Part shown: positions 1 through 64,000 of the stretch, piece by piece
How positions within the stretch are numbered: position 1 is the stretch's first letter
How the letters are laid out: every line of letters begins with the position of its first letter
From: Anaeromyxobacter dehalogenans 2CP-1
GTDB lineage: Bacteria; Myxococcota; Myxococcia; Myxococcales; Anaeromyxobacteraceae
Length of the DNA: 64,000 nt
Direction of reading: 5' to 3'
Assembly (NCBI RefSeq): GCF_000022145.1
Contig: NC_011891.1
Location: 3,454,501 to 3,518,500 of the forward strand
Position numbers and translations under genes: made by a program
The notes under the pieces: model-generated
Databases searched by the model: none
What the model saw: only the letters and a program-made list of their open reading frames with translations
What the model was told of the DNA's origin: nothing

Positions 1-1626
1 CGACACCGAGAGTCGCCCGCGCGAGTCGGTCCAGCGCGCGGCGAGCCCCTTCGCCTCCTGCTGGCTCCCGCCGGCGCCCTCGGTCGGGCCGCCCACCAGC
101 ACCGCCCGCCCGCCGCCGCGGAGCAGCCCGGCGAGCCGCTCGCACGCGCTCATGCACGAGGGCGAGGTGAGCGCCACCACGCGGCCGCGGAACCCGCCCT
201 CGGCCGGGTCCGGCCGGAGCGGCGGCTCCAGCAGCGCCGGGGTGAAGTCGTCGCCCGCCTTGCGCGCGCCGCGGATCGACTCGAGCACCCGCTCCGGCTC
301 GGAGCGCGACCGGACGCCCACCGCGGGCGCGCCGCCCAGCATCGGCGCGCGCTCGCGGTACACGCCCTCGTTGAACTCGGTGGCGCGCAGCACCAGCGCG
401 CCGCCCGGCGACGACGCGCCGGCGGGCAGGAGCATCCGCGCCAGCGCGGTCGAGTGCGAGAGGTACCCGCCGCCGTTCTGGCGCAGGTCGAGCACCAGGT
501 CGGCGCCCCGGGCGTCGCAGGCGCGCAGGAACTCGCCCAGCACCTCGGTGAACGGGCGGCGCTCGCCGTCCGCGGAGAGCGCCTCGGTGTGGAGCGAGAG
601 GAGCTGCGCGTAGCACACCGGCTGGCCCGCCGGCCCCGGCACCTCGCCGAGGCGCACCGCCGGCCCGCCGCCGTCGCCGGTGTACGTCCGGAGCGCGGCC
701 GCCTCGTCCGGCGCGAAGATCGAGTCGGTCCGGCGCACCCCGCCGGCCGGGTCGCCGCCGTCCACCAGCGCGGCCGCAGCCTCGCCCAGGCCGGCCGTCC
801 GGATCCCGGTGCGGGCCAGGAGCGCACGGCCCAGCGCGCCGCGCTCCGCGCCCGGCGAGGCCCACCACGGCAGGCGCACCGTCCGGCGGGCGCCGCGGGC
901 GATCACGGTCAGGGCGGCGGTGGCGCGGTCGGGGTGCAGGAAGTCGCGGCGGGTGAGCGCGTCCACGGCGCGCTCGTCGCGGGCCGCGGCCGAGCTGCCC
1001 GGCAGGTGCGCGGCGAGCACGTCCATCGCCTCGCGCACCGGGCGGCCGTCGATCGCGACGACGCGGGTGCCGGGCGCGAGCAGCGCACCCGGGTCGTCGA
1101 ATCCGGCGCTCGCCAGCGCCTGGCGCAGCGCCGGCGAGCGGCTCGCCACGTAGACCCGGCCGTCGGAGGCGAGGCGCAGGCCGACGCCGAGCGCGACCTG
1201 GGGCGCGCCGGAGGGCACCCGCAGCAGCAGGTGCCCGTCCTCGAACCCGGCCACGCAGCGGCGCATCCGGTCGTAGAACCGGAGCGGATCGCGCTCGACC
1301 GCGACGGCGCGCTCGCCCTCGACGCACGCCTCGAGGTGGGCGCGCGGCTCGAACGCCGGGCGGCCGGCGGCGGCGAGCGTGAACGGCTTGGTGGTGAGGA
1401 ACACGTATCGCGCCTCGATGGCCTGCCGGAGCTCGCAGGCGATCCGGGCGCGCTCGGCCGCGGGGCAGAGCGGCCCCTCCCCGTCGCAGGCCGCGGGCGC
1501 GGGCTCCGGCGCGGCGTCGCAGGCGGCCGATCCGGGCGCGGGCGCCGCGGCCGAGGCGTTCGCCGCGGGCAGCGGGGAGGCCAGCGCGAGGAGCGCGGCG
1601 AGCGGGAGGAGCAGGACGGGACGCAT
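1..1626 (-). CDS. Exported S41-family serine peptidase, C-terminus cut by the window edge
   Basis: The frame is open from an ATG at 1626 down to base 1 (542 residues seen; the end lies outside). The N-terminus has an arginine then a leucine/alanine-rich hydrophobic stretch, a likely Sec signal peptide, followed by a Cys/Pro/Ala linker. The second half resembles tail-specific (C-terminal processing) peptidases of family S41: a region with DLVLDLRQNGGG at about 415-426, then TSPSCMSACE at 487-496 where Ser493 matches the nucleophile of the SASE motif, then VGGPTEGAGG. In CtpA a Lys about 25 residues after the Ser is needed; here that place is Ala518, so the enzyme would belong to the Lys-less tricorn/IRBP-like branch or be inactive. 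A role in periplasmic protein turnover is inference. It is divergent from the small gene at 1873. Confidence 0.75.
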   Translation of the reverse strand, partial: MRPVLLLPLAALLALASPLPAANASAAAPAPGSAACDAAPEPAPAACDGEGPLCPAAERARIACELRQAIEARYVFLTTKPFTLAAAGRPAFEPRAHLEACVEGERAVAVERDPLRFYDRMRRCVAGFEDGHLLLRVPSGAPQVALGVGLRLASDGRVYVASRSPALRQALASAGFDDPGALLAPGTRVVAIDGRPVREAMDVLAAHLPGSSAAARDERAVDALTRRDFLHPDRATAALTVIARGARRTVRLPWWASPGAERGALGRALLARTGIRTAGLGEAAAALVDGGDPAGGVRRTDSIFAPDEAAALRTYTGDGGGPAVRLGEVPGPAGQPVCYAQLLSLHTEALSADGERRPFTEVLGEFLRACDARGADLVLDLRQNGGGYLSHSTALARMLLPAGASSPGGALVLRATEFNEGVYRERAPMLGGAPAVGVRSRSEPERVLESIRGARKAGDDFTPALLEPPLRPDPAEGGFRGRVVALTSPSCMSACERLAGLLRGGGRAVLVGGPTEGAGGSQQEAKGLAARWTDSRGRLSVS

Positions 1627-1818
1627 CGGTGCGGGAGGGGCGCGCCGGGGCGAGGGCCCCGCGCGCTCCCCTCGAACGCCTCACCAGGCGCGAGACATTC
1701 CGCCGGACGCACCTCCAGCGCGCGCGGTGTCGCGCGATGTGCGCGTCCTCCGCACCTCGCCTCCACGCGCTCCCTCGCCCCGGCAGATGGGCTCGCGGAT
1801 GTCAAGGTCGCGCCGAAT

Positions 1819-1846
1819 TTGCGGAAACAGCCGGCGTGCGTACCAT
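1819..1846 (+). promoter_or_regulatory. Possible sigma70-type promoter for the gene at 1873
   Basis: TTGCGG at 1819-1824 and TACCAT at 1841-1846 are separated by 16 bases, lie in the least GC-rich part of the gap, and would start transcription just before the GGAGGA ribosome site at about 1859. Matches to consensus are 3/6 and 4/6, so this is only a candidate. Confidence 0.3.
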
Positions 1847-1872
1847 GGGGCCCACTGTGGGAGGACGCAGGA

Positions 1873-2184
1873 ATGGCCGCAACGGACAAGCAGAAGCAGT
1901 CGCTCTACTTCCCGGAGGAGACGCTCCGCGAGATCATGAGCGAGGCGGTGCGCCTCGATCGTTCGCTCTCGTGGACGGTGCAGCAGGCGTGGCGCCTCGC
2001 CCGGAACGAGCTGAAGCGCTTCCCGTCGGTGAACGCGTGCGGTGAGATCGCGCGCGGCCCGGCCCCGGCGCACGCCCCTCGCGAGCGCAGCGCACCGCTC
2101 CCGGCGACGATGGAGCGGCGCGAGCCCTCCGAGCAGGTGCGGGAGTTCCTGAAGGGCAAGTTCGACCGCGAGCTCGCGGGCTGA
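1873..2184 (+). CDS. Small ribbon-helix-helix-like protein (TIGR04563-type)
   Basis: A 103-residue protein starting at an ATG 7-8 bases after GGAGGA. Residues about 10-45 (SLYFPEETLREIMSEAVRLD then a Trp-containing helix) look like a ribbon-helix-helix fold: a short strand followed by two helices in which a DRSLSW turn precedes a QQAW helix. The same pattern occurs in a family of short myxobacterial proteins I recall as TIGR04563; that assignment is from memory. The C-terminal half is low complexity (Ala/Pro/Arg), ending in a charged KGKFDRELAG tail. RHH proteins usually bind DNA as dimers, so a regulator is possible, but no operator or partner is evident. It has its own candidate promoter and is divergent from the S41 peptidase gene. 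Confidence 0.7.
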   Translation: MAATDKQKQSLYFPEETLREIMSEAVRLDRSLSWTVQQAWRLARNELKRFPSVNACGEIARGPAPAHAPRERSAPLPATMERREPSEQVREFLKGKFDRELAG

Positions 2185-2248
2185 ACGTGCGCGATGCGCG
2201 GGGCGGGCGCGCGCGGTTCGCGCGCGGCCCCCGCCCCGCACGAACCGG

Positions 2249-4441
2249 CTACGGGCACCCGGCCGGCTTCGCGAACGACTCCGTCACGGTCACCGCCCCC
2301 GAGGCGTCCACGGTGCCGAGCGCGCCGACGCCGACCCCATACGCGGCGAAGGCGTCCCACACCAGGCACGCGTGCGCCGCCGCGTCCGGGCTCGCCGCCG
2401 CGGACACGGCCTGGAGGATGCCGTCGCGCATGTCCTCGAACGCGGGCGTGGACGGCGTGTAGTTCATCCCGTCCACCAGGTAGTCGAGCAGCAGCGACTT
2501 GCCGAGCCCGGCGGTCTGGAAGGACTGGAACAGGCGCCAGCCGATGGCCCCGTACACCTCGCCGTCGAGGTGGACCTCGGTGCCGGCCACGTCGCCGTAG
2601 GTGCGCGGGTACCCGGTGTACGGCGCGGTCCGGATGCCGAGCGGGTTGCTCGCGGCGTACTCGCCGACCCGGTCGTCCTCGTTCATCACCACCGCGAGCA
2701 CGTCGCTCATGCCCTCGCCGATCGCGCCGGCCAGCGGGCCGCTCATGCCGCCGATCATGCGCCAGGTGAGGCCGTGCCCGTACTCGTGGAAGACGACGTC
2801 GGAGTCGAGATCGCCGTCCACCATCAGCGGCGCCGGGTCCTTCCGCCGCGCGGTGGCGTTCACGCCGGTCGCGCCCTTCAGCGTCGCGCCGTCGTTCTGC
2901 GAGATCATCACCGCCGGGATCCGGATCTTCCGCTCGGTCCCGCCCATGGTGAAGATCGCGTCGCCGCCCTGGTTGTTGGCCACGATCACCGCCACCGCGC
3001 CCGCCGCCTGCGCGTTCAGCACCTTCACGGTGAAGTTGCAGCCGCCGCGATCCACCAGCGCGATGCGCCCGGAGACCGCGTTCTGGACGGCCTCGCAGGC
3101 GTCGGTGGCCGTGCCGGTGCCGTCGTCCACCAGCAGCACGTCCCCGGTGACGCCGGCGGTGGTGAGCGACGGGCCGAACTCGGCGCCGGCCGCGTCGTAG
3201 CTCCCCGCGATCCCGGCGGGCGCGTTCACCACCACCTCGAGCGGCGGGACCGGGCCGTTCCACAGGTACATCTGCATGCGCGGGGAGCGCCCGTCGGTGG
3301 GCGTCGCGAAGTTCGCGTTGTCGGTGCCGCCGCCGTCCTGCGCCTCGGCGTTCACCGAGTCCCGCTCCTTCCCGCCGCGCCCGAAGTTGGAGTCCTGGAA
3401 GTTCCCGGCCGCCTCGTCGAAGCCGTGGACGTACAGGACGTCGTGGATCACGTTGTTCAGGTAGAACAGGTTCTGGACCGCCACCGCGCGGTTCCCCGAC
3501 GTGGAGGGCTGCGCGGTCAGGTCGGCCGCGGTGAGGAAGTTCCCGTCGGTGACCGCCGTGCCGCCGCGGTCGGGCCGGTTGTTCGCGTCCGCGTCGAGGT
3601 AGGCGTTCACGTTGTTGCCGGCGATGTCGATGGTGGACTGGGTGCCGGGGTAGAGCCACCCGACGGGCGACTCCGCGCTGCCGGCCGCCGGCCCGGAGAC
3701 GACCGCCTGCGGCGTCTTGGAGGGATCCTCCACGAACACGGCGTAGCTGTCGTTCGCGGTGCGCAGCTCGACCGAGCGGATCGCCCCGTCGCCCGCGACG
3801 AGCGTGTGGTGCAGGAGGTTGCCCCGCTCGCTCCAGGTCTCGACCAGGAAGCCGGCGCGCAGCGCGCCGCCCGCCTCGGAGATCGCCACGCGCTCCACCG
3901 TGGGCGCGGCGTGGAACCGCGCCGGGTCGCGCGCGAAGACCGTGAGCTCGCCGTCGCGCCCGGTCGCCGCGGGCGCGGTGGCGGGCAGGTACCCCAGCCG
4001 CCGCAGCGCGGCCTCGAGCGCCTGCGCCGCCGTGACGCGCGCCGGCGCGACGCCGCCCCCGGCCACGGGCGCGAGGCCGTCCACGAGGTGGATCAGCCGC
4101 CCGGAGGCGTCCACCGCGGCGCGCGCGTAGGCGCCCGCCACCCGCAGCCCGCCGGCGCGCTGCTCGAGCCGGAGGTGGGTGATCCCGCCCCGGCCCCGCG
4201 ACTCCGCCGACACGGCGAGGCCGTCCACCGCGGCGCGGGTCGCCCCGTGGGACCGCAGGAACCCCGCCACGACGTCCGTCGCCGGCGCCCGCGAGGGCGG
4301 GGTGAGCGCCCCGCCGGGCCCGCCGCGGTACACGCGCGCGCCGGGCGCGGCGGCGGCGCCGACCGGCGCGGCCACGAGGAGGAGCAGCGCGCAACCGACG
4401 GCGGCGCGGACCCGACGACCTGGACCGACTGCATCACGCAT
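2249..4441 (-). CDS. Secreted M36 (fungalysin-type) zinc metalloprotease with PA domain
   Basis: A 730-residue preproprotein. ATG at 4441 is preferred over an upstream ATG at 4516 because it is preceded by a G-rich ribosome site and gives a clean signal peptide (MRDAVGPGRRVR then a Leu/Ala/Val core). An FTP-like propeptide follows (about 60-170). The catalytic domain holds HEYGH at 552-556 with the downstream GEGMSDV carrying the third zinc ligand. A protease-associated (PA) domain is inserted before the active site at about 425-525 (IALVDRGGCNF is typical). The family cleaves extracellular proteins after autoprocessing of its propeptide; the job here is probably nutrition or predation, which is inference. 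It stands alone, with 204 bases before the next minus-strand gene. Confidence 0.88.
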   Translation of the reverse strand: MRDAVGPGRRVRAAVGCALLLLVAAPVGAAAAPGARVYRGGPGGALTPPSRAPATDVVAGFLRSHGATRAAVDGLAVSAESRGRGGITHLRLEQRAGGLRVAGAYARAAVDASGRLIHLVDGLAPVAGGGVAPARVTAAQALEAALRRLGYLPATAPAATGRDGELTVFARDPARFHAAPTVERVAISEAGGALRAGFLVETWSERGNLLHHTLVAGDGAIRSVELRTANDSYAVFVEDPSKTPQAVVSGPAAGSAESPVGWLYPGTQSTIDIAGNNVNAYLDADANNRPDRGGTAVTDGNFLTAADLTAQPSTSGNRAVAVQNLFYLNNVIHDVLYVHGFDEAAGNFQDSNFGRGGKERDSVNAEAQDGGGTDNANFATPTDGRSPRMQMYLWNGPVPPLEVVVNAPAGIAGSYDAAGAEFGPSLTTAGVTGDVLLVDDGTGTATDACEAVQNAVSGRIALVDRGGCNFTVKVLNAQAAGAVAVIVANNQGGDAIFTMGGTERKIRIPAVMISQNDGATLKGATGVNATARRKDPAPLMVDGDLDSDVVFHEYGHGLTWRMIGGMSGPLAGAIGEGMSDVLAVVMNEDDRVGEYAASNPLGIRTAPYTGYPRTYGDVAGTEVHLDGEVYGAIGWRLFQSFQTAGLGKSLLLDYLVDGMNYTPSTPAFEDMRDGILQAVSAAASPDAAAHACLVWDAFAAYGVGVGALGTVDASGAVTVTESFAKPAGCP

Positions 4442-4645
4442 GGCAAAACCCCCGCTGGATCGAGCCCGGGGCGGCCGCGTCCTCCGCGGGCGCGCCGCGA
4501 CCCGGAACCCTGCCAATAGCCGTGCGAGGGCGGCGGGGGAATGGTCCCGGGCTGGTCCGGGCCCGGAGAGGTGGCGCCGCTGACGCCGCGTGGGGTGTGG
4601 CGTTGCCGGATGCCCCGCTGGCGCGCCGCGTCGACGCCGGCGCCG

Positions 4646-5329
4646 CTAGAGGCGGCAGCCCGCGAGCTCCGGGCTCGCGGCCAGCAGCGCGTCGAAGCGG
4701 CGCACGAACACGGGCGCGGTGGGCGCGGTCAGGAGCCCGGGGGCGCCGCGCACCGAGACGTCCACCACGCGCCGGGCGGTCGCGTCGTCGCCGCCGACCA
4801 TGGCCGCGAACGTGGAGAGCGACTCGCCGCCCCCGCGCGCGAGGTCCTTCTGCAGGTCCCGGAACCCGTTCAGCGCGAACCGGTGCAGCTCGGCGCTGCG
4901 CCGCGCCGCGGGCGCGCCGGCCGCCTGGCCCTCCGGGACCATCTGCACGTGGTACTCGCGCGGCGAGAACTTCATGAGCGACCCGGTCAGCACGTCCACG
5001 CCGCCCGACACGAGGGTGCTGCTCACGTCCAGGATCGCGACCGGGTTGAACGCGCGCTCCAGCGCGAACTCCTGGGTCGCGTAGCCGGGGGCCTCGAACC
5101 GGGCCACGAACTGGCGGCCGCCCATGAAGTTGCGCGACATGTCGATCGTGAGCGGCAGCTCGCCGCGGTACTGGCCGTCGATGGTGAGGCGCACGCCGGG
5201 CGCGTTCGCGTCGAAGGTGAGCGTGTCGTGCGTGCCGGTGAAGAGGGTGGCGCAGCCGCCCAGCAGCAGCAGCGGCGCGAGCGCGAGCAGGGCTGCGAGG
5301 CGGAGCGTGCGGCGGGGTGGCGTGGTCAT
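4646..5329 (-). CDS. PEGA-like lipoprotein
   Basis: A 227-residue protein. The ATG at 5329 starts a lipoprotein signal: twin Arg, a Leu-rich core and the lipobox LGGC with Cys26. Residues about 38-60 (APGVRLTIDGQYRGELPLTID) look like a PEGA repeat, a beta-sandwich found in surface lipoproteins. The rest is alpha-helical, ending in a region rich in Arg and Ala with no recognisable catalytic motif. No function can be assigned beyond a probable envelope-anchored protein. It is divergent from the hydrolase gene at 5515, with 185 bases between them, so the two may share a control region. Confidence 0.7.
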   Translation of the reverse strand: MTTPPRRTLRLAALLALAPLLLLGGCATLFTGTHDTLTFDANAPGVRLTIDGQYRGELPLTIDMSRNFMGGRQFVARFEAPGYATQEFALERAFNPVAILDVSSTLVSGGVDVLTGSLMKFSPREYHVQMVPEGQAAGAPAARRSAELHRFALNGFRDLQKDLARGGGESLSTFAAMVGGDDATARRVVDVSVRGAPGLLTAPTAPVFVRRFDALLAASPELAGCRL

Positions 5330-5514
5330 GGCGTCGGTCTCCGGGGAGCGCCGGCGGATCGCGCGGCGTGCACTCACGGTGGGTGATTGTGCCCGGCCGC
5401 GCGGCGAGGGCAAGTCCCGCGTCCGCGGGCGGTCCACCGTGCGCGACCGCGGCAGCGCCCTTACACCCCTGCCCGCGCCGCGGGCCGCGGCGCCCCACCC
5501 CGGAGCCCGCACCC

Positions 5515-6549
<1,035 letters not shown>

Positions 6550-6857
6550 GACCGAGCCGGGCCGATCCCCGGGCGCCGCGCCGTCCACCGGGCACACCGC
6601 CGGGGCCGGCGCCGGAAGCGCTGCGCGCGAAGGACGTCGGTCCTGCGCGTGCTCCGACCCCGCCCGGCGGCCGGGTGGGCGGCAGGCCCTCGCGGTACGT
6701 GCGGCCGCGATCGCGACGGGGCGTGCCGCAGCCCCGGCGGACGGCCCCGACGAGGGAACGAGCCGGGCGGTCGCGCGGCCCGATGGCTCGGGTATGCTCG
6801 CCCTCCCGGCCACGTGCCGCCGCGCTCCCGCGGCACGCCGCGGTTGCCCGAGGAGAC
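6550..6857. other. Intergenic gap without a recognised gene
   Basis: 308 bases of GC-rich sequence between the hydrolase and the CheR-type gene. A possible -10 hexamer TATGCT at 6793-6798 has no matching -35. I see no open frame with coding character. Confidence 0.4.
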
Positions 6858-7718
6858 ATGACGAATCCCGCGCGCTCCAGCGCACCGGCGGATCGGCTCC
6901 CGAACGCTCACCTGGCGGAGATCCTCTCCCTCGTCCGCACGCGCCACGGGCTCGACCTGAGCGGCTACCGGCGCGGCACCATCGAGCGGCGCTTGCGCAC
7001 CGCCATGATCGCCGCCGGCGCGAGCTCGAGCGCGGCGTACCTGGACCGGCTCCGGGCGGACCGGCGGCTGGCCGGGGATCTGCTCGCGCGCCTCACGGTG
7101 AAGGTGAGCCGCTTCTACCGGGACGCGGCGGCCGTGGAGCGCGTGCGCGAGGCGCTGGCCGCGCGCCTGGCGGCGGCGCCGGGGAGGCTCGCCGTCTGGA
7201 GCGCCGGCTGCGCCCGCGGCGAGGAGCCGTACACGCTCGCGATGATCCTCGACGACCTGGGCGCGCCCGCAGGGCCGGACGTGGTCGCGACCGACGTGGC
7301 GCCGGACGCGCTCGCCGCCGCGGAGGTGGCGACCTACCCCGCCGCGGCGCTCATCGAGCTGCCCCGGGCGTACCGCGATCGCCACCTGACGCCGGTGCTC
7401 GGGAGCGGCGGCGCCGGGTTCCGCGTCCACCCGTCCATCCGGGCGCGGGTGCGGGCGCTCCGGCACGATCTCTCCACCGCGCGCGCTCCGCCCGATCCGC
7501 GCCGGTTCGACCTGGTCGCGTGCCGCAACACGCTCATCTACTTCCAGCCGGCGCTGCAGCGGCGCGCGCTGGAGCTGCTGCTCGACGCGCTCGCGCCGGG
7601 CGCGCTCCTCTGGCTGGGGCCGGCGGAGTGGCCGGCGGGGCTGGGCGGCGGGAGGCTCGAGGTCCTCGACCGCCGCGCCCGCCTGTTCCGCGCGATCGGA
7701 GGGAGCGCCGATGCGTAG
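6858..7718 (+). CDS. CheR-type SAM-dependent protein-glutamate methyltransferase
   Basis: A 286-residue protein starting at an ATG 2-6 bases after AGGAG (6851-6855). The N-terminal helical domain (to about residue 75) is CheR-like (GLDLSGYRRGTIERRL). The SAM-binding fold carries WSAGCARGEEPYTLAM (Gly117-Met about 128), with Arg223 in CRNTLIYF as the second family hallmark. CheR enzymes methylate glutamates on chemoreceptors or, in CheR-like hybrids, on unknown targets. No receptor or CheB is encoded nearby. The stop overlaps the following kinase start by 8 bases, so the two are translationally coupled. This gene plus the kinase reproduces in two polypeptides the CheR, coiled-coil and kinase order seen in single-chain hybrid sensors. 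Confidence 0.85.
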   Translation: MTNPARSSAPADRLPNAHLAEILSLVRTRHGLDLSGYRRGTIERRLRTAMIAAGASSSAAYLDRLRADRRLAGDLLARLTVKVSRFYRDAAAVERVREALAARLAAAPGRLAVWSAGCARGEEPYTLAMILDDLGAPAGPDVVATDVAPDALAAAEVATYPAAALIELPRAYRDRHLTPVLGSGGAGFRVHPSIRARVRALRHDLSTARAPPDPRRFDLVACRNTLIYFQPALQRRALELLLDALAPGALLWLGPAEWPAGLGGGRLEVLDRRARLFRAIGGSADA

Positions 7719-9819
7719 GCCGGACCTCTCCATCGGGACCTGGGTGTCGCTCGGGTTCGCGATCGCCGGCGCGCTCCTGGCCGGCGTCGTGGTGCTGGCG
7801 GTCACGCTCCAGGGGCGGATCGCGGCCAGCGCCGACGCGCAGCTCGAGGTCATCGGCCCGCGCGCGGCCGCGGCGGCGTCGCTCGAGAGCGCGGTGCTGC
7901 ACCTCAGCCTGACCGCGCGCGCGTACGCGCTCGCGCCCGAGCCCGCGCGGATGGACGCGCTGCAGGCGGCGCTGCGCCGGCTGGAGGGGGCGGCGGCGCG
8001 CTTCGCGGCGGTGCCGAAGCAGGGCGAGGGGACGGCCCTGGCGGACCGGATCCTGGCGGCGGTCCCGCCGTTCGAGAAGGCGGCGGTCGCCCTCGGCACG
8101 GTCGTGGCGACCGGCGGCGACGACGCCGCGATCCGCGCGCGCGAGGCGACCCTGCCGCCGATGCGCGAGGAGCTGCTGGAGCTGCTCCGGGGCTTCTCCG
8201 CGATCCAGCAGCGGCACGACGCGGGCGCGAGCCACACCATCCTCGCGTACCAGCGCGACACCGTCCGCACCCTGGTGCTCGCCTTCGCCGCCGTGGCCCT
8301 GCTCCTGGCGGTGACCGCCTGGGTGGTCGTCACGGAGGTGCGCCGCCCGGCGAAGCGGCTGGTGGACGCGGCCCGGCGGCTCGCCGCGGGCGACTACTCG
8401 GCCGTGGCGGGCCTGGAGGCACGGACCGCGGCCAGGGGGCCGCGCAGCGAGCTGGCCGAGCTGGCGCGGGCGTTCGCGGCGATGGCGGCGGAGCTGCGCG
8501 ATCGCGAGGAGCGGCTCGCCGCGCAGAACGAGGAGCTCCAGGCCCAGAACGAGGAGCTCCAGTCGAAGGAGGAGGAGCTCCACGGCCAGAACGAGGAGCT
8601 CCAGGTCCAGCAGGAGGAGCTGCAGGCCCAGAACGAGGAGCTCCAGTCGCAGGGCGAGGCGCTCCGGGCCAGCGACGCGCGCCTCACGCAGCTCGTGGAG
8701 GCGCTGTCGCAGGCGGACCGCCGCAAGAACGAGTTCCTGGCGGTGCTGTCGCACGAGCTGCGCAACCCGCTGGCGCCGGTGCTGAACGCGCTCACCGTCC
8801 TCGATCGCGGCGACCCCTCGGGCGAGCAGGGCCGGCACGCGCGCCAGGTCATCGCGCGCCAGGTGGCGCACCTGGCCCGGCTGGTGGACGACCTGCTCGA
8901 CGTCGCCCGCATCACGCAGGGGAAGATCCAGCTCCGCCGGACGCACCTGGAGCTGGGGACGGCGGTGCGGCAGGCCGCCGAGGACCTGGGCTCGCTGCTC
9001 GAGGCGCGCGGCCTCCGGCTGGCGCTCGACGTGCCCGAGCGCGAGCTGTGGGTCCACGCCGACGCGGCGCGCATCGCGCAGGTCGTGGGCAACCTGGTGC
9101 AGAACGCGGCCAAGTTCACCGACGGCGGCGGGACCGTGACGGTCGCCGTGGACGCCACGCCGGACGGGCGAGCCCGGATCCGGGTGCGCGACGACGGCAT
9201 CGGGATGCCACCGGAGGTGCTGGAGCGGCTGTTCCAGCCGTTCGTGCAGGCCGAGGGGACGCTGGCGCGGACCCGCGGCGGCCTGGGGCTGGGGCTCGCG
9301 CTGGTGAAGGGGCTGGTCGAGCTGCACGGCGGCACGGTCGGCGCCGCGAGCGCCGGGGCTGGGCGCGGGGCGACGTTCACGGTGGAGCTGCCGCTCGACG
9401 GCGTGCCGGTCCGCGCCGCCGACGCCGCAGCGCCACGCCCGGCCGCGCCGCGCCGGGTGCTCGTGGTCGAGGACAACCCGGACTCCGCCGAGACGCTGCG
9501 CGACCTGCTCGAGCTGGCCGGCCACCACGCCGACATCGCGCTCGACGGACGGCAGGCGCTGGAGCGCTGCCGCACGGCGCGCCCGGACGCGATCGTGTGC
9601 GACCTGGGGCTGCCCGACATGGACGGCTACGAGCTGGCGCGCACGCTGCGCGCCGACCCGGAGCTGTCGTCCGTGCTGCTCGTCGCCCTCTCCGGCTACG
9701 CCCTGCCCGACGACCTGGCCCGCTCGGCGCAGGCCGGCTTCGACGCGCACCTCGCCAAGCCGGCGCGCTTCGAGGCCATCGAGGCGCTGCTGGCGGGGGC
9801 GCACCGGCAGCGCGGCTGA
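7711..9819 (+). CDS. Membrane hybrid histidine kinase with heptad-repeat coiled coil
   Basis: A 702-residue hybrid kinase. Order: cytoplasmic start, TM1 (about 12-32), a four-helix-like periplasmic sensor, TM2 (about 188-208), HAMP (about 209-265), seven perfect heptads of the AQNEELQ type (271-319), then HisKA with His348 in LSHELRNPL. An HATPase domain follows (N box NLVQNAAKF, G boxes DDGIGMP and GGLGLGLAL), and a C-terminal receiver with Asp631 in CDLGLPDMDG. It overlaps the CheR-type gene by 8 bases, suggesting a joint complex. The input signal is unknown. The phosphoryl group should move from His348 to Asp631, and output would need an Hpt or another partner outside this gene. Confidence 0.9.
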   Translation: MRRPDLSIGTWVSLGFAIAGALLAGVVVLAVTLQGRIAASADAQLEVIGPRAAAAASLESAVLHLSLTARAYALAPEPARMDALQAALRRLEGAAARFAAVPKQGEGTALADRILAAVPPFEKAAVALGTVVATGGDDAAIRAREATLPPMREELLELLRGFSAIQQRHDAGASHTILAYQRDTVRTLVLAFAAVALLLAVTAWVVVTEVRRPAKRLVDAARRLAAGDYSAVAGLEARTAARGPRSELAELARAFAAMAAELRDREERLAAQNEELQAQNEELQSKEEELHGQNEELQVQQEELQAQNEELQSQGEALRASDARLTQLVEALSQADRRKNEFLAVLSHELRNPLAPVLNALTVLDRGDPSGEQGRHARQVIARQVAHLARLVDDLLDVARITQGKIQLRRTHLELGTAVRQAAEDLGSLLEARGLRLALDVPERELWVHADAARIAQVVGNLVQNAAKFTDGGGTVTVAVDATPDGRARIRVRDDGIGMPPEVLERLFQPFVQAEGTLARTRGGLGLGLALVKGLVELHGGTVGAASAGAGRGATFTVELPLDGVPVRAADAAAPRPAAPRRVLVVEDNPDSAETLRDLLELAGHHADIALDGRQALERCRTARPDAIVCDLGLPDMDGYELARTLRADPELSSVLLVALSGYALPDDLARSAQAGFDAHLAKPARFEAIEALLAGAHRQRG
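8521..8667 (+). repeat. 21-bp in-frame tandem repeat encoding seven heptads
   Basis: Seven consecutive 21-bp units inside the kinase gene. Exact 18-base words start at 8524 and 8545 and recur in later units with a few changes. Each unit encodes one Q-N-E-E-L-Q-like heptad, giving a straight parallel coiled coil between HAMP and the kinase core. Confidence 0.9.
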
Positions 9820-9837
9820 GCGGGGCCGCAGGGCCGC

Positions 9838-11376
9838 TCACGCGTCCGGCGGCGGCCGCTCGACGGCACGGCGGAGCGCCTCGATCTCGACCGGCTTCGT
9901 CAGGTGCACGTCGAACCCGGCCTCCAGCGCGCGCTGGCGATCGTCCGGCTGGCCGTAGCCCGTCAGCGCGATGAGCGTCATGCCCCGGCCGCGCGCGGCC
10001 CGCAGCCGGCGCGCCACCTCGTAGCCGTCCAGCCCCGGCAGGCCGATGTCGATCACCACCACCTCGGGATCGCCGCGGATCGCCTGCTCGATCCCGCTCG
10101 GCCCGTCGCCCGCGACGCTCACCACGTGCCCGAGCATCTCGAGCGCGGACTGGGCCACCTCGCGGTTGTCGGGGCTGTCGTCGATGACCAGCACGCGCCG
10201 CGACCGGGCCCCGGACCCCGCGCCGTCGCGGTCCGCGCCGGCGGCCCGCTCGGCCGACGCCGCCAGCGGCAGCCGGATGGTGAACGTGCTGCCCTTGCCC
10301 GGGCCCGCGCTGTCCGCGCGCACCTGGCCGCCGTGCATGGCCACCAGCGTCTTCACCAGCGTGAGCCCGAGCCCCAGCCCGCCGCGGGCACGGTCGAGCC
10401 CGGTGTCCACCTGCACGAACGTGTCGAACACGCGCTCCAGGTCGTGCTCGGCGAGGCCGATCCCGTCGTCGCGCACGCGCAGCACCGCCTCGTCGCCCGA
10501 CGCCTCCAGCGCGACCACCACGTGGCCGCCCGGCCGGTTGTACTTGAGCGCGTTCCCGACCAGGTTCGCGACCACCTGCTCCAGCCGGACCGGATCGCCC
10601 ACCAGCGGCACCTCGCCCGGCGCGACCTCCGCGCGCAGCGAGACGCCCGCGGCCGCGGCGGAAGGCTGCATGGCCTCGACCGCGCGGATCACCAGGCCGG
10701 CCAGGTCCACCGGGCGGTTGTGGAGCGCGATCTTCCCCGAGGTGACGCGCGACACGTCGAGCAGGTCGTCCACGAGGCGCGAGAGCTGCCGAGACTGCCG
10801 GCGCACCACGTCGAGCTGGCGCGGCTCGGCCGCGCCGCGCCGGTCGATCACGTCCAGCGCGAGGACGATGGCGCCGAGCGGGTTGCGGAGCTCGTGGCCG
10901 AGCATGGCCAGGAACTGGTCGCGGGCCGCCACCTCCCGCTCCCGCGCGGCGAGCACCTCCCTGGCCGCGTACTGGCGCTGCCGCGCGCGGATGGCGGAGC
11001 GCACCACGCTGACCAGCGTGGCGCGGCGCAGCGGCCGGTCCAGCAGCAGCACGTTCCCGAGCCACGAGAGGCGGCGCAGCGCGTGCGCGTGGTCCAGCCG
11101 GGGGGCGGCGCCGGTGACGACGAACACCGGCATGTCGGACCAGGGCGGCTGGTGCGCGATCCACTCCCCGAGCCCGTCGCGCGCGCCGTCGCCGAGCGCC
11201 TCCTGCGCGATCAGCAGGACCGCCGCGCCCTCGCGCAGGCCCTCGAGCGCCCCCGGGACGTCGCGGCACACCATGACCGACAGCCCCGCGGTCCGCAGCA
11301 CGTTCGACGCGACCTCCGCGTCGCGCCCGGTGGGCGCGAGGACCAGGACGCGCTCGGACCGGTGCAGATCGCTCAT
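9838..11376 (-). CDS. Soluble hybrid histidine kinase with degenerate N-terminal receiver
   Basis: 512 residues, no transmembrane segment. Residues about 8-130 have receiver-like sequence, but the strand that should hold the phospho-acceptor reads AAVLLIAQEAL without the Asp, so this is a pseudo-receiver. HisKA follows with His161 in MLGHELRNPL, then HATPase (NLVGNALKY, DDGIGLAE, GGLGLGLTL) and an intact receiver with Asp443 in VIDIGLPGLDG. ATG at 11376 overlaps the KaiC-like stop by 4 bases (ATGA), so the kinase is coupled to the KaiC-like protein. This recalls the KaiC-SasA pairing of cyanobacteria, although the N-terminal domain is receiver-like and not clearly the SasA thioredoxin-like fold. 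It converges on the hybrid kinase gene ending at 9819, with 18 bases between. Confidence 0.88.
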   Translation of the reverse strand: MSDLHRSERVLVLAPTGRDAEVASNVLRTAGLSVMVCRDVPGALEGLREGAAVLLIAQEALGDGARDGLGEWIAHQPPWSDMPVFVVTGAAPRLDHAHALRRLSWLGNVLLLDRPLRRATLVSVVRSAIRARQRQYAAREVLAAREREVAARDQFLAMLGHELRNPLGAIVLALDVIDRRGAAEPRQLDVVRRQSRQLSRLVDDLLDVSRVTSGKIALHNRPVDLAGLVIRAVEAMQPSAAAAGVSLRAEVAPGEVPLVGDPVRLEQVVANLVGNALKYNRPGGHVVVALEASGDEAVLRVRDDGIGLAEHDLERVFDTFVQVDTGLDRARGGLGLGLTLVKTLVAMHGGQVRADSAGPGKGSTFTIRLPLAASAERAAGADRDGAGSGARSRRVLVIDDSPDNREVAQSALEMLGHVVSVAGDGPSGIEQAIRGDPEVVVIDIGLPGLDGYEVARRLRAARGRGMTLIALTGYGQPDDRQRALEAGFDVHLTKPVEIEALRRAVERPPPDA

Positions 11377-12869
11377 GGAGACTGGACGGGCAGGAGCTGC
11401 GCGCCGGCGGCGCCGGGCTCGAACTCGGGCACGCCGGTGAGCACGCCCCGGAACGCCGTCAGCGGGGCACCGAGCCGCAGCCCGGTCGCCGTGGGCAGGT
11501 ACTCGCGGATGGTGGACTCGTGTGCCCCCAGGCGCTTCTTCACCACCGAGATCGCCTTCCGAACGCCGCCGCCGGCCTCGAAGTAGCGCAGGAGCACGAC
11601 CGTGTCCGCGAGGTAGGTCACGTCGGCGGGGGCGAGCATCTCGCCGATGATCCCGTGCTGCGCCATCGTGAGCAGGGTGACCACGTGCTTCTCGGCGAGG
11701 AAGCTCAGCATCTCGTGCACCTGCAGCACCAGCGAGCCCTCGCTCGGCATCGCCTGGAGCAGGCCGTTCAAGCTGTCGATCAGCACCATCCGCGCGCCGC
11801 GCTCGACCGCCGTGCGGACCTGGTGGATCAGCTCGCCGGCGGAGATCTCGGCCGGATCGACCTGCGTGACCTGCACCGTCCCGGCCTCCTCGTAGGGGGC
11901 GAGGTCCAGGCCGGTCGCGCGCGCCCGCGCCAGGAGCGTGGCGCGCGGCTCGTCGAACGCGAACACCGCGACGGTTTCGCCCCGGCGCGCGGCCGCCTCG
12001 ACGATCTGGGTAGCGAGGGTGGACTTCCCCGCGCCGGCCGGGCCGACGACCAGGGTGCTCGTCCCGCGGTCGAGGCCGCCGCCCAGCATGCGATCGAGCG
12101 GCTCGAGGCCGGTCAGGCAGCGCTCGGGCTGGGTGGCACCGGCGCGGTGCTCGGCAGCGACCAGCCGCGGGAACACCCGCAGTCCGCCGGTGCGGATCGC
12201 GAAGTCGTGGTATCCCCCGCGGTAGGAGGCGGCGCGCATCTTCAGCACGCGCAGGCGCCGCCGCTCGGCGCCGTACTCCGGGTTCAGCTGCTCGAGCACC
12301 ACCACGCCGTGCGCCAGGCTCTGCACCAGGACGTCCGGCGACTCGGGGGACGGGTTGTCGAGCAGGAGCACCGTCCGGTCCTTCTCCACGAGCTGGCGCT
12401 TCAGCGCGAGCAGCTGGCGGCGGTAGCGGATGGGCGTCTGGGCCAGCAGGCGCAGCTCGGTGCAGGAGTCGAGCACCACCCGGTTCGGCTGCACGCGCTC
12501 CACCTCGGTGAGGATCGCCCGCATCCGCTCCCCGAGCTCCACCTCGGCGGGCTCGAGGATGGTGTTCTCCTCCTCGCTGCCGTCCAGCTCCGACGCGTCG
12601 AACACCGCGACGCCGCCGAGGTCCCAGCCGTGCGAGGCCGCGACGCTCGCGACCTCCTCGCGCGACTCGGACATGGCGATGTAGAGGCAGGACTCGCCCT
12701 GGCGCACGCCCTCCATCAGGAACTGGAGCGAGAGCGTGGTCTTGCCGGCGCCCGGTGATCCCTGGAGCAGGTGGATGCGGCGCCGCGGGAAGCCGCCGCC
12801 CAGCACGTCGTCCAGGCCGGGGATGCCGGTCGCGGCACGCGGGGTGAGGGGTCCGTTGGCCGTCGACAT
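11373..12869 (-). CDS. KaiC-like double RecA-fold ATPase
   Basis: 498 residues with two RecA/KaiC domains. Walker A motifs are GSPGAGKT (37-44) and GPAGAGKS (276-283); Walker B-like strands are VVLDSC and MVLIDSL. The second domain keeps the acidic pair used by KaiC for catalysis (Asp306-Glu307 in FAFDEPR) and the KaiC C-terminal pattern ADTVVLLRY...KKRLGAHESTIREY. Aligned by eye with cyanobacterial KaiC, the autophosphorylation pair Ser431/Thr432 corresponds to Thr418/Tyr419, so phosphorylation on Thr is possible. The ATG at 12869 follows a strong AGGAGG. No kaiA or kaiB is present, so a clock is unlikely; signal integration with the coupled kinase is the best inference. Confidence 0.88.
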   Translation of the reverse strand: MSTANGPLTPRAATGIPGLDDVLGGGFPRRRIHLLQGSPGAGKTTLSLQFLMEGVRQGESCLYIAMSESREEVASVAASHGWDLGGVAVFDASELDGSEEENTILEPAEVELGERMRAILTEVERVQPNRVVLDSCTELRLLAQTPIRYRRQLLALKRQLVEKDRTVLLLDNPSPESPDVLVQSLAHGVVVLEQLNPEYGAERRRLRVLKMRAASYRGGYHDFAIRTGGLRVFPRLVAAEHRAGATQPERCLTGLEPLDRMLGGGLDRGTSTLVVGPAGAGKSTLATQIVEAAARRGETVAVFAFDEPRATLLARARATGLDLAPYEEAGTVQVTQVDPAEISAGELIHQVRTAVERGARMVLIDSLNGLLQAMPSEGSLVLQVHEMLSFLAEKHVVTLLTMAQHGIIGEMLAPADVTYLADTVVLLRYFEAGGGVRKAISVVKKRLGAHESTIREYLPTATGLRLGAPLTAFRGVLTGVPEFEPGAAGAQLLPVQSP

Positions 12870-12935
12870 GCGTCCTCCTGGTGGGTGGGCCTCTCGCGTG
12901 CGGTACGCTGGTCCCGGAGTCTACCCGACGCACGA

Positions 12936-12949
12936 TGCCCGATCGGGCA
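12936..12949. promoter_or_regulatory. 14-bp perfect palindrome upstream of the KaiC-like gene
   Basis: TGCCCGATCGGGCA is a perfect dyad lying 67-80 bases before the KaiC-like start codon. It is long enough to bind a dimeric repressor or activator. No known regulator motif is recognised. Confidence 0.35.
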
Positions 12950-13107
12950 GCGAGGGCCCGCCCGCCCCCGCCGCGGCGTCCATTCGTCCGTCCCAATAGG
13001 GTCGTGTGGCGCCTGGCCACGCGAACCGAGCGCGGGACACCCCGCGAGCACCGGCGCGAGCGCGCCCGGGCGCAGCGTCAGGTGGGCGGCGCCGCCCGAC
13101 GTGACGA

Positions 13108-13365
13108 TCACTGCGTGCAGCTGCTCACGTGGATCTGGAGGTTGCCGTCGGTGATGGTGATCGGCCCGCCCCCCCTCGTCCTCCAGCGACCGGTGCTCGA
13201 GCCCGGCGCAGCTCGTGATGCGGATGAAGTACCGGTCCTTGTACGCACCGTCACGCTGGCGCTGCTGCCCGGCTCGTTCCGGTCCTCGGCGAGGTCGCGC
13301 GGCGAGGGTTCGCCGGCGCGCCACCCGCGCGAAGTTCGGGGCGACGGTGGAGGCTTTCCCGTGCC
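13108..13365 (-). pseudogene. Frame-broken remnant of a small gene
   Basis: Read on the minus strand, four stretches in alternating frames look coding and join head to tail: GKASTVAPNFARVARR, then GEPSPRDLAEDRNEPGSS..., then AYKDRYFIRITSCAGLEH..., then GPITITDGNLQIHVSSCTQ and a TGA at 13108-13110. Third-position G/C is 15/16, about 22/24, 25/25 and 19/19, as in intact genes here. One break falls at a run of seven G (C7 on the plus strand near 13169-13175). No start codon is seen upstream before the kinase gene at 13440. The C-terminal text resembles a small secreted or beta-rich protein, but I do not recognise a family. The remainder of the 570-base gap (12870-13439) holds nothing else but the palindrome. 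Confidence 0.5.
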
Positions 13366-13439
13366 GCGCCCGCGCCGGGCCGGAGCGGCGCGGCCGGATG
13401 CCCGCCCGTCCGCCCCGGTGGTGCCGACGCGGCCCGCCG

Positions 13440-14849
13440 TCAGCGAACGCCCGGGATGGTCAGCGTGAGGGTGGTGCCCTCCCCCGGCGTGCTGCGCGCC
13501 GTGAGCGTGCCGCCGTGCGCCTCGGCGATGCGGCGCGCGAGCGGGAGCCCGAGGCCGACGCCGCCGGTGGCGCGCGCGCGGCTGCGGTCCACCCGGTAGA
13601 ACGGCGAGAACACGCGCTCCAGCTCCTCGGCGGCGATCCCCTCACCGCGATCGCTCACCTCGACCACCAGGTCCGCGCCGCGGCGCGCCGCCTCCACGCG
13701 GATCGGCGAGGCCGGCGCCGAGTACTTGCGCGCGTTGTCGAGCAGGTTGTCCAGCGCGCGGCGCAGCAGCACCGCGTCCGCCTCGACTTCGGGCAGGTCG
13801 GGCCCGAGCTCGAGCCGGACGGCGCGATCCGGGTGGCGGTGCCCGAGGCGCTCCACCGCCTGCCGCACCACGCCCGCGGGGTCCAGCCGCGCCCGGCGGA
13901 GCGGTGGCGCCCCGCCCGCGGAGGAGGCGCCGTTCCCCGCCAGGTCGAGCCGCGCCGAGGCGAGCACGTCGTCCACCAGGCGCTCCAGCTCGGACAGGTC
14001 CTCCGCGATGTCCGCGAGCGACGCGCGCGCGACGTCGGCGTCGCCTTCGGCGGCGAGGTCGAGCGCCACGCGGATGCGGGCGAGCGGGGTGCGCAGCTCG
14101 TGGGCCACGTTGGCCATCAGCTCGGTGCTGGAGCGGAGCAGCGCGCCGACGCGGTCGGCCATCTCGTCGAACGCGCGCGCGACGGCCCCGAGCTCGTCCG
14201 CCCGCGAGATCCCGGTCCGCGCCGCGAGGTCGCCCGCGCCGAGCGCGCGGGCGGTGCGCGCCAGCCGGTCGAGCGGCCGCGCGAGCGAGCCGCCCAGCAC
14301 CACCGCCGCGACGCCCGCGCCGACCAGCGCCAGCGCGACGAGGACGAGCAGGACGGGCGGCGGGCGACCGCCCGGGACCTGCTGCGCGACGACGAGGAAC
14401 CCCACCGGCGCGCCGGCGACGACCACGGGCGCGACCGCCGACACCACGTGCCGCTCCCGTCCTCCCGCGCCGGGCGGCCCGGGCCCGAGGCGGTCCGTGA
14501 ACCGCTCGCGCTCCGGCGGCGGTGGGAGCGGCGGGCGCATCGCCTCGCCGGCGCTCGCCACCGGCTCGCCTCCGGCGCCGTACACGGCGACGCTCACGCG
14601 CAGCGCCGAGGCGAGCGGCCCGATCACCTCCTGGATGGCGCCGGCCGAGCCCCACTGCGTCGCCACCCGCGCCGCGGCGTCGCGGGCGACCGCGTGCATG
14701 ACGTCCCGCCGGACCGGCTCGCGGCGGTCCCGCGCGAGCGCGAGCGCGAGGAGCACCGCGACGCCGGTCGCGAGCACCGCCACGACCGTGACGAGGTAGA
14801 TGCGCAGCCCGAGCCGGGACGGGCCGCCGCCCCCGGCGCCGCCGCTCAC
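13440..14849 (-). CDS. OmpR-partner sensor histidine kinase
   Basis: 469 residues from a GTG start at 14849, chosen because it overlaps the response-regulator stop by 4 bases (GTGA) and leads directly to TM1 (about 12-35). A periplasmic sensor of about 130 residues follows, then TM2 (about 160-185), HAMP (LARPLDRLARTARALGAGDL), HisKA with His250 in NVAHELRTPLARI, and HATPase (NLLDNARKY, SDRGEGI, GGVGLGLPLARRI). The phosphotransfer partner is the upstream-coupled OmpR-type regulator. The sensor region is Pro/Arg-rich and has no recognisable ligand fold. Architecture resembles CpxA/RstB-type kinases; the signal is unknown. Confidence 0.9.
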   Translation of the reverse strand: MSGGAGGGGPSRLGLRIYLVTVVAVLATGVAVLLALALARDRREPVRRDVMHAVARDAAARVATQWGSAGAIQEVIGPLASALRVSVAVYGAGGEPVASAGEAMRPPLPPPPERERFTDRLGPGPPGAGGRERHVVSAVAPVVVAGAPVGFLVVAQQVPGGRPPPVLLVLVALALVGAGVAAVVLGGSLARPLDRLARTARALGAGDLAARTGISRADELGAVARAFDEMADRVGALLRSSTELMANVAHELRTPLARIRVALDLAAEGDADVARASLADIAEDLSELERLVDDVLASARLDLAGNGASSAGGAPPLRRARLDPAGVVRQAVERLGHRHPDRAVRLELGPDLPEVEADAVLLRRALDNLLDNARKYSAPASPIRVEAARRGADLVVEVSDRGEGIAAEELERVFSPFYRVDRSRARATGGVGLGLPLARRIAEAHGGTLTARSTPGEGTTLTLTIPGVR

Positions 14850-15562
14850 GCGCCCTCCGGCCCGGCGGCGAGCACGTACCCGGCGCCGCGGACCGTCTTG
14901 AGGAGCGCGGGCCGGCGAGGGTCGTCGCCGAGCTTGTGGCGCAGGCGCGAGATGTGGGCGTCGATGGAGCGGTCGAACGCCTCGTCGGCGCTGCCCTTGG
15001 TGAGGTCGAGGAGCTGCTCGCGGGTGAGCACGCGGCCGGCGCGCTCCGCCAGGACGCGCAGCAGCACGAACTCGGCGGTGGTGAGCCGCAGCGGCCGCCC
15101 GGCGCGCGACGCCGACCAGTCGCGGGGCGAGAGCTCGAGATCGCCCACGCGGATCACCTCCCGCGGCGGCCCGAGCGACCCGCGGCCGCGCCGGACCAGC
15201 GCGCGCAGGCGGGCCAGCAGCTCGCGCGACGAGAACGGCTTCGCGAGGTAGTCGTCCGCGCCGGTCTCCAGGCCGAGCACGCGGTCGGCCTCCTCGCCGA
15301 GCGCGGTGAGCATGATGATCGGCACCGGCAGCCGCGCGCGGAGCTCGCGGCACACCTCCAGCCCGGACTTCCGCGGCAGCATCAGATCGAGGATGACCAC
15401 GTCGTGCTGGCCCTTCAGCGCCTCGGCCAGCCCGAGCTGCCCGTCGGCCACCCAGGTCACGGCGTGCCCGTGCGACTCGAGGTAGCGGGTGGTCAGCGCC
15501 GCGAGCCGCTCGTCGTCCTCGACGAACAGGACGCGGAAGCGTTCGGGATCGAGCCCGGTCAT
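14846..15562 (-). CDS. OmpR/PhoB-family response regulator
   Basis: 238 residues. ATG at 15562 places the receiver at residues 7-120 (acidic pocket VEDD, Asp59 in ILDLMLPRKSG, Thr in MLTALGEE, Lys in YLAKPFS). A winged-helix DNA-binding domain follows at about 138-235 (LTTAEFVLLRVLAERAGRVL and the C-terminal TVRGAGYVL). An upstream in-frame ATG at 15613 would add 17 residues that do not fit the fold, so it was not used. It is coupled to the kinase gene at 14849. The targets are unknown. About 160 bases separate it from the divergent regulator gene at 15725. Confidence 0.92.
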   Translation of the reverse strand: MTGLDPERFRVLFVEDDERLAALTTRYLESHGHAVTWVADGQLGLAEALKGQHDVVILDLMLPRKSGLEVCRELRARLPVPIIMLTALGEEADRVLGLETGADDYLAKPFSSRELLARLRALVRRGRGSLGPPREVIRVGDLELSPRDWSASRAGRPLRLTTAEFVLLRVLAERAGRVLTREQLLDLTKGSADEAFDRSIDAHISRLRHKLGDDPRRPALLKTVRGAGYVLAAGPEGA

Positions 15563-15724
15563 GCCCGGATCTTGCCACCTCGCGGGCCGGCGGTCGCGGG
15601 CGGAGCGCGGCACCGCCGCGGCGCGAACGTTTCGTCACGATGCGGTCACGCGCGCGCCAACGTCGTGCGGCACCGTCACGCTCGCCCCCGCGGACCCTCG
15701 CGGCGGCCTTCGCCCGGAGCCCGC

Positions 15725-16846
15725 ATGCCCTCCCACGGCCACCTGCTTCGCGTCGAGCCGCGTTCCCTCCCGCGCCCCGCGCTCGCGCTCGTCCCCCCTC
15801 CGGCCGGCGCCGGCGTCATCCGCCTCGGCCCGGACGAGCTGGTGGTGTTCACCACGCCCGGCGCCGCGGGCGGGGCCGCGCCCTGCCCGGCGGGGCCGCG
15901 CTTCCGCGGGTTGCGGGCGGTCCACGCGTGCTACGCGCCGGCCCCGAGCACCGAGGCGTGGCTGCGCGGCGTGCTCGACGCGCTCGTCGCGATGGCGCCG
16001 GGCGGGGGCGGCTGGTTCGCGCGCCTGGACGGGCTCGCCGCCGGGCGTGGCGCGGCGATCCTCGCGCCGGGCGGCGCGGCCGCGCGGCCGGACCTGGCCG
16101 GCGCCGAGCTGCTGCAGGAGGTCGGGGTCGAGTGCTACCGCGCGCTCTCGCAGCCCCGCCCACCGGTGGAGCTGCTCTCGCGGCGGCTCCGCGCGCTGCT
16201 GCCGCCGGCGGTGGAGCGCCGGGCGCTGGCGGCGCTCCTGCGGCACGGGATGGCCGACGCGCTGGTCCTCTCGGCCGGCGAGTTGGACGGGGTCGCGCTC
16301 ACGCTGGGCCTGCGGCTCGAGCCAGGGGTGCGCCCGCCGTCGCGCACCGTGGGGCTGCTCCGCCACGTGGCCGGGCACCTCGGCACCGCACGGCGGTTGC
16401 GCGGCGGGCTCGCGCCGGAGGCCGCGTGCAGCCGCCCGGCGCGCCGGAGCATCGCGCCGGCGGCGGTCGGCGCCCTCCGGCAGGCCGGGGCGGTCGTCCG
16501 GGAGGAGCCGGCGGCCGCCCTGCGGCGGTGGGGCGAGCTGCTGCGCGGCGAGTACGCGCTCGTCGATCACTGGCGCGAGGACGGCGCCGGCCACGTCCTG
16601 GCCCGCCGCTGCGACGAGCCGGGCGATCCGGCCGCGCTCCACCCGGTGGAGGGCGACGTGCTGCGGGCGGTGCTCGACGGGCTCGCGGCGCCGCAGGTCG
16701 GTGCGCTGCGCGCGGTGACCCGCGCGACCGTCTCCCTCCACCTCGCGAGCGCGCGCGCCCGGCTGCGCTGCGCCTCGCGGCGGGAGCTGCTGGCGCTGGC
16801 GGCGGCGTTCCCGGAGGCGATGGGCGCCGCGCCGGGCGCGCCCTGA
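15725..16846 (+). CDS. Regulator with C-terminal LuxR-type HTH
   Basis: 373 residues. The last about 65 residues fit a LuxR/GerE helix-turn-helix: LHPVEGDVLRAVLDGLA, a recognition helix [17 protein letters not shown], then SRRELLALA. The large N-terminal part (about 300 residues) has no receiver aspartate motif and no autoinducer-domain signature that I recognise; it is Gly/Ala/Arg-rich with possible GAF-like segments. Proteins of this layout are common among orphan regulators. The ATG at 15725 is the first that follows the gap from the divergent two-component genes; no strong ribosome site precedes it, so the start is less certain. It ends one base from the stop of the convergent CoxG-like gene. 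Confidence 0.65.
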   Translation: MPSHGHLLRVEPRSLPRPALALVPPPAGAGVIRLGPDELVVFTTPGAAGGAAPCPAGPRFRGLRAVHACYAPAPSTEAWLRGVLDALVAMAPGGGGWFARLDGLAAGRGAAILAPGGAAARPDLAGAELLQEVGVECYRALSQPRPPVELLSRRLRALLPPAVERRALAALLRHGMADALVLSAGELDGVALTLGLRLEPGVRPPSRTVGLLRHVAGHLGTARRLRGGLAPEAACSRPARRSIAPAAVGALRQAGAVVREEPAAALRRWGELLRGEYALVDHWREDGAGHVLARRCDEPGDPAALHPVEGDVLRAVLDGLAAPQVGALRAVTRATVSLHLASARARLRCASRRELLALAAAFPEAMGAAPGAP

Positions 16847-16847
16847 G

Positions 16848-17396
16848 TCAACCCCGCGGCCCGGCCCCGCCGGAGAGCCACGCGCGCGCCGCGCCGGCCA
16901 GCAGGGGGAGCGCGCGCAGCGGCTCGTCCGCGGGCGGGGCCTCCCCCTCCAGCGCCGCGCGGACCCGTGCGGCGAACACGCGGAACACCTCGTGCCCGAG
17001 CGCCTCGAGGAAGCCGCGCCCCAGCGCCACCAGCGCGCCGCCCACGTTCACCGAGGCCTCCGCCACCACCTCCGTGCGCCGGCCGGGGCGCGGCACCAGC
17101 CAGCTCTCCAGCGACAGGCGCGCCGTGCCGTCGCCGCCGGGCGCGCGCGCCTCGCCCACGATGCGCACGCGCCGCCCCGGGACGTCGACCTCCGCGAGCC
17201 GGACGCGGCCGCGATAGGCGAACGTGATCCCGGCGAGGCGCACCCGCACGTGGCCGTCGTAGGTGCGCGCGTCCACCACCGCGTCGAGCGCGCCTCCGGG
17301 CACGCAGGCCACCACCCGGCGCGGATCCACGAGGAGGTCCCACGCGGCCGCGACCGGCGCCCCGACCTCGTACCGCTCGTCGATCCGGAGCGTCAT
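16848..17396 (-). CDS. CoxG-like SRPBCC (START-superfamily) protein
   Basis: 182 residues starting at an ATG after GGGAG. The N-terminus (MTLRIDERYEVGAPVAAAWDLL then DPRRVVACVPG) is the typical opening of the carbon-monoxide-dehydrogenase subunit G (CoxG/SRPBCC) family, which folds into a hydrophobic-cavity helix-grip domain. The central strands (GHVRVRLAGITFAYRGRVRL) and terminal long helix agree. CoxG members aid membrane attachment or cofactor loading of molybdenum hydroxylases, but no such enzyme is nearby, so only the fold is assigned. The C-terminal 40 residues are a Pro/Ala-rich tail. Confidence 0.8.
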   Translation of the reverse strand: MTLRIDERYEVGAPVAAAWDLLVDPRRVVACVPGGALDAVVDARTYDGHVRVRLAGITFAYRGRVRLAEVDVPGRRVRIVGEARAPGGDGTARLSLESWLVPRPGRRTEVVAEASVNVGGALVALGRGFLEALGHEVFRVFAARVRAALEGEAPPADEPLRALPLLAGAARAWLSGGAGPRG

Positions 17397-17530
17397 CGGC
17401 TCCCCCGCGGCGGGGCCGGCGGCGGCATCGCGCCCGCATCGGCCCCGGGCCGGAGGATAGCCGAGCCCGGCGCCCCCGCGCGCCCGCCGGTGCGCGGCCG
17501 AACCGCGCACCAGCGCGGGGGCGCGCCGGG

Positions 17531-18586
17531 TCAGCGCGCGGCCGCCGGGCGGGGGCCCTCGGGCGCGGGCGCCGCCGACGGAGCGGCCTCGGCCTCCACG
17601 GTGCCGCTCGCCCCGGAGCCGGGGCGCGGGCGGGCCGCGTCCTCGGGCGGCGCGCAGGTCTCGCACGCGCTGCCCGCCGGCCGCGCCGGCTTGCGCGGGA
17701 GGCGCGCCGGCGTCCGCGCGGCGGGCGCCCGCCGGGGCGGGGCCGCCGACGCCGCCGGGGCGGCCGGCGCGGTGCAGGCCGCGAGCGGGGCGGCGCAGGC
17801 GGGCGCGGCGAGGCCGAGGAGCGCCGCCGGGGCGAGCGCCTGCGGGGCGGCCTCGTCGCGGCTCGACCGGTGCTCGCTCCCGGCGCGGCCGTCGCTGTCG
17901 CTCGTCGAGGCGGCGAACGCCAGCGCCGGGGCGGCCGGCTTGCGCGCGGCCTCGCCCAGCGATTCCGACGCGCTCCGCGCAGCCTGGCCCAGCGACTCGG
18001 CCGAGCGCGTGGCCGTGTCGCCCAGGAACGTCGCGAGCCGGTCGGCGGAGCCGTTGATGTGCTTGCGATCGTCGTCGGCGCGCGCGCGGAGCGCGTCGCG
18101 GTCGGCGGCGAGCTCGGCGAGCCGCTCCCGCATCGCCTCGTCCTGCGTGTCGAGGCGCGCCTTCAGCGCGGCCGACTCGCCGCGCAGCGCCGCCTCGGCC
18201 GCCTCCCGCTCCAGCCTGGCCCGGTCGCGCTCCGCCTCGGCGCGCGCCTTCGCGGCCTCGCTCTGGTCGGCCAGCCGCGCCGGCTCGAGCACGCACGAGC
18301 GCATCAGCTCGGCCTCGGTGGCCCGGGCCGGCAGCGGCTCCCCGCGTCCCCACGCGACCACCGCGCGGCTCATCCAGCGGCTCTCCTCCGACGCCATGCA
18401 CTCCTGCGCGAGGCGCGTGGCGCGGTCCGACGACCACTGCGGCGGCGGGCGCGCGCACGGCCCGATCTCCTCCCTCGCGCTGCCCGCGCGCTCGGTGCGC
18501 CGGACGAAGCACCCGTCGCGCTGCAGCACCCGCGTGGTCGTGCACGCGGACGCGAGCGCCCCCAGCACCAGGATCACGTTCCTCAT
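17531..18586 (-). CDS. Coiled-coil putative lipoprotein
   Basis: 351 residues. The ATG at 18586 has a strong G-rich ribosome site and a short lipoprotein signal ending in ASAC (Cys15). Residues about 100-215 are a charged Ala/Glu/Arg/Leu coiled coil (AKARAEAERDRARLEREAAEAAL...), followed by an Ala-rich helical part and an Ala/Pro low-complexity C-terminal half with a Cys-rich TCAPP piece. It may span from the outer membrane towards the peptidoglycan, but no functional motif is visible. It is separated from the CoxG-like gene by 134 bases with no gene signal. Confidence 0.65.
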   Translation of the reverse strand: MRNVILVLGALASACTTTRVLQRDGCFVRRTERAGSAREEIGPCARPPPQWSSDRATRLAQECMASEESRWMSRAVVAWGRGEPLPARATEAELMRSCVLEPARLADQSEAAKARAEAERDRARLEREAAEAALRGESAALKARLDTQDEAMRERLAELAADRDALRARADDDRKHINGSADRLATFLGDTATRSAESLGQAARSASESLGEAARKPAAPALAFAASTSDSDGRAGSEHRSSRDEAAPQALAPAALLGLAAPACAAPLAACTAPAAPAASAAPPRRAPAARTPARLPRKPARPAGSACETCAPPEDAARPRPGSGASGTVEAEAAPSAAPAPEGPRPAAAR

Positions 18587-18939
18587 CGCCCCCTCCCCCT
18601 CCCGCCCACCGGCGGGCCGCCAGGAACGTTGCGGATCCGGCGTGCGTCGGGCGACCACAGCCCCCGCCGGCGCGACGCGCGCGGGGCGCGCCGCGGCTTG
18701 ACCGGGCCGCGCGCGGCCGCTAGTAATGCCTCCGCCCAGGGTAGACCGCCTCGCGCGGGCGCCCCGGGCCCGAGGCCGCGCGCGAGGTCCGCGGAGCGGC
18801 CGATCGCCTGCAAGCGATCCTGGACCCGATCCGCGGCGCGGCAGCCGCGGCCCCCGGCGCGAGCGCCGGCCAGCACCGGACGCATCTTCCGAGCAGCCGC
18901 GCCCACGACGGCGCCGGCGAATCCGAGACAGGAGCACCG
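18587..18939. other. Intergenic gap with a possible promoter and long leader
   Basis: 353 bases upstream of the small TTG-start gene. It contains a candidate promoter at 18698-18727 and then about 200 bases of GC-rich sequence with several short inverted repeats and no coding signal that I trust. Confidence 0.35.
18698..18727 (+). promoter_or_regulatory. Candidate sigma70 promoter
   Basis: TTGACC at 18698-18703 and AGTAAT at 18722-18727 are spaced 18 bases (or TAGTAA at 17). Both hexamers stand out from surrounding near-pure G/C sequence. The next start codon is more than 200 bases downstream. Confidence 0.4.
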
Positions 18940-19257
18940 TTGGACACCTCCCGCCACGACAACCGCGCCAACGGCCGGCGCCGCCGCAAGGGCGGCGGCG
19001 GCCGCCGGATGGCGCACGGCCCCCGCTCCCCGCACCCGCACATCCCGCTCACCGACGAGGGCACGCCCGCGGCCATCCCGGACGCGCCGCCGGTCTCGCC
19101 GGTGGTGTTCGTCTCCGCGGAGAGCCGCGAGCGCTACCCCTGGGTCCCGGCGCGCGTGATCGCGGGCAGCGTCTGGCGCGGGCCAGGACACGAGCGGGTG
19201 CGCGTGGACGAGAACGGCCACGCCGCGCCCTGGAAGACCGTGCAGCGCGCCGGCTGA
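18940..19257 (+). CDS. Small hypothetical protein (TTG start)
   Basis: 105 residues if it starts at the TTG at 18940, which follows AGGAG by 6 bases; an internal ATG at 19009 would shorten it to 82 residues. The N-terminus is strongly basic (NGRRRRKGGGGRR), then Pro/His-rich, and the C-terminal half looks folded (VVFVSAESRERYPWVP... HERVRVDENGHAAPW). No family recognised. The basic start might bind nucleic acid. It stands between an efflux of minus-strand genes and ends 6 bases before the convergent gene at 19264. Confidence 0.5.
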   Translation: MDTSRHDNRANGRRRRKGGGGRRMAHGPRSPHPHIPLTDEGTPAAIPDAPPVSPVVFVSAESRERYPWVPARVIAGSVWRGPGHERVRVDENGHAAPWKTVQRAG

Positions 19258-19263
19258 TCCGGC

Positions 19264-19890
19264 TCAGCGCCCGCCGGTCCCCAGCTCGGACCGCACCACC
19301 AGCCCGATGGCCGGCGCGCCCCGGCGCACGCCGCCGCCCTGGTAATGGTGCCAGCTCGCGCGCAGGCCGATGCCGGTCCGCGAGCGCCGCGAGACCAGCC
19401 ACTCGGCGTCGAGCACCGCGCCGGGCGCGGGGTCGAAGTCGATCCGGGCGCCCTCCAGGAACCCGCGGCCGCGCAGCGTCGGCGCGAGCAGCACCGAGGC
19501 GCCCGCGCCGAGCCGCAGCGGGCCGAGCTCCAGGCTCTCGGCCAGCTCCACCGGGAACGCGGTGAACGTGGCGGAGCCGTTCGACGCCCGGACGAGCTGG
19601 AGCTTGAACCCGGCGGTCACGCGCGTGGAGAGCCGGCCGCCGGCGAGGCGGAGCACGCTCGCACCGACCGCGGCGGAGATCCCGTCCTGGAGCGCCAGGC
19701 CGAAGCGCCGGCCGGTCGTGTACTCGAGCGCGATGAACCGGCGCAGGCCGAAGTCGCTGTGCAGCTCGACGATCAGGCCCGCCGGCGCGACGCGCTCCGG
19801 CGCCGCCCGCTCCACCTGCGGGGGCGGCGCGGGCACCGCGGGCGCGGGCTCGGCGGCGAGCAGCAGGGCGACGAAGGCTACGGCCATCAT
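19264..19890 (-). CDS. Secreted or outer-membrane hypothetical protein
   Basis: 208 residues. Two adjacent ATG codons (19890 and 19887) begin a cleavable signal peptide (MMAVAFVALLLAAEPAPA). The mature part is rich in alternating hydrophobic and polar residues with Gly (FKLQLVRASNG, LRLGAGASVLLAP, GLRASWHHY), consistent with a small outer-membrane beta-barrel, though the last residue is Arg and not Phe. No family identified. It is divergent from the gene at 20149, with 258 bases between them. Confidence 0.6.
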   Translation of the reverse strand: MMAVAFVALLLAAEPAPAVPAPPPQVERAAPERVAPAGLIVELHSDFGLRRFIALEYTTGRRFGLALQDGISAAVGASVLRLAGGRLSTRVTAGFKLQLVRASNGSATFTAFPVELAESLELGPLRLGAGASVLLAPTLRGRGFLEGARIDFDPAPGAVLDAEWLVSRRSRTGIGLRASWHHYQGGGVRRGAPAIGLVVRSELGTGGR

Positions 19891-20148
19891 GGCGGTGCGC
19901 TCCGGGGCCCGGCCTCCGCGTGCCGCGCCTGCCTGGACGTTGGGGCCGGCGCCGGCGACGCGCCACCTGCCCGCGCGATCGCCCGCCCCCGCCCCCCGCC
20001 GGCGCCCGCCCGTCCGGCTGCGCAGCGGGCGCCCGTCGCCTGCCGTGCGGATCGGCTCGCCGCGCGGGGGAGGTGCCGGCGGCGCGCGCCGGCACGAAGC
20101 TTCGGGGGGCGGGCGCGCGAGGAGGCGCGCCCGGAGGGGAGGCCAGGG

Positions 20149-20925
20149 GTGCACGCAGGGCGGATGGCGCTCGGCCTCGCGGTGGCCGCCGCGCTCGCGG
20201 GCGTCACGCCGCGCGCGGGGGCGGACGACGGCGGCGCGGCCGGCGCCGTCACCGGCGCGTTCGGCGGGCCCGTGGTGGCGCCGCTCCCGGCGGACGGCGC
20301 GCGGCTGGCGGGCGCCGCGTTCATGGGCTACCGCGGGCGCGACGGCCAGTCCACGGGGGCGGTGCTCACCGTCGCGCCCTGGCGCGCCGTGTTCCTCCGA
20401 GCCGGGGGAGAGCTCACCCCGTGGTCCCAGGACGGCGGCGTGCGCCTGCTGTGGGGCGCCGGCCTCGAGTCCGCCCGGCCCGGGACCGCGTTCCTGCACG
20501 TGCACGACTGGGGCCCGGTGCGGCCCGGCGAGCAGTTCACGCTCCGTCACGCCGAGGCCAGCGCCGGGTACAAGCTTCCGGCGGGGTGCCTGGGCCCGCT
20601 CTGCGTCGCGCCCGCCGTCTACGCCACCGTGCCGTTCGACGGCGGTCCGTACGCCGGCGCCCGCGCGGCGCTCACGCTGTGGGGGAGCTGGTACGTGATG
20701 GGCGCCTTCGGCCGGACGGTGCCCGGGGTGCTCGACCGGGCCCGGGACGCGGCGCCGGCGCCCGCGTGGCGGCTCGGCTGGTCGCTGGGGCGGTGGAGCG
20801 GCCGGGCGGGCGCGCTGTTCGTCACGTACCGTGACGAGCTCGCGCTCGACCGGCTGCGCACCCCCGGCGTGAAGGATCGGCAGGGGCGCGGGGCGCTCAT
20901 GGCGGGGGCGGTGTGGACCCGCTGA
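20149..20925 (+). CDS. Exported protein of unknown function, coupled to GH16 gene
   Basis: 258 residues from a GTG at 20149 that follows GGGGAGG; an ATG at 20164 is an alternative. Either gives a signal peptide (MALGLAVAAALAGVTPRAGA). The body has repeated amphipathic strands (GAVLTVAPWRAVFLRAGGEL, VRLLWGAGLES, GYKLPAGCLGPLCVAP) suggesting a beta-barrel or jelly-roll envelope protein. It overlaps the next gene's GTG by 13 bases, so it probably acts with the GH16 enzyme, for instance as its anchor or in the same polysaccharide pathway; this is inference from context only. Confidence 0.6.
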   Translation: MHAGRMALGLAVAAALAGVTPRAGADDGGAAGAVTGAFGGPVVAPLPADGARLAGAAFMGYRGRDGQSTGAVLTVAPWRAVFLRAGGELTPWSQDGGVRLLWGAGLESARPGTAFLHVHDWGPVRPGEQFTLRHAEASAGYKLPAGCLGPLCVAPAVYATVPFDGGPYAGARAALTLWGSWYVMGAFGRTVPGVLDRARDAAPAPAWRLGWSLGRWSGRAGALFVTYRDELALDRLRTPGVKDRQGRGALMAGAVWTR

Positions 20926-21815
20926 TCCGGCCCGCGATGGCCGCCGCGCTCGCCGTGGCGTGCGGGTGCGGCCTGCTCTCGCCGGGCGAGCCGCCCGCCG
21001 CGCCCACCGCGCCGGTGCCCGGGTGGACGGCGCCGGACGCCCCCATCCCGGCGCCGCCGCCGCCCGCCGGCGTGGCGCCGGAGGCGCCGCTCCCCGGCTA
21101 CGCGCTCGCGTGGCACGACGAGTTCGACGGGACGGCGGTGGACCCGGCGCGCTGGAACGTGGAGGCCCGCCACTGGCGCGACGCGCTCAACGACCCGGCG
21201 GCGGTCACCGTGCAGGATGGCCTGCTGCGGATCACGACCTTCACCGACGAGGCCGGCGTCCACCACACCGGATATCTCCAGACGGTCGGCCTGTTCGAGC
21301 TGACCTACGGCTACCTGGAGGCGCGCATCCGCTTCCACGAGGTGCCCGGCACCTGGTGCGCGTTCTGGCTCTACCCGGAGACGTACGGCCACCCCATCGG
21401 CGACCCCGGCACCGCCGGCGTGGAGATCGACGTCGTGGAGCACCGGGTGGTGGACGGCGGCGGCTGGAACGTGCGCGACCTGGTGATGTCGGGCATCAAC
21501 TGGGACGGCTTCGGCCCGGACTGGAAGAAGGTGCACCGGACCCAGCCGCCGCCCGACGGCGGGCCGGTGTGGGGCGCGTGGCGCACCTTCTCGGTCCTCT
21601 GGACGCCCGCGGGCTACACGTTCTACGTGGACCAGCAGCCGCTCTGGAGCACCTCGGCCGCGGTGTCGCACCGGTCCCAGCCCATCTACCTCACCTGCGA
21701 GGTGAAGCAGCGGAGCTGGGCCGGGACGATCCCCGCCGGCGGCTACGGACCCGCGGCGACGAGCGACGACTTCATGGAGGTGGACTGGGTGCGCGCGTGG
21801 CAGCCGGCGCCCTGA
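20913..21815 (+). CDS. Exported glycoside hydrolase family 16 (beta-glucanase-like)
   Basis: 300 residues from a GTG at 20913 (an ATG at 20937 is possible). A lipoprotein-like N-terminus with Cys17/Cys19 is followed by a Pro/Ala linker, then a jelly-roll catalytic domain starting LAWHDEFDG. The GH16 signature is VEIDVVEH with Glu171 (nucleophile), Asp173 and Glu176 (acid/base). Trp-rich segments (GTWCAFWLYPE, GINWDGF) line the glycan cleft and the domain ends in the usual MEVDWVRAW strand. The family cleaves beta-1,3/1,4-glucans, agarose or related polymers by a retaining mechanism; the substrate here is unknown. It ends 15 bases from the convergent topoisomerase gene. Confidence 0.9.
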   Translation: MDPLIRPAMAAALAVACGCGLLSPGEPPAAPTAPVPGWTAPDAPIPAPPPPAGVAPEAPLPGYALAWHDEFDGTAVDPARWNVEARHWRDALNDPAAVTVQDGLLRITTFTDEAGVHHTGYLQTVGLFELTYGYLEARIRFHEVPGTWCAFWLYPETYGHPIGDPGTAGVEIDVVEHRVVDGGGWNVRDLVMSGINWDGFGPDWKKVHRTQPPPDGGPVWGAWRTFSVLWTPAGYTFYVDQQPLWSTSAAVSHRSQPIYLTCEVKQRSWAGTIPAGGYGPAATSDDFMEVDWVRAWQPAP

Positions 21816-21830
21816 CCGCGCGCCATCGGC

Positions 21831-22967
21831 TCACGGGGCCGGCGCCCGCGCCGCCGCGCGGATCCGGTCGCGCGCGGCGAAGCCGGGCCTCCCGGCCGGG
21901 CGGGCGATGGGCGCGCCCCCGACGCGGGACGCCGGCGCCGCCCCGGCCCTCGGGGCCGGCGCCTCCTCCTCGCGCAGGAGCCGGACCAGCGCCGCCTCGA
22001 CCCGGTGCAACCCGCGCGTCACGGCCACGCCGACCTCGTCCGGCGCGTAGCAGCAGCCGATCACCTTCCCCCGCCCGAACGCCTGCAGCACGGCCGGGCT
22101 CACGTACGAGGCGCGCGCCACCGACGGCGTGTTGCCGAGCCTGCCCGCGACGACCTTCACCGCGGCGACCTCGAGCTGCCGCCGGCTGGTCCGACCCGGG
22201 ACGATCTCCCGCTCCCGCCGCGCCAGCTCGCTCGCGCAGAGCACCGTGCCGGCCCAGGTCCGGAAGTCCTTCGCGGTGAACGGCGCCCCCGCCGCCTCGC
22301 GCAGGTACGCGTTCAGGTGGCGGCGCCGCACGTCCACCACCTCGCCCTCCTCCTCGAACTTGAACACGTCGCGCCCCGGCACTCGCAGCAGCGTGCGCAC
22401 CAGCCGCGCCACCGGCGCGTCCTCCAGCTCGCGCACCTGCCGCTTGCCGGACTTGCCGCGGTAGTCGAACACGAGCCGGTCGCCCTGCACGCGCACGTGC
22501 CGGGGCCGGACCGTGGTGAGCCCGTAGCTCCCGTGCTCGCGCGCGTACGCCTCGCTGCCCGGCCGCATCGGGCAGGTGGCGAGGATCCGCACCATCGCCG
22601 CGAGCACCCGCTCCCGCCCCAGGCCGCGGCGGCGCAGGTCGCGGGTCACGCGCGCGCGGATCCTCGGGAGCGCGGCGGCGAAGCGGAGCAGCCGCCGGTA
22701 CTTCGCCCCGGAGCGGCGGCGCATGAACTCCGGGTGATAGCGGTACTGCCAGCGTCCGGCGCGATCCCGGCCGATCGCCTGCAGCTTGGCGCCGGCGACC
22801 GGGCTGACCCGCACGTCCGTCCACGCCGGCGGCAGCGCGAGGCGCCGCGCGCGCTCGGCGTCCTCCGCGGCCGCCGGGCGGCCGTCCGGGCGGACCCAGC
22901 GGAACCCGGTGCGCGGCGTGCCGGCGCGGCGCAGCCCGATCTCCTGGAGCCTCTCGATGGCGCGCAT
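21831..22967 (-). CDS. Type IB DNA topoisomerase
   Basis: 378 residues. ATG at 22967 is directly preceded by GGAGGGG. The N-terminal beta-rich domain (GFRWVRPDGRPAA... ALPPAWTDVRVSP) and the sequence AIGRDRAGRWQYRYHPEF are hallmarks of bacterial/poxviral type IB topoisomerases. Catalytic residues include the Lys/Arg of FDYRGKSGK, RTWAGT, and the nucleophile Tyr288 in ARASYVSPAVL. The enzyme relaxes supercoils through a 3'-phosphotyrosyl bond without ATP. The C-terminal 50 residues are an Ala/Pro/Arg tail. Some residues after the Tyr (VIGCCY) are unusual in having paired Cys. Divergent from the thioesterase at 23082. Confidence 0.92.
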   Translation of the reverse strand: MRAIERLQEIGLRRAGTPRTGFRWVRPDGRPAAAEDAERARRLALPPAWTDVRVSPVAGAKLQAIGRDRAGRWQYRYHPEFMRRRSGAKYRRLLRFAAALPRIRARVTRDLRRRGLGRERVLAAMVRILATCPMRPGSEAYAREHGSYGLTTVRPRHVRVQGDRLVFDYRGKSGKRQVRELEDAPVARLVRTLLRVPGRDVFKFEEEGEVVDVRRRHLNAYLREAAGAPFTAKDFRTWAGTVLCASELARREREIVPGRTSRRQLEVAAVKVVAGRLGNTPSVARASYVSPAVLQAFGRGKVIGCCYAPDEVGVAVTRGLHRVEAALVRLLREEEAPAPRAGAAPASRVGGAPIARPAGRPGFAARDRIRAAARAPAP

Positions 22968-23081
22968 CCCCTCCACGGATGCGCACCTCCGGCCCGCGCG
23001 GCACGCCCGGCGCTGGACGCTCCCGGCGCCCTGGGGTATCCGGATCGAGGAGCCCGGACGCTGCGCCCGGGCTGGAGCCCC

Positions 23082-24158
23082 ATGCGCCCCACCGACACCA
23101 CCTGCGAGCACCTCCTCCCCCTCTCCACCGATCCCGCGCTGCGGCGCCGCTTCATGGTGCTGAAGGATCCCATCCCCGGGAACTTCCGCTTCGGCGTGCT
23201 GCTGGAGGTGCTCGACCGGCTGGCCGCCGACACCGCCATGGCGTACGCGCAGCGCTTCCAGCCCGGCGCGAGGGTGGTGACCGCCGCGCTCGACGAGATC
23301 GTGGTCCGCCGCGTGGCCGACGTGACGCGGGACGTGCGCTGCCTGGCCCGCATCAACCACGTCGGCCGGACGTCGATGGAGGTCGGGATCCGGGTGGAGT
23401 CCGCGCCGGACCGAGCGCACCTCGCCTCCTGCTACTTCACCATGGTGGCGCGCGACGGCGACGGCCCGGGCGCCCGCAGCGTCGCGGTCCCGCCGCTCGA
23501 GCTGGCGGACGACGTCGAGCGGGTGCGCGCCGCCCGCGCCGCCGCACGCCGGGCCGCGTACCGCCGCGAGCAGGACAGCCTGGTGGAGCCGCCCTCGCGC
23601 GACGAGTTCCTGCTGCTGTCCGCGCTGCACCGCGAGCAGGAGGCGCCCGGCTTCGCGGGCGTCCGGGCACGCGACGTGGTCACCGAGACCTGGGAGCGCA
23701 CCTACCCCGAGCAGGAGAACCTCTCGGCGGTGATCTTCGGCGGCTACATCATGCGCCGCGCGTACGAGCTGGCGTCGATCTGCGCCGAGCGCGTGGCGCT
23801 CGACCGCCCGGTGATGGCGGCCGTGAACCGGGTGAACTTCTTCCACCCGGTCCAGATCGGCGACAAGCTCCACCTCACCAGCCGCGTGGTCTACACCGAC
23901 GGCGCCATGGTCTGCATCGAGACCGGCATCGAGCGGATCAGCCGGGACCGCAGCGCCCGCGCGCTCTCCAACTCGTGCCGCTTCACGTTCGTGAACATCG
24001 ACCGCGACCTGCGGCCGGTCCCGGTGCCCACGCTGCACCCGTCCGACTACGCCGAGGACGCGCGCTACCTGGCCGCGCGGCGCGACCTGCGCGGCCTGGA
24101 GGAGCGCAGCGCGAAGGGCTGGCTGCTCTCCTACCTGGCCGGCGCCCAGCGGGGCTGA
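23082..24158 (+). CDS. Double-hotdog acyl-CoA thioesterase
   Basis: 358 residues with two hotdog folds: one at about 25-140 (LLEVLDRLAADTAMAYAQRF ... CLARINHVGRTSMEVGIRVE) and one at about 205-330 (NLSAVIFGGYIMRRAYELASICAE ... MAAVNRVNFFHPVQIGDKL). The order and the paired GG/helix motifs match acyl-CoA hydrolases of the ACOT7/9-like group, which release CoA from fatty acyl-CoA. Start ATG at 23082 follows GGAG. Probably monocistronic; the fatty acid specificity cannot be told from sequence. Confidence 0.85.
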   Translation: MRPTDTTCEHLLPLSTDPALRRRFMVLKDPIPGNFRFGVLLEVLDRLAADTAMAYAQRFQPGARVVTAALDEIVVRRVADVTRDVRCLARINHVGRTSMEVGIRVESAPDRAHLASCYFTMVARDGDGPGARSVAVPPLELADDVERVRAARAAARRAAYRREQDSLVEPPSRDEFLLLSALHREQEAPGFAGVRARDVVTETWERTYPEQENLSAVIFGGYIMRRAYELASICAERVALDRPVMAAVNRVNFFHPVQIGDKLHLTSRVVYTDGAMVCIETGIERISRDRSARALSNSCRFTFVNIDRDLRPVPVPTLHPSDYAEDARYLAARRDLRGLEERSAKGWLLSYLAGAQRG

Positions 24159-24240
24159 GCGGGCGCGCCGCCGCCCCCGGGCAGGACGGGGGCTGGCGCG
24201 CGCGCCGGCCGGGGCGCACCGTCGTCCGGGAGGAACTTAC

Positions 24241-24882
24241 ATGCACCGCACCCTCGCAGCGTTCGCACCCTTCGCGGCAGCCGCCGCCCTGCTCGCCGCC
24301 CCGGCGCCCGCCCGGGCGTTCTTCTCGCTCGAGCTCCACTACGGCGTCGAGCGCGCCGACGCGACCAGCCTGAAGCACGGCCTCGACGCCGCGCTGTCCG
24401 ACACGGCGCGCCTCAAGAACTCCGCCCAGATCGTGGGCGGGCTCGCCACGCTCAAGCTCGGCGTCCTCGAGCTCGGCGCGGTGGCGGACCGGACCTGGAA
24501 GAAGGACGGGCCCAGCATCACCGCGGTCGGCGGCCTGGCCGGCCTCGGCTTCGACGTCGGCGCGATCCGCCTCGAGGCGCTCGGCGAGGCCGGCGGCCGC
24601 CGCTACGGCGACTTCCTGAAGGACCCTGCGGTGATCACCCGCGGGTCCAACGCCGAGTGGCTCGCCTACGTGGGCGTGCGCCCGGGCATCGCGTACCGCG
24701 CCGAGCTGGGCGGCGGCCTCGGGTTCCTCATCGGCGTCTGGGGCTTCGCGCGGTGGGACGTGACGAGCAAGAACGTCCCGGTGACCGTCCGCCCGTCCGA
24801 GGGCGGCCCGGACACGAGCGCCGAGTACGAGCTCGGCGGGGTGACGTTCGGCGCGACCGGTCGCGTCGGGATCGACTTCTGA
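24241..24882 (+). CDS. Outer-membrane beta-barrel-like protein
   Basis: 213 residues, start ATG 8 bases after GGGAGGA. A signal peptide (MHRTLAAFAPFAAAAALLAAPAPARA) is followed by a mature chain with amphipathic strands separated by Gly-rich turns (GLGFDVGAIRLEALGEAGGR, YRAELGGGLGFLIGVWGFARW). It ends GATGRVGIDF with a C-terminal Phe, the usual BAM-recognition end of outer-membrane barrels. Family not recognised. A perfect 15-bp hairpin lies just after it. Confidence 0.65.
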   Translation: MHRTLAAFAPFAAAAALLAAPAPARAFFSLELHYGVERADATSLKHGLDAALSDTARLKNSAQIVGGLATLKLGVLELGAVADRTWKKDGPSITAVGGLAGLGFDVGAIRLEALGEAGGRRYGDFLKDPAVITRGSNAEWLAYVGVRPGIAYRAELGGGLGFLIGVWGFARWDVTSKNVPVTVRPSEGGPDTSAEYELGGVTFGATGRVGIDF

Positions 24883-24909
24883 CGGGGCTGCGCCCCGCGG
24901 GCGCGGCCG

Positions 24910-24944
24910 GCGCAGCCCGGGCGGCACACCCGCCCGGGCTGCGC
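24910..24944 (+). terminator. Perfect 15-bp hairpin, terminator-like
   Basis: Bases 24910-24924 pair perfectly with 24930-24944 around the loop CACAC. No T-run follows, so it would need Rho or act as a barrier. It separates the barrel gene from aroG. Confidence 0.55.
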
Positions 24945-24975
24945 TAGGATGTGCGTTCCGGCCACCGAGGAACGC

Positions 24976-26070
<1,095 letters not shown>

Positions 26071-26125
26071 TCCCCCGCGCGGCGGAGGCGCGCGATCCTC
26101 CATGCGCGGCGACGGCCGAAAGGCT

Positions 26126-27564
26126 ATGGTGCCGCGCTTGAGCCCGACCTTTGCAGACCTGAACCTCTCCGAGAAGACGCTCCAGGCGCTGGAGCGCGCC
26201 GGCTTCGAGCACCCCACGCCCATCCAGGCGCAGGCCATCCCGCCCGCGCTGGGCGGCCGCGACGTGATCGGCGCCGCCGCGACCGGCACCGGCAAGACCG
26301 CCGCGTTCCTGCTCCCCATCATCGAGCGGCTGGGCGGGGGAGCGCCGGCGCCGAAGGATCGCCCGGCGGCCGCGCACGGCAAGCCCGGACCGCGCGCGCT
26401 GGTGCTCGCGCCCACGCGCGAGCTGGCGGTCCAGATCGCCGGCGAGCTGGACCGGTTCGGCCGCGGGCGCCACGTCCGCGGCGCGCTGGTGATCGGCGGC
26501 GTGGGGATGGGCGCGCAGAGCGCGGCGCTGCGCGACCACGAGGTGATCGTGGCCACCCCCGGACGCCTGGTGGACCACCTGCAGCAGGGCACCGCGCGGC
26601 TGGACGGCCTCGAGGTGCTGGTGCTGGACGAGGCCGACCGGATGCTGGACATGGGCTTCGCGCCCCAGCTGAAGCGGATCCTCGCCCGCGTCCCCAAGGT
26701 CCGCCAGACCCTGCTGTTCTCGGCGACCATGGCCGGCGAGGTGGCCGAGTTCGCGCGCGCGCACCTGCGCGATCCGGTGCGGGTCGAGGTGGCGCGGAGC
26801 GGCACGCTCGCCGAGCGGGCCGAGCAGCGGGTGTTCCTGCCCGAGCAGCGGGAGAAGCTGCCGCTCCTCATGGCGCTGCTGGAGGAGGACGACCTGTCCA
26901 CGCTCGTGTTCACCCGCACCAAGCGGCGCGCCGACAAGGTGGCGAAGGCGCTGCAGCGGGCCGGGCACAAGGTGGCGCGCATCCACGCCGACCGCTCGCA
27001 GGCGCAGCGCCGCATGGCGCTGGAGGGCTTCCGCGACGGCCAGTACCGCGTGCTCGTCGCCACCGACATCGCGGCGCGCGGCATCGACGTGGCGGAGATC
27101 GGCCACGTGGTGAACTTCGACCTGCCGCACGTGCCGGAGGACTACGTGCACCGGGTCGGGCGGACCGCGCGCATGGCCGCGAGCGGCCGGGCCTCCGCGT
27201 TCGCCTCGCCGGAGGAGCTCGACCTCCTCCGCGACATCGAGCGGCTCACCCGCGCCCCCATCCCGCGCGCCGAGGTGCCGCGCGAGCACGCCACCTTCCA
27301 GGCGGAGCTCCAGCGGGCCGACGCGGCGCAGGCGAACCCGGGCCCGGGCGCGCGCCCGGCCGGCATGAACCGCAACCGCCGGCGCGCCGCGGCGCACCGC
27401 GATCGGCTGGCGGGCGGCAAGGGCGCGGAGGGCGCCGCCACCGCGGGCGAGCGGGCAACGCGCGCGCAGCCCGCGGCGTCCGCCCCGCGACGGAGCGCGC
27501 CCGCCGCCGCCGGCGCGGGCTCGAAGCCGCGCCGCGTCGGCTCGTGGGGCCCGAAGAAGCGCCG

Positions 27565-27568
<4 letters not shown>
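26126..27568 (+). CDS. rhlE: DEAD-box RNA helicase, RhlE-like
   Basis: 480 residues from the ATG at 26126 (AAAGG just before it); an ATG at 26102 would add eight residues. Motifs in order: F-x-Q region with GFEHPTPIQAQAIP, motif I AATGTGKT, Ia APTRELAVQ, DEAD box LDEADRML, SAT, IV TLVFTRTK, V ARGIDVAEI, VI HRVGRTAR. A basic Arg/Lys/Ala tail of about 90 residues (from about 395) should bind RNA. RhlE proteins remodel RNA in ribosome assembly or decay. Its TAG and the stop of the convergent kinase share the same four bases CTAG (27565-27568). Confidence 0.93.
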
Positions 27569-29790
<2,222 letters not shown>

Positions 29791-29978
29791 GACCCGGGCA
29801 GGGCGGCGCCGGAGCGCCCTGGGGCGAAGAGACCGCACGCGTGACCGATAGGGCGCCGGCCCCCCGCCTCCCACGCTCAGGCGGGGCTTCACCCATCGTC
29901 AATTCCGACGCGCGCACGCCCCACCCTCGCCGCGGGGGCGAGCGGAGCGTCCGGGTGGCGTGCGCCGGGCCGGCGGGC

Positions 29979-30455
29979 TCAGCCGACGATGGACACGGAC
30001 AGCTCGGCCCCGGTGCAGACGATCCGGGCGGAGCGCGTGGTGCCCTTGGTCGCGGTGACCGCGCCCAGCCGCAGGTCGCCCGCGGTCCAGTCGGACCCGA
30101 GCGCCTTCAGCAGGTCGTCCCGGGCGCGGTCGCAGCCGGCCGCGGGCGACGGGGCGGTCAGCGTCACGGTGCGGACGCTGGGACGCGCCACCGCGCCCGC
30201 GATCGACAGCTCCTCGAAGCGGTAGCCGGCGATCTCGAGCTGGGTGTGGGCGACCGCGGTGCGGCCGCCCAGGCCCTCCATCAGGCGGGCGTTGGGATCG
30301 AGCTTCTCGAGCTGGCCGCGGGCGTCGTCCCACGGGGCGCCGGGGGAGACCGGCAGCTTGGCTTCGAGGGAGCCGCCGGCGGATCCGCGGGCGCAGGCGG
30401 CGAGCGTGAAGAGGACGGCGAGGACGGTGGGGGTGCGTACGAGCGAGCTGGACAT
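29979..30455 (-). CDS. Small lipoprotein of unknown function
   Basis: 158 residues with a lipoprotein signal (MSSSLVRTPTVLAVLFTLAAC, Cys21). The mature part is about 135 residues, with an alternating strand/helix pattern, two further Cys (AAGCDRARDDLL and ARIVCTGAEL) that could form a disulfide, and a terminal strand LSVSIVG. No family recognised. It is divergent from the small membrane protein at 30604. Confidence 0.65.
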   Translation of the reverse strand: MSSSLVRTPTVLAVLFTLAACARGSAGGSLEAKLPVSPGAPWDDARGQLEKLDPNARLMEGLGGRTAVAHTQLEIAGYRFEELSIAGAVARPSVRTVTLTAPSPAAGCDRARDDLLKALGSDWTAGDLRLGAVTATKGTTRSARIVCTGAELSVSIVG

Positions 30456-30603
30456 CGTGCGAGCGTTCTCCTTCGGGTGCGGGGGCGGAATCTACTCCCG
30501 CGCCGCCCTTCGCGAAACCCGAATTCGACGACCGGCGGGTCCCCGTGCGGCGCGGCGGCTGCCCCGTTATCGTTGGCACCCGAACTTCCCACCCGGAGGC
30601 GTG

Positions 30604-30747
30604 ATGGAGATCGACCCCAAGGCCATCGTCGGCGCGCTCCTGCTGGCCGCGCTGGGCGTGCTCGCCACCGGCCCCGGGCTGTGGAGCGAGAAGTGGGGCT
30701 GGGGGTGGCTGCGCCGGAAGGACGAGCGCGGCGAGCGGGAGCGCTGA
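30604..30747 (+). CDS. Single-pass small membrane protein
   Basis: A 47-residue protein. The ATG follows GGAGG by 7 bases. One transmembrane helix (AIVGALLLAALGVLATGPGLW, about 7-27) is followed by a Trp-rich interface (WSEKWGWGWL) and a charged cytoplasmic tail (RRKDERGERER). Such proteins often modulate larger membrane complexes; no partner is evident. Third codon positions are almost all G/C, supporting it as a real gene. Confidence 0.6.
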   Translation: MEIDPKAIVGALLLAALGVLATGPGLWSEKWGWGWLRRKDERGERER

Positions 30748-30771
30748 GACCCGCCGGCCGCGCCTCCCCGG

Positions 30772-32037
30772 TCAGGCGGCGCGCTTGCCGAGCCGGATCG
30801 TCAGCTCGCGGCCGGGCAGGTTCACCGACACCTGGATGTAGCTGAACATCGCGAGCACGAACGCGAACGTGAGCAGCAGGCCCGCGACGTGGTACGCGCC
30901 CGCGTAGGAGCCGGTCGAGTCGGCGATGCGGCCGGCCAGCGTCGGCCCGATCACGCCGCCCACGCCCCAGGCCGTGAACAGCAGGCCGTAGTTCACGCCC
31001 ATGTTCTTCGTGCCCCAGCAGTCCGCCGCGGTGGCGGGGAACAGCGCCAGGCAGGCGCCGTAGCTGAAGCCCACCACGGCCGAGCCGACCACGAACCCGC
31101 CGATGGTGCTGAGGTCGGCGAAGAAGAACATGGCGAGCGCCTGCAGCACGCAGACGAGCGCGATGGTGACCGCGCGGCCGATGTAGTCGGAGATCACGCC
31201 CGCCACCACGCGGCCGCCCGCGTTGAAGCTGGCGAGCAGCGCCACGAACACCGAGCCGGCCTGGATGGCGTTCCCGGACTGGACCGCCACGATCTTGGCC
31301 ATGTGCCCGATGATCATGAGGCCGGCGGTGGCGGCGCAGGCGTACTGCGCGTACAGGGTCCAGAACATCGGCGTGCGGACCGCGTCGCGCCAGCCCACGT
31401 CCGCGTGCGCCGCCGCCGCCGGCCCGGCCGCGGCCGCCCTCGGCTTCACGTGGCCCGGGGGCGGGTTGCGGATGAGCTGCGAGAACGCGGTCGCCGTCAC
31501 GAGGAAGGCGACGCCGAGGATCCGGAACGCGTTGCTCACGCCGTAGGTGGCGAGCAGGTGCTTCGAGAGCGGCGCGATGTACACCGGCGCGATGCCGAAG
31601 CCCGCCACCACCAGGCCCGTGATGAGCCCCTTCTTCTCCGGCGGGAACCACTTCACAGCGGCCGGGGTGGCGGCCGCGTAGCCGAGCCCGAACCCGGTGC
31701 CGGCGAGCAGGCCGAAGCCGATCAGCGCCGGGGCGAGCGCGCCCGGCGACGCGAAGCTCGCCACGATGAGGCCGAGGCCGGTGAGGACGCCGCCGGCGCT
31801 CGCCACCATCCGCGGGCCCAGGCGATCCTGCAGCCGGCCGGCCGGGACCATCATCAGCGCGAAGCAGGCGATGGCGAGGGTGTACGGGAGCGTGGCCTGG
31901 GTCTTCGTCCAGCCGTAGCCGCCACGCGCGACCGGCTCGACCAGCTGCTTCGAGAACACGCTCCAGGCGTACAGGATCCCCAGGGCGAGGTTCAGCCCCA
32001 TGCCAGCCAGCGTGACCACCCAGCCGCGTCGGTGCAT
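30772..32037 (-). CDS. MFS carrier of the oxalate/formate antiporter (OFA) type
   Basis: 421 residues with about 12 transmembrane helices. The start WVVTLAGMGLNLALGILYAWSVFSK, the loop GRLQDRLGPR between TM2 and TM3, GTGFGLGYAAATPAAVKWFPPEKKGLITGL and the second-half motif GRVVAGVISDYIGR are typical of the OxlT/YhjX branch, whose members move oxalate, formate, pyruvate or related organic acids. The central cytoplasmic loop is Ala/Pro-rich. ATG at 32037 follows GGAGG. Three GATTG-type repeats 72-106 bases upstream may be its operator. Substrate is uncertain; small carboxylates fit the lactate metabolism elsewhere in the window. Confidence 0.88.
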   Translation of the reverse strand: MHRRGWVVTLAGMGLNLALGILYAWSVFSKQLVEPVARGGYGWTKTQATLPYTLAIACFALMMVPAGRLQDRLGPRMVASAGGVLTGLGLIVASFASPGALAPALIGFGLLAGTGFGLGYAAATPAAVKWFPPEKKGLITGLVVAGFGIAPVYIAPLSKHLLATYGVSNAFRILGVAFLVTATAFSQLIRNPPPGHVKPRAAAAGPAAAAHADVGWRDAVRTPMFWTLYAQYACAATAGLMIIGHMAKIVAVQSGNAIQAGSVFVALLASFNAGGRVVAGVISDYIGRAVTIALVCVLQALAMFFFADLSTIGGFVVGSAVVGFSYGACLALFPATAADCWGTKNMGVNYGLLFTAWGVGGVIGPTLAGRIADSTGSYAGAYHVAGLLLTFAFVLAMFSYIQVSVNLPGRELTIRLGKRAA

Positions 32038-32108
32038 GGTCCGGCCTCCGGCGGGCCATGGCCGCGCCGGCGTGGTGGACGGCGCGGCCGGGGCGGCCCG
32101 CTGACCCC

Positions 32109-32143
32109 GATTGACCGCGAGATTGATCGTCGATTGGCCGCGA
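32109..32143 (-). promoter_or_regulatory. Three phased GATTG-type direct repeats, possible operator of the MFS gene
   Basis: GATTGACCGCGA (32109-32120), GATTGATCGTC (32121-32131) and GATTGGCCGCGA (32132-32143) follow one another directly, with a period of 11-12 bases, close to one helical turn. The stretch is far less GC-rich than its surroundings and sits upstream of the MFS start codon at 32037. Confidence 0.4.
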
Positions 32144-32260
32144 TTTGAGCATCATCTCGATCGCGATGTCACGCGCGCGGGCGCGCGCGGGCGCGCCTGC
32201 GACCGCATGCCGCGGCGCGGCCTGACGCGGATCCAGCGCGCTCCCCCGAACGCCGGACGA

Positions 32261-32929
32261 TCAGCGGACGGACTGCCGCACCAGCGCGTCGAGGTCGCCG
32301 GGGGCGATGCCGGCCTCGTGCAGCACGGCGCCCCAGGTGGCCTTCCCGGCCTGCACCTGCACCAGCCGCGTCAGCTCGGACCGGCCGGTCCGCGCCGAGA
32401 GCAGCGTGAGGACGATCAGCTCCTCGCTCCGGGCGCCGGCGGCCCTCGCCTCGCGGAGGCGCGCCGGGTCGGCGCGCAGCCGCTTCACCAGCGTCGCGTC
32501 CACGATCACCGCGGCCAGGTCGGCGTCCGACGCCCCGCGCGCGAGCGCCGCCTCGAGGTCCTTGCCCAGCCCCGGCTTGCCGGCCAGCGCCACCTTCCAG
32601 CCGCCCTGCCGATCGCGGAGGTCGAGCAGGTCGGCGGCGTCGGCCCCGGTGCGCGCGGCGGCGCCGTGCGCGATCCACAGGTCCTCGGCCGGGCGCCCGC
32701 CCATCACCGCCGCGACCAGCTCGCGCTTCGGCGGCCCGTACGCGGCCGACAGGAGGGAGCTCCGGGCGGTGGCGAGGATGTACGGGTCGGCGGCGGCGGG
32801 CCGGTCCGGCTCGAAGGTGCGGTCCCGGAAGCAGTGGCAGCCGCCGGTGCCCTCGGCGCGCGCGGCCCCGGGGCTCAGCGTCCCGGACAGCGCGAGGATC
32901 AGGGCGACGGCGGGGGCGGCGCGGAGCAT
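32261..32929 (-). CDS. Secreted hypothetical protein
   Basis: 222 residues beginning with a signal peptide (MLRAAPAVALILALSGTLSPGAARA). The mature N-terminus has a CHC motif (GGCHCFRDRTF), then Asp/Ala/Leu-rich helices with no recognised family (KATWGAVLHEAGIAPGDLDALV near the C-terminus). The CHC pair might bind a metal or heme-like cofactor but is not a CXXCH site. It lies 222 bases from the MFS gene and is divergent from the dehydrogenase gene at 33102. Confidence 0.6.
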   Translation of the reverse strand: MLRAAPAVALILALSGTLSPGAARAEGTGGCHCFRDRTFEPDRPAAADPYILATARSSLLSAAYGPPKRELVAAVMGGRPAEDLWIAHGAAARTGADAADLLDLRDRQGGWKVALAGKPGLGKDLEAALARGASDADLAAVIVDATLVKRLRADPARLREARAAGARSEELIVLTLLSARTGRSELTRLVQVQAGKATWGAVLHEAGIAPGDLDALVRQSVR

Positions 32930-33101
32930 GCGGCGCAGGGTAGCCGGGGGCCGGCCGGGGCACAACGGGCCGCCGGCGGCCGGCCGGGCGCCCGGCGGCT
33001 TCCGGGGCACGCCCCGGCAGGCGCGCACGCGCCGGGGCGCCGCCGCGGTAATGAGGCGCCCACGCAGGGCGCGCGCCCGCGCCCGGAACCGGAGGCCACC
33101 C

Positions 33102-34301
33102 GTGAAGATCCTCGTCGCCGATGCCTTCCCCGCCGACCGGCTGAAGGACCTCGCCGCGCTCGGGCTCGAGGTGGAGCTGCGCGCCGACGTGCCGGCGAAG
33201 GACCTGCCCGCCGCCGTCGCCGGCGCGTCCATCCTCGTGGTGCGGTCGAAGCAGGTGAGCGCGGAGGTGTTCGAGCGCGCGCCGGGGCTGTCGCTGGTGG
33301 TCCGCGCCGGCGCGGGGGTGAACACGATCGACGTGGCGGCCGCCTCCCGGCGCGGCGTGTACGTCACCAACTGCCCCGGCCAGAACTCCATCGCCGTCGC
33401 CGAGCTCGCCATCGGCCTGCTCGTCGCGCTGGACCGGCGCATCCCGGACAACGTGGCCGCGCTGCGCGCCGGCCGCTGGGACAAGAAGCGCTTCTCCGAG
33501 GCGGAGGGGCTCTTCGGCCGCACGCTGGGGATCGCGGGCGTGGGCGCCATCGGGCGCGAGGTGGCGGCCCGGGCCCGCGCGCTCGGGATGCGGGTGGTGG
33601 CGTGGTCGCGCTCGCTCGACGACGCGCGGGCGCGGGCGCTCGGGGTGGAGCGCGCGCCGGACCTCCTCGCGCTGGCGCGGGCCAGCGACGCGCTCTCGCT
33701 GCACCTGCCGCTCGCGCGCGAGACGCGCGGCGTGATCTCGCGGGACGTCCTGGAGGCGCTCCGCCCCGGCGCGCTGCTGGTGAACACCGCGCGCGCCGAG
33801 CTGGTCGATCAGGACGCGCTGCTCGAGCTCGCCACCGCGGGCCGCCTCCGGGTCGGCGCGGACGTGTTCGCGGGCGAGCCGGAGAAGGGGCAGGCCGAGT
33901 TCGACAGCCCGCTCGCGAAGCTGCCCGGCGTGTACGGCACGCACCACATCGGCGCCTCCACCGCCCAGGCGCAGGACGCCATCGCGCGCGAGACGGTGCG
34001 GATCGTCGAGGCGTTCGTGCGCAGCGGACAGGTGCCGAGCTGCGTGAACGTGGCGCGGAAGACCCCGGCGCGCGCGCGGCTGGTGGTGCGGCACGTGGAC
34101 CGCGTCGGCGTGATCGCGAACGTGATGGCGCTCATCCGCGAGGCGGGCATCAACGCCCAGGAGATCCGGAACACCGTGTTCGACGAGGCGGTGGCGGCGA
34201 GCTGCGCCATCGACCTCGACGAGCGGCCGCCGGAGGCCGTCGTGGAGCGCATCCGCGCCCGCGTCGACGAGATCCTGTTCGTCGGCTGCTTCGACCTCTG
34301 A
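33102..34301 (+). CDS. D-isomer 2-hydroxyacid dehydrogenase with ACT domain, phosphoglycerate-dehydrogenase-like
   Basis: 399 residues from a GTG at 33102, preceded 6 bases upstream by GGAGG. The substrate domain includes VVRAGAGVNTIDVAAA; the Rossmann motif is GVGAIGREVAARA (about 145-157). The catalytic Arg is in NTARAELV, Glu in ADVFAGEPE and His in GTHHIGAST. The last about 80 residues form an ACT-like domain (VVRHVDRVGVIANVMALIREAGINAQEI), usually a serine-sensing module. The best fit is 3-phosphoglycerate dehydrogenase of serine synthesis; a hydroxypyruvate or other 2-hydroxyacid substrate cannot be excluded, and no other serine gene is nearby. Confidence 0.85.
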   Translation: MKILVADAFPADRLKDLAALGLEVELRADVPAKDLPAAVAGASILVVRSKQVSAEVFERAPGLSLVVRAGAGVNTIDVAAASRRGVYVTNCPGQNSIAVAELAIGLLVALDRRIPDNVAALRAGRWDKKRFSEAEGLFGRTLGIAGVGAIGREVAARARALGMRVVAWSRSLDDARARALGVERAPDLLALARASDALSLHLPLARETRGVISRDVLEALRPGALLVNTARAELVDQDALLELATAGRLRVGADVFAGEPEKGQAEFDSPLAKLPGVYGTHHIGASTAQAQDAIARETVRIVEAFVRSGQVPSCVNVARKTPARARLVVRHVDRVGVIANVMALIREAGINAQEIRNTVFDEAVAASCAIDLDERPPEAVVERIRARVDEILFVGCFDL

Positions 34302-34475
34302 TCCCTGCCGGCGGGGCGCCGGGCGGTCCGGCGGGACGTCCGGCGCCTCCCCCACGGCGGGGTCCCCGCGGCGGCGGGTTGACGCGCGCGCGCACGTCCG
34401 GGACGCTTGCCGGGTCCCGGCGCGCCGGGGAGCGGGTCGGGGCCCGCGGCGTCGCGCCGACCGGGAGGAGGCCAC

Positions 34476-34793
34476 ATGCGCTTCATCGGCTGGAACCTGT
34501 TCTTCGCCGCCTGGCTGCTCGTCACCGCCTTCGCGCTCTCCCACAGCGGCCCGTCGATCTTCCTGACCTGCGTCGCGGCGCTCGCCATCGCGGTGCTCGC
34601 GTTCGCCTCGCGCGGCCTGCCCAGGCTGCGGCTCGCGATGGCGGTGGTGGCCCTGGTGCTCGGCGGCGCCGCGCTGCTCATGCCGGACCTGTCCGGGCTG
34701 GCCCGCCTCAACAACGGCCTGGTGGCGGCGCTGGTGTTCGCGCTGGCGGTGATCCCGGGCCGCGCCGACCTGGTCGGCTCGCGCGCGGGCTGA
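34476..34793 (+). CDS. Small four-helix membrane protein
   Basis: 105 residues with a strong GGGAGGAGG ribosome site. Four hydrophobic segments (about 5-22, 25-44, 52-70, 82-98) with short polar turns and a charged RLR link suggest an inner-membrane protein; the N-terminal MRFIGWNLFFAAWLL resembles short SPW-type membrane proteins. Function unknown. A TTGACG element at 34379 may be part of its promoter. Confidence 0.6.
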   Translation: MRFIGWNLFFAAWLLVTAFALSHSGPSIFLTCVAALAIAVLAFASRGLPRLRLAMAVVALVLGGAALLMPDLSGLARLNNGLVAALVFALAVIPGRADLVGSRAG

Positions 34794-34918
34794 GCGCGAG
34801 GGACGGCGGCGCCGGCTGCTCGCGGCCCGCCGGTCGCGCGGGCCGCGCCGCGCCCGCGGCAGGTCCGGGTCGACACCCCGCCGGCTTGATGCGAGAGTCG
34901 TGGGCGCCGGCCCCGACC

Positions 34919-37525
34919 ATGCCCTCCTCGCCCGCCAGCACCGGCCTCGCCGCCCTCGACGCCGTGGTCCAGGGGCTCCGCCCCGGCGACAACGTGGTCT
35001 GGCAGGTGGAGTCGGTGGAGGACTACGCGCCGCTGGTCGCGCCGTTCGTGGCCCGCGCGCTGGCCGAGGGGCGCAAGCTCGTCTACTTCCGGTTCGCCCG
35101 CCACGCCCAGCTCGTGCCGGACGCGTCCGGCGCGCAGGTCCACCGGCTCAGCCCCGCGCTCGGATTCGAGAGCTTCACCGCCAGCATCCATCGCGTCATC
35201 GAGGCCCAGGGCAAGGGCGCCTACTACGTCTTCGACTGCCTCTCCGGGCTGGCCGCCGACTGGTACAGCGACCTCATGCTCGGCAACTTCTTCATGGTCA
35301 CCTGCCCGTACCTCTACGAGCTGGAGACCGTGACGTACTTCGCGCTGCTGCGCGACGGGCACTCGCACGACGCGGTGGACGCGATCCGCAGCACCACGCA
35401 GCTCCTGGTGGACGTGTTCCGGCACCAGGCGGCGCTGCACGTCCATCCGCTCAAGGTGCAGGGGCGCCACTCGCCCACCATGTACCTGCCGCACCGCTGG
35501 GAGGGCGACGCGCTCCGGCCGCTCACCGAGAGCGCCGTGGTCGCCGAGGCGCTCGCCGACGCGACCGAGCGCCGGCACGACCCGTTCTCGCGCATCGACG
35601 TGTGGGAGCGGCGGTTCCTGCAGGCGCGCGCGGTGGCGGACGACGTGGTGGCCGGCCGACGGCCGTGGGAGGACGGGCAGGAGGCGTTCCGGACGCTGCT
35701 GCGGATGATGTTGACGCGCGACGAGCGCTTCACCGAACTGGCGGCGCGCTACCTCGATCTCGACGACCTGTTCGCGATCCGGCGGCGCATGGTCGGGACC
35801 GGGCTGGTGGGCGGGAAGGCCGCCGGCATGCTGGTGGCGCGAGCGGTGCTGGAGCGCACCGAGCCCGGCTGGAAGCGGCGCCTGGAGCCGCACGACTCCT
35901 GGTTCGTCGGCTCCGACGTCTTCTACACGTACCTGGTGCGGAACGGCCTGTGGCGGGCGCGGCGCGGCCAGCGCTCGCGCGGCGCGTTCCTGGAGGGCGC
36001 CGCCGAGGCGCAGGCGCGGATCCTGGCGGGCACGTTCCCGGACTTCGTGCTCCGGCAGTTCGTGCTCATGCTGGAGTCGTACGGGCAGTCGCCCATCATC
36101 GTCCGCTCCAGCAGCCTGTTGGAGGACGGCTTCGGCAACGCGTTCACCGGCAAGTACGAGAGCGTGTTCTGCCCGAACCAGGGCTCGCCGGAGGAGCGGC
36201 TCGAGGCGCTGCTCGCCGCGGTGAAGACGGTGTACGCGAGCGCCATGAGCGAGGAGGCGCTGCACTACCGCGAGCGCCGGGGCCTGCTCGATCGCGACGA
36301 GCAGATGGCGATCCTGGTGCAGCGCGTCTCCGGCGGCGTCCGCGGCAAGTACTTCTACCCGCAGTGCGCGGGCGTGGCGCTCTCCTACAACCCGTACGTG
36401 TGGAGCCACCTCATCGACCCGCAGGCCGGCGTGCTGCGGCTGGTGTTCGGCATGGGGACGCGGGCGGTGGACCGCTCCGACGACGACTACACGCGCGTCG
36501 TCGCGCTCAACGCGCCGAAGCTCCGCCCCGAGACGAGCCTCGACGAGGTCACCGAGTACGCGCAGCGCCGCGTGGACGTCATCGATCTGGAGGCGAACCG
36601 CTTCGCCGCCGAGCGCATCGACGCGGTGGTGCGGGGCAGCCCGGACCTGCCGGTGGACCTGTTCGCCGTGCAGCGGCGCGAGGGCGGCGGCTGGGTGCTC
36701 ACGTTCGAGAAGCTGCTGTGGGCGACCTCGTTCGTGGCCGAGATGCGGGCCATGCTCGCGATCCTCCGCGACGCCTACCGCTACCCGGTGGACGTCGAGT
36801 TCACCGCGAACCAGCTCGCCGGCGGGGAGCTGCGCGTCAACCTGGTGCAGTGCCGGCCGCTGCAGGTGAAGGAGGGCGGGATGCTGCCGCCCCCGCCGCA
36901 GGTGCGGACCGACGCGGTGCTGCTCGCGAGCCGCGGGCCGGTGGTGGGCCAGGGCACCCACGCGCCCGTCGACCGGCTGGTGCTCGTGGACCCGGACGTC
37001 TACTCGACGCTGTCCACCCAGGATCGGTACGAGGTGGCCCGCGTGGTCGGCCGCGCCGCGCGGCTCCCGACGCCGGCCGAGGGCGGGCGGATCCTGCTGC
37101 TCGGCCCCGGGCGCTGGGGCACCACCACGCCGGCGCTGGGCGTGCCGGTCAGCTTCGCCGAGATCCACCGGGTCGCGGCGCTGGGCGAGATCATCGGGAT
37201 GGGCAACGTGATCCCCGACGTGTCGCTCGGCTCGCACTTCTTCAACGAGCTGGTCGAGGCGGACATGCTCTACCTCGCGCTCTATCCGGGCTACCCCGGC
37301 CACGCGCTCGAGGCGGAGCGGTTGCGCATGCAACCGAACCGCCTGCCCGAGCTGCTCCCGGACGACGCGCGGCTGGCCGGCGTGGTGCGGGTGCTCGACT
37401 TCCCGGCGGCGCCCGGCGGACCGCGGCTCTGGCTGTACGCGAGCTGCGTCACGCAGGAGGTGCTGGGCTACCTCGCCGACGAGCCCGCCGTCGCCGGCCC
37501 TCCCCCGCCGCCCCGCCCGGCGTAG
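34919..37525 (+). CDS. Fusion of a degenerate RecA/KaiC-like domain and a PPDK-type ATP-grasp domain
   Basis: 868 residues from ATG 34919 (an ATG at 34889 would add ten). Residues 1-215 read like a KaiC/RecA domain (TGLAALDAVVQGLRPGDNVVW, then YYVFDCLSGLAADW), but the Walker A loop is replaced by QVESVEDYAP, so no ATP is expected there. Residues about 285-660 match the pyruvate phosphate dikinase/PEP synthase nucleotide-binding domain: GGKAAG (298-303) and VRSSSLLEDGFGNAFTGKYESVF with Arg396. The phosphohistidine swivel domain and PEP-binding barrel are absent; instead a unique C-terminal region has LLGPGRWGTTTPALGVPVSF and GNVIPDVSLGSHFFNEL. So it is not PEP synthase; the role is unknown. 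It ends before a strong hairpin. Confidence 0.8.
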   Translation: MPSSPASTGLAALDAVVQGLRPGDNVVWQVESVEDYAPLVAPFVARALAEGRKLVYFRFARHAQLVPDASGAQVHRLSPALGFESFTASIHRVIEAQGKGAYYVFDCLSGLAADWYSDLMLGNFFMVTCPYLYELETVTYFALLRDGHSHDAVDAIRSTTQLLVDVFRHQAALHVHPLKVQGRHSPTMYLPHRWEGDALRPLTESAVVAEALADATERRHDPFSRIDVWERRFLQARAVADDVVAGRRPWEDGQEAFRTLLRMMLTRDERFTELAARYLDLDDLFAIRRRMVGTGLVGGKAAGMLVARAVLERTEPGWKRRLEPHDSWFVGSDVFYTYLVRNGLWRARRGQRSRGAFLEGAAEAQARILAGTFPDFVLRQFVLMLESYGQSPIIVRSSSLLEDGFGNAFTGKYESVFCPNQGSPEERLEALLAAVKTVYASAMSEEALHYRERRGLLDRDEQMAILVQRVSGGVRGKYFYPQCAGVALSYNPYVWSHLIDPQAGVLRLVFGMGTRAVDRSDDDYTRVVALNAPKLRPETSLDEVTEYAQRRVDVIDLEANRFAAERIDAVVRGSPDLPVDLFAVQRREGGGWVLTFEKLLWATSFVAEMRAMLAILRDAYRYPVDVEFTANQLAGGELRVNLVQCRPLQVKEGGMLPPPPQVRTDAVLLASRGPVVGQGTHAPVDRLVLVDPDVYSTLSTQDRYEVARVVGRAARLPTPAEGGRILLLGPGRWGTTTPALGVPVSFAEIHRVAALGEIIGMGNVIPDVSLGSHFFNELVEADMLYLALYPGYPGHALEAERLRMQPNRLPELLPDDARLAGVVRVLDFPAAPGGPRLWLYASCVTQEVLGYLADEPAVAGPPPPPRPA

Positions 37526-37538
37526 GGACGAACGGGAC

Positions 37539-37577
37539 GCGCCGGACGGGAGCCCCCGGGGGCCCCACGTCCGGCGC
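37539..37577. terminator. Long cruciform hairpin between convergent genes
   Basis: GCGCCGGACG (37539-37548) pairs perfectly with CGTCCGGCGC (37568-37577). The 19-base loop itself contains a palindrome, GCCCCCGGGGGC. Its place between two convergent stops suggests a bidirectional terminator; no T-run is present. Confidence 0.6.
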
Positions 37578-37608
37578 GCGGGCGATCACGACCGACCGCC
37601 GCGGTCCG

Positions 37609-39567
37609 CTACCGCATCGACACCTTCCTCGGCGCCTTCGCGCCCACCACGTCGAGCGCGCCCTGCGCCAGCACCTGCGCCTCCTTCACCTTCTCGATCG
37701 TGTACCTCGGCGCGTGCACGCCCGACGACCCGTCGGCCGCGACCGTGTCGAGGATGCTCTGCGCCTGGTTCGCCATGAGCGTGGCCTGGCCGAGCTTCGC
37801 CGGCGGCAGCTTCGCCCTGGCGATGGCCGGGCGCGCCGCCTCGAGCAGCCGCTTCGCCTCGGCGACGCCCTGCTTCACAGGGCCCTGCCATCCCATCAGC
37901 CGGTCGTAGATCTGCTGCTGGTTGGTGAAGTGCAGGTCCTTCGAGAGCTCCGACCGCGTCGGGCTGTGGCAGCCGCCGGCGCTCTCCAGGTCGTCGTCGC
38001 CCCAGCTCGTCCGGCCGCAGGCCCACATCAGGTCCACGAACGGCTTCCCGTCCTTCTTCGCGAGCCGCCACGCACCTTCCTTCCAGTTGCGATCCTTCCC
38101 CGGCGGCGGATCGAGCGTCTTCGCCTTCGGGTCCACCAGGATCTTGAAGATGTGCGAGGTGCGCTGCGTGTCGAAGCCGGCGACGTCCGTGTACTGGATC
38201 GTCCCGAAGTTCTCGCAGCTCATCATGCTCGGCATGTGGCAGCTCGAGCACTTGTTCGCGCCGTGGACGTCGTTGTGGACGAACATGGAGGCCTGCGCCT
38301 GGTGGCAGTCCTGGCACTCCTTCTTCAGGCCGGGCACCGTGACCCGCTCGCGCCAGTCGTTCGCGGTCACCTCGTGCGGATCGTGGCACGTGGAGCAGGT
38401 CATGCCCGACTCCCAGTGCGCGGTGTAGTAGGCCTGCGAGCCCTCGGTGCCGCACGACGGGCAGCGGCTCTTGAAGTAGGCGTTGAAGGCCTGGCGCGGA
38501 TCCTTGGCCGCCTCGTCCGCGTTCCAGACGAACCGCTGGTGGCAGCGCTCGCAGTTGGAGGACGCCGAGGCGCGCGCGCCCATGAGGTGCGCGCCGGCGC
38601 CGTGGCACTCCTCGCAGCTGATGCCCTTGTTGATCGTGTGCTTGCGCAGCTCCTCCGGCTTGCCCAGCGCCTGGATCAGCTCCTCCTGGCTCTTGAAGTC
38701 GAACTTGAACGAGTGGCACACCTCGCAGTACGCGGTGGCCGGCTGGAACATCATGCTCTTGCGGTTCTTCGAGCCGTAGGAGGTGAGGCCCCAGGTCTTG
38801 CTCCCGTTGTCGCCGAACTCCTCGAGCTTGGTCGGGAAGCCCGGGACCCAGGTCGCGATCTGCTTCGCCACCTCGGGCGTGAGCGACTCGGCCCAGGTCC
38901 GGGAGTGCTGGTTGCCGCCGGCCACCAGCGTGCCGGTGCCGTCGCGGAGCAGCCCGCCCTCGACGTGGTAGGTGCCGCGGACCAGCCACGCGTCCAGGAA
39001 GCCGTACTTGGTGCGCGGCGTGCCGATGATCGCGTAGACCGCGTCGGGCGTGATGCCCGGGGGCAGGATGGGCGCCTCGCCGAACTGCGGCCTGGTCAGG
39101 TCCTTCGTCTCGACCATCTCGTCCGGGAACCGGACCACCAGGTTGTGGCGGGAGCGCTTCCACTTCTCGTACTGCGCCGGGTGGCACTCGCCGCACTTCT
39201 TCGACCCGACGAACTTGTTGGGCAGGTCGAGGATCGACTCCTGCCCGAGGCGGTAGGTGATCGAGGCGTGGTCGCCGGTCTTCTCGGCGTAGGCCTTGCC
39301 GCCGCCGAACTCGACGAACTCCTCCTCGCGGTCGCTGATGGTGTACTTGCCGACCAGCCGCCCGTCCTTCTCGTACTTGAAGATGGGGTGGTTCTTCTTC
39401 AGGTGGTCGTAGAACGCCTTCTCCTGCTCGACGTAGCCCTGGAGCGTGCGCGGCGAGCCGGGGGCGGCCGGCGCCGCCTCCTTCTCCGCCGCGGACGCCG
39501 GCGCCGCCGCCGCCAACGCGAGCGCCGCCGCCGCGACGCCCGCCCTCGACATCCACGTGGATCGCAT
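37609..39567 (-). CDS. Octaheme cytochrome c resembling MccA/SirA sulfite reductase
   Basis: 652 residues with a Sec signal peptide. It contains seven CXXCH heme sites (CGECH, CEVCH, CEECH, CERCH, CSTCH, CQDCH, CSSCH) and one atypical site in which Cys517 and Cys533-His534 are separated by 15 residues (CGRTSW...GGCH). Eight hemes with a single CX15CH site is the pattern of the MccA/SirA dissimilatory sulfite reductases, where, as I recall, the atypical site holds the catalytic heme beside a copper ion bound by two Cys. Non-heme Cys here are 369 and 372 (CPSC) and 451 (MMSCENF), possible copper ligands. No NrfCD-type partner or dedicated heme lyase is in the window. Electrons would come from the quinone pool by periplasmic carriers. 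Start ATG 39567 follows GAGGGAG. Confidence 0.75.
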   Translation of the reverse strand: MRSTWMSRAGVAAAALALAAAAPASAAEKEAAPAAPGSPRTLQGYVEQEKAFYDHLKKNHPIFKYEKDGRLVGKYTISDREEEFVEFGGGKAYAEKTGDHASITYRLGQESILDLPNKFVGSKKCGECHPAQYEKWKRSRHNLVVRFPDEMVETKDLTRPQFGEAPILPPGITPDAVYAIIGTPRTKYGFLDAWLVRGTYHVEGGLLRDGTGTLVAGGNQHSRTWAESLTPEVAKQIATWVPGFPTKLEEFGDNGSKTWGLTSYGSKNRKSMMFQPATAYCEVCHSFKFDFKSQEELIQALGKPEELRKHTINKGISCEECHGAGAHLMGARASASSNCERCHQRFVWNADEAAKDPRQAFNAYFKSRCPSCGTEGSQAYYTAHWESGMTCSTCHDPHEVTANDWRERVTVPGLKKECQDCHQAQASMFVHNDVHGANKCSSCHMPSMMSCENFGTIQYTDVAGFDTQRTSHIFKILVDPKAKTLDPPPGKDRNWKEGAWRLAKKDGKPFVDLMWACGRTSWGDDDLESAGGCHSPTRSELSKDLHFTNQQQIYDRLMGWQGPVKQGVAEAKRLLEAARPAIARAKLPPAKLGQATLMANQAQSILDTVAADGSSGVHAPRYTIEKVKEAQVLAQGALDVVGAKAPRKVSMR

Positions 39568-39749
39568 GCCCAGCTCCCTCTCGTTCGGTGGAATTCAAAC
39601 GATCCGAACCGGCGCGACCCTAATCTCGGGACACGCACGAGAGGCGTGGGCAAATCGTCTCGACCCGCCGGTGGATGCGGCGCGGCCGCGCGCGGCGGAC
39701 CGCGTTCACCTGCCGTCTACGCCGGGCCGCGGTCCGCGGCGGCTCGCCG

Positions 39750-40706
39750 CTACGCGGCGGCCTGCGCGTCCAGCCACACCTCGAGCCCCTGCGCGTTCAG
39801 GTCGAGGTCCACCGCGAACAGCTCCAGCGCGGCGGCCGCATCGAGCGGCGCGCCGTGCGCGGCCAGCCCGGCGAGGAGCTGCCCTGCGAGCGCCTCGCGC
39901 AGCGCGGCGTGGCGGCCCGGCCCGGGGGGCGCCGCGCGCGCCAGGCGCACGTGCTCGTCGAGGCCGTGACCGAGCGCCGCCGCGTGTCGGGCGATGTCGC
40001 CCTCGAGCATGCCGTAGTGGGTGAGGTAGACGCGCTCGGGCGCCTCGGCCAGCATGCGCGCGAGCGTCGCCTTCAGCGCGGGCGGGTCGAGCTGCACCGG
40101 CGTGGTGGTGGGGAACAGGAACGGCTCGCCGGCGGAGTCGGTCTCGCGGTAGGAGATGCCGAACGCGTCGCCGGTGAAGAAGCCGCGCGAGCGGGGATCG
40201 TGCAGCACCAGGTGGTGCTTCGCGTGCCCGGGCGCGTCCAGCGCGCGCAGCGGCCGGTCGCCCAGGTCGAGCGTGAAGCCGTCCGGCGCCTCGATCACGC
40301 GGTCGGCGGGCGCCGGCACGACCTCTCCGTAGAGCGCGCGGACGCGCTCCGCGCCGTACACCTCCGCGGCGCCGGCCATCAGCTTCGACGGGTCGATCAT
40401 GTGGCGCGCGCCGCGCGGGTGGACGACCAGGCGTGCGCGCGGCAGCGCGCGCAGGAGCGCGCCGGCGCCGGCGGCGTGATCGAGGTGCACGTGCGTCACC
40501 ACCACGTGCGAGACGTCGTCCGGCCGCAGGCCAGCCGCGGCGACGGCGTCGAGCACGCGCGGGACGGAGCCGGCGGTCCCGGTCTCCACCACCGCGGCCG
40601 CGTCGCGGCCGCGCACCAGGTACGCGGCGGCGAGGCGCGGCCGGACGTAGCCGGTGTCGATGAGGTGGACGCCGGGGGCGATCTCGCGGGCGGGCTCGAG
40701 GGTCAT
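39750..40706 (-). CDS. MBL-fold metallohydrolase
   Basis: 318 residues from ATG 40706; an upstream in-frame ATG at 40787 was rejected as it adds an unlikely Arg/Pro-rich leader. The metallo-beta-lactamase motif is VVTHVHLDHAAGAG at about 83-96, followed by further metal ligands in DAPGHAKHH and FTGDAFG, and a terminal His in LTHYGML. Cytoplasmic, with no signal peptide. Substrates in this superfamily vary (glyoxalase II, lactonase, flavodiiron-like); the C-terminal helical region may belong to substrate binding. No operon partner; the nearest minus-strand gene is the octaheme cytochrome, 183 bases downstream. Confidence 0.85.
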   Translation of the reverse strand: MTLEPAREIAPGVHLIDTGYVRPRLAAAYLVRGRDAAAVVETGTAGSVPRVLDAVAAAGLRPDDVSHVVVTHVHLDHAAGAGALLRALPRARLVVHPRGARHMIDPSKLMAGAAEVYGAERVRALYGEVVPAPADRVIEAPDGFTLDLGDRPLRALDAPGHAKHHLVLHDPRSRGFFTGDAFGISYRETDSAGEPFLFPTTTPVQLDPPALKATLARMLAEAPERVYLTHYGMLEGDIARHAAALGHGLDEHVRLARAAPPGPGRHAALREALAGQLLAGLAAHGAPLDAAAALELFAVDLDLNAQGLEVWLDAQAAA

Positions 40707-40866
40707 GGATGCGGGCTCCGGGGAGGTTGGCCGTCCAGCGTAGCGCATCGGGACGCCGCTGCGCGGCGGCGCGCACCCGGCGCCCACACCGGGCGCAGAC
40801 CTGCGATTTCACGAAAGGTCTCCAGCCCCCTAATGGGCGTTGAGCCCGGCCCGCAGGATCGCCACG

Positions 40867-41034
40867 ATGCGAGGTGAAGCACGCAGCACCTTCCAAGGAG
40901 GTCGCATAGCAGCGGAGCAACTGCAGGACACATCGAATGCAGTCGAGGCCGGGTGAGCCGGCCGCAACGCTCGCGATGACGAGCTACCAGCAAGGTGGAT
41001 CGAAGGGGCCCGGGACAGTGGGCCCCTTCGGCTT
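40867..41034 (+). ncRNA. Structured RNA candidate ending in an intrinsic terminator
   Basis: No protein frame fits here, G+C is visibly lower than around it, and a chain of hairpins is seen: ATGCGA/TCGCAT (40867-40872 with 40902-40907) enclosing GGTG/CACC (40873-40876 with 40887-40890), GCAG/CTGC (40909-40912 with 40921-40924), GGCCGG/CCGGCC (40947-40952 with 40958-40963), GCTCG/CGAGC (40969-40973 with 40980-40984), and the terminator at 41001-41030. It could be a free small RNA or the leader of the peptidase gene at 41140. No known RNA family was recognised. Confidence 0.4.
41001..41034 (+). terminator. Strong intrinsic terminator
   Basis: CGAAGGGGCCC (41001-41011) and GGGCCCCTTCG (41020-41030) form an 11-bp perfect stem around GGGACAGT, followed by GCTTT. 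It ends the RNA candidate and stands 106 bases before the next start codon. Confidence 0.75.
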
Positions 41035-41139
41035 TCCGGGATTCCCCTCGCGCTGCGCCCGCGGGTGCGGGTCACGGCCGGCCGCCCGGCGCCTCCCTTG
41101 GCGGGCCTCTCCGCCCGCCCAGCTCCGGAGCTCCCCGCC

Positions 41140-43134
41140 ATGAAGACCTTCGCCCGCCTCGCCGCGGCGCTCGCCCTCCTCGCCGTCGCCCCGCAGGCCG
41201 CGCGCGCCGCCTCCCCGGCCCGCGCCACGGGCGGCGACGCCCGGGCGCGGCTCAACCGCGCCGCGCTCGAGCTCGGCCTCCCGCTGCACTGGCGCGCCGA
41301 CGCGAACGCGAACGGCGCCATCGACCCGCCGGAGCTCGCGCTCGTGTTCGGCCTCGACGAGCGGCCGCGGGACCACTGGATCCGCCACGGCCGGTTCACC
41401 CCGGCGTTCCGGGCCGCCTGGGCGAGCGTCGAGTCGCGGGCGTCCGCGCCGCAGCCGGCGCCCGCCGGGGCGGACGCCGCACGCCGCGCCGCGCTGGCGC
41501 GGGAGCTCTCGCAGCGGCTGTTCGCGGTGGTGGAGATGGACCGCTCCGGCCTGCGCCCGCCCGAGCGCGAGATGCTCCGCCACCTGGTGGACGCGGCCCG
41601 GATCATCGAGCGCCTGAACGCGCGCCAGCTCGGGATCCTGGGCATGGCGGAGCGCATCCCGCCGGGCGACGGCGCCTCCCGGCTCGCGTTCCTGGTGAAC
41701 AAGGGGCCGTGGTGCACCGCGCCCGCCACCGAGGGCGATCCGAGCTGCGGCGCGCTCTCGCCGGTGCCGCCGCGCCGCTCCGGCCTGTACCCGGCCGACC
41801 TGCAGGCGGACCCGGGCTTCTGCGCCGGGCTGGCGCGAGGGCCGGACGCGGACGCGCTCACCAGCCCGTTCACCGCGGTGGCGCGCGATGCGCGCGGCGG
41901 CCTCGCGGCGGTGCCCTACCCGAAGGCCTGGCCGGAGGACATGGAGGCGGTCGCCCGCGCGCTGGAGCGGGCCGCCTCCGCCATCCGCGCCACCGACGAG
42001 CGGGCGCTCCACGCCTACCTGCTGGCGGCGGCGCGCGCGTTCCGCGACGGCGGCTGGGAGCGGGCCGACGAGGCCTGGGCCAGCATGAACGCCGAGAACT
42101 CCCGCTGGTTCCTGCGGGTGGCGCCCGACGAGACGTACTCGGATCCGTGCGCGCTGAAGGCCGGCTTCGAGCTCGCGCTCGCGCGCATCGACCCGGGCTC
42201 GCTCGCCTGGCAGCGGCGGCTCGAGCCGGTGAAGCAGGACATGGAGGCGACGCTGGCCCGGCTCGCCGGGCCGCCCTACGCGGCGCGGCCGGTGGCGTTC
42301 CACCTGCCCGACTTCATCGCCATCGCGCTGAACGCCGGGGACGCGCGCGCGCCGCGCGGCGCCACGGTGGGCCAGTCGCTGCCGAACTGGGGGAAGGTGG
42401 CGAACGAGGGGCGCGGGCGGACCGTGGCGATGACGAACTTCTACACCGACCCGGAGAGCCTGGAGATCCGGCGCCGGCGCGCGGCCTCGGTCCTCTGCGC
42501 CGACACCATGGCGCGGCGCACGCCGGATCCGGACGCCGAGCGGATGGGCTTCGTGCTGCACGAGGCGGCGCACAACCTCGGCCCGTCGCACGAGTACGCG
42601 GTGAAGGGCCGGACCGCGCCGCAGATCTTCGGCGGGAACCTCGCCGCCATGCTGGAGGAGCTGAAGGCGCAGCAGAGCGCGCTGTACCTCGCCGGCTGGC
42701 TGGCGGAGCGCGGCGTGATCTCGCCCGCGCAGGCGGACCGCGCGCTCCTCGAGAACGTGGTCTGGGCGTTCGGCCAGGTGAGCGTCGGCGTCCGCACCTC
42801 GGACGGCCGCCTGCGGCCGTACTCGGCGCTCGCCGCGATCCAGCTCGCGGCGCTCGCCGACGACGGCGCGCTGGTGTGGCGCCCGGAGGCGAAGGCCGCG
42901 AACGGCGAGGACGAGGGCTGCCTCGAGCTGGACCGGTCGCGGCTGGGCGCGTCGGTGGAGCGGCTCGAGGCGCTCGCGCTCGGCATCAAGGCGCGCGGGG
43001 ACCGGCGCGCGGCGGAGGCGCTGGTGCAGGCGCACGTGGACGCGGCCAGCGGGAAGAACGCCGAGCTCCGCCGCGTGATCACCGAGCGCTGGCGGCGCTT
43101 CCCGGACACGACGTTCCTGTACGCGACGCCGTGA
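41140..43134 (+). CDS. M49-like (dipeptidyl-peptidase III-like) metallopeptidase with EF-hand loop
   Basis: 664 residues starting at an ATG after GGAG, with a signal peptide (MKTFARLAAALALLAVAPQAARAA). Residues 54-65, DANANGAIDPPE, fit a canonical EF-hand calcium loop exactly. The catalytic region has FVLHEAAHNLGPSHEY (His474, Glu475, His478) and 30 residues on LEELKAQQSALYLAGWL, which parallels the EExKAx glutamate helix of dipeptidyl-peptidase III proteins. Here the zinc motif is HEXXH rather than the HEXXXH typical of family M49. The protein is exported, unlike most DPP III. Function: probably a zinc peptidase, perhaps calcium-stabilised. Preceded by the RNA candidate and its terminator. 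Confidence 0.7.
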   Translation: MKTFARLAAALALLAVAPQAARAASPARATGGDARARLNRAALELGLPLHWRADANANGAIDPPELALVFGLDERPRDHWIRHGRFTPAFRAAWASVESRASAPQPAPAGADAARRAALARELSQRLFAVVEMDRSGLRPPEREMLRHLVDAARIIERLNARQLGILGMAERIPPGDGASRLAFLVNKGPWCTAPATEGDPSCGALSPVPPRRSGLYPADLQADPGFCAGLARGPDADALTSPFTAVARDARGGLAAVPYPKAWPEDMEAVARALERAASAIRATDERALHAYLLAAARAFRDGGWERADEAWASMNAENSRWFLRVAPDETYSDPCALKAGFELALARIDPGSLAWQRRLEPVKQDMEATLARLAGPPYAARPVAFHLPDFIAIALNAGDARAPRGATVGQSLPNWGKVANEGRGRTVAMTNFYTDPESLEIRRRRAASVLCADTMARRTPDPDAERMGFVLHEAAHNLGPSHEYAVKGRTAPQIFGGNLAAMLEELKAQQSALYLAGWLAERGVISPAQADRALLENVVWAFGQVSVGVRTSDGRLRPYSALAAIQLAALADDGALVWRPEAKAANGEDEGCLELDRSRLGASVERLEALALGIKARGDRRAAEALVQAHVDAASGKNAELRRVITERWRRFPDTTFLYATP

Positions 43135-43168
43135 GCCGCCCCGGCGCCCCAGGCGGGCACCGCGCGCG

Positions 43169-43209
43169 TTAGGCAGTTCTTAGGAACGGCCGAGCGATGT
43201 TTTAGGAAC
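43169..43209 (+). promoter_or_regulatory. Helically phased TTAGG repeats before the cytochrome operon
   Basis: TTAGG occurs at 43169, 43180 and 43202 (steps of 11 and 22 bases). The last two are part of identical TTAGGAAC words, each with a GTTC/GTTT left arm (GTTCTTAGGAAC at 43176-43187 and TGTTTTAGGAAC at 43198-43209). This low-GC patch, 58-98 bases upstream of the cytochrome start, is a likely regulator site. Confidence 0.5.
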
Positions 43210-43266
43210 CCCGCCCCGCGCGCTCGGGCATCCTCCGCCCGTCTTCGAGACGGACCGAGGGGCATC

Positions 43267-44367
43267 ATGGCGGGGGGGAAGTGGCAGCAGATGGGGAAGG
43301 TCGCGGCGGCGCTCGCGGGCGCCGCCGCGGCCGCCCTGTGGGTGGCGCCGGGTGGCGCGCGCGCGGCGGGCGACGCGCCCGAGCGCCTCTCCGGCACCGG
43401 CCTGTTCACCGACGCCGCGCACGGCGTCGTCGCGCCGGGCGTCCTCCGCTACACGCCGCAGTACCCGCTCTGGAGCGACGGCGCCGCCAAGGCGCGCTGG
43501 ATCCGGCTCCCGGCCGGCAAGGCGATCGACGCGTCGGACCCGGACGCCTGGCGGTTCCCGCCCGGCACCCGGCTCTGGAAGGAGTTCTCGTTCGGCGGCC
43601 GCCGCGTCGAGACGCGCTACATGGTCCTCGGGCGCGACGGCGCCTGGACGTACGCGACCTACCGCTGGCTGCCCGACGGGAGCGACGCCGAGCGCGCGCC
43701 GGAGCGCGGGCTGCGCGGCGCGGCGGAGGTGGCGCCGGGCGTGGGCCACGACCTGCCCGCCGCAGGCGACTGCCGCGCCTGCCACGAGGGCGCCCCGACG
43801 CCGGTGCTGGGCTTCTCCGCGCTCCAGCTCTCCCCGGATCGCGACCCGCTGGCGCCGCACGCCGAGCCGCCCGCCCCGGGCGACGTGGACCTGCCCGCGC
43901 TGGCGCGGACCGGCCGGCTGCGCGGGCTCCCGGCGGACCTGCTCGCGAGGCCGCCGCGGATCGCGGCGCCGTCTCCGCGCGCCCGCGCCGCGCTCGGCTA
44001 CCTGCACGCGAACTGCGCGAGCTGCCACGACGCCCGAGGCACGCTCGCCTCGCTCGGGCTCGACCTCGCCCAGCGCGTGCGCGGCGGCGACGCGCGCGCG
44101 CCGCTCGCCACCGCCGTCGGCCAGCCCAGCCGCGCGCGCCCGCCCGGCATGGGCGACGCCCCGCTGCGCATCGCCGCCGGCGATCCGGGGGCGAGCGTGC
44201 TCGTCCGGCGCATGGGCTCCCGCGACCCGCTCCTCCAGATGCCGCCGTTCGGCACGAAGCTCGCCGACGCGCAGGCCCTCGACCTCGTCGCCGCCTTCGT
44301 CCGGGATGACCTCGGACCGGCGACGACCCACCCGGCAGCACCCGATCACCAGGAGAAGAACCGATGA
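43267..44367 (+). CDS. SO2930-type diheme cytochrome c
   Basis: 366 residues with a signal peptide (KVAAALAGAAAAALWVAPGGARA). The N-terminal text LSGTGLFTDAAHGVVAPGVLRY, then YPLWSDGAAKARWIRLP, is characteristic of a family I recall as SO2930-like diheme c-type cytochromes. Two heme sites: CRACH (169-173) and CASCH (250-254), with later Met-containing segments (LLQMPPFG) as possible distal ligands. Located in the periplasm and probably transferring electrons; family function is not established. The stop overlaps the next cytochrome's start by 4 bases (ATGA), so the two form an operon, and the TTAGG repeats lie just upstream. Confidence 0.85.
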   Translation: MAGGKWQQMGKVAAALAGAAAAALWVAPGGARAAGDAPERLSGTGLFTDAAHGVVAPGVLRYTPQYPLWSDGAAKARWIRLPAGKAIDASDPDAWRFPPGTRLWKEFSFGGRRVETRYMVLGRDGAWTYATYRWLPDGSDAERAPERGLRGAAEVAPGVGHDLPAAGDCRACHEGAPTPVLGFSALQLSPDRDPLAPHAEPPAPGDVDLPALARTGRLRGLPADLLARPPRIAAPSPRARAALGYLHANCASCHDARGTLASLGLDLAQRVRGGDARAPLATAVGQPSRARPPGMGDAPLRIAAGDPGASVLVRRMGSRDPLLQMPPFGTKLADAQALDLVAAFVRDDLGPATTHPAAPDHQEKNR

Positions 44368-44927
44368 AGCGCATCCCCACCGCAGCACTCGCCGCCGGCG
44401 CCCTCGGGCTGCTCGCGGCCGCCACCGCCCCGCAGGCCGCCGGCAAGGACGCCGCGATCGCGCGCGGCAAGTACCTCGTCACCATCGCCGGCTGCAACGA
44501 CTGCCACACGCCGTTCAAGATGGGGCCGAACGGCGCCGAGCCGGACATGACCCGGATGCTCTCCGGCCACCCGGAGCAGCTCCGGATGCCGCCCGCCCCC
44601 GCGCTGCCGGAGGGACCCTGGGGCGCGGTGTTCTCGCTGACCATGACCGCCGCGTCCGGCCCGTGGGGCACGACGTTCTCGGCGAACCTGACGCCGGACC
44701 GGGAGACCGGCATCGGTGAGTGGACCGAGCAGGAGTTCAAGGAGACGCTCCGCACCGGGCGCCACCGCGGTCGCGGCCGCCAGATCCTCCCGCCCATGCC
44801 GTGGCCGAACGCGACCCACCTCACCGACGCCGACCTGTCCGCCATGTTCGCGTTCCTCCGGTCGATCCCGCCCATCAAGAACCGCGTCCCGGCGCCCATC
44901 CCGCCCGCGCAGGCCGCCGCCAGGTAG
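44364..44927 (+). CDS. Monoheme class I cytochrome c
   Basis: 187 residues. A signal peptide (MKRIPTAALAAGALGLLAAATAPQAA) precedes GKYLVTIAGCNDCHTPF with the heme site CNDCH (44-48). The candidate distal Met is in ILPPMPW (about 143-148) and the C-terminal helix LTDADLSAMFAFLRSIPPI is the usual last helix of this fold. It resembles the small cytochromes paired with alcohol or aldose dehydrogenases, but here its partner is the diheme protein just upstream, with overlapping codons. It likely shuttles electrons in the periplasm. Confidence 0.87.
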   Translation: MKRIPTAALAAGALGLLAAATAPQAAGKDAAIARGKYLVTIAGCNDCHTPFKMGPNGAEPDMTRMLSGHPEQLRMPPAPALPEGPWGAVFSLTMTAASGPWGTTFSANLTPDRETGIGEWTEQEFKETLRTGRHRGRGRQILPPMPWPNATHLTDADLSAMFAFLRSIPPIKNRVPAPIPPAQAAAR

Positions 44928-45000
44928 GCGGCGGCGCGACACGAGGCCGCCCCGCCGCATCGGCCCCGGTCGTCCCCCGCGCTCGCCGCGGCGGCGGCCG

Positions 45001-45024
45001 GGGCGTGCGCACGACCGCACGCCC
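45001..45024 (+). terminator. 9-bp perfect hairpin after the cytochrome operon
   Basis: GGGCGTGCG (45001-45009) pairs with CGCACGCCC (45016-45024) around CACGAC. It lies 74 bases past the cytochrome stop, with no T-run, so a weak or Rho-assisted terminator. Confidence 0.4.
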
Positions 45025-45192
45025 GCGGGGGGCCGCCCGGCGTCCCACCCGGTTCGCCGGCCGCGCGCGCTTCTTCCCCTCCGGAGGGCCGGAATCGGCG
45101 ATCCTTCCCGCGGCGGAGGTCCGGGGCGGGCCGCGCCGTCGCGTCCCGCCCCTTGCCGCGTCCGGCCCACCGGGCGGCGCGAGGAGCGGAGC

Positions 45193-50472
<5,280 letters not shown>

Positions 50473-50496
50473 CCGCGGCGTCGCGCGGCACGGCGA

Positions 50497-51834
50497 TCAG
50501 CCGCGGCCCAGCGCGCGCAGCAGCCTCGCGCGCGCCGAGGCCAGGTCGTACTCCGCCTGCACCACCTGCGCCCCGGCGGAGGTGGCCGCCACCTGCGCGT
50601 CGCCCAGCTCGATGATGCTGCCCGCGCCGGCCTGGTAGCGGCCCTCGGCCAGCCGCAGGCGCTCGCGCGCGTTGACCAGCGCCTCGTCGGCCGCCCCGGC
50701 GGCGGCGCGCGCGGTCTGCACGCCCTGGCGCGCGGCGTCCACGTCGACGGTGATCTGCGTGCGGAGCGCCGCCTCCTGCGCGTCCACGCCCGCCAGGTTG
50801 GCGCGCGCCTCCCGCGCCCGCGCCAGCGAGCCGCCGCCCTCGAGCAGGTTCCAGCCCAGGTTCAGCGTGGCCGACCAGTTGAGGCCGTCCGCGTCCGGGC
50901 GCGTGCCGGCGTCCGTGACCGCGGTCTGCGCCGAGAGCGTGGGCAGCCACTCGGCCCGCGCGGCGTCGAGCGAGCGCGCCCCGGCGCGGCGCTGCGCCTC
51001 GAGCGAGGCCAGCTCCGGCCGTGCCGAGGACGCCTCCGCGACCAGCGGCGCGAGCGGCCCGTCCTCGCCGGGCACCGGCGCGATGGCCTCGTCGGACGGC
51101 TCGATGTCGGCGGGCCAGTCCAGGCCGATGGCCTGGGCGAGGAGCGCCCGCGCGTTCTCGTAGCTGTTCTCCGCGCGCACCAGCTGGACCTGCGCGGTCG
51201 CGCGATCGGCGCGCGCCTGGGCGAGGTCGATGGCGGGGCGCGTGCCGACCTGCACGAACGCCTCCACCTGGCGCAGGTGCGCCTCCTGGTTGTCGAGCGT
51301 CTCGCGGGCCACCCGCACCAGCGCGTGCGCGGCGCGCGCCACGAAGAACGCGGACTGCGCGCCGGCCACCACGTCCAGCTCGGTGGCGCGCTCGGTGGCG
51401 CGCTGCGCGTCGGCGCTCGCGCCGGCCGCGCGCCAGCGGGCGACCTGACCGAGATCGACGAGCGTCTGGCTCAGCACCGCGCGCGCGTCGAACGTGCCGC
51501 TCGTGCCCCAGCTCGCGCCGCCCGGCTTCCCGGCGAAGTTGTCGGTGGTGCGGCCCAGCCCGGCGCTGCCGGTGAGCTGGGGCAGGAGCGGCGCCCGGGC
51601 CTGGTCGGCGCGGGCGAGGGCCGCGTCGGTGGCGGCGCGCGCCGAGCGGAGCTGCGGCTGGTGTGCCCGGGCGGTGCGCACCGCCTCCTCGAGCGAGAGG
51701 ACGCGCCGGGCCCCGGGCCGGTCGGTGGCCGGCGCGTCCGGAGGCGGCGCAGCGGCCGGCGGCGGGGCGGCCTGCCCTAGCGCCAGCGCCGGGGCGAACA
51801 GGAGGAGGGCAGCGAGCCGCGGGGCGTTCGTCAT
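50497..51834 (-). CDS. TolC-family outer-membrane efflux protein
   Basis: 445 residues with a signal peptide ([21 protein letters not shown]). The two OEP repeats are visible as long Ala/Glu/Arg-rich helices with the typical [21 protein letters not shown] opening and a second half starting [21 protein letters not shown]. It should form the trimeric outer-membrane duct. The ATG overlaps the permease stop by 4 bases, so this is the last gene of the efflux operon that starts at 55121. Length is normal for the family. Confidence 0.9.
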
Positions 51835-53060
51835 TCGAACCTCAGCGCCTGGATGGGATCGAGCCGGGAGGCGCGGCGGGCCGGGTAGAGCCCGAACGCG
51901 ACGCCCACCAGCCCGCTGAAGCCGACCGCGATCAGCACCACGTCGGCGCGGAACATGACCGGCCAGCCGAAGGCCCGGGCCATCCAGAAGGAGATCCCGA
52001 GGCCCAGCGCCACCCCCACCACGCCGCCGGCGAGCGAGAGGACCAGCGCCTCGGCGAGGAACTGCAGGAGGACGTCGCGCGCGCGCGCGCCCACCGCCAT
52101 GCGGACGCCGATCTCGCGGGTGCGCTCGGTCACCGACACCAGCATGATGTTCATGATGCCGATGCCGCCCACGCCGAGGGACACCGCCGCGATGGCGAGC
52201 AGCAGCGTGGTGAGCGTGGCGGTGCCCTCCTTCTGCGCGCTCGCGAACTCGGCCAGGTTGCGGATCGAGAAGTCGTCGTCCGCCCCGTCGGCCAGCCGGT
52301 GGCGGTCGCGGAGCAGCGCGCGCACCTGCTGCTCGGCGCGCGCGGTCGAGGCGGAGTCCAGCGCGCTCACCGCGATGACCCCGGGGATGAGGTTCTTCAG
52401 GCCGCCCTGCACCTTCGCGAGGTACGTCGAGTAGGGCACGAACACCGCGTCGTCGAGGTCCTGGCCCATGGGCGACTGGCCCTTGGCGGCGAGCACGCCC
52501 ACCACCTGGAACGGCACGTTCTTCACGCGGACCTGCTGGCCGACCGGGCTCGCGCCCGCGCCGAACAGCTCGTCGGCGACCGTCTTCCCGAGCACGATCA
52601 CCTTGGTGCCGGAGTCGACGTCCGAGGGCCCGAACAGCGCACCCTGCGCCACCGGCCAGTTCCGGATGGCGAAGAACTCGGCGCCGGTGCCGGTCACCGA
52701 GGTGGTCCAGTTCAGGTCCTCCGACTGGATCGAGGCGGTGGTGCGGAGCTGCGGCGCGGCGTAGCGCACCGAGGGGACCTCGTTCTGGATGGCGCGCAGG
52801 TCGTCCCAGGTCAGCGTGGGCAGGCTCCCGAACCCGCCGCGGGCGCCGCCGGCGGTGGTGCTGCCGGGCAGCACCATGAGGAGGTTCGAGCCCATCGACT
52901 CGAACGTCTTCGCCACCTGCGCGCGGGCCCCGTCGCCCAGCGCCACCATGGCGATCACCGCGGCCACGCCGATGACGATCCCGAGCGCGGTGAGGAACGA
53001 GCGCATCTTGGAGCGGCGCAGCGCGCGCAGCGCCACGCGCAGGGTCTGGAGCAGGTTCAC
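51831..53060 (-). CDS. MacB-type ABC permease
   Basis: 409 residues. TM1 (about 20-42) is followed by a large MacB periplasmic core domain (about 45-270) and a FtsX-like domain with three C-terminal helices ([28 protein letters not shown] is the usual coupling region). It lacks the ATPase, which is encoded by the upstream gene with a 4-base overlap, so this is the split form of MacB. The complex with the adaptor and the TolC-type duct moves substrates (lipopeptides, macrolides or lipoprotein signals) across the outer membrane, driven from the cytoplasm. Confidence 0.92.
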
Positions 53061-53818
53061 GCCGCGCCTCCTTCCCGCCCGTCCGCGCCGCCGGCCTCGT
53101 CGGCGGGCGGCGGCACCGCCGCCACCGGCGCCTGCCGCGTGTCGGAGCGGAGCTTGCCGTCGCGCATCACCAGCACGCGCGAGGCGTACGCGGCGATGTC
53201 GTTCTCGTGCGTCACCAGCACCACCGTGATCCCGGTCGCGCCCAGCGCCTGGAGGATCGCCATCACCTCCACGCTGGTGCGCGAGTCGAGGTTGCCGGTG
53301 GGCTCGTCCGCGAGCAGCACCCGCGGGCGGTTCACCAGCGCCCGGGCGATGGCGACGCGCTGCTGCTGGCCGCCGGAGAGCTGGCTCGGGTGGTGGTCGG
53401 CGCGCCCGGAGAGGCCCACCTGCGCGAGCGCCTCCAGCGCGCGGCGGTGGCGCTCGGCGCCCGGCGTGCCCGAGTACATCATGGGCAGCTCCACGTTCTC
53501 GAGCGCGCTGGTGCGGGAGAGGAGGTTGAAGCTCTGGAACACGAACCCGAGCGTCCGGTTGCGCAGGGCCGCCAGCGCGTCGGCCGACAGGCCGGAGACG
53601 TCGTGCCCCTCCAGCAGGTAGCGGCCGCGGGTGGGCCGGTCCAGGCAGCCGAGCAGGTTCATGAGGGTGGACTTGCCCGAGCCGGAGGCGCCCATGATGG
53701 CGGTGAACTCGCCGCGCTCGACGGCGAGCGACACGCCCTTCAGCGCGTGCAGCTCGACGTCGCCCATGGCGTACGTCTTCCAGACGTCCTCGAGCTGGAT
53801 GAGCGGGGTCTCGGCCAC
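53057..53818 (-). CDS. ABC transporter ATP-binding protein (MacB/LolD-type)
   Basis: 253 residues. Walker [10 protein letters not shown], signature [15 protein letters not shown], Walker [13 protein letters not shown] and H-loop VLVTHENDI are all intact. The start [29 protein letters not shown]-type sequence is that of the LolD/MacB nucleotide-binding branch. The C-terminal 25 residues are an Ala/Gly/Asp tail of low complexity. It overlaps the permease start by 4 bases and lies 10 bases after the adaptor gene. Confidence 0.94.
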
Positions 53819-53828
53819 GTCGCGCCCC

Positions 53829-55121
53829 CTAGAACGGCCCGCGGCGCATGGCCCCGCCGCCGCCGCCCTGCCGCCCGCTCGCGGCGCCGCCGGTCGCGTC
53901 GGTGACGACCGCGTCGCCCTCCCGCAGGTCGCCGGAGACGAGCTCGGTGGCGCTGCCGTCGGTGATCCCGGTCTGCACCGCGACCGGGACCGGGTCCCGC
54001 GCCTCGCCGCGCAGCACCCACACCGTCCGGCCGCCCTCCGGCCGCGCGCGCGCGCCGTCCCCGCCGCTCCGGTCCGGCCGCGCGGCGGCCCGTGCCCCCT
54101 GCCCCGCCGGCGCGGCCGCCTCCTGCGCCTGCGCGCCCTGCACCGGGCGCTTCAGGCCGGGCGGCGGGCGGAAGCGCAGCGCCGCGTTGGGTACGCGGAG
54201 CACGTCGTCGCGCTGCGCGTACACGAACGTCACGGTGGCGGTCATGCCGGGCTTCAGCTTCAGCTCGGGGTTGGCCACGTCCACCACCGCGTCGTAGGTC
54301 ACCACGTTCTGGACGGTGGTGGAGGCGTTGCGGACCTGGCGGACCGTCCCGGAGAACACCTCGTTCGGATACGCGTCCACGGTGAAGGTGGCGGGCATGC
54401 CGGCGCGCAGCCGGCCGACGTCCGCCTCGGCCACGCTGGTGTCCACCTGCATCTTGGCGAGGTCCTCCGCGATGACGAACAGGATGGGCGCCTGGAGCGA
54501 CGCGGCCACGGTCTGGCCCACGTCCACGTTGCGCGAGATCACCACGCCGTTGGTGGGCGAGACGATGTCGGTGTAGCCCAGGTTCACCTGGGCCTGCTGG
54601 AGCGCGGCCCGCGTCTGGGCCAGCGTGCCCTGCGCCGCCTGCACCCCGGCGCGCGCGCCGTCCGCGTTCGCCTGGGCGGTGTCGAGGTCGGCGGCCGCGA
54701 CCAGGTTGCGCTCGGCGAGCTGCCGGGTCCGCCCCAGCTGCCGGTCGGCGTCCGCCGCCTGCGCGCGCGCCTTGGCGAGGTTGCCCTCGGCGGCCACGGT
54801 GTTCGCCTTCGCCTGCGCCACGGCGGCCCGGAACAGCTGCGGGTCGATGCGGGCGATCACCTCGCCCTTGCGGACCCGCGAGTTGAAGTCCGCGCGCAGC
54901 TCCGAGATCCGACCGGACACCTGGCTACCGACCTGGACGGTGACCAGGGCGGAGAGCGTCCCGGTGGCGGTCACCTTGGCCACGACCCGGCCCCGATCCA
55001 CCTTGGCCGTCTCGTAGTGGACCTCGCCGGCGCTGCTGGCGGACCGCCAGCGCCACAGGCCCAGCAGCGCGGCGAGGGCGGCGATCGCCACCCCGGCGTA
55101 CGTCAGTCTCCGGCGCGTCAT
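53829..55121 (-). CDS. MacA-type periplasmic adaptor (membrane fusion protein)
   Basis: 430 residues with one N-terminal anchor (LTYAGVAIAALAALLGLW). A biotinyl-lipoyl-like half (TVQVGSQVSGRISELRADFNSRVRKGEVIARID) is split by a long alpha-hairpin of Ala/Gln-rich heptads (VAQAKANTVAAEGNLAKARAQ...), then a beta-barrel and membrane-proximal domain. The C-terminus has a long Ala/Arg/Gly insertion (about 340-380) and a Gly-rich end. It couples the ABC permease to the TolC-type duct. First gene of a four-gene operon; the intergenic region with lytS carries an inverted repeat. Confidence 0.9.
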   Translation of the reverse strand: MTRRRLTYAGVAIAALAALLGLWRWRSASSAGEVHYETAKVDRGRVVAKVTATGTLSALVTVQVGSQVSGRISELRADFNSRVRKGEVIARIDPQLFRAAVAQAKANTVAAEGNLAKARAQAADADRQLGRTRQLAERNLVAAADLDTAQANADGARAGVQAAQGTLAQTRAALQQAQVNLGYTDIVSPTNGVVISRNVDVGQTVAASLQAPILFVIAEDLAKMQVDTSVAEADVGRLRAGMPATFTVDAYPNEVFSGTVRQVRNASTTVQNVVTYDAVVDVANPELKLKPGMTATVTFVYAQRDDVLRVPNAALRFRPPPGLKRPVQGAQAQEAAAPAGQGARAAARPDRSGGDGARARPEGGRTVWVLRGEARDPVPVAVQTGITDGSATELVSGDLREGDAVVTDATGGAASGRQGGGGGAMRRGPF

Positions 55122-55188
55122 GGTGTGCGTGTCTCCCGGGCGGCCGGAGGCCGCGCCGCATCGTCGTTGCCGGCGCGCGACCCTCCGC

Positions 55189-55237
55189 GTGCTTCGCGGG
55201 CCGGCATCGCGCGCCGCGGGGAGTACCCCCGAAGCAC
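55189..55237. promoter_or_regulatory. Inverted repeat between efflux operon and lytS
   Basis: GTGCTTCG (55189-55196) and CGAAGCAC (55230-55237) are perfect inverted copies, extending to 11 of 12 bases with the flanking GGG/CCC. They flank 33 bases in the divergent control region (55122-55401, otherwise without a gene) and could bind one regulator serving both directions. Confidence 0.35.
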
Positions 55238-55401
55238 CGGAAGGTTAACCGGCCTCGGGCCGCCGCGGGGGCGCCGCGGCAACGGGACGCCCCCACGGCC
55301 GCGGCGGACCGATCCCGGGCCCTCGTTTGCGCCCCCCGAGCGCCGGGCGCTATCGTCGCGCTCCCGCCGCCCGCCGCGGCGGCCCGGAGGACCGGAACGC
55401 G

Positions 55402-57084
55402 ATGATGGGCCGCCTGCTGCTCACGCTGTTCGAGGCGATGGCGGTCTTCTTCGTCCTGTTCCACCTCTACTCGCGCTCGCGCGCCTTCCGGCCCGCCCGC
55501 ACCGACTGGCTGCGGCCCCGCGCCAAGCTCTCGCTGCTGCTGTTCTTCACCGGCATCGCGATCCTCGGCACCTACCTCGGCCTCCCGCTCGCGGGCGGCG
55601 CCATCGCCAACACCCGCGCCGTGGGCGCGGTCCTGGGTGGCATGCTGGGCGGGCCGGCGGTGGGCGTGGCGGTGGGCCTGCTCTCGGGCGCGCACCGCCT
55701 CACCCTGGGCGGCTTCACCGCCGGCGCTGGGGCCATCGCCACCACGCTGGAGGGGCTGATGGGCGGGCTGGTGCACCGGCGGCTCGCCTCGGCCGCGCCG
55801 GACCGGCTCATCTCCTGGAAGCTCGCCTTCGCGGTGACCGCCGCCGGCGAGGCGCTCCACATGGGCCTGCTGCTCGCCGTGTCCCGGCCGTTCCACGAGT
55901 CGGTCCGCGTGGTGGAGGGCATCGGCGTGCCCATGATCCTGGCGAACTCGGTGGGCGCGGCGCTGTTCATGACGCTGCTGCGCGACCGCCACGAGCGCTA
56001 CGATCGCCTGGCCGCCGCCACCTCCGCGAAGGCGCTCCGGATCGCCGAGCGGACGCTGGGCCCCCTCGCGCGCGGCTTCGATCGCTCGGTCGCCGGCGAG
56101 CTGGCCTCCATCATCCAGGAGGAGACCGGGGTGGGCGCGGTGGCCATCACCGACACCGAGACGGTGCTCGCGTTCGTGGGGCGCGGGTCCGACCACCACC
56201 GGCCCGGCCTGCCCATCGCCTCGCCGCTGACCCGCGGCGCCATCGAGCGGCACGAGGTGGTGTTCGCGGACGGCGAGCACGAGCACTACCGCTGCGCGGT
56301 CTCGGCGGCCTGCCCGCTCGACTCGGCGGTGGTCATCCCGCTGGTGGTGGACGGCGCGGCCATCGGGACGGTGCAGCTCCTCGAGACCGCGCGCACCCGG
56401 TTCCGGCGGCTGAACCGGTCGCTGGGCGAGGGCATCGCCGACCTGCTCTCCGACCAGCTCCTGCGGGCCCGCTTCCACGAGCAGAAGAGCCTGCTCGTCC
56501 TCACGGAGCTGAAGCTCCTGCAGGCGCAGGTGGACCCGCACTTCCTGTTCAACGCGCTCAACACCGTGCACGCCGTCACCCGCACCGACCCGGAGCGTGC
56601 CCGCGAGCTGCTCGGCCACCTCTCCGCGCTGTTCCGCAAGAACCTGAAGCGCTCCGCCCCGCTCTCCACGCTGGAGGAGGAGCTGGAGCACGCCGGCGCC
56701 TACCTGGAGATCGAGAAGGCCCGCTTCGGCGACCGCCTGGCGGTCCTCACCGAGGTGGACCCGGCGCTGCTGCGGCTGCGGCTGCCCACGTTCACGCTGC
56801 AGCCGCTCATCGAGAACGCGGTGAAGCACGGCCTCGGCGCGACGCTCGGGCAGGCCACCGCCCGCATCCGCGCCTACCGCCAGGGCGCCACGGCGGTGAT
56901 CGAGATCGAGGACGACGCCGGCGCCTACGCGCCGCGGGCCGGCGCCGACGGGATGGGCATGAGCCTGGTGGACCGGCGCATCAAGAACCTGCTGGGCGCG
57001 GAGTGGGGGGTCACCGTCTCCTGCACGCCGAGCGCGCTGACGCGCGTGTCGGTGCGGGTGCCGTTCGAGGAGCGTCCCGCGTGA
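55402..57084 (+). CDS. LytS-type sensor histidine kinase
   Basis: 560 residues starting at tandem ATGs (55402, 55405). Residues about 1-205 have 5-6 hydrophobic helices of the LytS 5TM module (GIAILGTYLGLPL, NTRAVGAVLGGMLGGPAVGVAVGLLSG), followed by a GAF domain (about 235-350). The His_kinase motif is VDPHFLFNALNTVHAV with His380, and the N box LQPLIENAVKHG. LytS/BtsS-type sensors in other bacteria detect pyruvate or cell-wall state. Its position directly before the lactate oxidation genes suggests sensing of lactate or pyruvate. The stop overlaps the regulator's ATG by one base (TGATG). Confidence 0.92.
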   Translation: MMGRLLLTLFEAMAVFFVLFHLYSRSRAFRPARTDWLRPRAKLSLLLFFTGIAILGTYLGLPLAGGAIANTRAVGAVLGGMLGGPAVGVAVGLLSGAHRLTLGGFTAGAGAIATTLEGLMGGLVHRRLASAAPDRLISWKLAFAVTAAGEALHMGLLLAVSRPFHESVRVVEGIGVPMILANSVGAALFMTLLRDRHERYDRLAAATSAKALRIAERTLGPLARGFDRSVAGELASIIQEETGVGAVAITDTETVLAFVGRGSDHHRPGLPIASPLTRGAIERHEVVFADGEHEHYRCAVSAACPLDSAVVIPLVVDGAAIGTVQLLETARTRFRRLNRSLGEGIADLLSDQLLRARFHEQKSLLVLTELKLLQAQVDPHFLFNALNTVHAVTRTDPERARELLGHLSALFRKNLKRSAPLSTLEEELEHAGAYLEIEKARFGDRLAVLTEVDPALLRLRLPTFTLQPLIENAVKHGLGATLGQATARIRAYRQGATAVIEIEDDAGAYAPRAGADGMGMSLVDRRIKNLLGAEWGVTVSCTPSALTRVSVRVPFEERPA

Positions 57085-57800
57085 TGCGCGCCGTCATCGT
57101 GGACGACGAGCCCAACGCCCGGGCCGAGCTGCGCGCGCTGCTCCAGGCCACCGGCGAGGTGGAGATCGCGGCCGACTGCGGCAACGCGGTCGAGGCGCTG
57201 CAGGCCGTGCGGCGCGAGCGGCCGGACGTGCTGTTCCTCGACGTCCAGATGCCGGTGGTGGACGGGTTCGAGCTGCTCGGCATGCTCGACCCCGACGACC
57301 TGCCGGCGGTGGTGTTCGTCACGGCGCACGACGCGTTCGCGCTCCGCGCGTTCGAGGAGAGCGCCGCCGACTACCTGCTGAAGCCGGTGGCGCCCGACCG
57401 GCTCCGCCGGTCGCTGGAGCGGCTGCGCGCCCGCGCCGGCGTCGCGCGCGCCGCCCCGCCGCTCGCGCCGCCGCTCACGCGCGTGCCCTGCCTCGCCGGC
57501 CGCGCGGTGAAGCTGGTCCCGCTCGCGGAGATCGAGCTCGTCCGCTCCGGCCCCGCCGGCGTGCACGTGGTCACCGCGCAGGGCGAGCTGTTCACCGAGC
57601 TCACCCTGAAGGTGCTGGAGGAGCGCGGGGGGCTGCTCCGCTGTCACAAGCAGCACCTCGTGAACGCGGACCGCGTGGACGAGATCCGCCCCGGCGACGC
57701 CTCGGACCCCGGCGCGGCCGTGATCCGCACGCGCGGCGGGCACGACGTGCCGGTGAGCCGGCGCCACCTGGCGCAGGTGCGCGCGCGCCTCGGGATCTGA
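57084..57800 (+). CDS. LytTR-family response regulator
   Basis: 238 residues, ribosome site GAGGAGCG inside the end of the kinase gene. Receiver at 1-120: acidic pocket VDDEP, Asp53 in LFLDVQMPVVDG, Thr in FVTAHDAFA, Lys in YLLKPVAP. LytTR DNA-binding domain at about 135-235 (VKLVPLAEIELVRSGPAGVHV... LLRCHKQHLVNADRV... VPVSRRHLAQVRARLGI), which inserts beta-strand loops into successive major grooves. The likely target is the three-repeat array just downstream (57828-57877), in front of the lactate genes. Confidence 0.93.
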   Translation: MRAVIVDDEPNARAELRALLQATGEVEIAADCGNAVEALQAVRRERPDVLFLDVQMPVVDGFELLGMLDPDDLPAVVFVTAHDAFALRAFEESAADYLLKPVAPDRLRRSLERLRARAGVARAAPPLAPPLTRVPCLAGRAVKLVPLAEIELVRSGPAGVHVVTAQGELFTELTLKVLEERGGLLRCHKQHLVNADRVDEIRPGDASDPGAAVIRTRGGHDVPVSRRHLAQVRARLGI

Positions 57801-57827
57801 TCCGCCCCCGCCGGGCCCTCGGGACCC

Positions 57828-57877
57828 CTCCGGTCGCCTCCGCCGGGCGACCGGTCGCCGCGCGCCCGCCGCCGGTC
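57828..57877 (+). promoter_or_regulatory. Three CCGGTCGC repeats at exact 21-bp steps, likely LytTR operator
   Basis: CCGGTCGC occurs at 57828-57835, 57849-57856 and 57870-57877. LytTR regulators bind pairs of about 9-bp direct repeats separated by about 12 bp, i.e. a 21-bp period, so the geometry fits. The array is in the 132-base gap between the LytTR gene and the lactate dehydrogenase gene. Confidence 0.6.
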
Positions 57878-57932
57878 GCGGGAACGCCCGCGCCGCCCCG
57901 CGCGGACGTGGTGCGATGCGCGTCCGCCCGCC

Positions 57933-60818
57933 ATGGCCCACCGAGACGACGTGCGCGCGCTCCCCGAGCCCTACCTCCGCCTCCACGAGGCGCTGGCGCG
58001 ACACCTCCCCGGCGAGCGGCTCGTCACCGACCCGCTCCGCCGGCTCGCGCTCGGCACCGACGCGAGCTTCTATCGCCTCACCCCGCGCCTCGTGGTCGAG
58101 GTCCGGACGGTGGACGAGGTGCGCCGCGTGCTCGCCGAGGCGGCGCGCCTCGGCACGCCGGTGACGTTCCGCGCCGCGGGCACCAGCCTGTCGGGCCAGG
58201 CGGTCACCGACTCGGTGCTGGTGCGGGTCACCGGAGGCTGGCGCGCGATGCGCGTGCTGGACGGCGGCGCGCGCATCGCGCTCGAGCCCGGCGTCGTCGG
58301 CGCGGACGCGAACGCGGTGCTGGCGCCGCTGGGGCGCAAGCTCGGCCCCGACCCGGCCTCCATCGGCGCGTGCATGGTGGGGGGGATCGCCGCGAACAAC
58401 GCGTCCGGGATGTGCTGCGGCACCGCCCAGAACAGCTACCGGACCGTGGCGTCGATGCGCCTGGTGCTGGCGGACGGCACGGTGCTCGACACCGACGATC
58501 CGGCGTCTCGCGAGGCGTTCCGCGCGGCGCGCCCGGAGATCGTGGACGGGCTGCGCGTCCTCCGCGCCGAGATCGAGGCCGACCCCGCGCTGCGCCGCCG
58601 GATCATCGAGAAGTTCCGGATCAAGAACACCACCGGCTACGCGCTGAACGCGTTCGTGGACTTCGAGGACCCGCTCGACGTCCTGCTCCACCTGCTGATC
58701 GGGTCGGAGGGGACGCTCGGCTTCATCGCGGAGATCACCTACCACACCGTCCCGGAGCACGCGCACAAGGCGAGCGCGCTGGCGTTGTTCGCCGGCGTCG
58801 GCGACGCCGCGCGCGCCACCATGCTCCTGCAGGGCGGCCCGGTCGCGGCGGTCGAGCTGATGGACCGGGCCTCGCTGCGCTCGGTCGAGGCGAAGCCCGG
58901 CATGCCGCCGGAGCTGGCCGGGCTGCCCGACGGCGCGGCGGCCCTGCTCATCGAGACCCGCGCCGCCACCCCCGCCGAGCTCGGCCCGCAGGTGGAGGCG
59001 CTGCTCGCGCGCATGGCGCCGGTGCGCGCGCTCGCGCCGGTCCGCTTCACCGCGGTGAAGGCCGAGTACGAGCGGCTCTGGGACGTGCGCCGCGGGCTGT
59101 TCCCGGCGGTGGGCGCGGCCCGGCCCATCGGCACCACCGTGGTGATCGAGGACGTGGCGTTCCCCATCCGCCACCTCGCCGACGCGACCGTGGAGCTGCA
59201 GGGGCTGCTCGCGACGCACGGCTACGACGGGATCATCTTCGGCCACGCGCTCGACGGGAACCTGCACTTCGTCTTCACGCCGGACTTCGGCGCCGAGGGC
59301 GAGGTGGAGCGGTACGCGCGGTTCATGGACGACGTCTGCACCATGGTGGCGCGCAGGTACGACGGCTCGCTGAAGGGGGAGCACGGCACCGGCCGCAACG
59401 TGGCGCCGTTCGTGGAGCTGGAGTGGGGCGCGAAGGCCACCGGGCTGATGCGGCGGGTGAAGCGGCTGCTCGACCCCGGCGGCCTGCTCAACCCGGGCGT
59501 CGTGCTGAACGACGACCCGCGCGCGCACCTGCGCGCCCTGAAGGCGCTCCCGCACGCGCACCCGATCCTCGACCGCTGCATCGAGTGCGGCTTCTGCGAG
59601 CCGCGCTGCCCGTCGCGCGACCTCACCCTCACCCCGCGCCAGCGGATCGTGGCCCAGCGCGAGATCGCCCGGCTGCGCGTCACCGGCGAGGACCCGGCCG
59701 CGCTCGAGCGGCTGGAGCACGACTACGTCTACCTGGGCGAGCAGACCTGCGCGGTGGACGGCCTGTGCGCCACCGCCTGCCCGGTCGGCATCGACACCGG
59801 TGAGCACACCAAGTGGCTGCGCGCGCAGGCCCACGCCGACGGCGGCGCGGCCGCCGACCTCGCCGCCGTCCGGTTCGCGGCGGTGGCCGCCGGGGCGCGC
59901 GCCGGGCTGCGGCTCGCGTCCGCGGCGCACGCGGTGCTCGGCACCGCCGCGCTCGCCGGCCTCACCCGCGGCCTGCACCGGCTCAGCGCCGGCCGGCTGC
60001 CGGTCTGGAACGAGGCCACGCCGCGCGCCGCCCGCGCCCCGCGGCTGGACGGGACGCGCCGCGGGGGCGACCGGGTGGTGTACTTCCCGAGCTGCGTCGC
60101 GCGCACCATGGGCCCGGCCCGCGGCGACGCGGAGGGCGTGGAGGTCCACGCCGCCATGCTCTCGCTGCTCGGCAAGGCCGGCTTCGACGCGGTGTTCCCG
60201 CCCGGCTTGGAGGGGCTGTGCTGCGGGATGCCCTTCGAGTCGAAGGGCTGGCCCGCGCAGGCGGACCGCAAGGGCCGCGAGCTGGAGGCGGCGCTCCTCG
60301 AGGCGAGCGAGGGCGGCCGGCACCCGGTGGTGTTCGACACCAGCCCGTGCGTGTACCGCATGCGCAAGGCGGCCGGCGGGCGGCTCGCCATCCACGATCC
60401 GGTCGAGTTCATCCAGCGGCTCGTGCTGCCGCGCGTGTCGCTCACCCGCGTGCCCGGGCCGGTGGCGGTGCACGTGCCCTGCAGCGCGGTGAAGCTCGGG
60501 CTCGCGCCGGCGTTCCGGGCGGTGGCCGAGGCCTGCGCCGAGCAGGTGGTGATCCCGCGCGAGGTCGGCTGCTGCGGCTTCGCCGGCGACCGCGGGTTCA
60601 CCCACCCCGAGCTGAACGCCTCCGCGCTCGCGCCGCTGGCGGCGGCGCTGCCGGCCGGCTGCGCCGCGGGCTTCTCCTCCAGCCGCACCTGCGAGATCGG
60701 CCTGTCGCTGCACGCCGGCGTGCCGTACCGCCCGCTGGCCTGGCTGGTGGACCGCTGCGCGTCGCCGCGCGCCGGCCGAGACCTCGAGCCCCCCGTCCCC
60801 CGCATGCACGCACCGTGA
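57933..60818 (+). CDS. FAD/4Fe-4S D-lactate dehydrogenase (Dld-II type)
   Basis: 961 residues. The N-terminal half is a FAD-binding PCMH domain ([35 protein letters not shown]) and the FAD-oxidase C domain ending [17 protein letters not shown]. Two 4Fe-4S sites follow: [12 protein letters not shown] (from 549) and [12 protein letters not shown] (from 606). The C-terminal third carries two CCG domains ([12 protein letters not shown] and [12 protein letters not shown]) like GlpC/LutA/GlcF. It should oxidise D-lactate (or another 2-hydroxyacid such as glycolate) to the keto acid and pass electrons to quinone. The lactate permease and lut genes downstream favour lactate. The repeats at 57828 lie upstream; ATG at 57933 has a weak ribosome site. 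Confidence 0.92.
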
Positions 60819-60831
60819 AGGAGATCGCCCG

Positions 60832-62505
60832 ATGAGCTGGACCCAGATCTACACCCCCGTCGCCGGGAGCCTGATCGTCTCGGCGCTCGTCGCCGCCATC
60901 CCGGTGGTCGCGCTGCTCGGCGCGCTCGCCTTCTTCCACGTGAAGGCCCACTGGGCCGCGCTGATCGGCCTGGTGCTGGCGCTCGGCATCGCGATCGGCG
61001 TCTACGGCATGCCGGCGTCGATGGCCGGCGCGGCCGCGCTGAACGGCGCCGCGTTCGGCCTGCTGCCGATCGGCTGGATCGTGCTGAACGCGATCTTCGT
61101 CTACGACATCACCGTCCGGACCGGGAAGTTCGAGGTGGTGAAGGAGACCATCGCCGGCCTCGCCTCCGACCGGCGCATCCAGGTGCTGCTCATCGGCTTC
61201 TCCTTCGGCGCGTTCATCGAGGGCGCGGCCGGGTTCGGGACGCCGGTGGCCATCAGCGCCGCCATGCTCATCGGCCTCGGCTTCAAGCCGCTGCCGGCGG
61301 CGGGCCTGGCGCTCATCGGCAACACCGCGCCGGTCGCGTACGGCGCCCTCGGCACCCCCATCATCACGCTCGCCAAGGTGACCGGCCTGAACGAGCTCGC
61401 GCTGTCCGCCATGACCGGGCGCCAGCTCCCGCTGTTCTCGCTCATCGTGCCGTTCTGGCTCGTGTGGGCGATGTCCGGCTTCCGCGGCATGGTCGAGGTC
61501 TGGCCGGCCTGCCTGGTGGCCGGCCTGTTCTTCGCGGTCCCGCAGTTCGTGGTGTCCAACTTCTACGGCCCCTCGCTGGTGGACATCGTGGCCGCCGCGG
61601 TGTCGCTCCTCGCGATGTACCTGCTGCTGAAGGTCTGGCAGCCCCGGACCGTGTGGCGCTTCCACGACGAGCGCGACTCCGACGCGGCCCTGGCGGCCCG
61701 GAAGTCGGTCGGCGCCGCCGCCGCGCACCGGGCGCCCACCGGCGCGGAGGCGCTGGTGGCGTGGCTCCCCTGGATCATCCTCTCGGTGTTCGTGTTCGCG
61801 TGGGGCCTGCCGTCGGTGAAGGCCTGGATGAACGGCATCTTCAACCCGACCTGGGAGGTGCCGTTCCTGCACAACCTGGTGCACAAGGCGCCGCCGGTGT
61901 CGAAGGCGCTCGCGCCCGAGGCGGCGAAGTACAGCCTGAACCTGCTCTCCGCCACCGGCACCGGCCTGCTGCTGTCCGGCGTGGTCTCCGGCCTCGTCCT
62001 GAAGCTCGGCCCGGGCGCGCTGCTCCGCACCTACCTCGGCACGCTGAAGCGGGTGCGCTTCTCGCTCGTCACCATCGCGGCCATGCTGGCGCTCGGGTTC
62101 ACCACGCGCTTCTCGGGGTCGGACTCGACCATGGGGCTCGCGTTCGCCTCCACCGGCCACCTGTTCCCGTTCTTCTCGCCCCTGCTCGGCTGGCTGGGCG
62201 TGGCGCTCACCGGGTCCGACACGTCGTCGAACGTGCTGTTCGGCAACCTGCAGGTGGTGAGCGCGCAGCAGATCGGCATGAACCCGATCCTCGCGGCGGC
62301 CTCCAACAGCTCGGGCGGCGTGATGGGCAAGATGATCGACGCGCAGAGCATCGTGGTCGCGTCGGTCGCGACCGGCCAGCACGGCCACGAGGGGATCATC
62401 CTCCGCTACGTGTTCTGGCACTCGCTCGTGCTCGCCTGCCTGGTCGGCGTGGTGGTGTTCCTCCAGGCCTACGTGTTCACCGGCATGGTCCCCATCCCGC
62501 ACTAG
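60832..62505 (+). CDS. lctP: L-lactate permease family transporter
   Basis: 557 residues with about 13 membrane helices, starting at an ATG after GAAGGAGAT, 13 bases past the dehydrogenase stop. Family hallmarks are [44 protein letters not shown] and [17 protein letters not shown]. LctP/GlcA proteins import lactate or glycolate with protons. Part of the lactate operon (dehydrogenase, permease, then lutA/lutB). Confidence 0.94.
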
Positions 62506-62572
62506 CGCAGGCCCGCCCGCATCCCGCTTCACCGCCGGGCGGGATCCGGGCACACTCGCGCCGGAGGTCCCG

Positions 62573-63316
62573 GTGAAGGTCGCGCTGTTCGTTCCGTGCT
62601 ACGTGGACCAGCTCCACCCGCAGGTCGCTCACGCGACGGTGCGGGTGCTGGAGCGGCTCGGCGTCGAGGTCGTGTTCCCCGAGGAGCAGACCTGCTGCGG
62701 CCAGCCCATGGCGAACGCCGGCTTCGCCGCCGACGCCGCGCCGCTCGCGCGCCACTTCCTGGAGGTGTTCGGGGGCTACGACCACGTGGTGGCGCCCTCC
62801 GGGAGCTGCGTCTCGATGGTCCGCAACCACTACGACGCGTTCCTGTCCGGCGCCCCGGGCTTCGATCGGCTGCGGCGCGGGACGTTCGAGCTGTGCGAGT
62901 TCCTCACCGACGTGCTGAAGGTGGGCGAGCTCCCGGGCCGCTACCCGCACAAGGTCGGGCTGCACCAGAGCTGCCACGGGCTGCGCGAGCTCGGCCTGGG
63001 CAGCCCGAGCGAGCGGATGGAGCCGCGGTTCAGCAAGGTCGGGCTGCTCCTCTCGCGGCTGCAGGGCATCGAGCTCGTCTCGCTCTCCCGGCCCGACGAG
63101 TGCTGCGGGTTCGGCGGCACGTTCGCGGTGGCGGAGGAGGCCGTCTCCTGTCTGATGGGGCGCGACCGGATCGCCGACCACCTGGCGGCCGGGGCGGAGG
63201 TGGTGACCGGGACCGACGTCTCCTGCCTCATGCACCTCGACGGCCTGGCGCGCCGGACGCGGCTGCCGCTCCGGTTCCGGCACGTGGCGGAGATCCTGGC
63301 GGAGGCGACCGCGTGA
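62573..63316 (+). CDS. lutA: LutA, Cys-rich subunit of the L-lactate oxidation complex
   Basis: 247 residues from a GTG at 62573, 7 bases after GGAGG. Two CCG domains: EEQTCCGQPMANAG with APSGSCVSMVRNHY, and HQSCHGLRELG with PDECCGFGGTF. LutA acts with LutB and LutC to oxidise L-lactate to pyruvate through iron-sulfur centres. The stop overlaps the start of lutB by 4 bases (GTGA). It gives the cell an L-isomer pathway next to the D-lactate enzyme. Confidence 0.94.
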   Translation: MKVALFVPCYVDQLHPQVAHATVRVLERLGVEVVFPEEQTCCGQPMANAGFAADAAPLARHFLEVFGGYDHVVAPSGSCVSMVRNHYDAFLSGAPGFDRLRRGTFELCEFLTDVLKVGELPGRYPHKVGLHQSCHGLRELGLGSPSERMEPRFSKVGLLLSRLQGIELVSLSRPDECCGFGGTFAVAEEAVSCLMGRDRIADHLAAGAEVVTGTDVSCLMHLDGLARRTRLPLRFRHVAEILAEATA

Positions 63317-64000
63317 CCGGGCACGCCGAGCGCGCCGCGCGCTTCGCGGCCGACGAGCCGCGCGCGCACTGGCACGACCAGGCGCTCTGGTTCGTGCGCC
63401 TGAAGCGCGACCGCATGGCGGCGGCGGTGCCGGAGTGGGAGGCGCTGCGCGAGCGCGCCGCGGGCGTGAAGGCGCACGCCCGGGCCCGGCTGGCCGACTA
63501 CCTGGAGCAGTTCGAGCGCGAGGCCACCCGGCGCGGCATCCGGGTGCACTGGGCCCGCGACGCCGACGAGCACAACGCGGTCGTCCACCGGATCCTCTCC
63601 GAGCGCGGCGTCACCCGGGTGGTGAAGTCGAAGTCGATGCTGACCGAGGAGTGCCACCTCAACCCCTATCTGGCGTCGCGCGGCATCGAGGTGGTGGACA
63701 CCGACCTGGGCGAGCGGATCGTCCAGCTCGCCGGCGAGCCGCCCTCGCACATCGTGCTGCCCGCCATCCACAAGAAGAAGGAGGAGATCGGCGAGCTGTT
63801 CCACCGCACCCTCGGCACGACCGCCGGCGCCTCGGATCCCACCTACCTCACCCAGGCCGCCCGCGCGCACCTGCGCGAGAAGTTCCTGGCCGCGCAGGCG
63901 GGCCTCACCGGCGTGAACTTCGCGATCGCCGAGACCGGCGGGATCGTGGTGTGCACGAACGAGGGCAACGCGGACATGGGCACGCACCTGCCCCCGCTCC
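63313..64000 (+). CDS. lutB: LutB, iron-sulfur subunit of L-lactate oxidation, cut by the window edge
   Basis: 229 complete codons are visible from a GTG at 63313 that overlaps the lutA stop. The sequence (ALWFVRLKRDRMAAAVPEWE, then KSKSMLTEECHLN and GIEVVDTDLGERIVQLAGE, then AIHKKKEEIGELF) is that of the LutB N-terminal DUF162-type domain, here ending at VVCTNEGNADMGTHLPPL. The ferredoxin-like 4Fe-4S part lies past the window. A lutC gene is expected next. Confidence 0.94.
   Translation, partial: MTGHAERAARFAADEPRAHWHDQALWFVRLKRDRMAAAVPEWEALRERAAGVKAHARARLADYLEQFEREATRRGIRVHWARDADEHNAVVHRILSERGVTRVVKSKSMLTEECHLNPYLASRGIEVVDTDLGERIVQLAGEPPSHIVLPAIHKKKEEIGELFHRTLGTTAGASDPTYLTQAARAHLREKFLAAQAGLTGVNFAIAETGGIVVCTNEGNADMGTHLPPL

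Follow-up and report, generated by a model that had tools for sequence, protein, structure and literature searches.

The gene and its relatives

The window analysed here is a stretch of 64,000 nucleotides (G000:C1:3454501-3518500) from the 5.03 Mb genome of Anaeromyxobacter dehalogenans 2CP-1. Its forward strand carries an open frame of 868 codons (34919..37525, +), the start of which agrees with that of the homologues; an in-frame ATG at 34889, 30 bases upstream, would add 10 aa. Upstream of the gene lies a coding sequence for a small hydrophobic protein of 105 aa with no family match (34476-34793, +), and a gene for a large multi-haem c-type cytochrome (37609-39567, −) is convergent to it. 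The cytochrome resembles the decahaem families GSU2203 and DmsE only weakly (39 bits vs a cut-off of 325).

The nearest named homologues of the 868-aa protein are from Anaeromyxobacter, with strain PSR-1 at 97% identity. Full-length homologues at 39-98% identity were found in at least eight phyla, their hosts being Anaeromyxobacteraceae, unclassified deltaproteobacterial MAGs, Acidobacteria, Planctomycetota, Lentisphaerae/Kiritimatiellae, Omnitrophota, Spirochaetes, Lachnospiraceae and others. Because full-length homologues occur in many phyla, the architecture is old and stable rather than a local accident, and the fusion of a KaiC-like domain to a PPDK_N domain is, judged from these sequence relatives, not peculiar to the A. 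dehalogenans genome. Literature searches found no characterised homologue of the 868-aa protein. It had no match in a phage-defence library, and an NCBIfam scan placed no equivalog near its cut-off. A phmmer search of the single protein against the PDB returned only antibody matches, which we took as chance. The AlphaFold2 model of the whole protein, built with 46 homologues in the alignment, had a mean pLDDT of 87.6 and a pTM of 0.85.

The KaiC-like and ATP-grasp domains

A preliminary description of this locus, made from the sequence alone, had recognised an N-terminal RecA/KaiC-like domain lacking the ATP loop, and our analysis bears this out. Residues 2-217 (34922..35569, +) aligned with KaiC in VIA with a Z-score of about 20 over 202 residues at 2.9-3.0 Å. 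With few exceptions the 46 sequences have GDN(I/V)V at the Walker A position, the G, D and N being invariant, and Asp106, the aspartate at the Walker B position, is invariant among the 46 homologues as well. A regex search of their N-terminal domains found no true Walker A motif. The one match, AAREAGKT in a single homologue (L054), was outside the loop position and was rejected as chance.

The central domain is of the PPDK type, as had also been described. It spans residues 260-653 in the structural model (35696..36877, +), and Pfam PPDK_N (PF01326) matched residues 296-653 with an E-value of 5e-43; this was the sole family found when the 868 aa were scanned at E up to 1. When its profile was aligned to PEP synthases, the GGK, VRSS, DVE and QxRP motifs coincided with the canonical ones. 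In this alignment Lys300 of GGK (35816..35818, +) is the equivalent of Lys22 of RPH and PPDK, Arg396 of VRSSS (36104..36106, +) is the equivalent of RPH Arg117, and Glu627, Gln644 and Arg646 of E...QxR (36797..36856, +) contribute to the nucleotide/Mg site. Every one of these ATP-site residues is invariant in 46 of 46 homologues, and Lys22 and Arg117 are essential in RPH (PMC4844700), so the ATP-grasp domain is expected to be active. The three motifs singled out previously (GGKAAG, VRSSSLLED and GPGRWGTTTP) are indeed present and conserved among the homologues. The PEP/pyruvate TIM barrel (PEP-utilizers_C) was absent by Pfam at E up to 1, and the remainder of the 868 aa is otherwise assigned, in agreement with the earlier view that the protein is neither a PEP synthase nor a known dikinase.

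The C-terminal domain and its invariant histidine

The C-terminal domain (residues 656-855; 36884..37483, +) had been described as unique, and no sequence comparison over residues 656-868 placed it in a family. Pfam searches of 50 members at E up to 10 did not detect the phosphohistidine domain PF00391, two C-terminal alignments compared with canonical His domains by hhalign gave no match, and hmmsearch of PDB sequences with the C-terminal domain gave no phosphohistidine-domain match. At the level of fold the uniqueness is doubtful. Modelled alone, the domain reached a pLDDT of 92.4. Foldseek returned nothing significant for this model, and in VIA its nine best rows were all phosphohistidine domains: the C-terminal extension of Bacillus pyruvate kinase, the swivel domain of RPH (761-866), Enzyme I, four PPDK chains (380-513) and two more PPDKs. 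The Z-scores of these rows were modest (5.2-5.9, over 103-126 residues at 3.0-4.6 Å), with up to about 120 of 130 PPDK residues covered. The rows that followed (putative cyclases, LD-carboxypeptidase C-domains, TRiC apical domains and PA domains) belong to the same swivelling beta/beta/alpha class in SCOP. Alignments of the whole model to PEP synthase 2ols and PPDK 1dik likewise reached residues 852-853, extending into the His domains of these enzymes.

The domain contains the GPGRWGTTTP motif (residues 729-738; 37103..37132, +), which is conserved in all sub-families, and a GSHFF motif whose histidine, His773 (37235..37237, +), is invariant in 46 of 46 homologues and across four sub-families. 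We propose His773 as the phosphoryl-carrying residue. The predicted succession of secondary-structure elements (two strands, helix, strand, helix, strand, a helix led by the motif histidine, strand) matches the PPDK His domain, and His773 is the first residue of its predicted helix; His773 is compared here with PPDK His455 through this succession of elements in the model. When the ATP-grasp and C-terminal domains were forced into a profile alignment with canonical PEP synthases, the ATP site fitted well and the histidine was not placed.

On the strength of the model we consider it highly probable that the C-terminal domain is a genuine, divergent phosphohistidine domain; we stop short of greater confidence because Z-scores of 5-6 are modest and the histidine is placed by the order of elements. 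The statement in the preliminary description that the phosphohistidine domain is missing is therefore probably wrong, the swivel-type fold and the invariant His773 weighing more than the lack of a PF00391 match. The corollary that the protein cannot carry out the usual reaction probably fails too, at least for the first half-reaction, in which ATP would charge the histidine of the divergent swivel domain. The A. dehalogenans genome encodes only two proteins with PF00391, a PPDK and a protein at 187 kb that, from its sequence context, is probably PTS Enzyme I, and thus there is no obvious separate His subunit in this genome. More generally, if divergence can hide a phosphohistidine swivel domain from sequence comparison, Pfam-based calls of a missing domain in relatives of PPDK may mislead.

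Partner domains of the conserved core

The core formed by PPDK_N and the GPGRWG...G(S/T)HFF region was found with several different partner domains. Besides the KaiC-like domain of the 868-aa protein, receiver-like partners occur (L017-L019, L041 and L129-L131), other proteins (L132-L135) combine the core with an N-terminal domain and a C-terminal nucleotidyltransferase, and further forms are a 784-aa protein and one of about 580 aa that consists of the core alone. The Response_reg match in the N-terminus of the receiver-type proteins was just under the Pfam cut-off, and literature searches found no characterisation of these proteins, which are annotated as 'PEP/pyruvate-binding domain-containing protein'. 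At one locus (L132; G033:C184:8500-18500) three core sub-families lie side by side: the core-only protein of about 580 aa, a 1083-aa protein with the C-terminal nucleotidyltransferase and, on the other strand, the 784-aa form. At another (L041:3318-10589) gdhA, a receiver-type gene and a KaiC-type gene are consecutive, so one organism can use both the receiver-type and the KaiC-type sub-family, even at a single locus. Since the ATP-charging core is constant and its signalling-type partners are interchangeable, we infer that the family serves regulation rather than a fixed metabolic reaction.

Genomic linkage to NADP-dependent glutamate dehydrogenase

Genome neighbourhoods, whose comparison was one of the checks proposed in the preliminary description, were examined for the window and 62 relatives by comparing the genes at all 63 loci with one another. 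Only one neighbour recurred across phyla. This protein of about 448 aa was identified as NADP-specific glutamate dehydrogenase (NF006929, 742 bits vs a cut-off of 536); no further pathway genes travelling with the gene were conserved across phyla at these loci. Flanks of at least 4.9 kb on either side were available for 32 loci, and gdhA adjoins the gene in 16 of these, which belong to several phyla (p about 5e-24 at a generous chance of 1% per locus, the loci not being phylogenetically independent). Their relative arrangement takes four forms: the two genes can be divergent or convergent, or they can share a strand, with gdhA either upstream (gaps from 9 bp) or downstream. The downstream arrangement occurs in deltaproteobacterial loci, with gdhA behind a Fic gene. 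Ten such loci carry a gene for a Fic-domain protein with a winged-helix C-terminus between the gene and gdhA (for example L033:10627-11460, −, and L086:10614-11624, −, with eight similar loci). A part for the Fic gene in the system was considered; the gene is confined to one clade.

Co-occurrence was consistent with this linkage. The core domain was present in 36 of 195 genomes of the phylum and NADP-GDH in 38; both were present in 28 genomes, the core alone in 8, GDH alone in 10 and neither in 149 (odds ratio 52, Fisher p 1.6e-18). Outside the family of A. dehalogenans the corresponding counts were 16, 7, 4 and 144 (p 8e-14). In 19 of the 28 genomes with both genes, the two share a contig and lie no more than about 4 kb apart. 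Among these close pairs are ones with the KaiC type (G004, G006, G011, G013, G018 and G060) and ones with receiver-type or other forms (G020, G025, G031-G033, G035, G037, G039, G046, G163-G165 and G192). In the A. dehalogenans genome itself gdhA is at 3574395, 82 kb from the gene, and in four Anaeromyxobacter genomes the close linkage has been lost with both genes still on one contig. Several relatives (G009, G012, G014 and G017) have this GDH without a protein of the 868-aa type, showing that the dehydrogenase does not always need it.

The linkage extends to the receiver-type relatives, which adjoin gdhA in Myxococcota and in Bacteroidales. In Parabacteroides distasonis and Phocaeicola massiliensis gdhA is divergent to the receiver-type gene. 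In Bacteroidales this gene is flanked by two NADP-GDH paralogues (L129:9184-10518 and L129:17142-18476; L131:6415-7749 and L131:15052-16383), which in P. distasonis are 67% identical to one another. The position of the receiver-type gene between both paralogues suggests specific control of one or both dehydrogenases. From these observations we conclude that the genomic link of the family to NADP-GDH is strong.

Proposed function and alternative explanations

Our preferred reading, to which we assign a probability of about 0.5, is that the 868-aa protein is an ATP-charged phosphohistidine regulator of GdhA, descended from the ATP-charging machinery of PPDK and PEP synthase. According to this model, the ATP-grasp domain would bind Mg-ATP, and His773 of the swivel domain would dock on it and take up a phosphoryl group in an AMP-forming reaction like those of PPDK, PEP synthase and RPH; both the charging with release of AMP and the swivelling movement are inferred by analogy with the dikinase mechanism (RPH, PMC4844700). 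Instead of acting on pyruvate, the charged swivel domain would pass its phosphate to a partner protein, or interact with that partner in a phosphorylation-dependent manner. Genomic linkage points to NADP-dependent GdhA as the most likely partner, the activity of which would be switched or maintained in this way, possibly by direct phosphotransfer. The KaiC-like domain, lacking P-loop ATP hydrolysis, may act as a sensor or as a docking or oligomerisation platform, and receiver domains would take its place in the sister family. A protein that phosphorylates another target or acts as a regulator, as suggested in the preliminary description, is thus the best-supported class of function; the connection to GDH had been missed there.

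A metabolic dikinase seems doubtful to us by comparison. Such an enzyme would charge His773 and phosphorylate a small molecule from glutamate/nitrogen metabolism, with the KaiC-like domain binding the substrate, much as in RPH and HpeHI. Among solved structures, small-molecule dikinases (RPH and HpeI) come closest to the protein in fold, and adjacency to gdhA suits a pathway neighbour as well as it suits a regulator. However, gdhA is the sole neighbour shared across phyla and no other genes of a pathway lie alongside it, the core also exists as a protein of about 580 aa on its own, and the interchangeable partners (KaiC-like, receiver-like and C-terminal nucleotidyltransferase domains) are of the signalling type.

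We regard it as unlikely that the protein regulates GDH without catalysis, as a pseudo-enzyme or a nucleotide sensor, binding GdhA and altering its activity or assembly according to bound ATP or AMP. The KaiC-like domain is already a pseudo-ATPase and the C-terminal domain cannot be recognised as a phosphohistidine domain by sequence, both of which suit such a sensor, but the checked ATP-grasp residues and the candidate histidine are invariant across divergent homologues, which would be unusual in a pseudo-enzyme.

It is very improbable that the gdhA neighbourhood is inherited gene order of no functional meaning and that the role of the protein lies elsewhere. Some homologues, including the one in the window, are away from gdhA, but the two genes occur together in four orientations, in several phyla and in two sub-families, and they co-occur outside the family of A. 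dehalogenans (p 8e-14); mere synteny would not outlast such rearrangement. Least probable of all is an ATP-grasp domain served, as in HpeHI, by a phosphohistidine subunit encoded elsewhere, with another role for the C-terminal domain: stand-alone HpeI is a precedent (PMC12167813) and PF00391 is not found in the 868-aa protein, but the only two PF00391 proteins of the genome are PPDK and the probable Enzyme I, no such gene is among the conserved neighbours, and the C-terminal domain itself has a predicted swivel fold with an invariant histidine.

The phosphohistidine regulator may also be connected with an earlier observation. According to the title of a 1996 study by Baggio and Morrison (cited in PMC4539542), one or more trans-acting genes next to Bacteroides gdhA affect GDH activity. 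The receiver-type gene is 2.96 kb long, and in the Bacteroidales that we examined it is divergent from the nearer gdhA, not downstream of it, with the second gdh paralogue on its other side. The abstract is said to describe a segment of about 3 kb that is needed for activity in E. coli. As far as the title of that report goes, the receiver-type family could be the unnamed trans-acting gene. Tentatively, and with less confidence than we place in the regulator itself, we suggest that a widespread family of ATP-charged phosphohistidine kinases with interchangeable pseudo-KaiC or receiver sensors might reversibly phosphorylate or activate NADP-GDH, and that the Bacteroides factor might be a member. 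If true, this would tie signalling directly to ammonium assimilation in Myxococcota, Planctomycetota, Bacteroidota and others. NADP-GDH being the entry of ammonium into glutamate, nitrogen would also be regulated in a novel way that lies outside the GlnB/GlnE paradigm, and this in phyla whose nitrogen control is poorly understood, gut Bacteroidales included.

Comparison with known systems

The N-terminal domain shares the fold of residues 2-217 and the STGLxxLD entry motif with the KaiC and RadA-type RecA-like ATPases, from which the 868-aa protein differs in having the invariant GDN in place of Walker A and in being fused to a dikinase core. The ATP-grasp domain is common to it and to PPDK and PEP synthase, as is the central His domain at the level of fold, whereas the 868-aa protein lacks the TIM barrel, has a His domain too divergent for PF00391 and carries the additional KaiC-like domain.

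Two small-molecule dikinases are close in fold. RPH-Lm (5hv1/5hv3) shares the ATP-grasp fold (Z about 26), its Lys22 and Arg117 have equivalents in the 868-aa protein, and in both proteins the swivel domain is C-terminal, after the other domains. In contrast to RPH-Lm, the 868-aa protein has an added N-terminal KaiC-like domain, a swivel domain that is unrecognisable by sequence and no rifampin-binding domain, the C-terminal domain following directly after residue 653 (RIF_Ptrans_rph scored 26 bits vs a cut-off of 999). HpeI (9goj) has an ATP-grasp domain of the same type and is the stand-alone ATP-grasp subunit of the two-component dikinase HpeHI (PMC12167813), whereas the domains of the 868-aa protein are fused and include the KaiC-like partner.

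The receiver-type protein WP_041525632.1 of Parabacteroides distasonis has the same core of PPDK_N and C-terminal GPGRWG...G(S/T)HFF, about 25-33% identical, and its gene also adjoins gdhA; a receiver-like N-terminus of about 430 aa replaces the KaiC-like domain. A precedent for the proposed mode of action is VadK (Rv1127c) of Mycobacterium tuberculosis, a PPDK-derived protein that autophosphorylates on histidine and binds and tunes enzymes of the methylcitrate cycle (PMC13400623). By description, VadK has an ATP-grasp and phosphohistidine core without the PEP/pyruvate barrel (PMC13400623), an architecture that the 868-aa protein probably shares; VadK differs, again by description, in being a truncated PPDK relative without a KaiC-like domain, and its target is the methylcitrate cycle rather than GDH.

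Follow-up and report, generated by a model that had tools for sequence, protein, structure and literature searches.

The window analysed here, a 64,000-nucleotide stretch of the Anaeromyxobacter dehalogenans 2CP-1 chromosome, contains a BtsS/BtsR-type two-component gene pair, three short direct repeats and a set of lactate genes, all on the forward strand (Table 1). The sensor kinase combines 5TM-5TMR_LYT, GAF-like and His_kinase domains, and its true start is likely near the ATG at 55402. The regulator joins a receiver domain (Response_reg, PF00072) to a LytTR domain (PF04397) and passes the BtsR equivalog model NF008677 (309.8 bits, cut-off 246). Downstream of the repeats the operon is ordered dld-lldP-lldE-lldF-lldG, with lldG (LutC-like, LUD domain) following lldF beyond the window (locus L090); a lactate substrate for the dld product is suggested by the neighbouring genes. 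The initial annotation had placed the repeats between a LytTR regulator and a likely lactate operon, and both flanks bear this out, the former by its NF008677 score and the latter by its lactate permease and lactate dehydrogenase genes. No close CstA homologue was found in genome G000, where the neighbour of the regulator is the lactate operon. The closest named relative among the matches is Anaeromyxobacter sp. PSR-1, and a contig scan with a single protein query returned mostly distant LytTR proteins.

Table 1. Features of the regulator and lactate gene region, in window coordinates
Feature	Coordinates	Strand	Basis
BtsS/LytS-type sensor histidine kinase	55327..57084	+	Pfam; 46% identity to E. 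coli BtsS
BtsR-type LytTR response regulator	57084..57800	+	NCBIfam NF008677; 47% identity to E. coli BtsR
Box 1, CCGGTCGC	57830..57837	+	relatives-only matrix, 7.4 bits
Box 2, CCGGTCGC	57851..57858	+	relatives-only matrix, 12.7 bits, top score in gap
Box 3, CCGGTCGC	57872..57879	+	relatives-only matrix, 9.5 bits
Putative extended -10 element, GTGGTGCGATGC	57908..57919	+	alignment on box 3
dld, first gene of operon, FAD/Fe-S fusion D-lactate dehydrogenase-like protein (Dld-II type)	57933..60818	+	
lldP, lactate permease	60832..62505	+	Lactate_perm 1e-159; TIGR00795
lldE (LutA-like), Fe-S protein with two CCG domains	62573..63316	+	
lldF start (LutB-like, LUD_dom + LutB_C), runs past window	63313..64000	+	

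The repeats lie inside a 132-bp gap that extends from the stop codon of the regulator gene to the ATG at 57933, and they form three 8-bp direct repeats separated by 13-bp intervals, within the 12-13 bp expected of such a triple. Their identity and their spacing (21 and 21 bp) agree with the initial annotation, whereas the starts given there, 57828, 57849 and 57870, are each 2 bp too low. Box 2 is embedded in a 14-bp perfect palindrome, GGCGACCGGTCGCC. Single copies of the word are frequent in the window (42 against 23 expected), and an exact pair of copies 21 bp apart occurs in the 5.03-Mb genome at this site alone (two overlapping pairs), with 15 runner-up places carrying one mismatch each; the test of random genomic phasing that had been named beforehand did not refute the array. 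When one mismatch is allowed, the array is the sole genomic match to the degenerate triple, compared with three matches for a backwards control pattern. In a look-elsewhere test, in which any identical 8-mer in three copies at an equal spacing of 9-40 bp was counted, 4 of 30 dinucleotide-shuffled versions of the window contained such a triple. The bare pattern is therefore weak evidence: taken alone, the box triple is only mildly improbable, and further evidence is needed to make the case.

DNA upstream of dld and lldP in relatives of the same family was scanned for three boxes. Among the assessable genomes that have a BtsR ortholog, nearly all carry 21-bp-spaced CCGNTCRC-like boxes before the first lactate gene, be it dld (G000, G001, G007, G009, G017, G019 and G020, with four boxes in G019) or lldP (G003, G005, G006, G021 and G023, and G013 with two boxes). 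The arrays also occur at genes that are not linked to the regulator: in G003, G005 and G006, dld is at another genomic location, with an array of its own; in G003 and G006 the array remains at lldP with other DNA between the regulator and lldP; and in G017 it precedes dld with the regulator 76 kb off. Upstream scans found no array where lldP is the second gene of the operon (G000, G001, G007, G009 and G020), nor at the distant dld of G023, G021 and G013, in which the array stands at lldP. In relatives without BtsR the arrays are mostly absent, none being found upstream of dld and lldP in G002 and G010 or upstream of dld in G011 and G018; G014 has an array before dld, and no BtsR was found in its 87%-complete draft. 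G008, G015, G016 and G022 were left out of this judgement for contig ends, a gap (an N run in G016) or incompleteness. The link between regulator and operon that had been proposed from the window is upheld by arrays at the lactate genes of relatives, even regulator-unlinked ones, and by their general absence where the regulator is missing; the repeats, whose lack of conservation in relatives had been named beforehand as refuting, are conserved. In G012 (L219 / L198), which has no BtsR ortholog, the lldP reading frame is broken up, and box-like remnants CCGGTTAG, CTCGTCAG and CCGGTAGC lie before dld at the expected -101/-80/-59.

A spacing analysis of 15 array regions gave at least 22/24 at spacing 21 in 13 of them, against 0.02 expected from shuffles, and in at most one at each of the other spacings between 9 and 44. 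The presence of an array was the criterion for selecting these regions, so the 13/15 count carries less weight than the spacing profile and the control genes; comparable control promoters carry no such arrays. As the box pattern had been learned from the same regions, they were scanned again with a motif taken from E. coli only (ACCRCTYA), and spacing 21 was again the best (17.1 versus a mean of 14.05, sd 0.61). A matrix built from 42 boxes of relatives, with the window and its near twin excluded, gives its three highest scores in the gap to the three boxes of the window. It is this conservation, as read from sequence, that makes the evidence of the box triple strong. A chance origin of the repeats in intergenic DNA of very high GC content could appeal to the abundance of CCGGTCGC and to the equally spaced triples among the shuffles, but it leaves unexplained a spacing kept at many divergent, unlinked places and absent from control promoters; the relatives lead us to reject it as scarcely credible.

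The same comparison bears on two other readings of the gap. A perfect 9-bp inverted repeat, CCGGTCGCC-N7-GGCGACCGG (57830-57854), pairs box 1 with the left half of box 2, and its RNA hairpin might end or attenuate transcription after the regulator gene. In relatives, however, the direct repeats persist without the inverted one, with complementary runs of at most 0-6 bases; shuffled versions of the gap fold equally well (z 0.80), a search for a terminator-like site found none, and the unlinked dld genes bear arrays with no upstream regulator gene to terminate. With the inverted repeat unconserved and the folding energy ordinary, we reject the hairpin or attenuator as highly improbable. The perfect palindrome at box 2 could instead serve another regulator, for example a GntR-type protein such as LldR, the lactate regulator of E. 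coli (PMC10272880). Yet most relatives keep the 21-bp direct array and not the palindrome, the presence of the array tracks that of BtsR, and a triple direct array would be an unusual shape for a GntR operator, leaving this reading very unlikely.

Genome G002 (L079), from a close relative, offers a natural comparison, in which the pair and most of the operator are lost and the lactate operon and promoter core are kept. Its sequence, with a dld about 95% identical, matches the window to 55325 and then again from 57857; it lacks 55326-57856, that is, the kinase, the regulator and boxes 1-2, and its box 3 is altered at an otherwise nearly invariant T, with the GTGGTG promoter core intact. Since the regulator and boxes 1-2 disappeared in one deletion, their co-loss is an illustration rather than independent proof.

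When the arrays are aligned on box 3, 15 of 17 regions show GTGG, GTGC or TTGC, a GTG-type element, at a distance of 28-30 bp past that box; in the window it is GTGGTG at 57908. In G019 the fourth box lies 22 bp past box 3, and the GTG element keeps its distance from box 3. We infer that this element is an extended -10 element. No recognisable match to the sigma-70 consensus was found, a common situation in DNA this rich in GC.

Taken together, the three boxes are very probably a BtsR operator from which the regulator would activate the promoter of the dld-to-lldG operon. In the proposed mechanism, the membrane kinase would sense an extracellular monocarboxylate and phosphorylate the BtsR-type regulator; phospho-BtsR would occupy the three direct repeats, which are two helical turns apart and therefore face the same side of the helix; and the bound regulator would activate a promoter with its core about 30 bp past box 3, driving genes for the uptake and oxidation of D- and L-lactate. 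Regulator binding, activation rather than repression and the identity of the ligand are all predictions from sequence. Repression from the same BtsR operator, as by CoxC at PcoxB, is unlikely: three-box LytTR operators that overlap the -35 region can repress (PMC11347149), and the promoter position here is a prediction, but if the GTG element is the -10, box 3 would lie upstream of the -35, the site of activating LytTR proteins (PMC11347149, PMC6193735), and E. coli BtsR activates btsT (PMC10653868). A degenerate-triple search of the family for further targets gave, outside the lactate genes, match numbers similar to those of the backwards control, so we claim no additional regulon members; no autoregulatory box pair was found near the start of the kinase gene.

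The closest known counterpart is E. coli BtsS/BtsR (YehU/YehT), which belongs to the same kinase and regulator families (46-47% identity) and has the same adjacent gene order. At the E. coli btsT (yjiY) promoter, the BtsR boxes ACCGCTTA (-164) and ACCACTCA (-143) are likewise 21 bp apart. The E. coli box ACCRCTYA and CCGGTCGC have a related core, CC-R-[GC]-T-Y, and differ at position 5 and, in most cases, also at position 8; the box CCGCTCAC of the relatives bridges the two. The E. coli target is a CstA-family pyruvate transporter, a trait that the NCBIfam BtsR model does not demand, whereas the predicted target here is a lactate operon with three exact boxes. Applied to the E. coli btsT upstream region, the relatives-only matrix ranked sites at -183 and -163 first, both within the YehT (BtsR) binding fragment (PMC4847170). 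A third BtsR-like box, GCCGCTCA, is present there at -184 to -177 (L070), 20 bp upstream of the -164/-143 pair, and is the highest scorer of the matrix in that region. The three-box layout may be older than the family of Anaeromyxobacter.

Other LytTR systems share parts of this architecture. LytTR proteins bind repeats 11-13 bp apart (PMC4847170), and three-repeat operators are known for the LytTR regulators RcoM-1 and CoxC, likewise consisting of three LytTR-bound 8-bp direct repeats two helical turns apart (PMC11347149); these regulators are one-component CO sensors that act on cox genes through other boxes (TTCNNGCA, TTNNNGCN), in contrast to the two-component BtsR here. The E. coli LytS/LytTR pair PyrS/PyrR (YpdA/YpdB) acts at yhjX with the same 21-bp period (10-bp repeats, 11-bp spacer; PMC4847170), but with another box sequence, another target, pyruvate sensing at higher concentration and two sites, which YpdB binds sequentially and cooperatively (PMC4847170); a third site, as here, might give the cooperative or graded control suggested in the initial annotation. 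The lactate genes match the Shewanella-type set lldP, dld-II and lldEFG in content; here a BtsS/BtsR-type pair is predicted to be in control, whereas Shewanella D-lactate oxidation is reported to be under CRP (PMC5432575).

The response of E. coli BtsS to pyruvate requires Arg72, Arg99, Cys110 and Ser113 (PMC10653868). The window kinase keeps both pocket arginines (R97 for Arg72, R124 for Arg99) and has Gly135 in place of Cys110 and Ala138 in place of Ser113, so that the essential Cys and Ser are replaced. The same pattern, both arginines with Gly at Cys110 and Ala or Ser at Ser113, is shared by the 13 orthologous kinases examined in the family, including that of the window, and by a second copy in G007; ten of the 13 are near a lactate gene, that of G016 is beside lldP, and those of G008 and G015 could not be judged. 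Kinases adjacent to CstA, in G004 and the distant G075, where CstA stands beside the BtsS/BtsR pair, keep Cys and Ser. G017 is an exception, with a Cys/Ser kinase, no CstA found and an array at dld. The BtsR tree does not place the regulators of the Cys/Ser-pocket kinases together in a single clade and gives no count of the pocket changes. The second BtsS/BtsR pair of G007 (L244 6136-8525), with its Gly/Ala pocket, has no adjacent lactate or CstA gene. G075 (L233), from another family of the phylum, has CstA downstream of its BtsS/BtsR pair, and a box array (CCGATCAC, CCGTTCGT and CCGCTCGA) lies between the two at 2260.

Lactate does not induce E. coli btsT (PMC5431176), and the authors of the BtsS work raised the possibility of lactate sensing by kinases with other residues at the Cys and Ser positions (PMC10653868, PMC5431176). 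Because the lactate-linked kinases replace Cys110 and often Ser113, and the CstA-linked ones keep Cys and Ser, natural lactate sensing by the former is plausible. We tentatively consider it possible that in the relatives of Anaeromyxobacter a BtsS pyruvate receptor was re-tuned to lactate, its regulon being switched from CstA to the lactate genes with a three-box readout. Pyruvate may instead be the ligand, since lactate oxidation yields it and LldP-type permeases of S. aureus carry it (PMC12632267). The variation makes the ligand specificity of BtsS-type kinases testable on natural variants, lactate-adjacent versus CstA-adjacent. Within incomplete literature coverage, no report tying a BtsS/BtsR-type pair to the lactate genes of Anaeromyxobacter was found; the locus would provide a defined predicted operator and a small regulon, tied to lactate catabolism, for a LytS/LytTR pair outside the gamma-proteobacteria, which are well studied.

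Two minor observations were made along the way. A class-level search from L137, a record titled Comamonas sp. KCTC 72670, returned the same Anaeromyxobacter relatives with the same sizes and scores, and the record looks mislabelled or mis-binned. Elsewhere in the window, at 8530-8650, about six copies of GAGGAGCT recur at 21-bp steps, probably as a seven-residue repeat within coding sequence.
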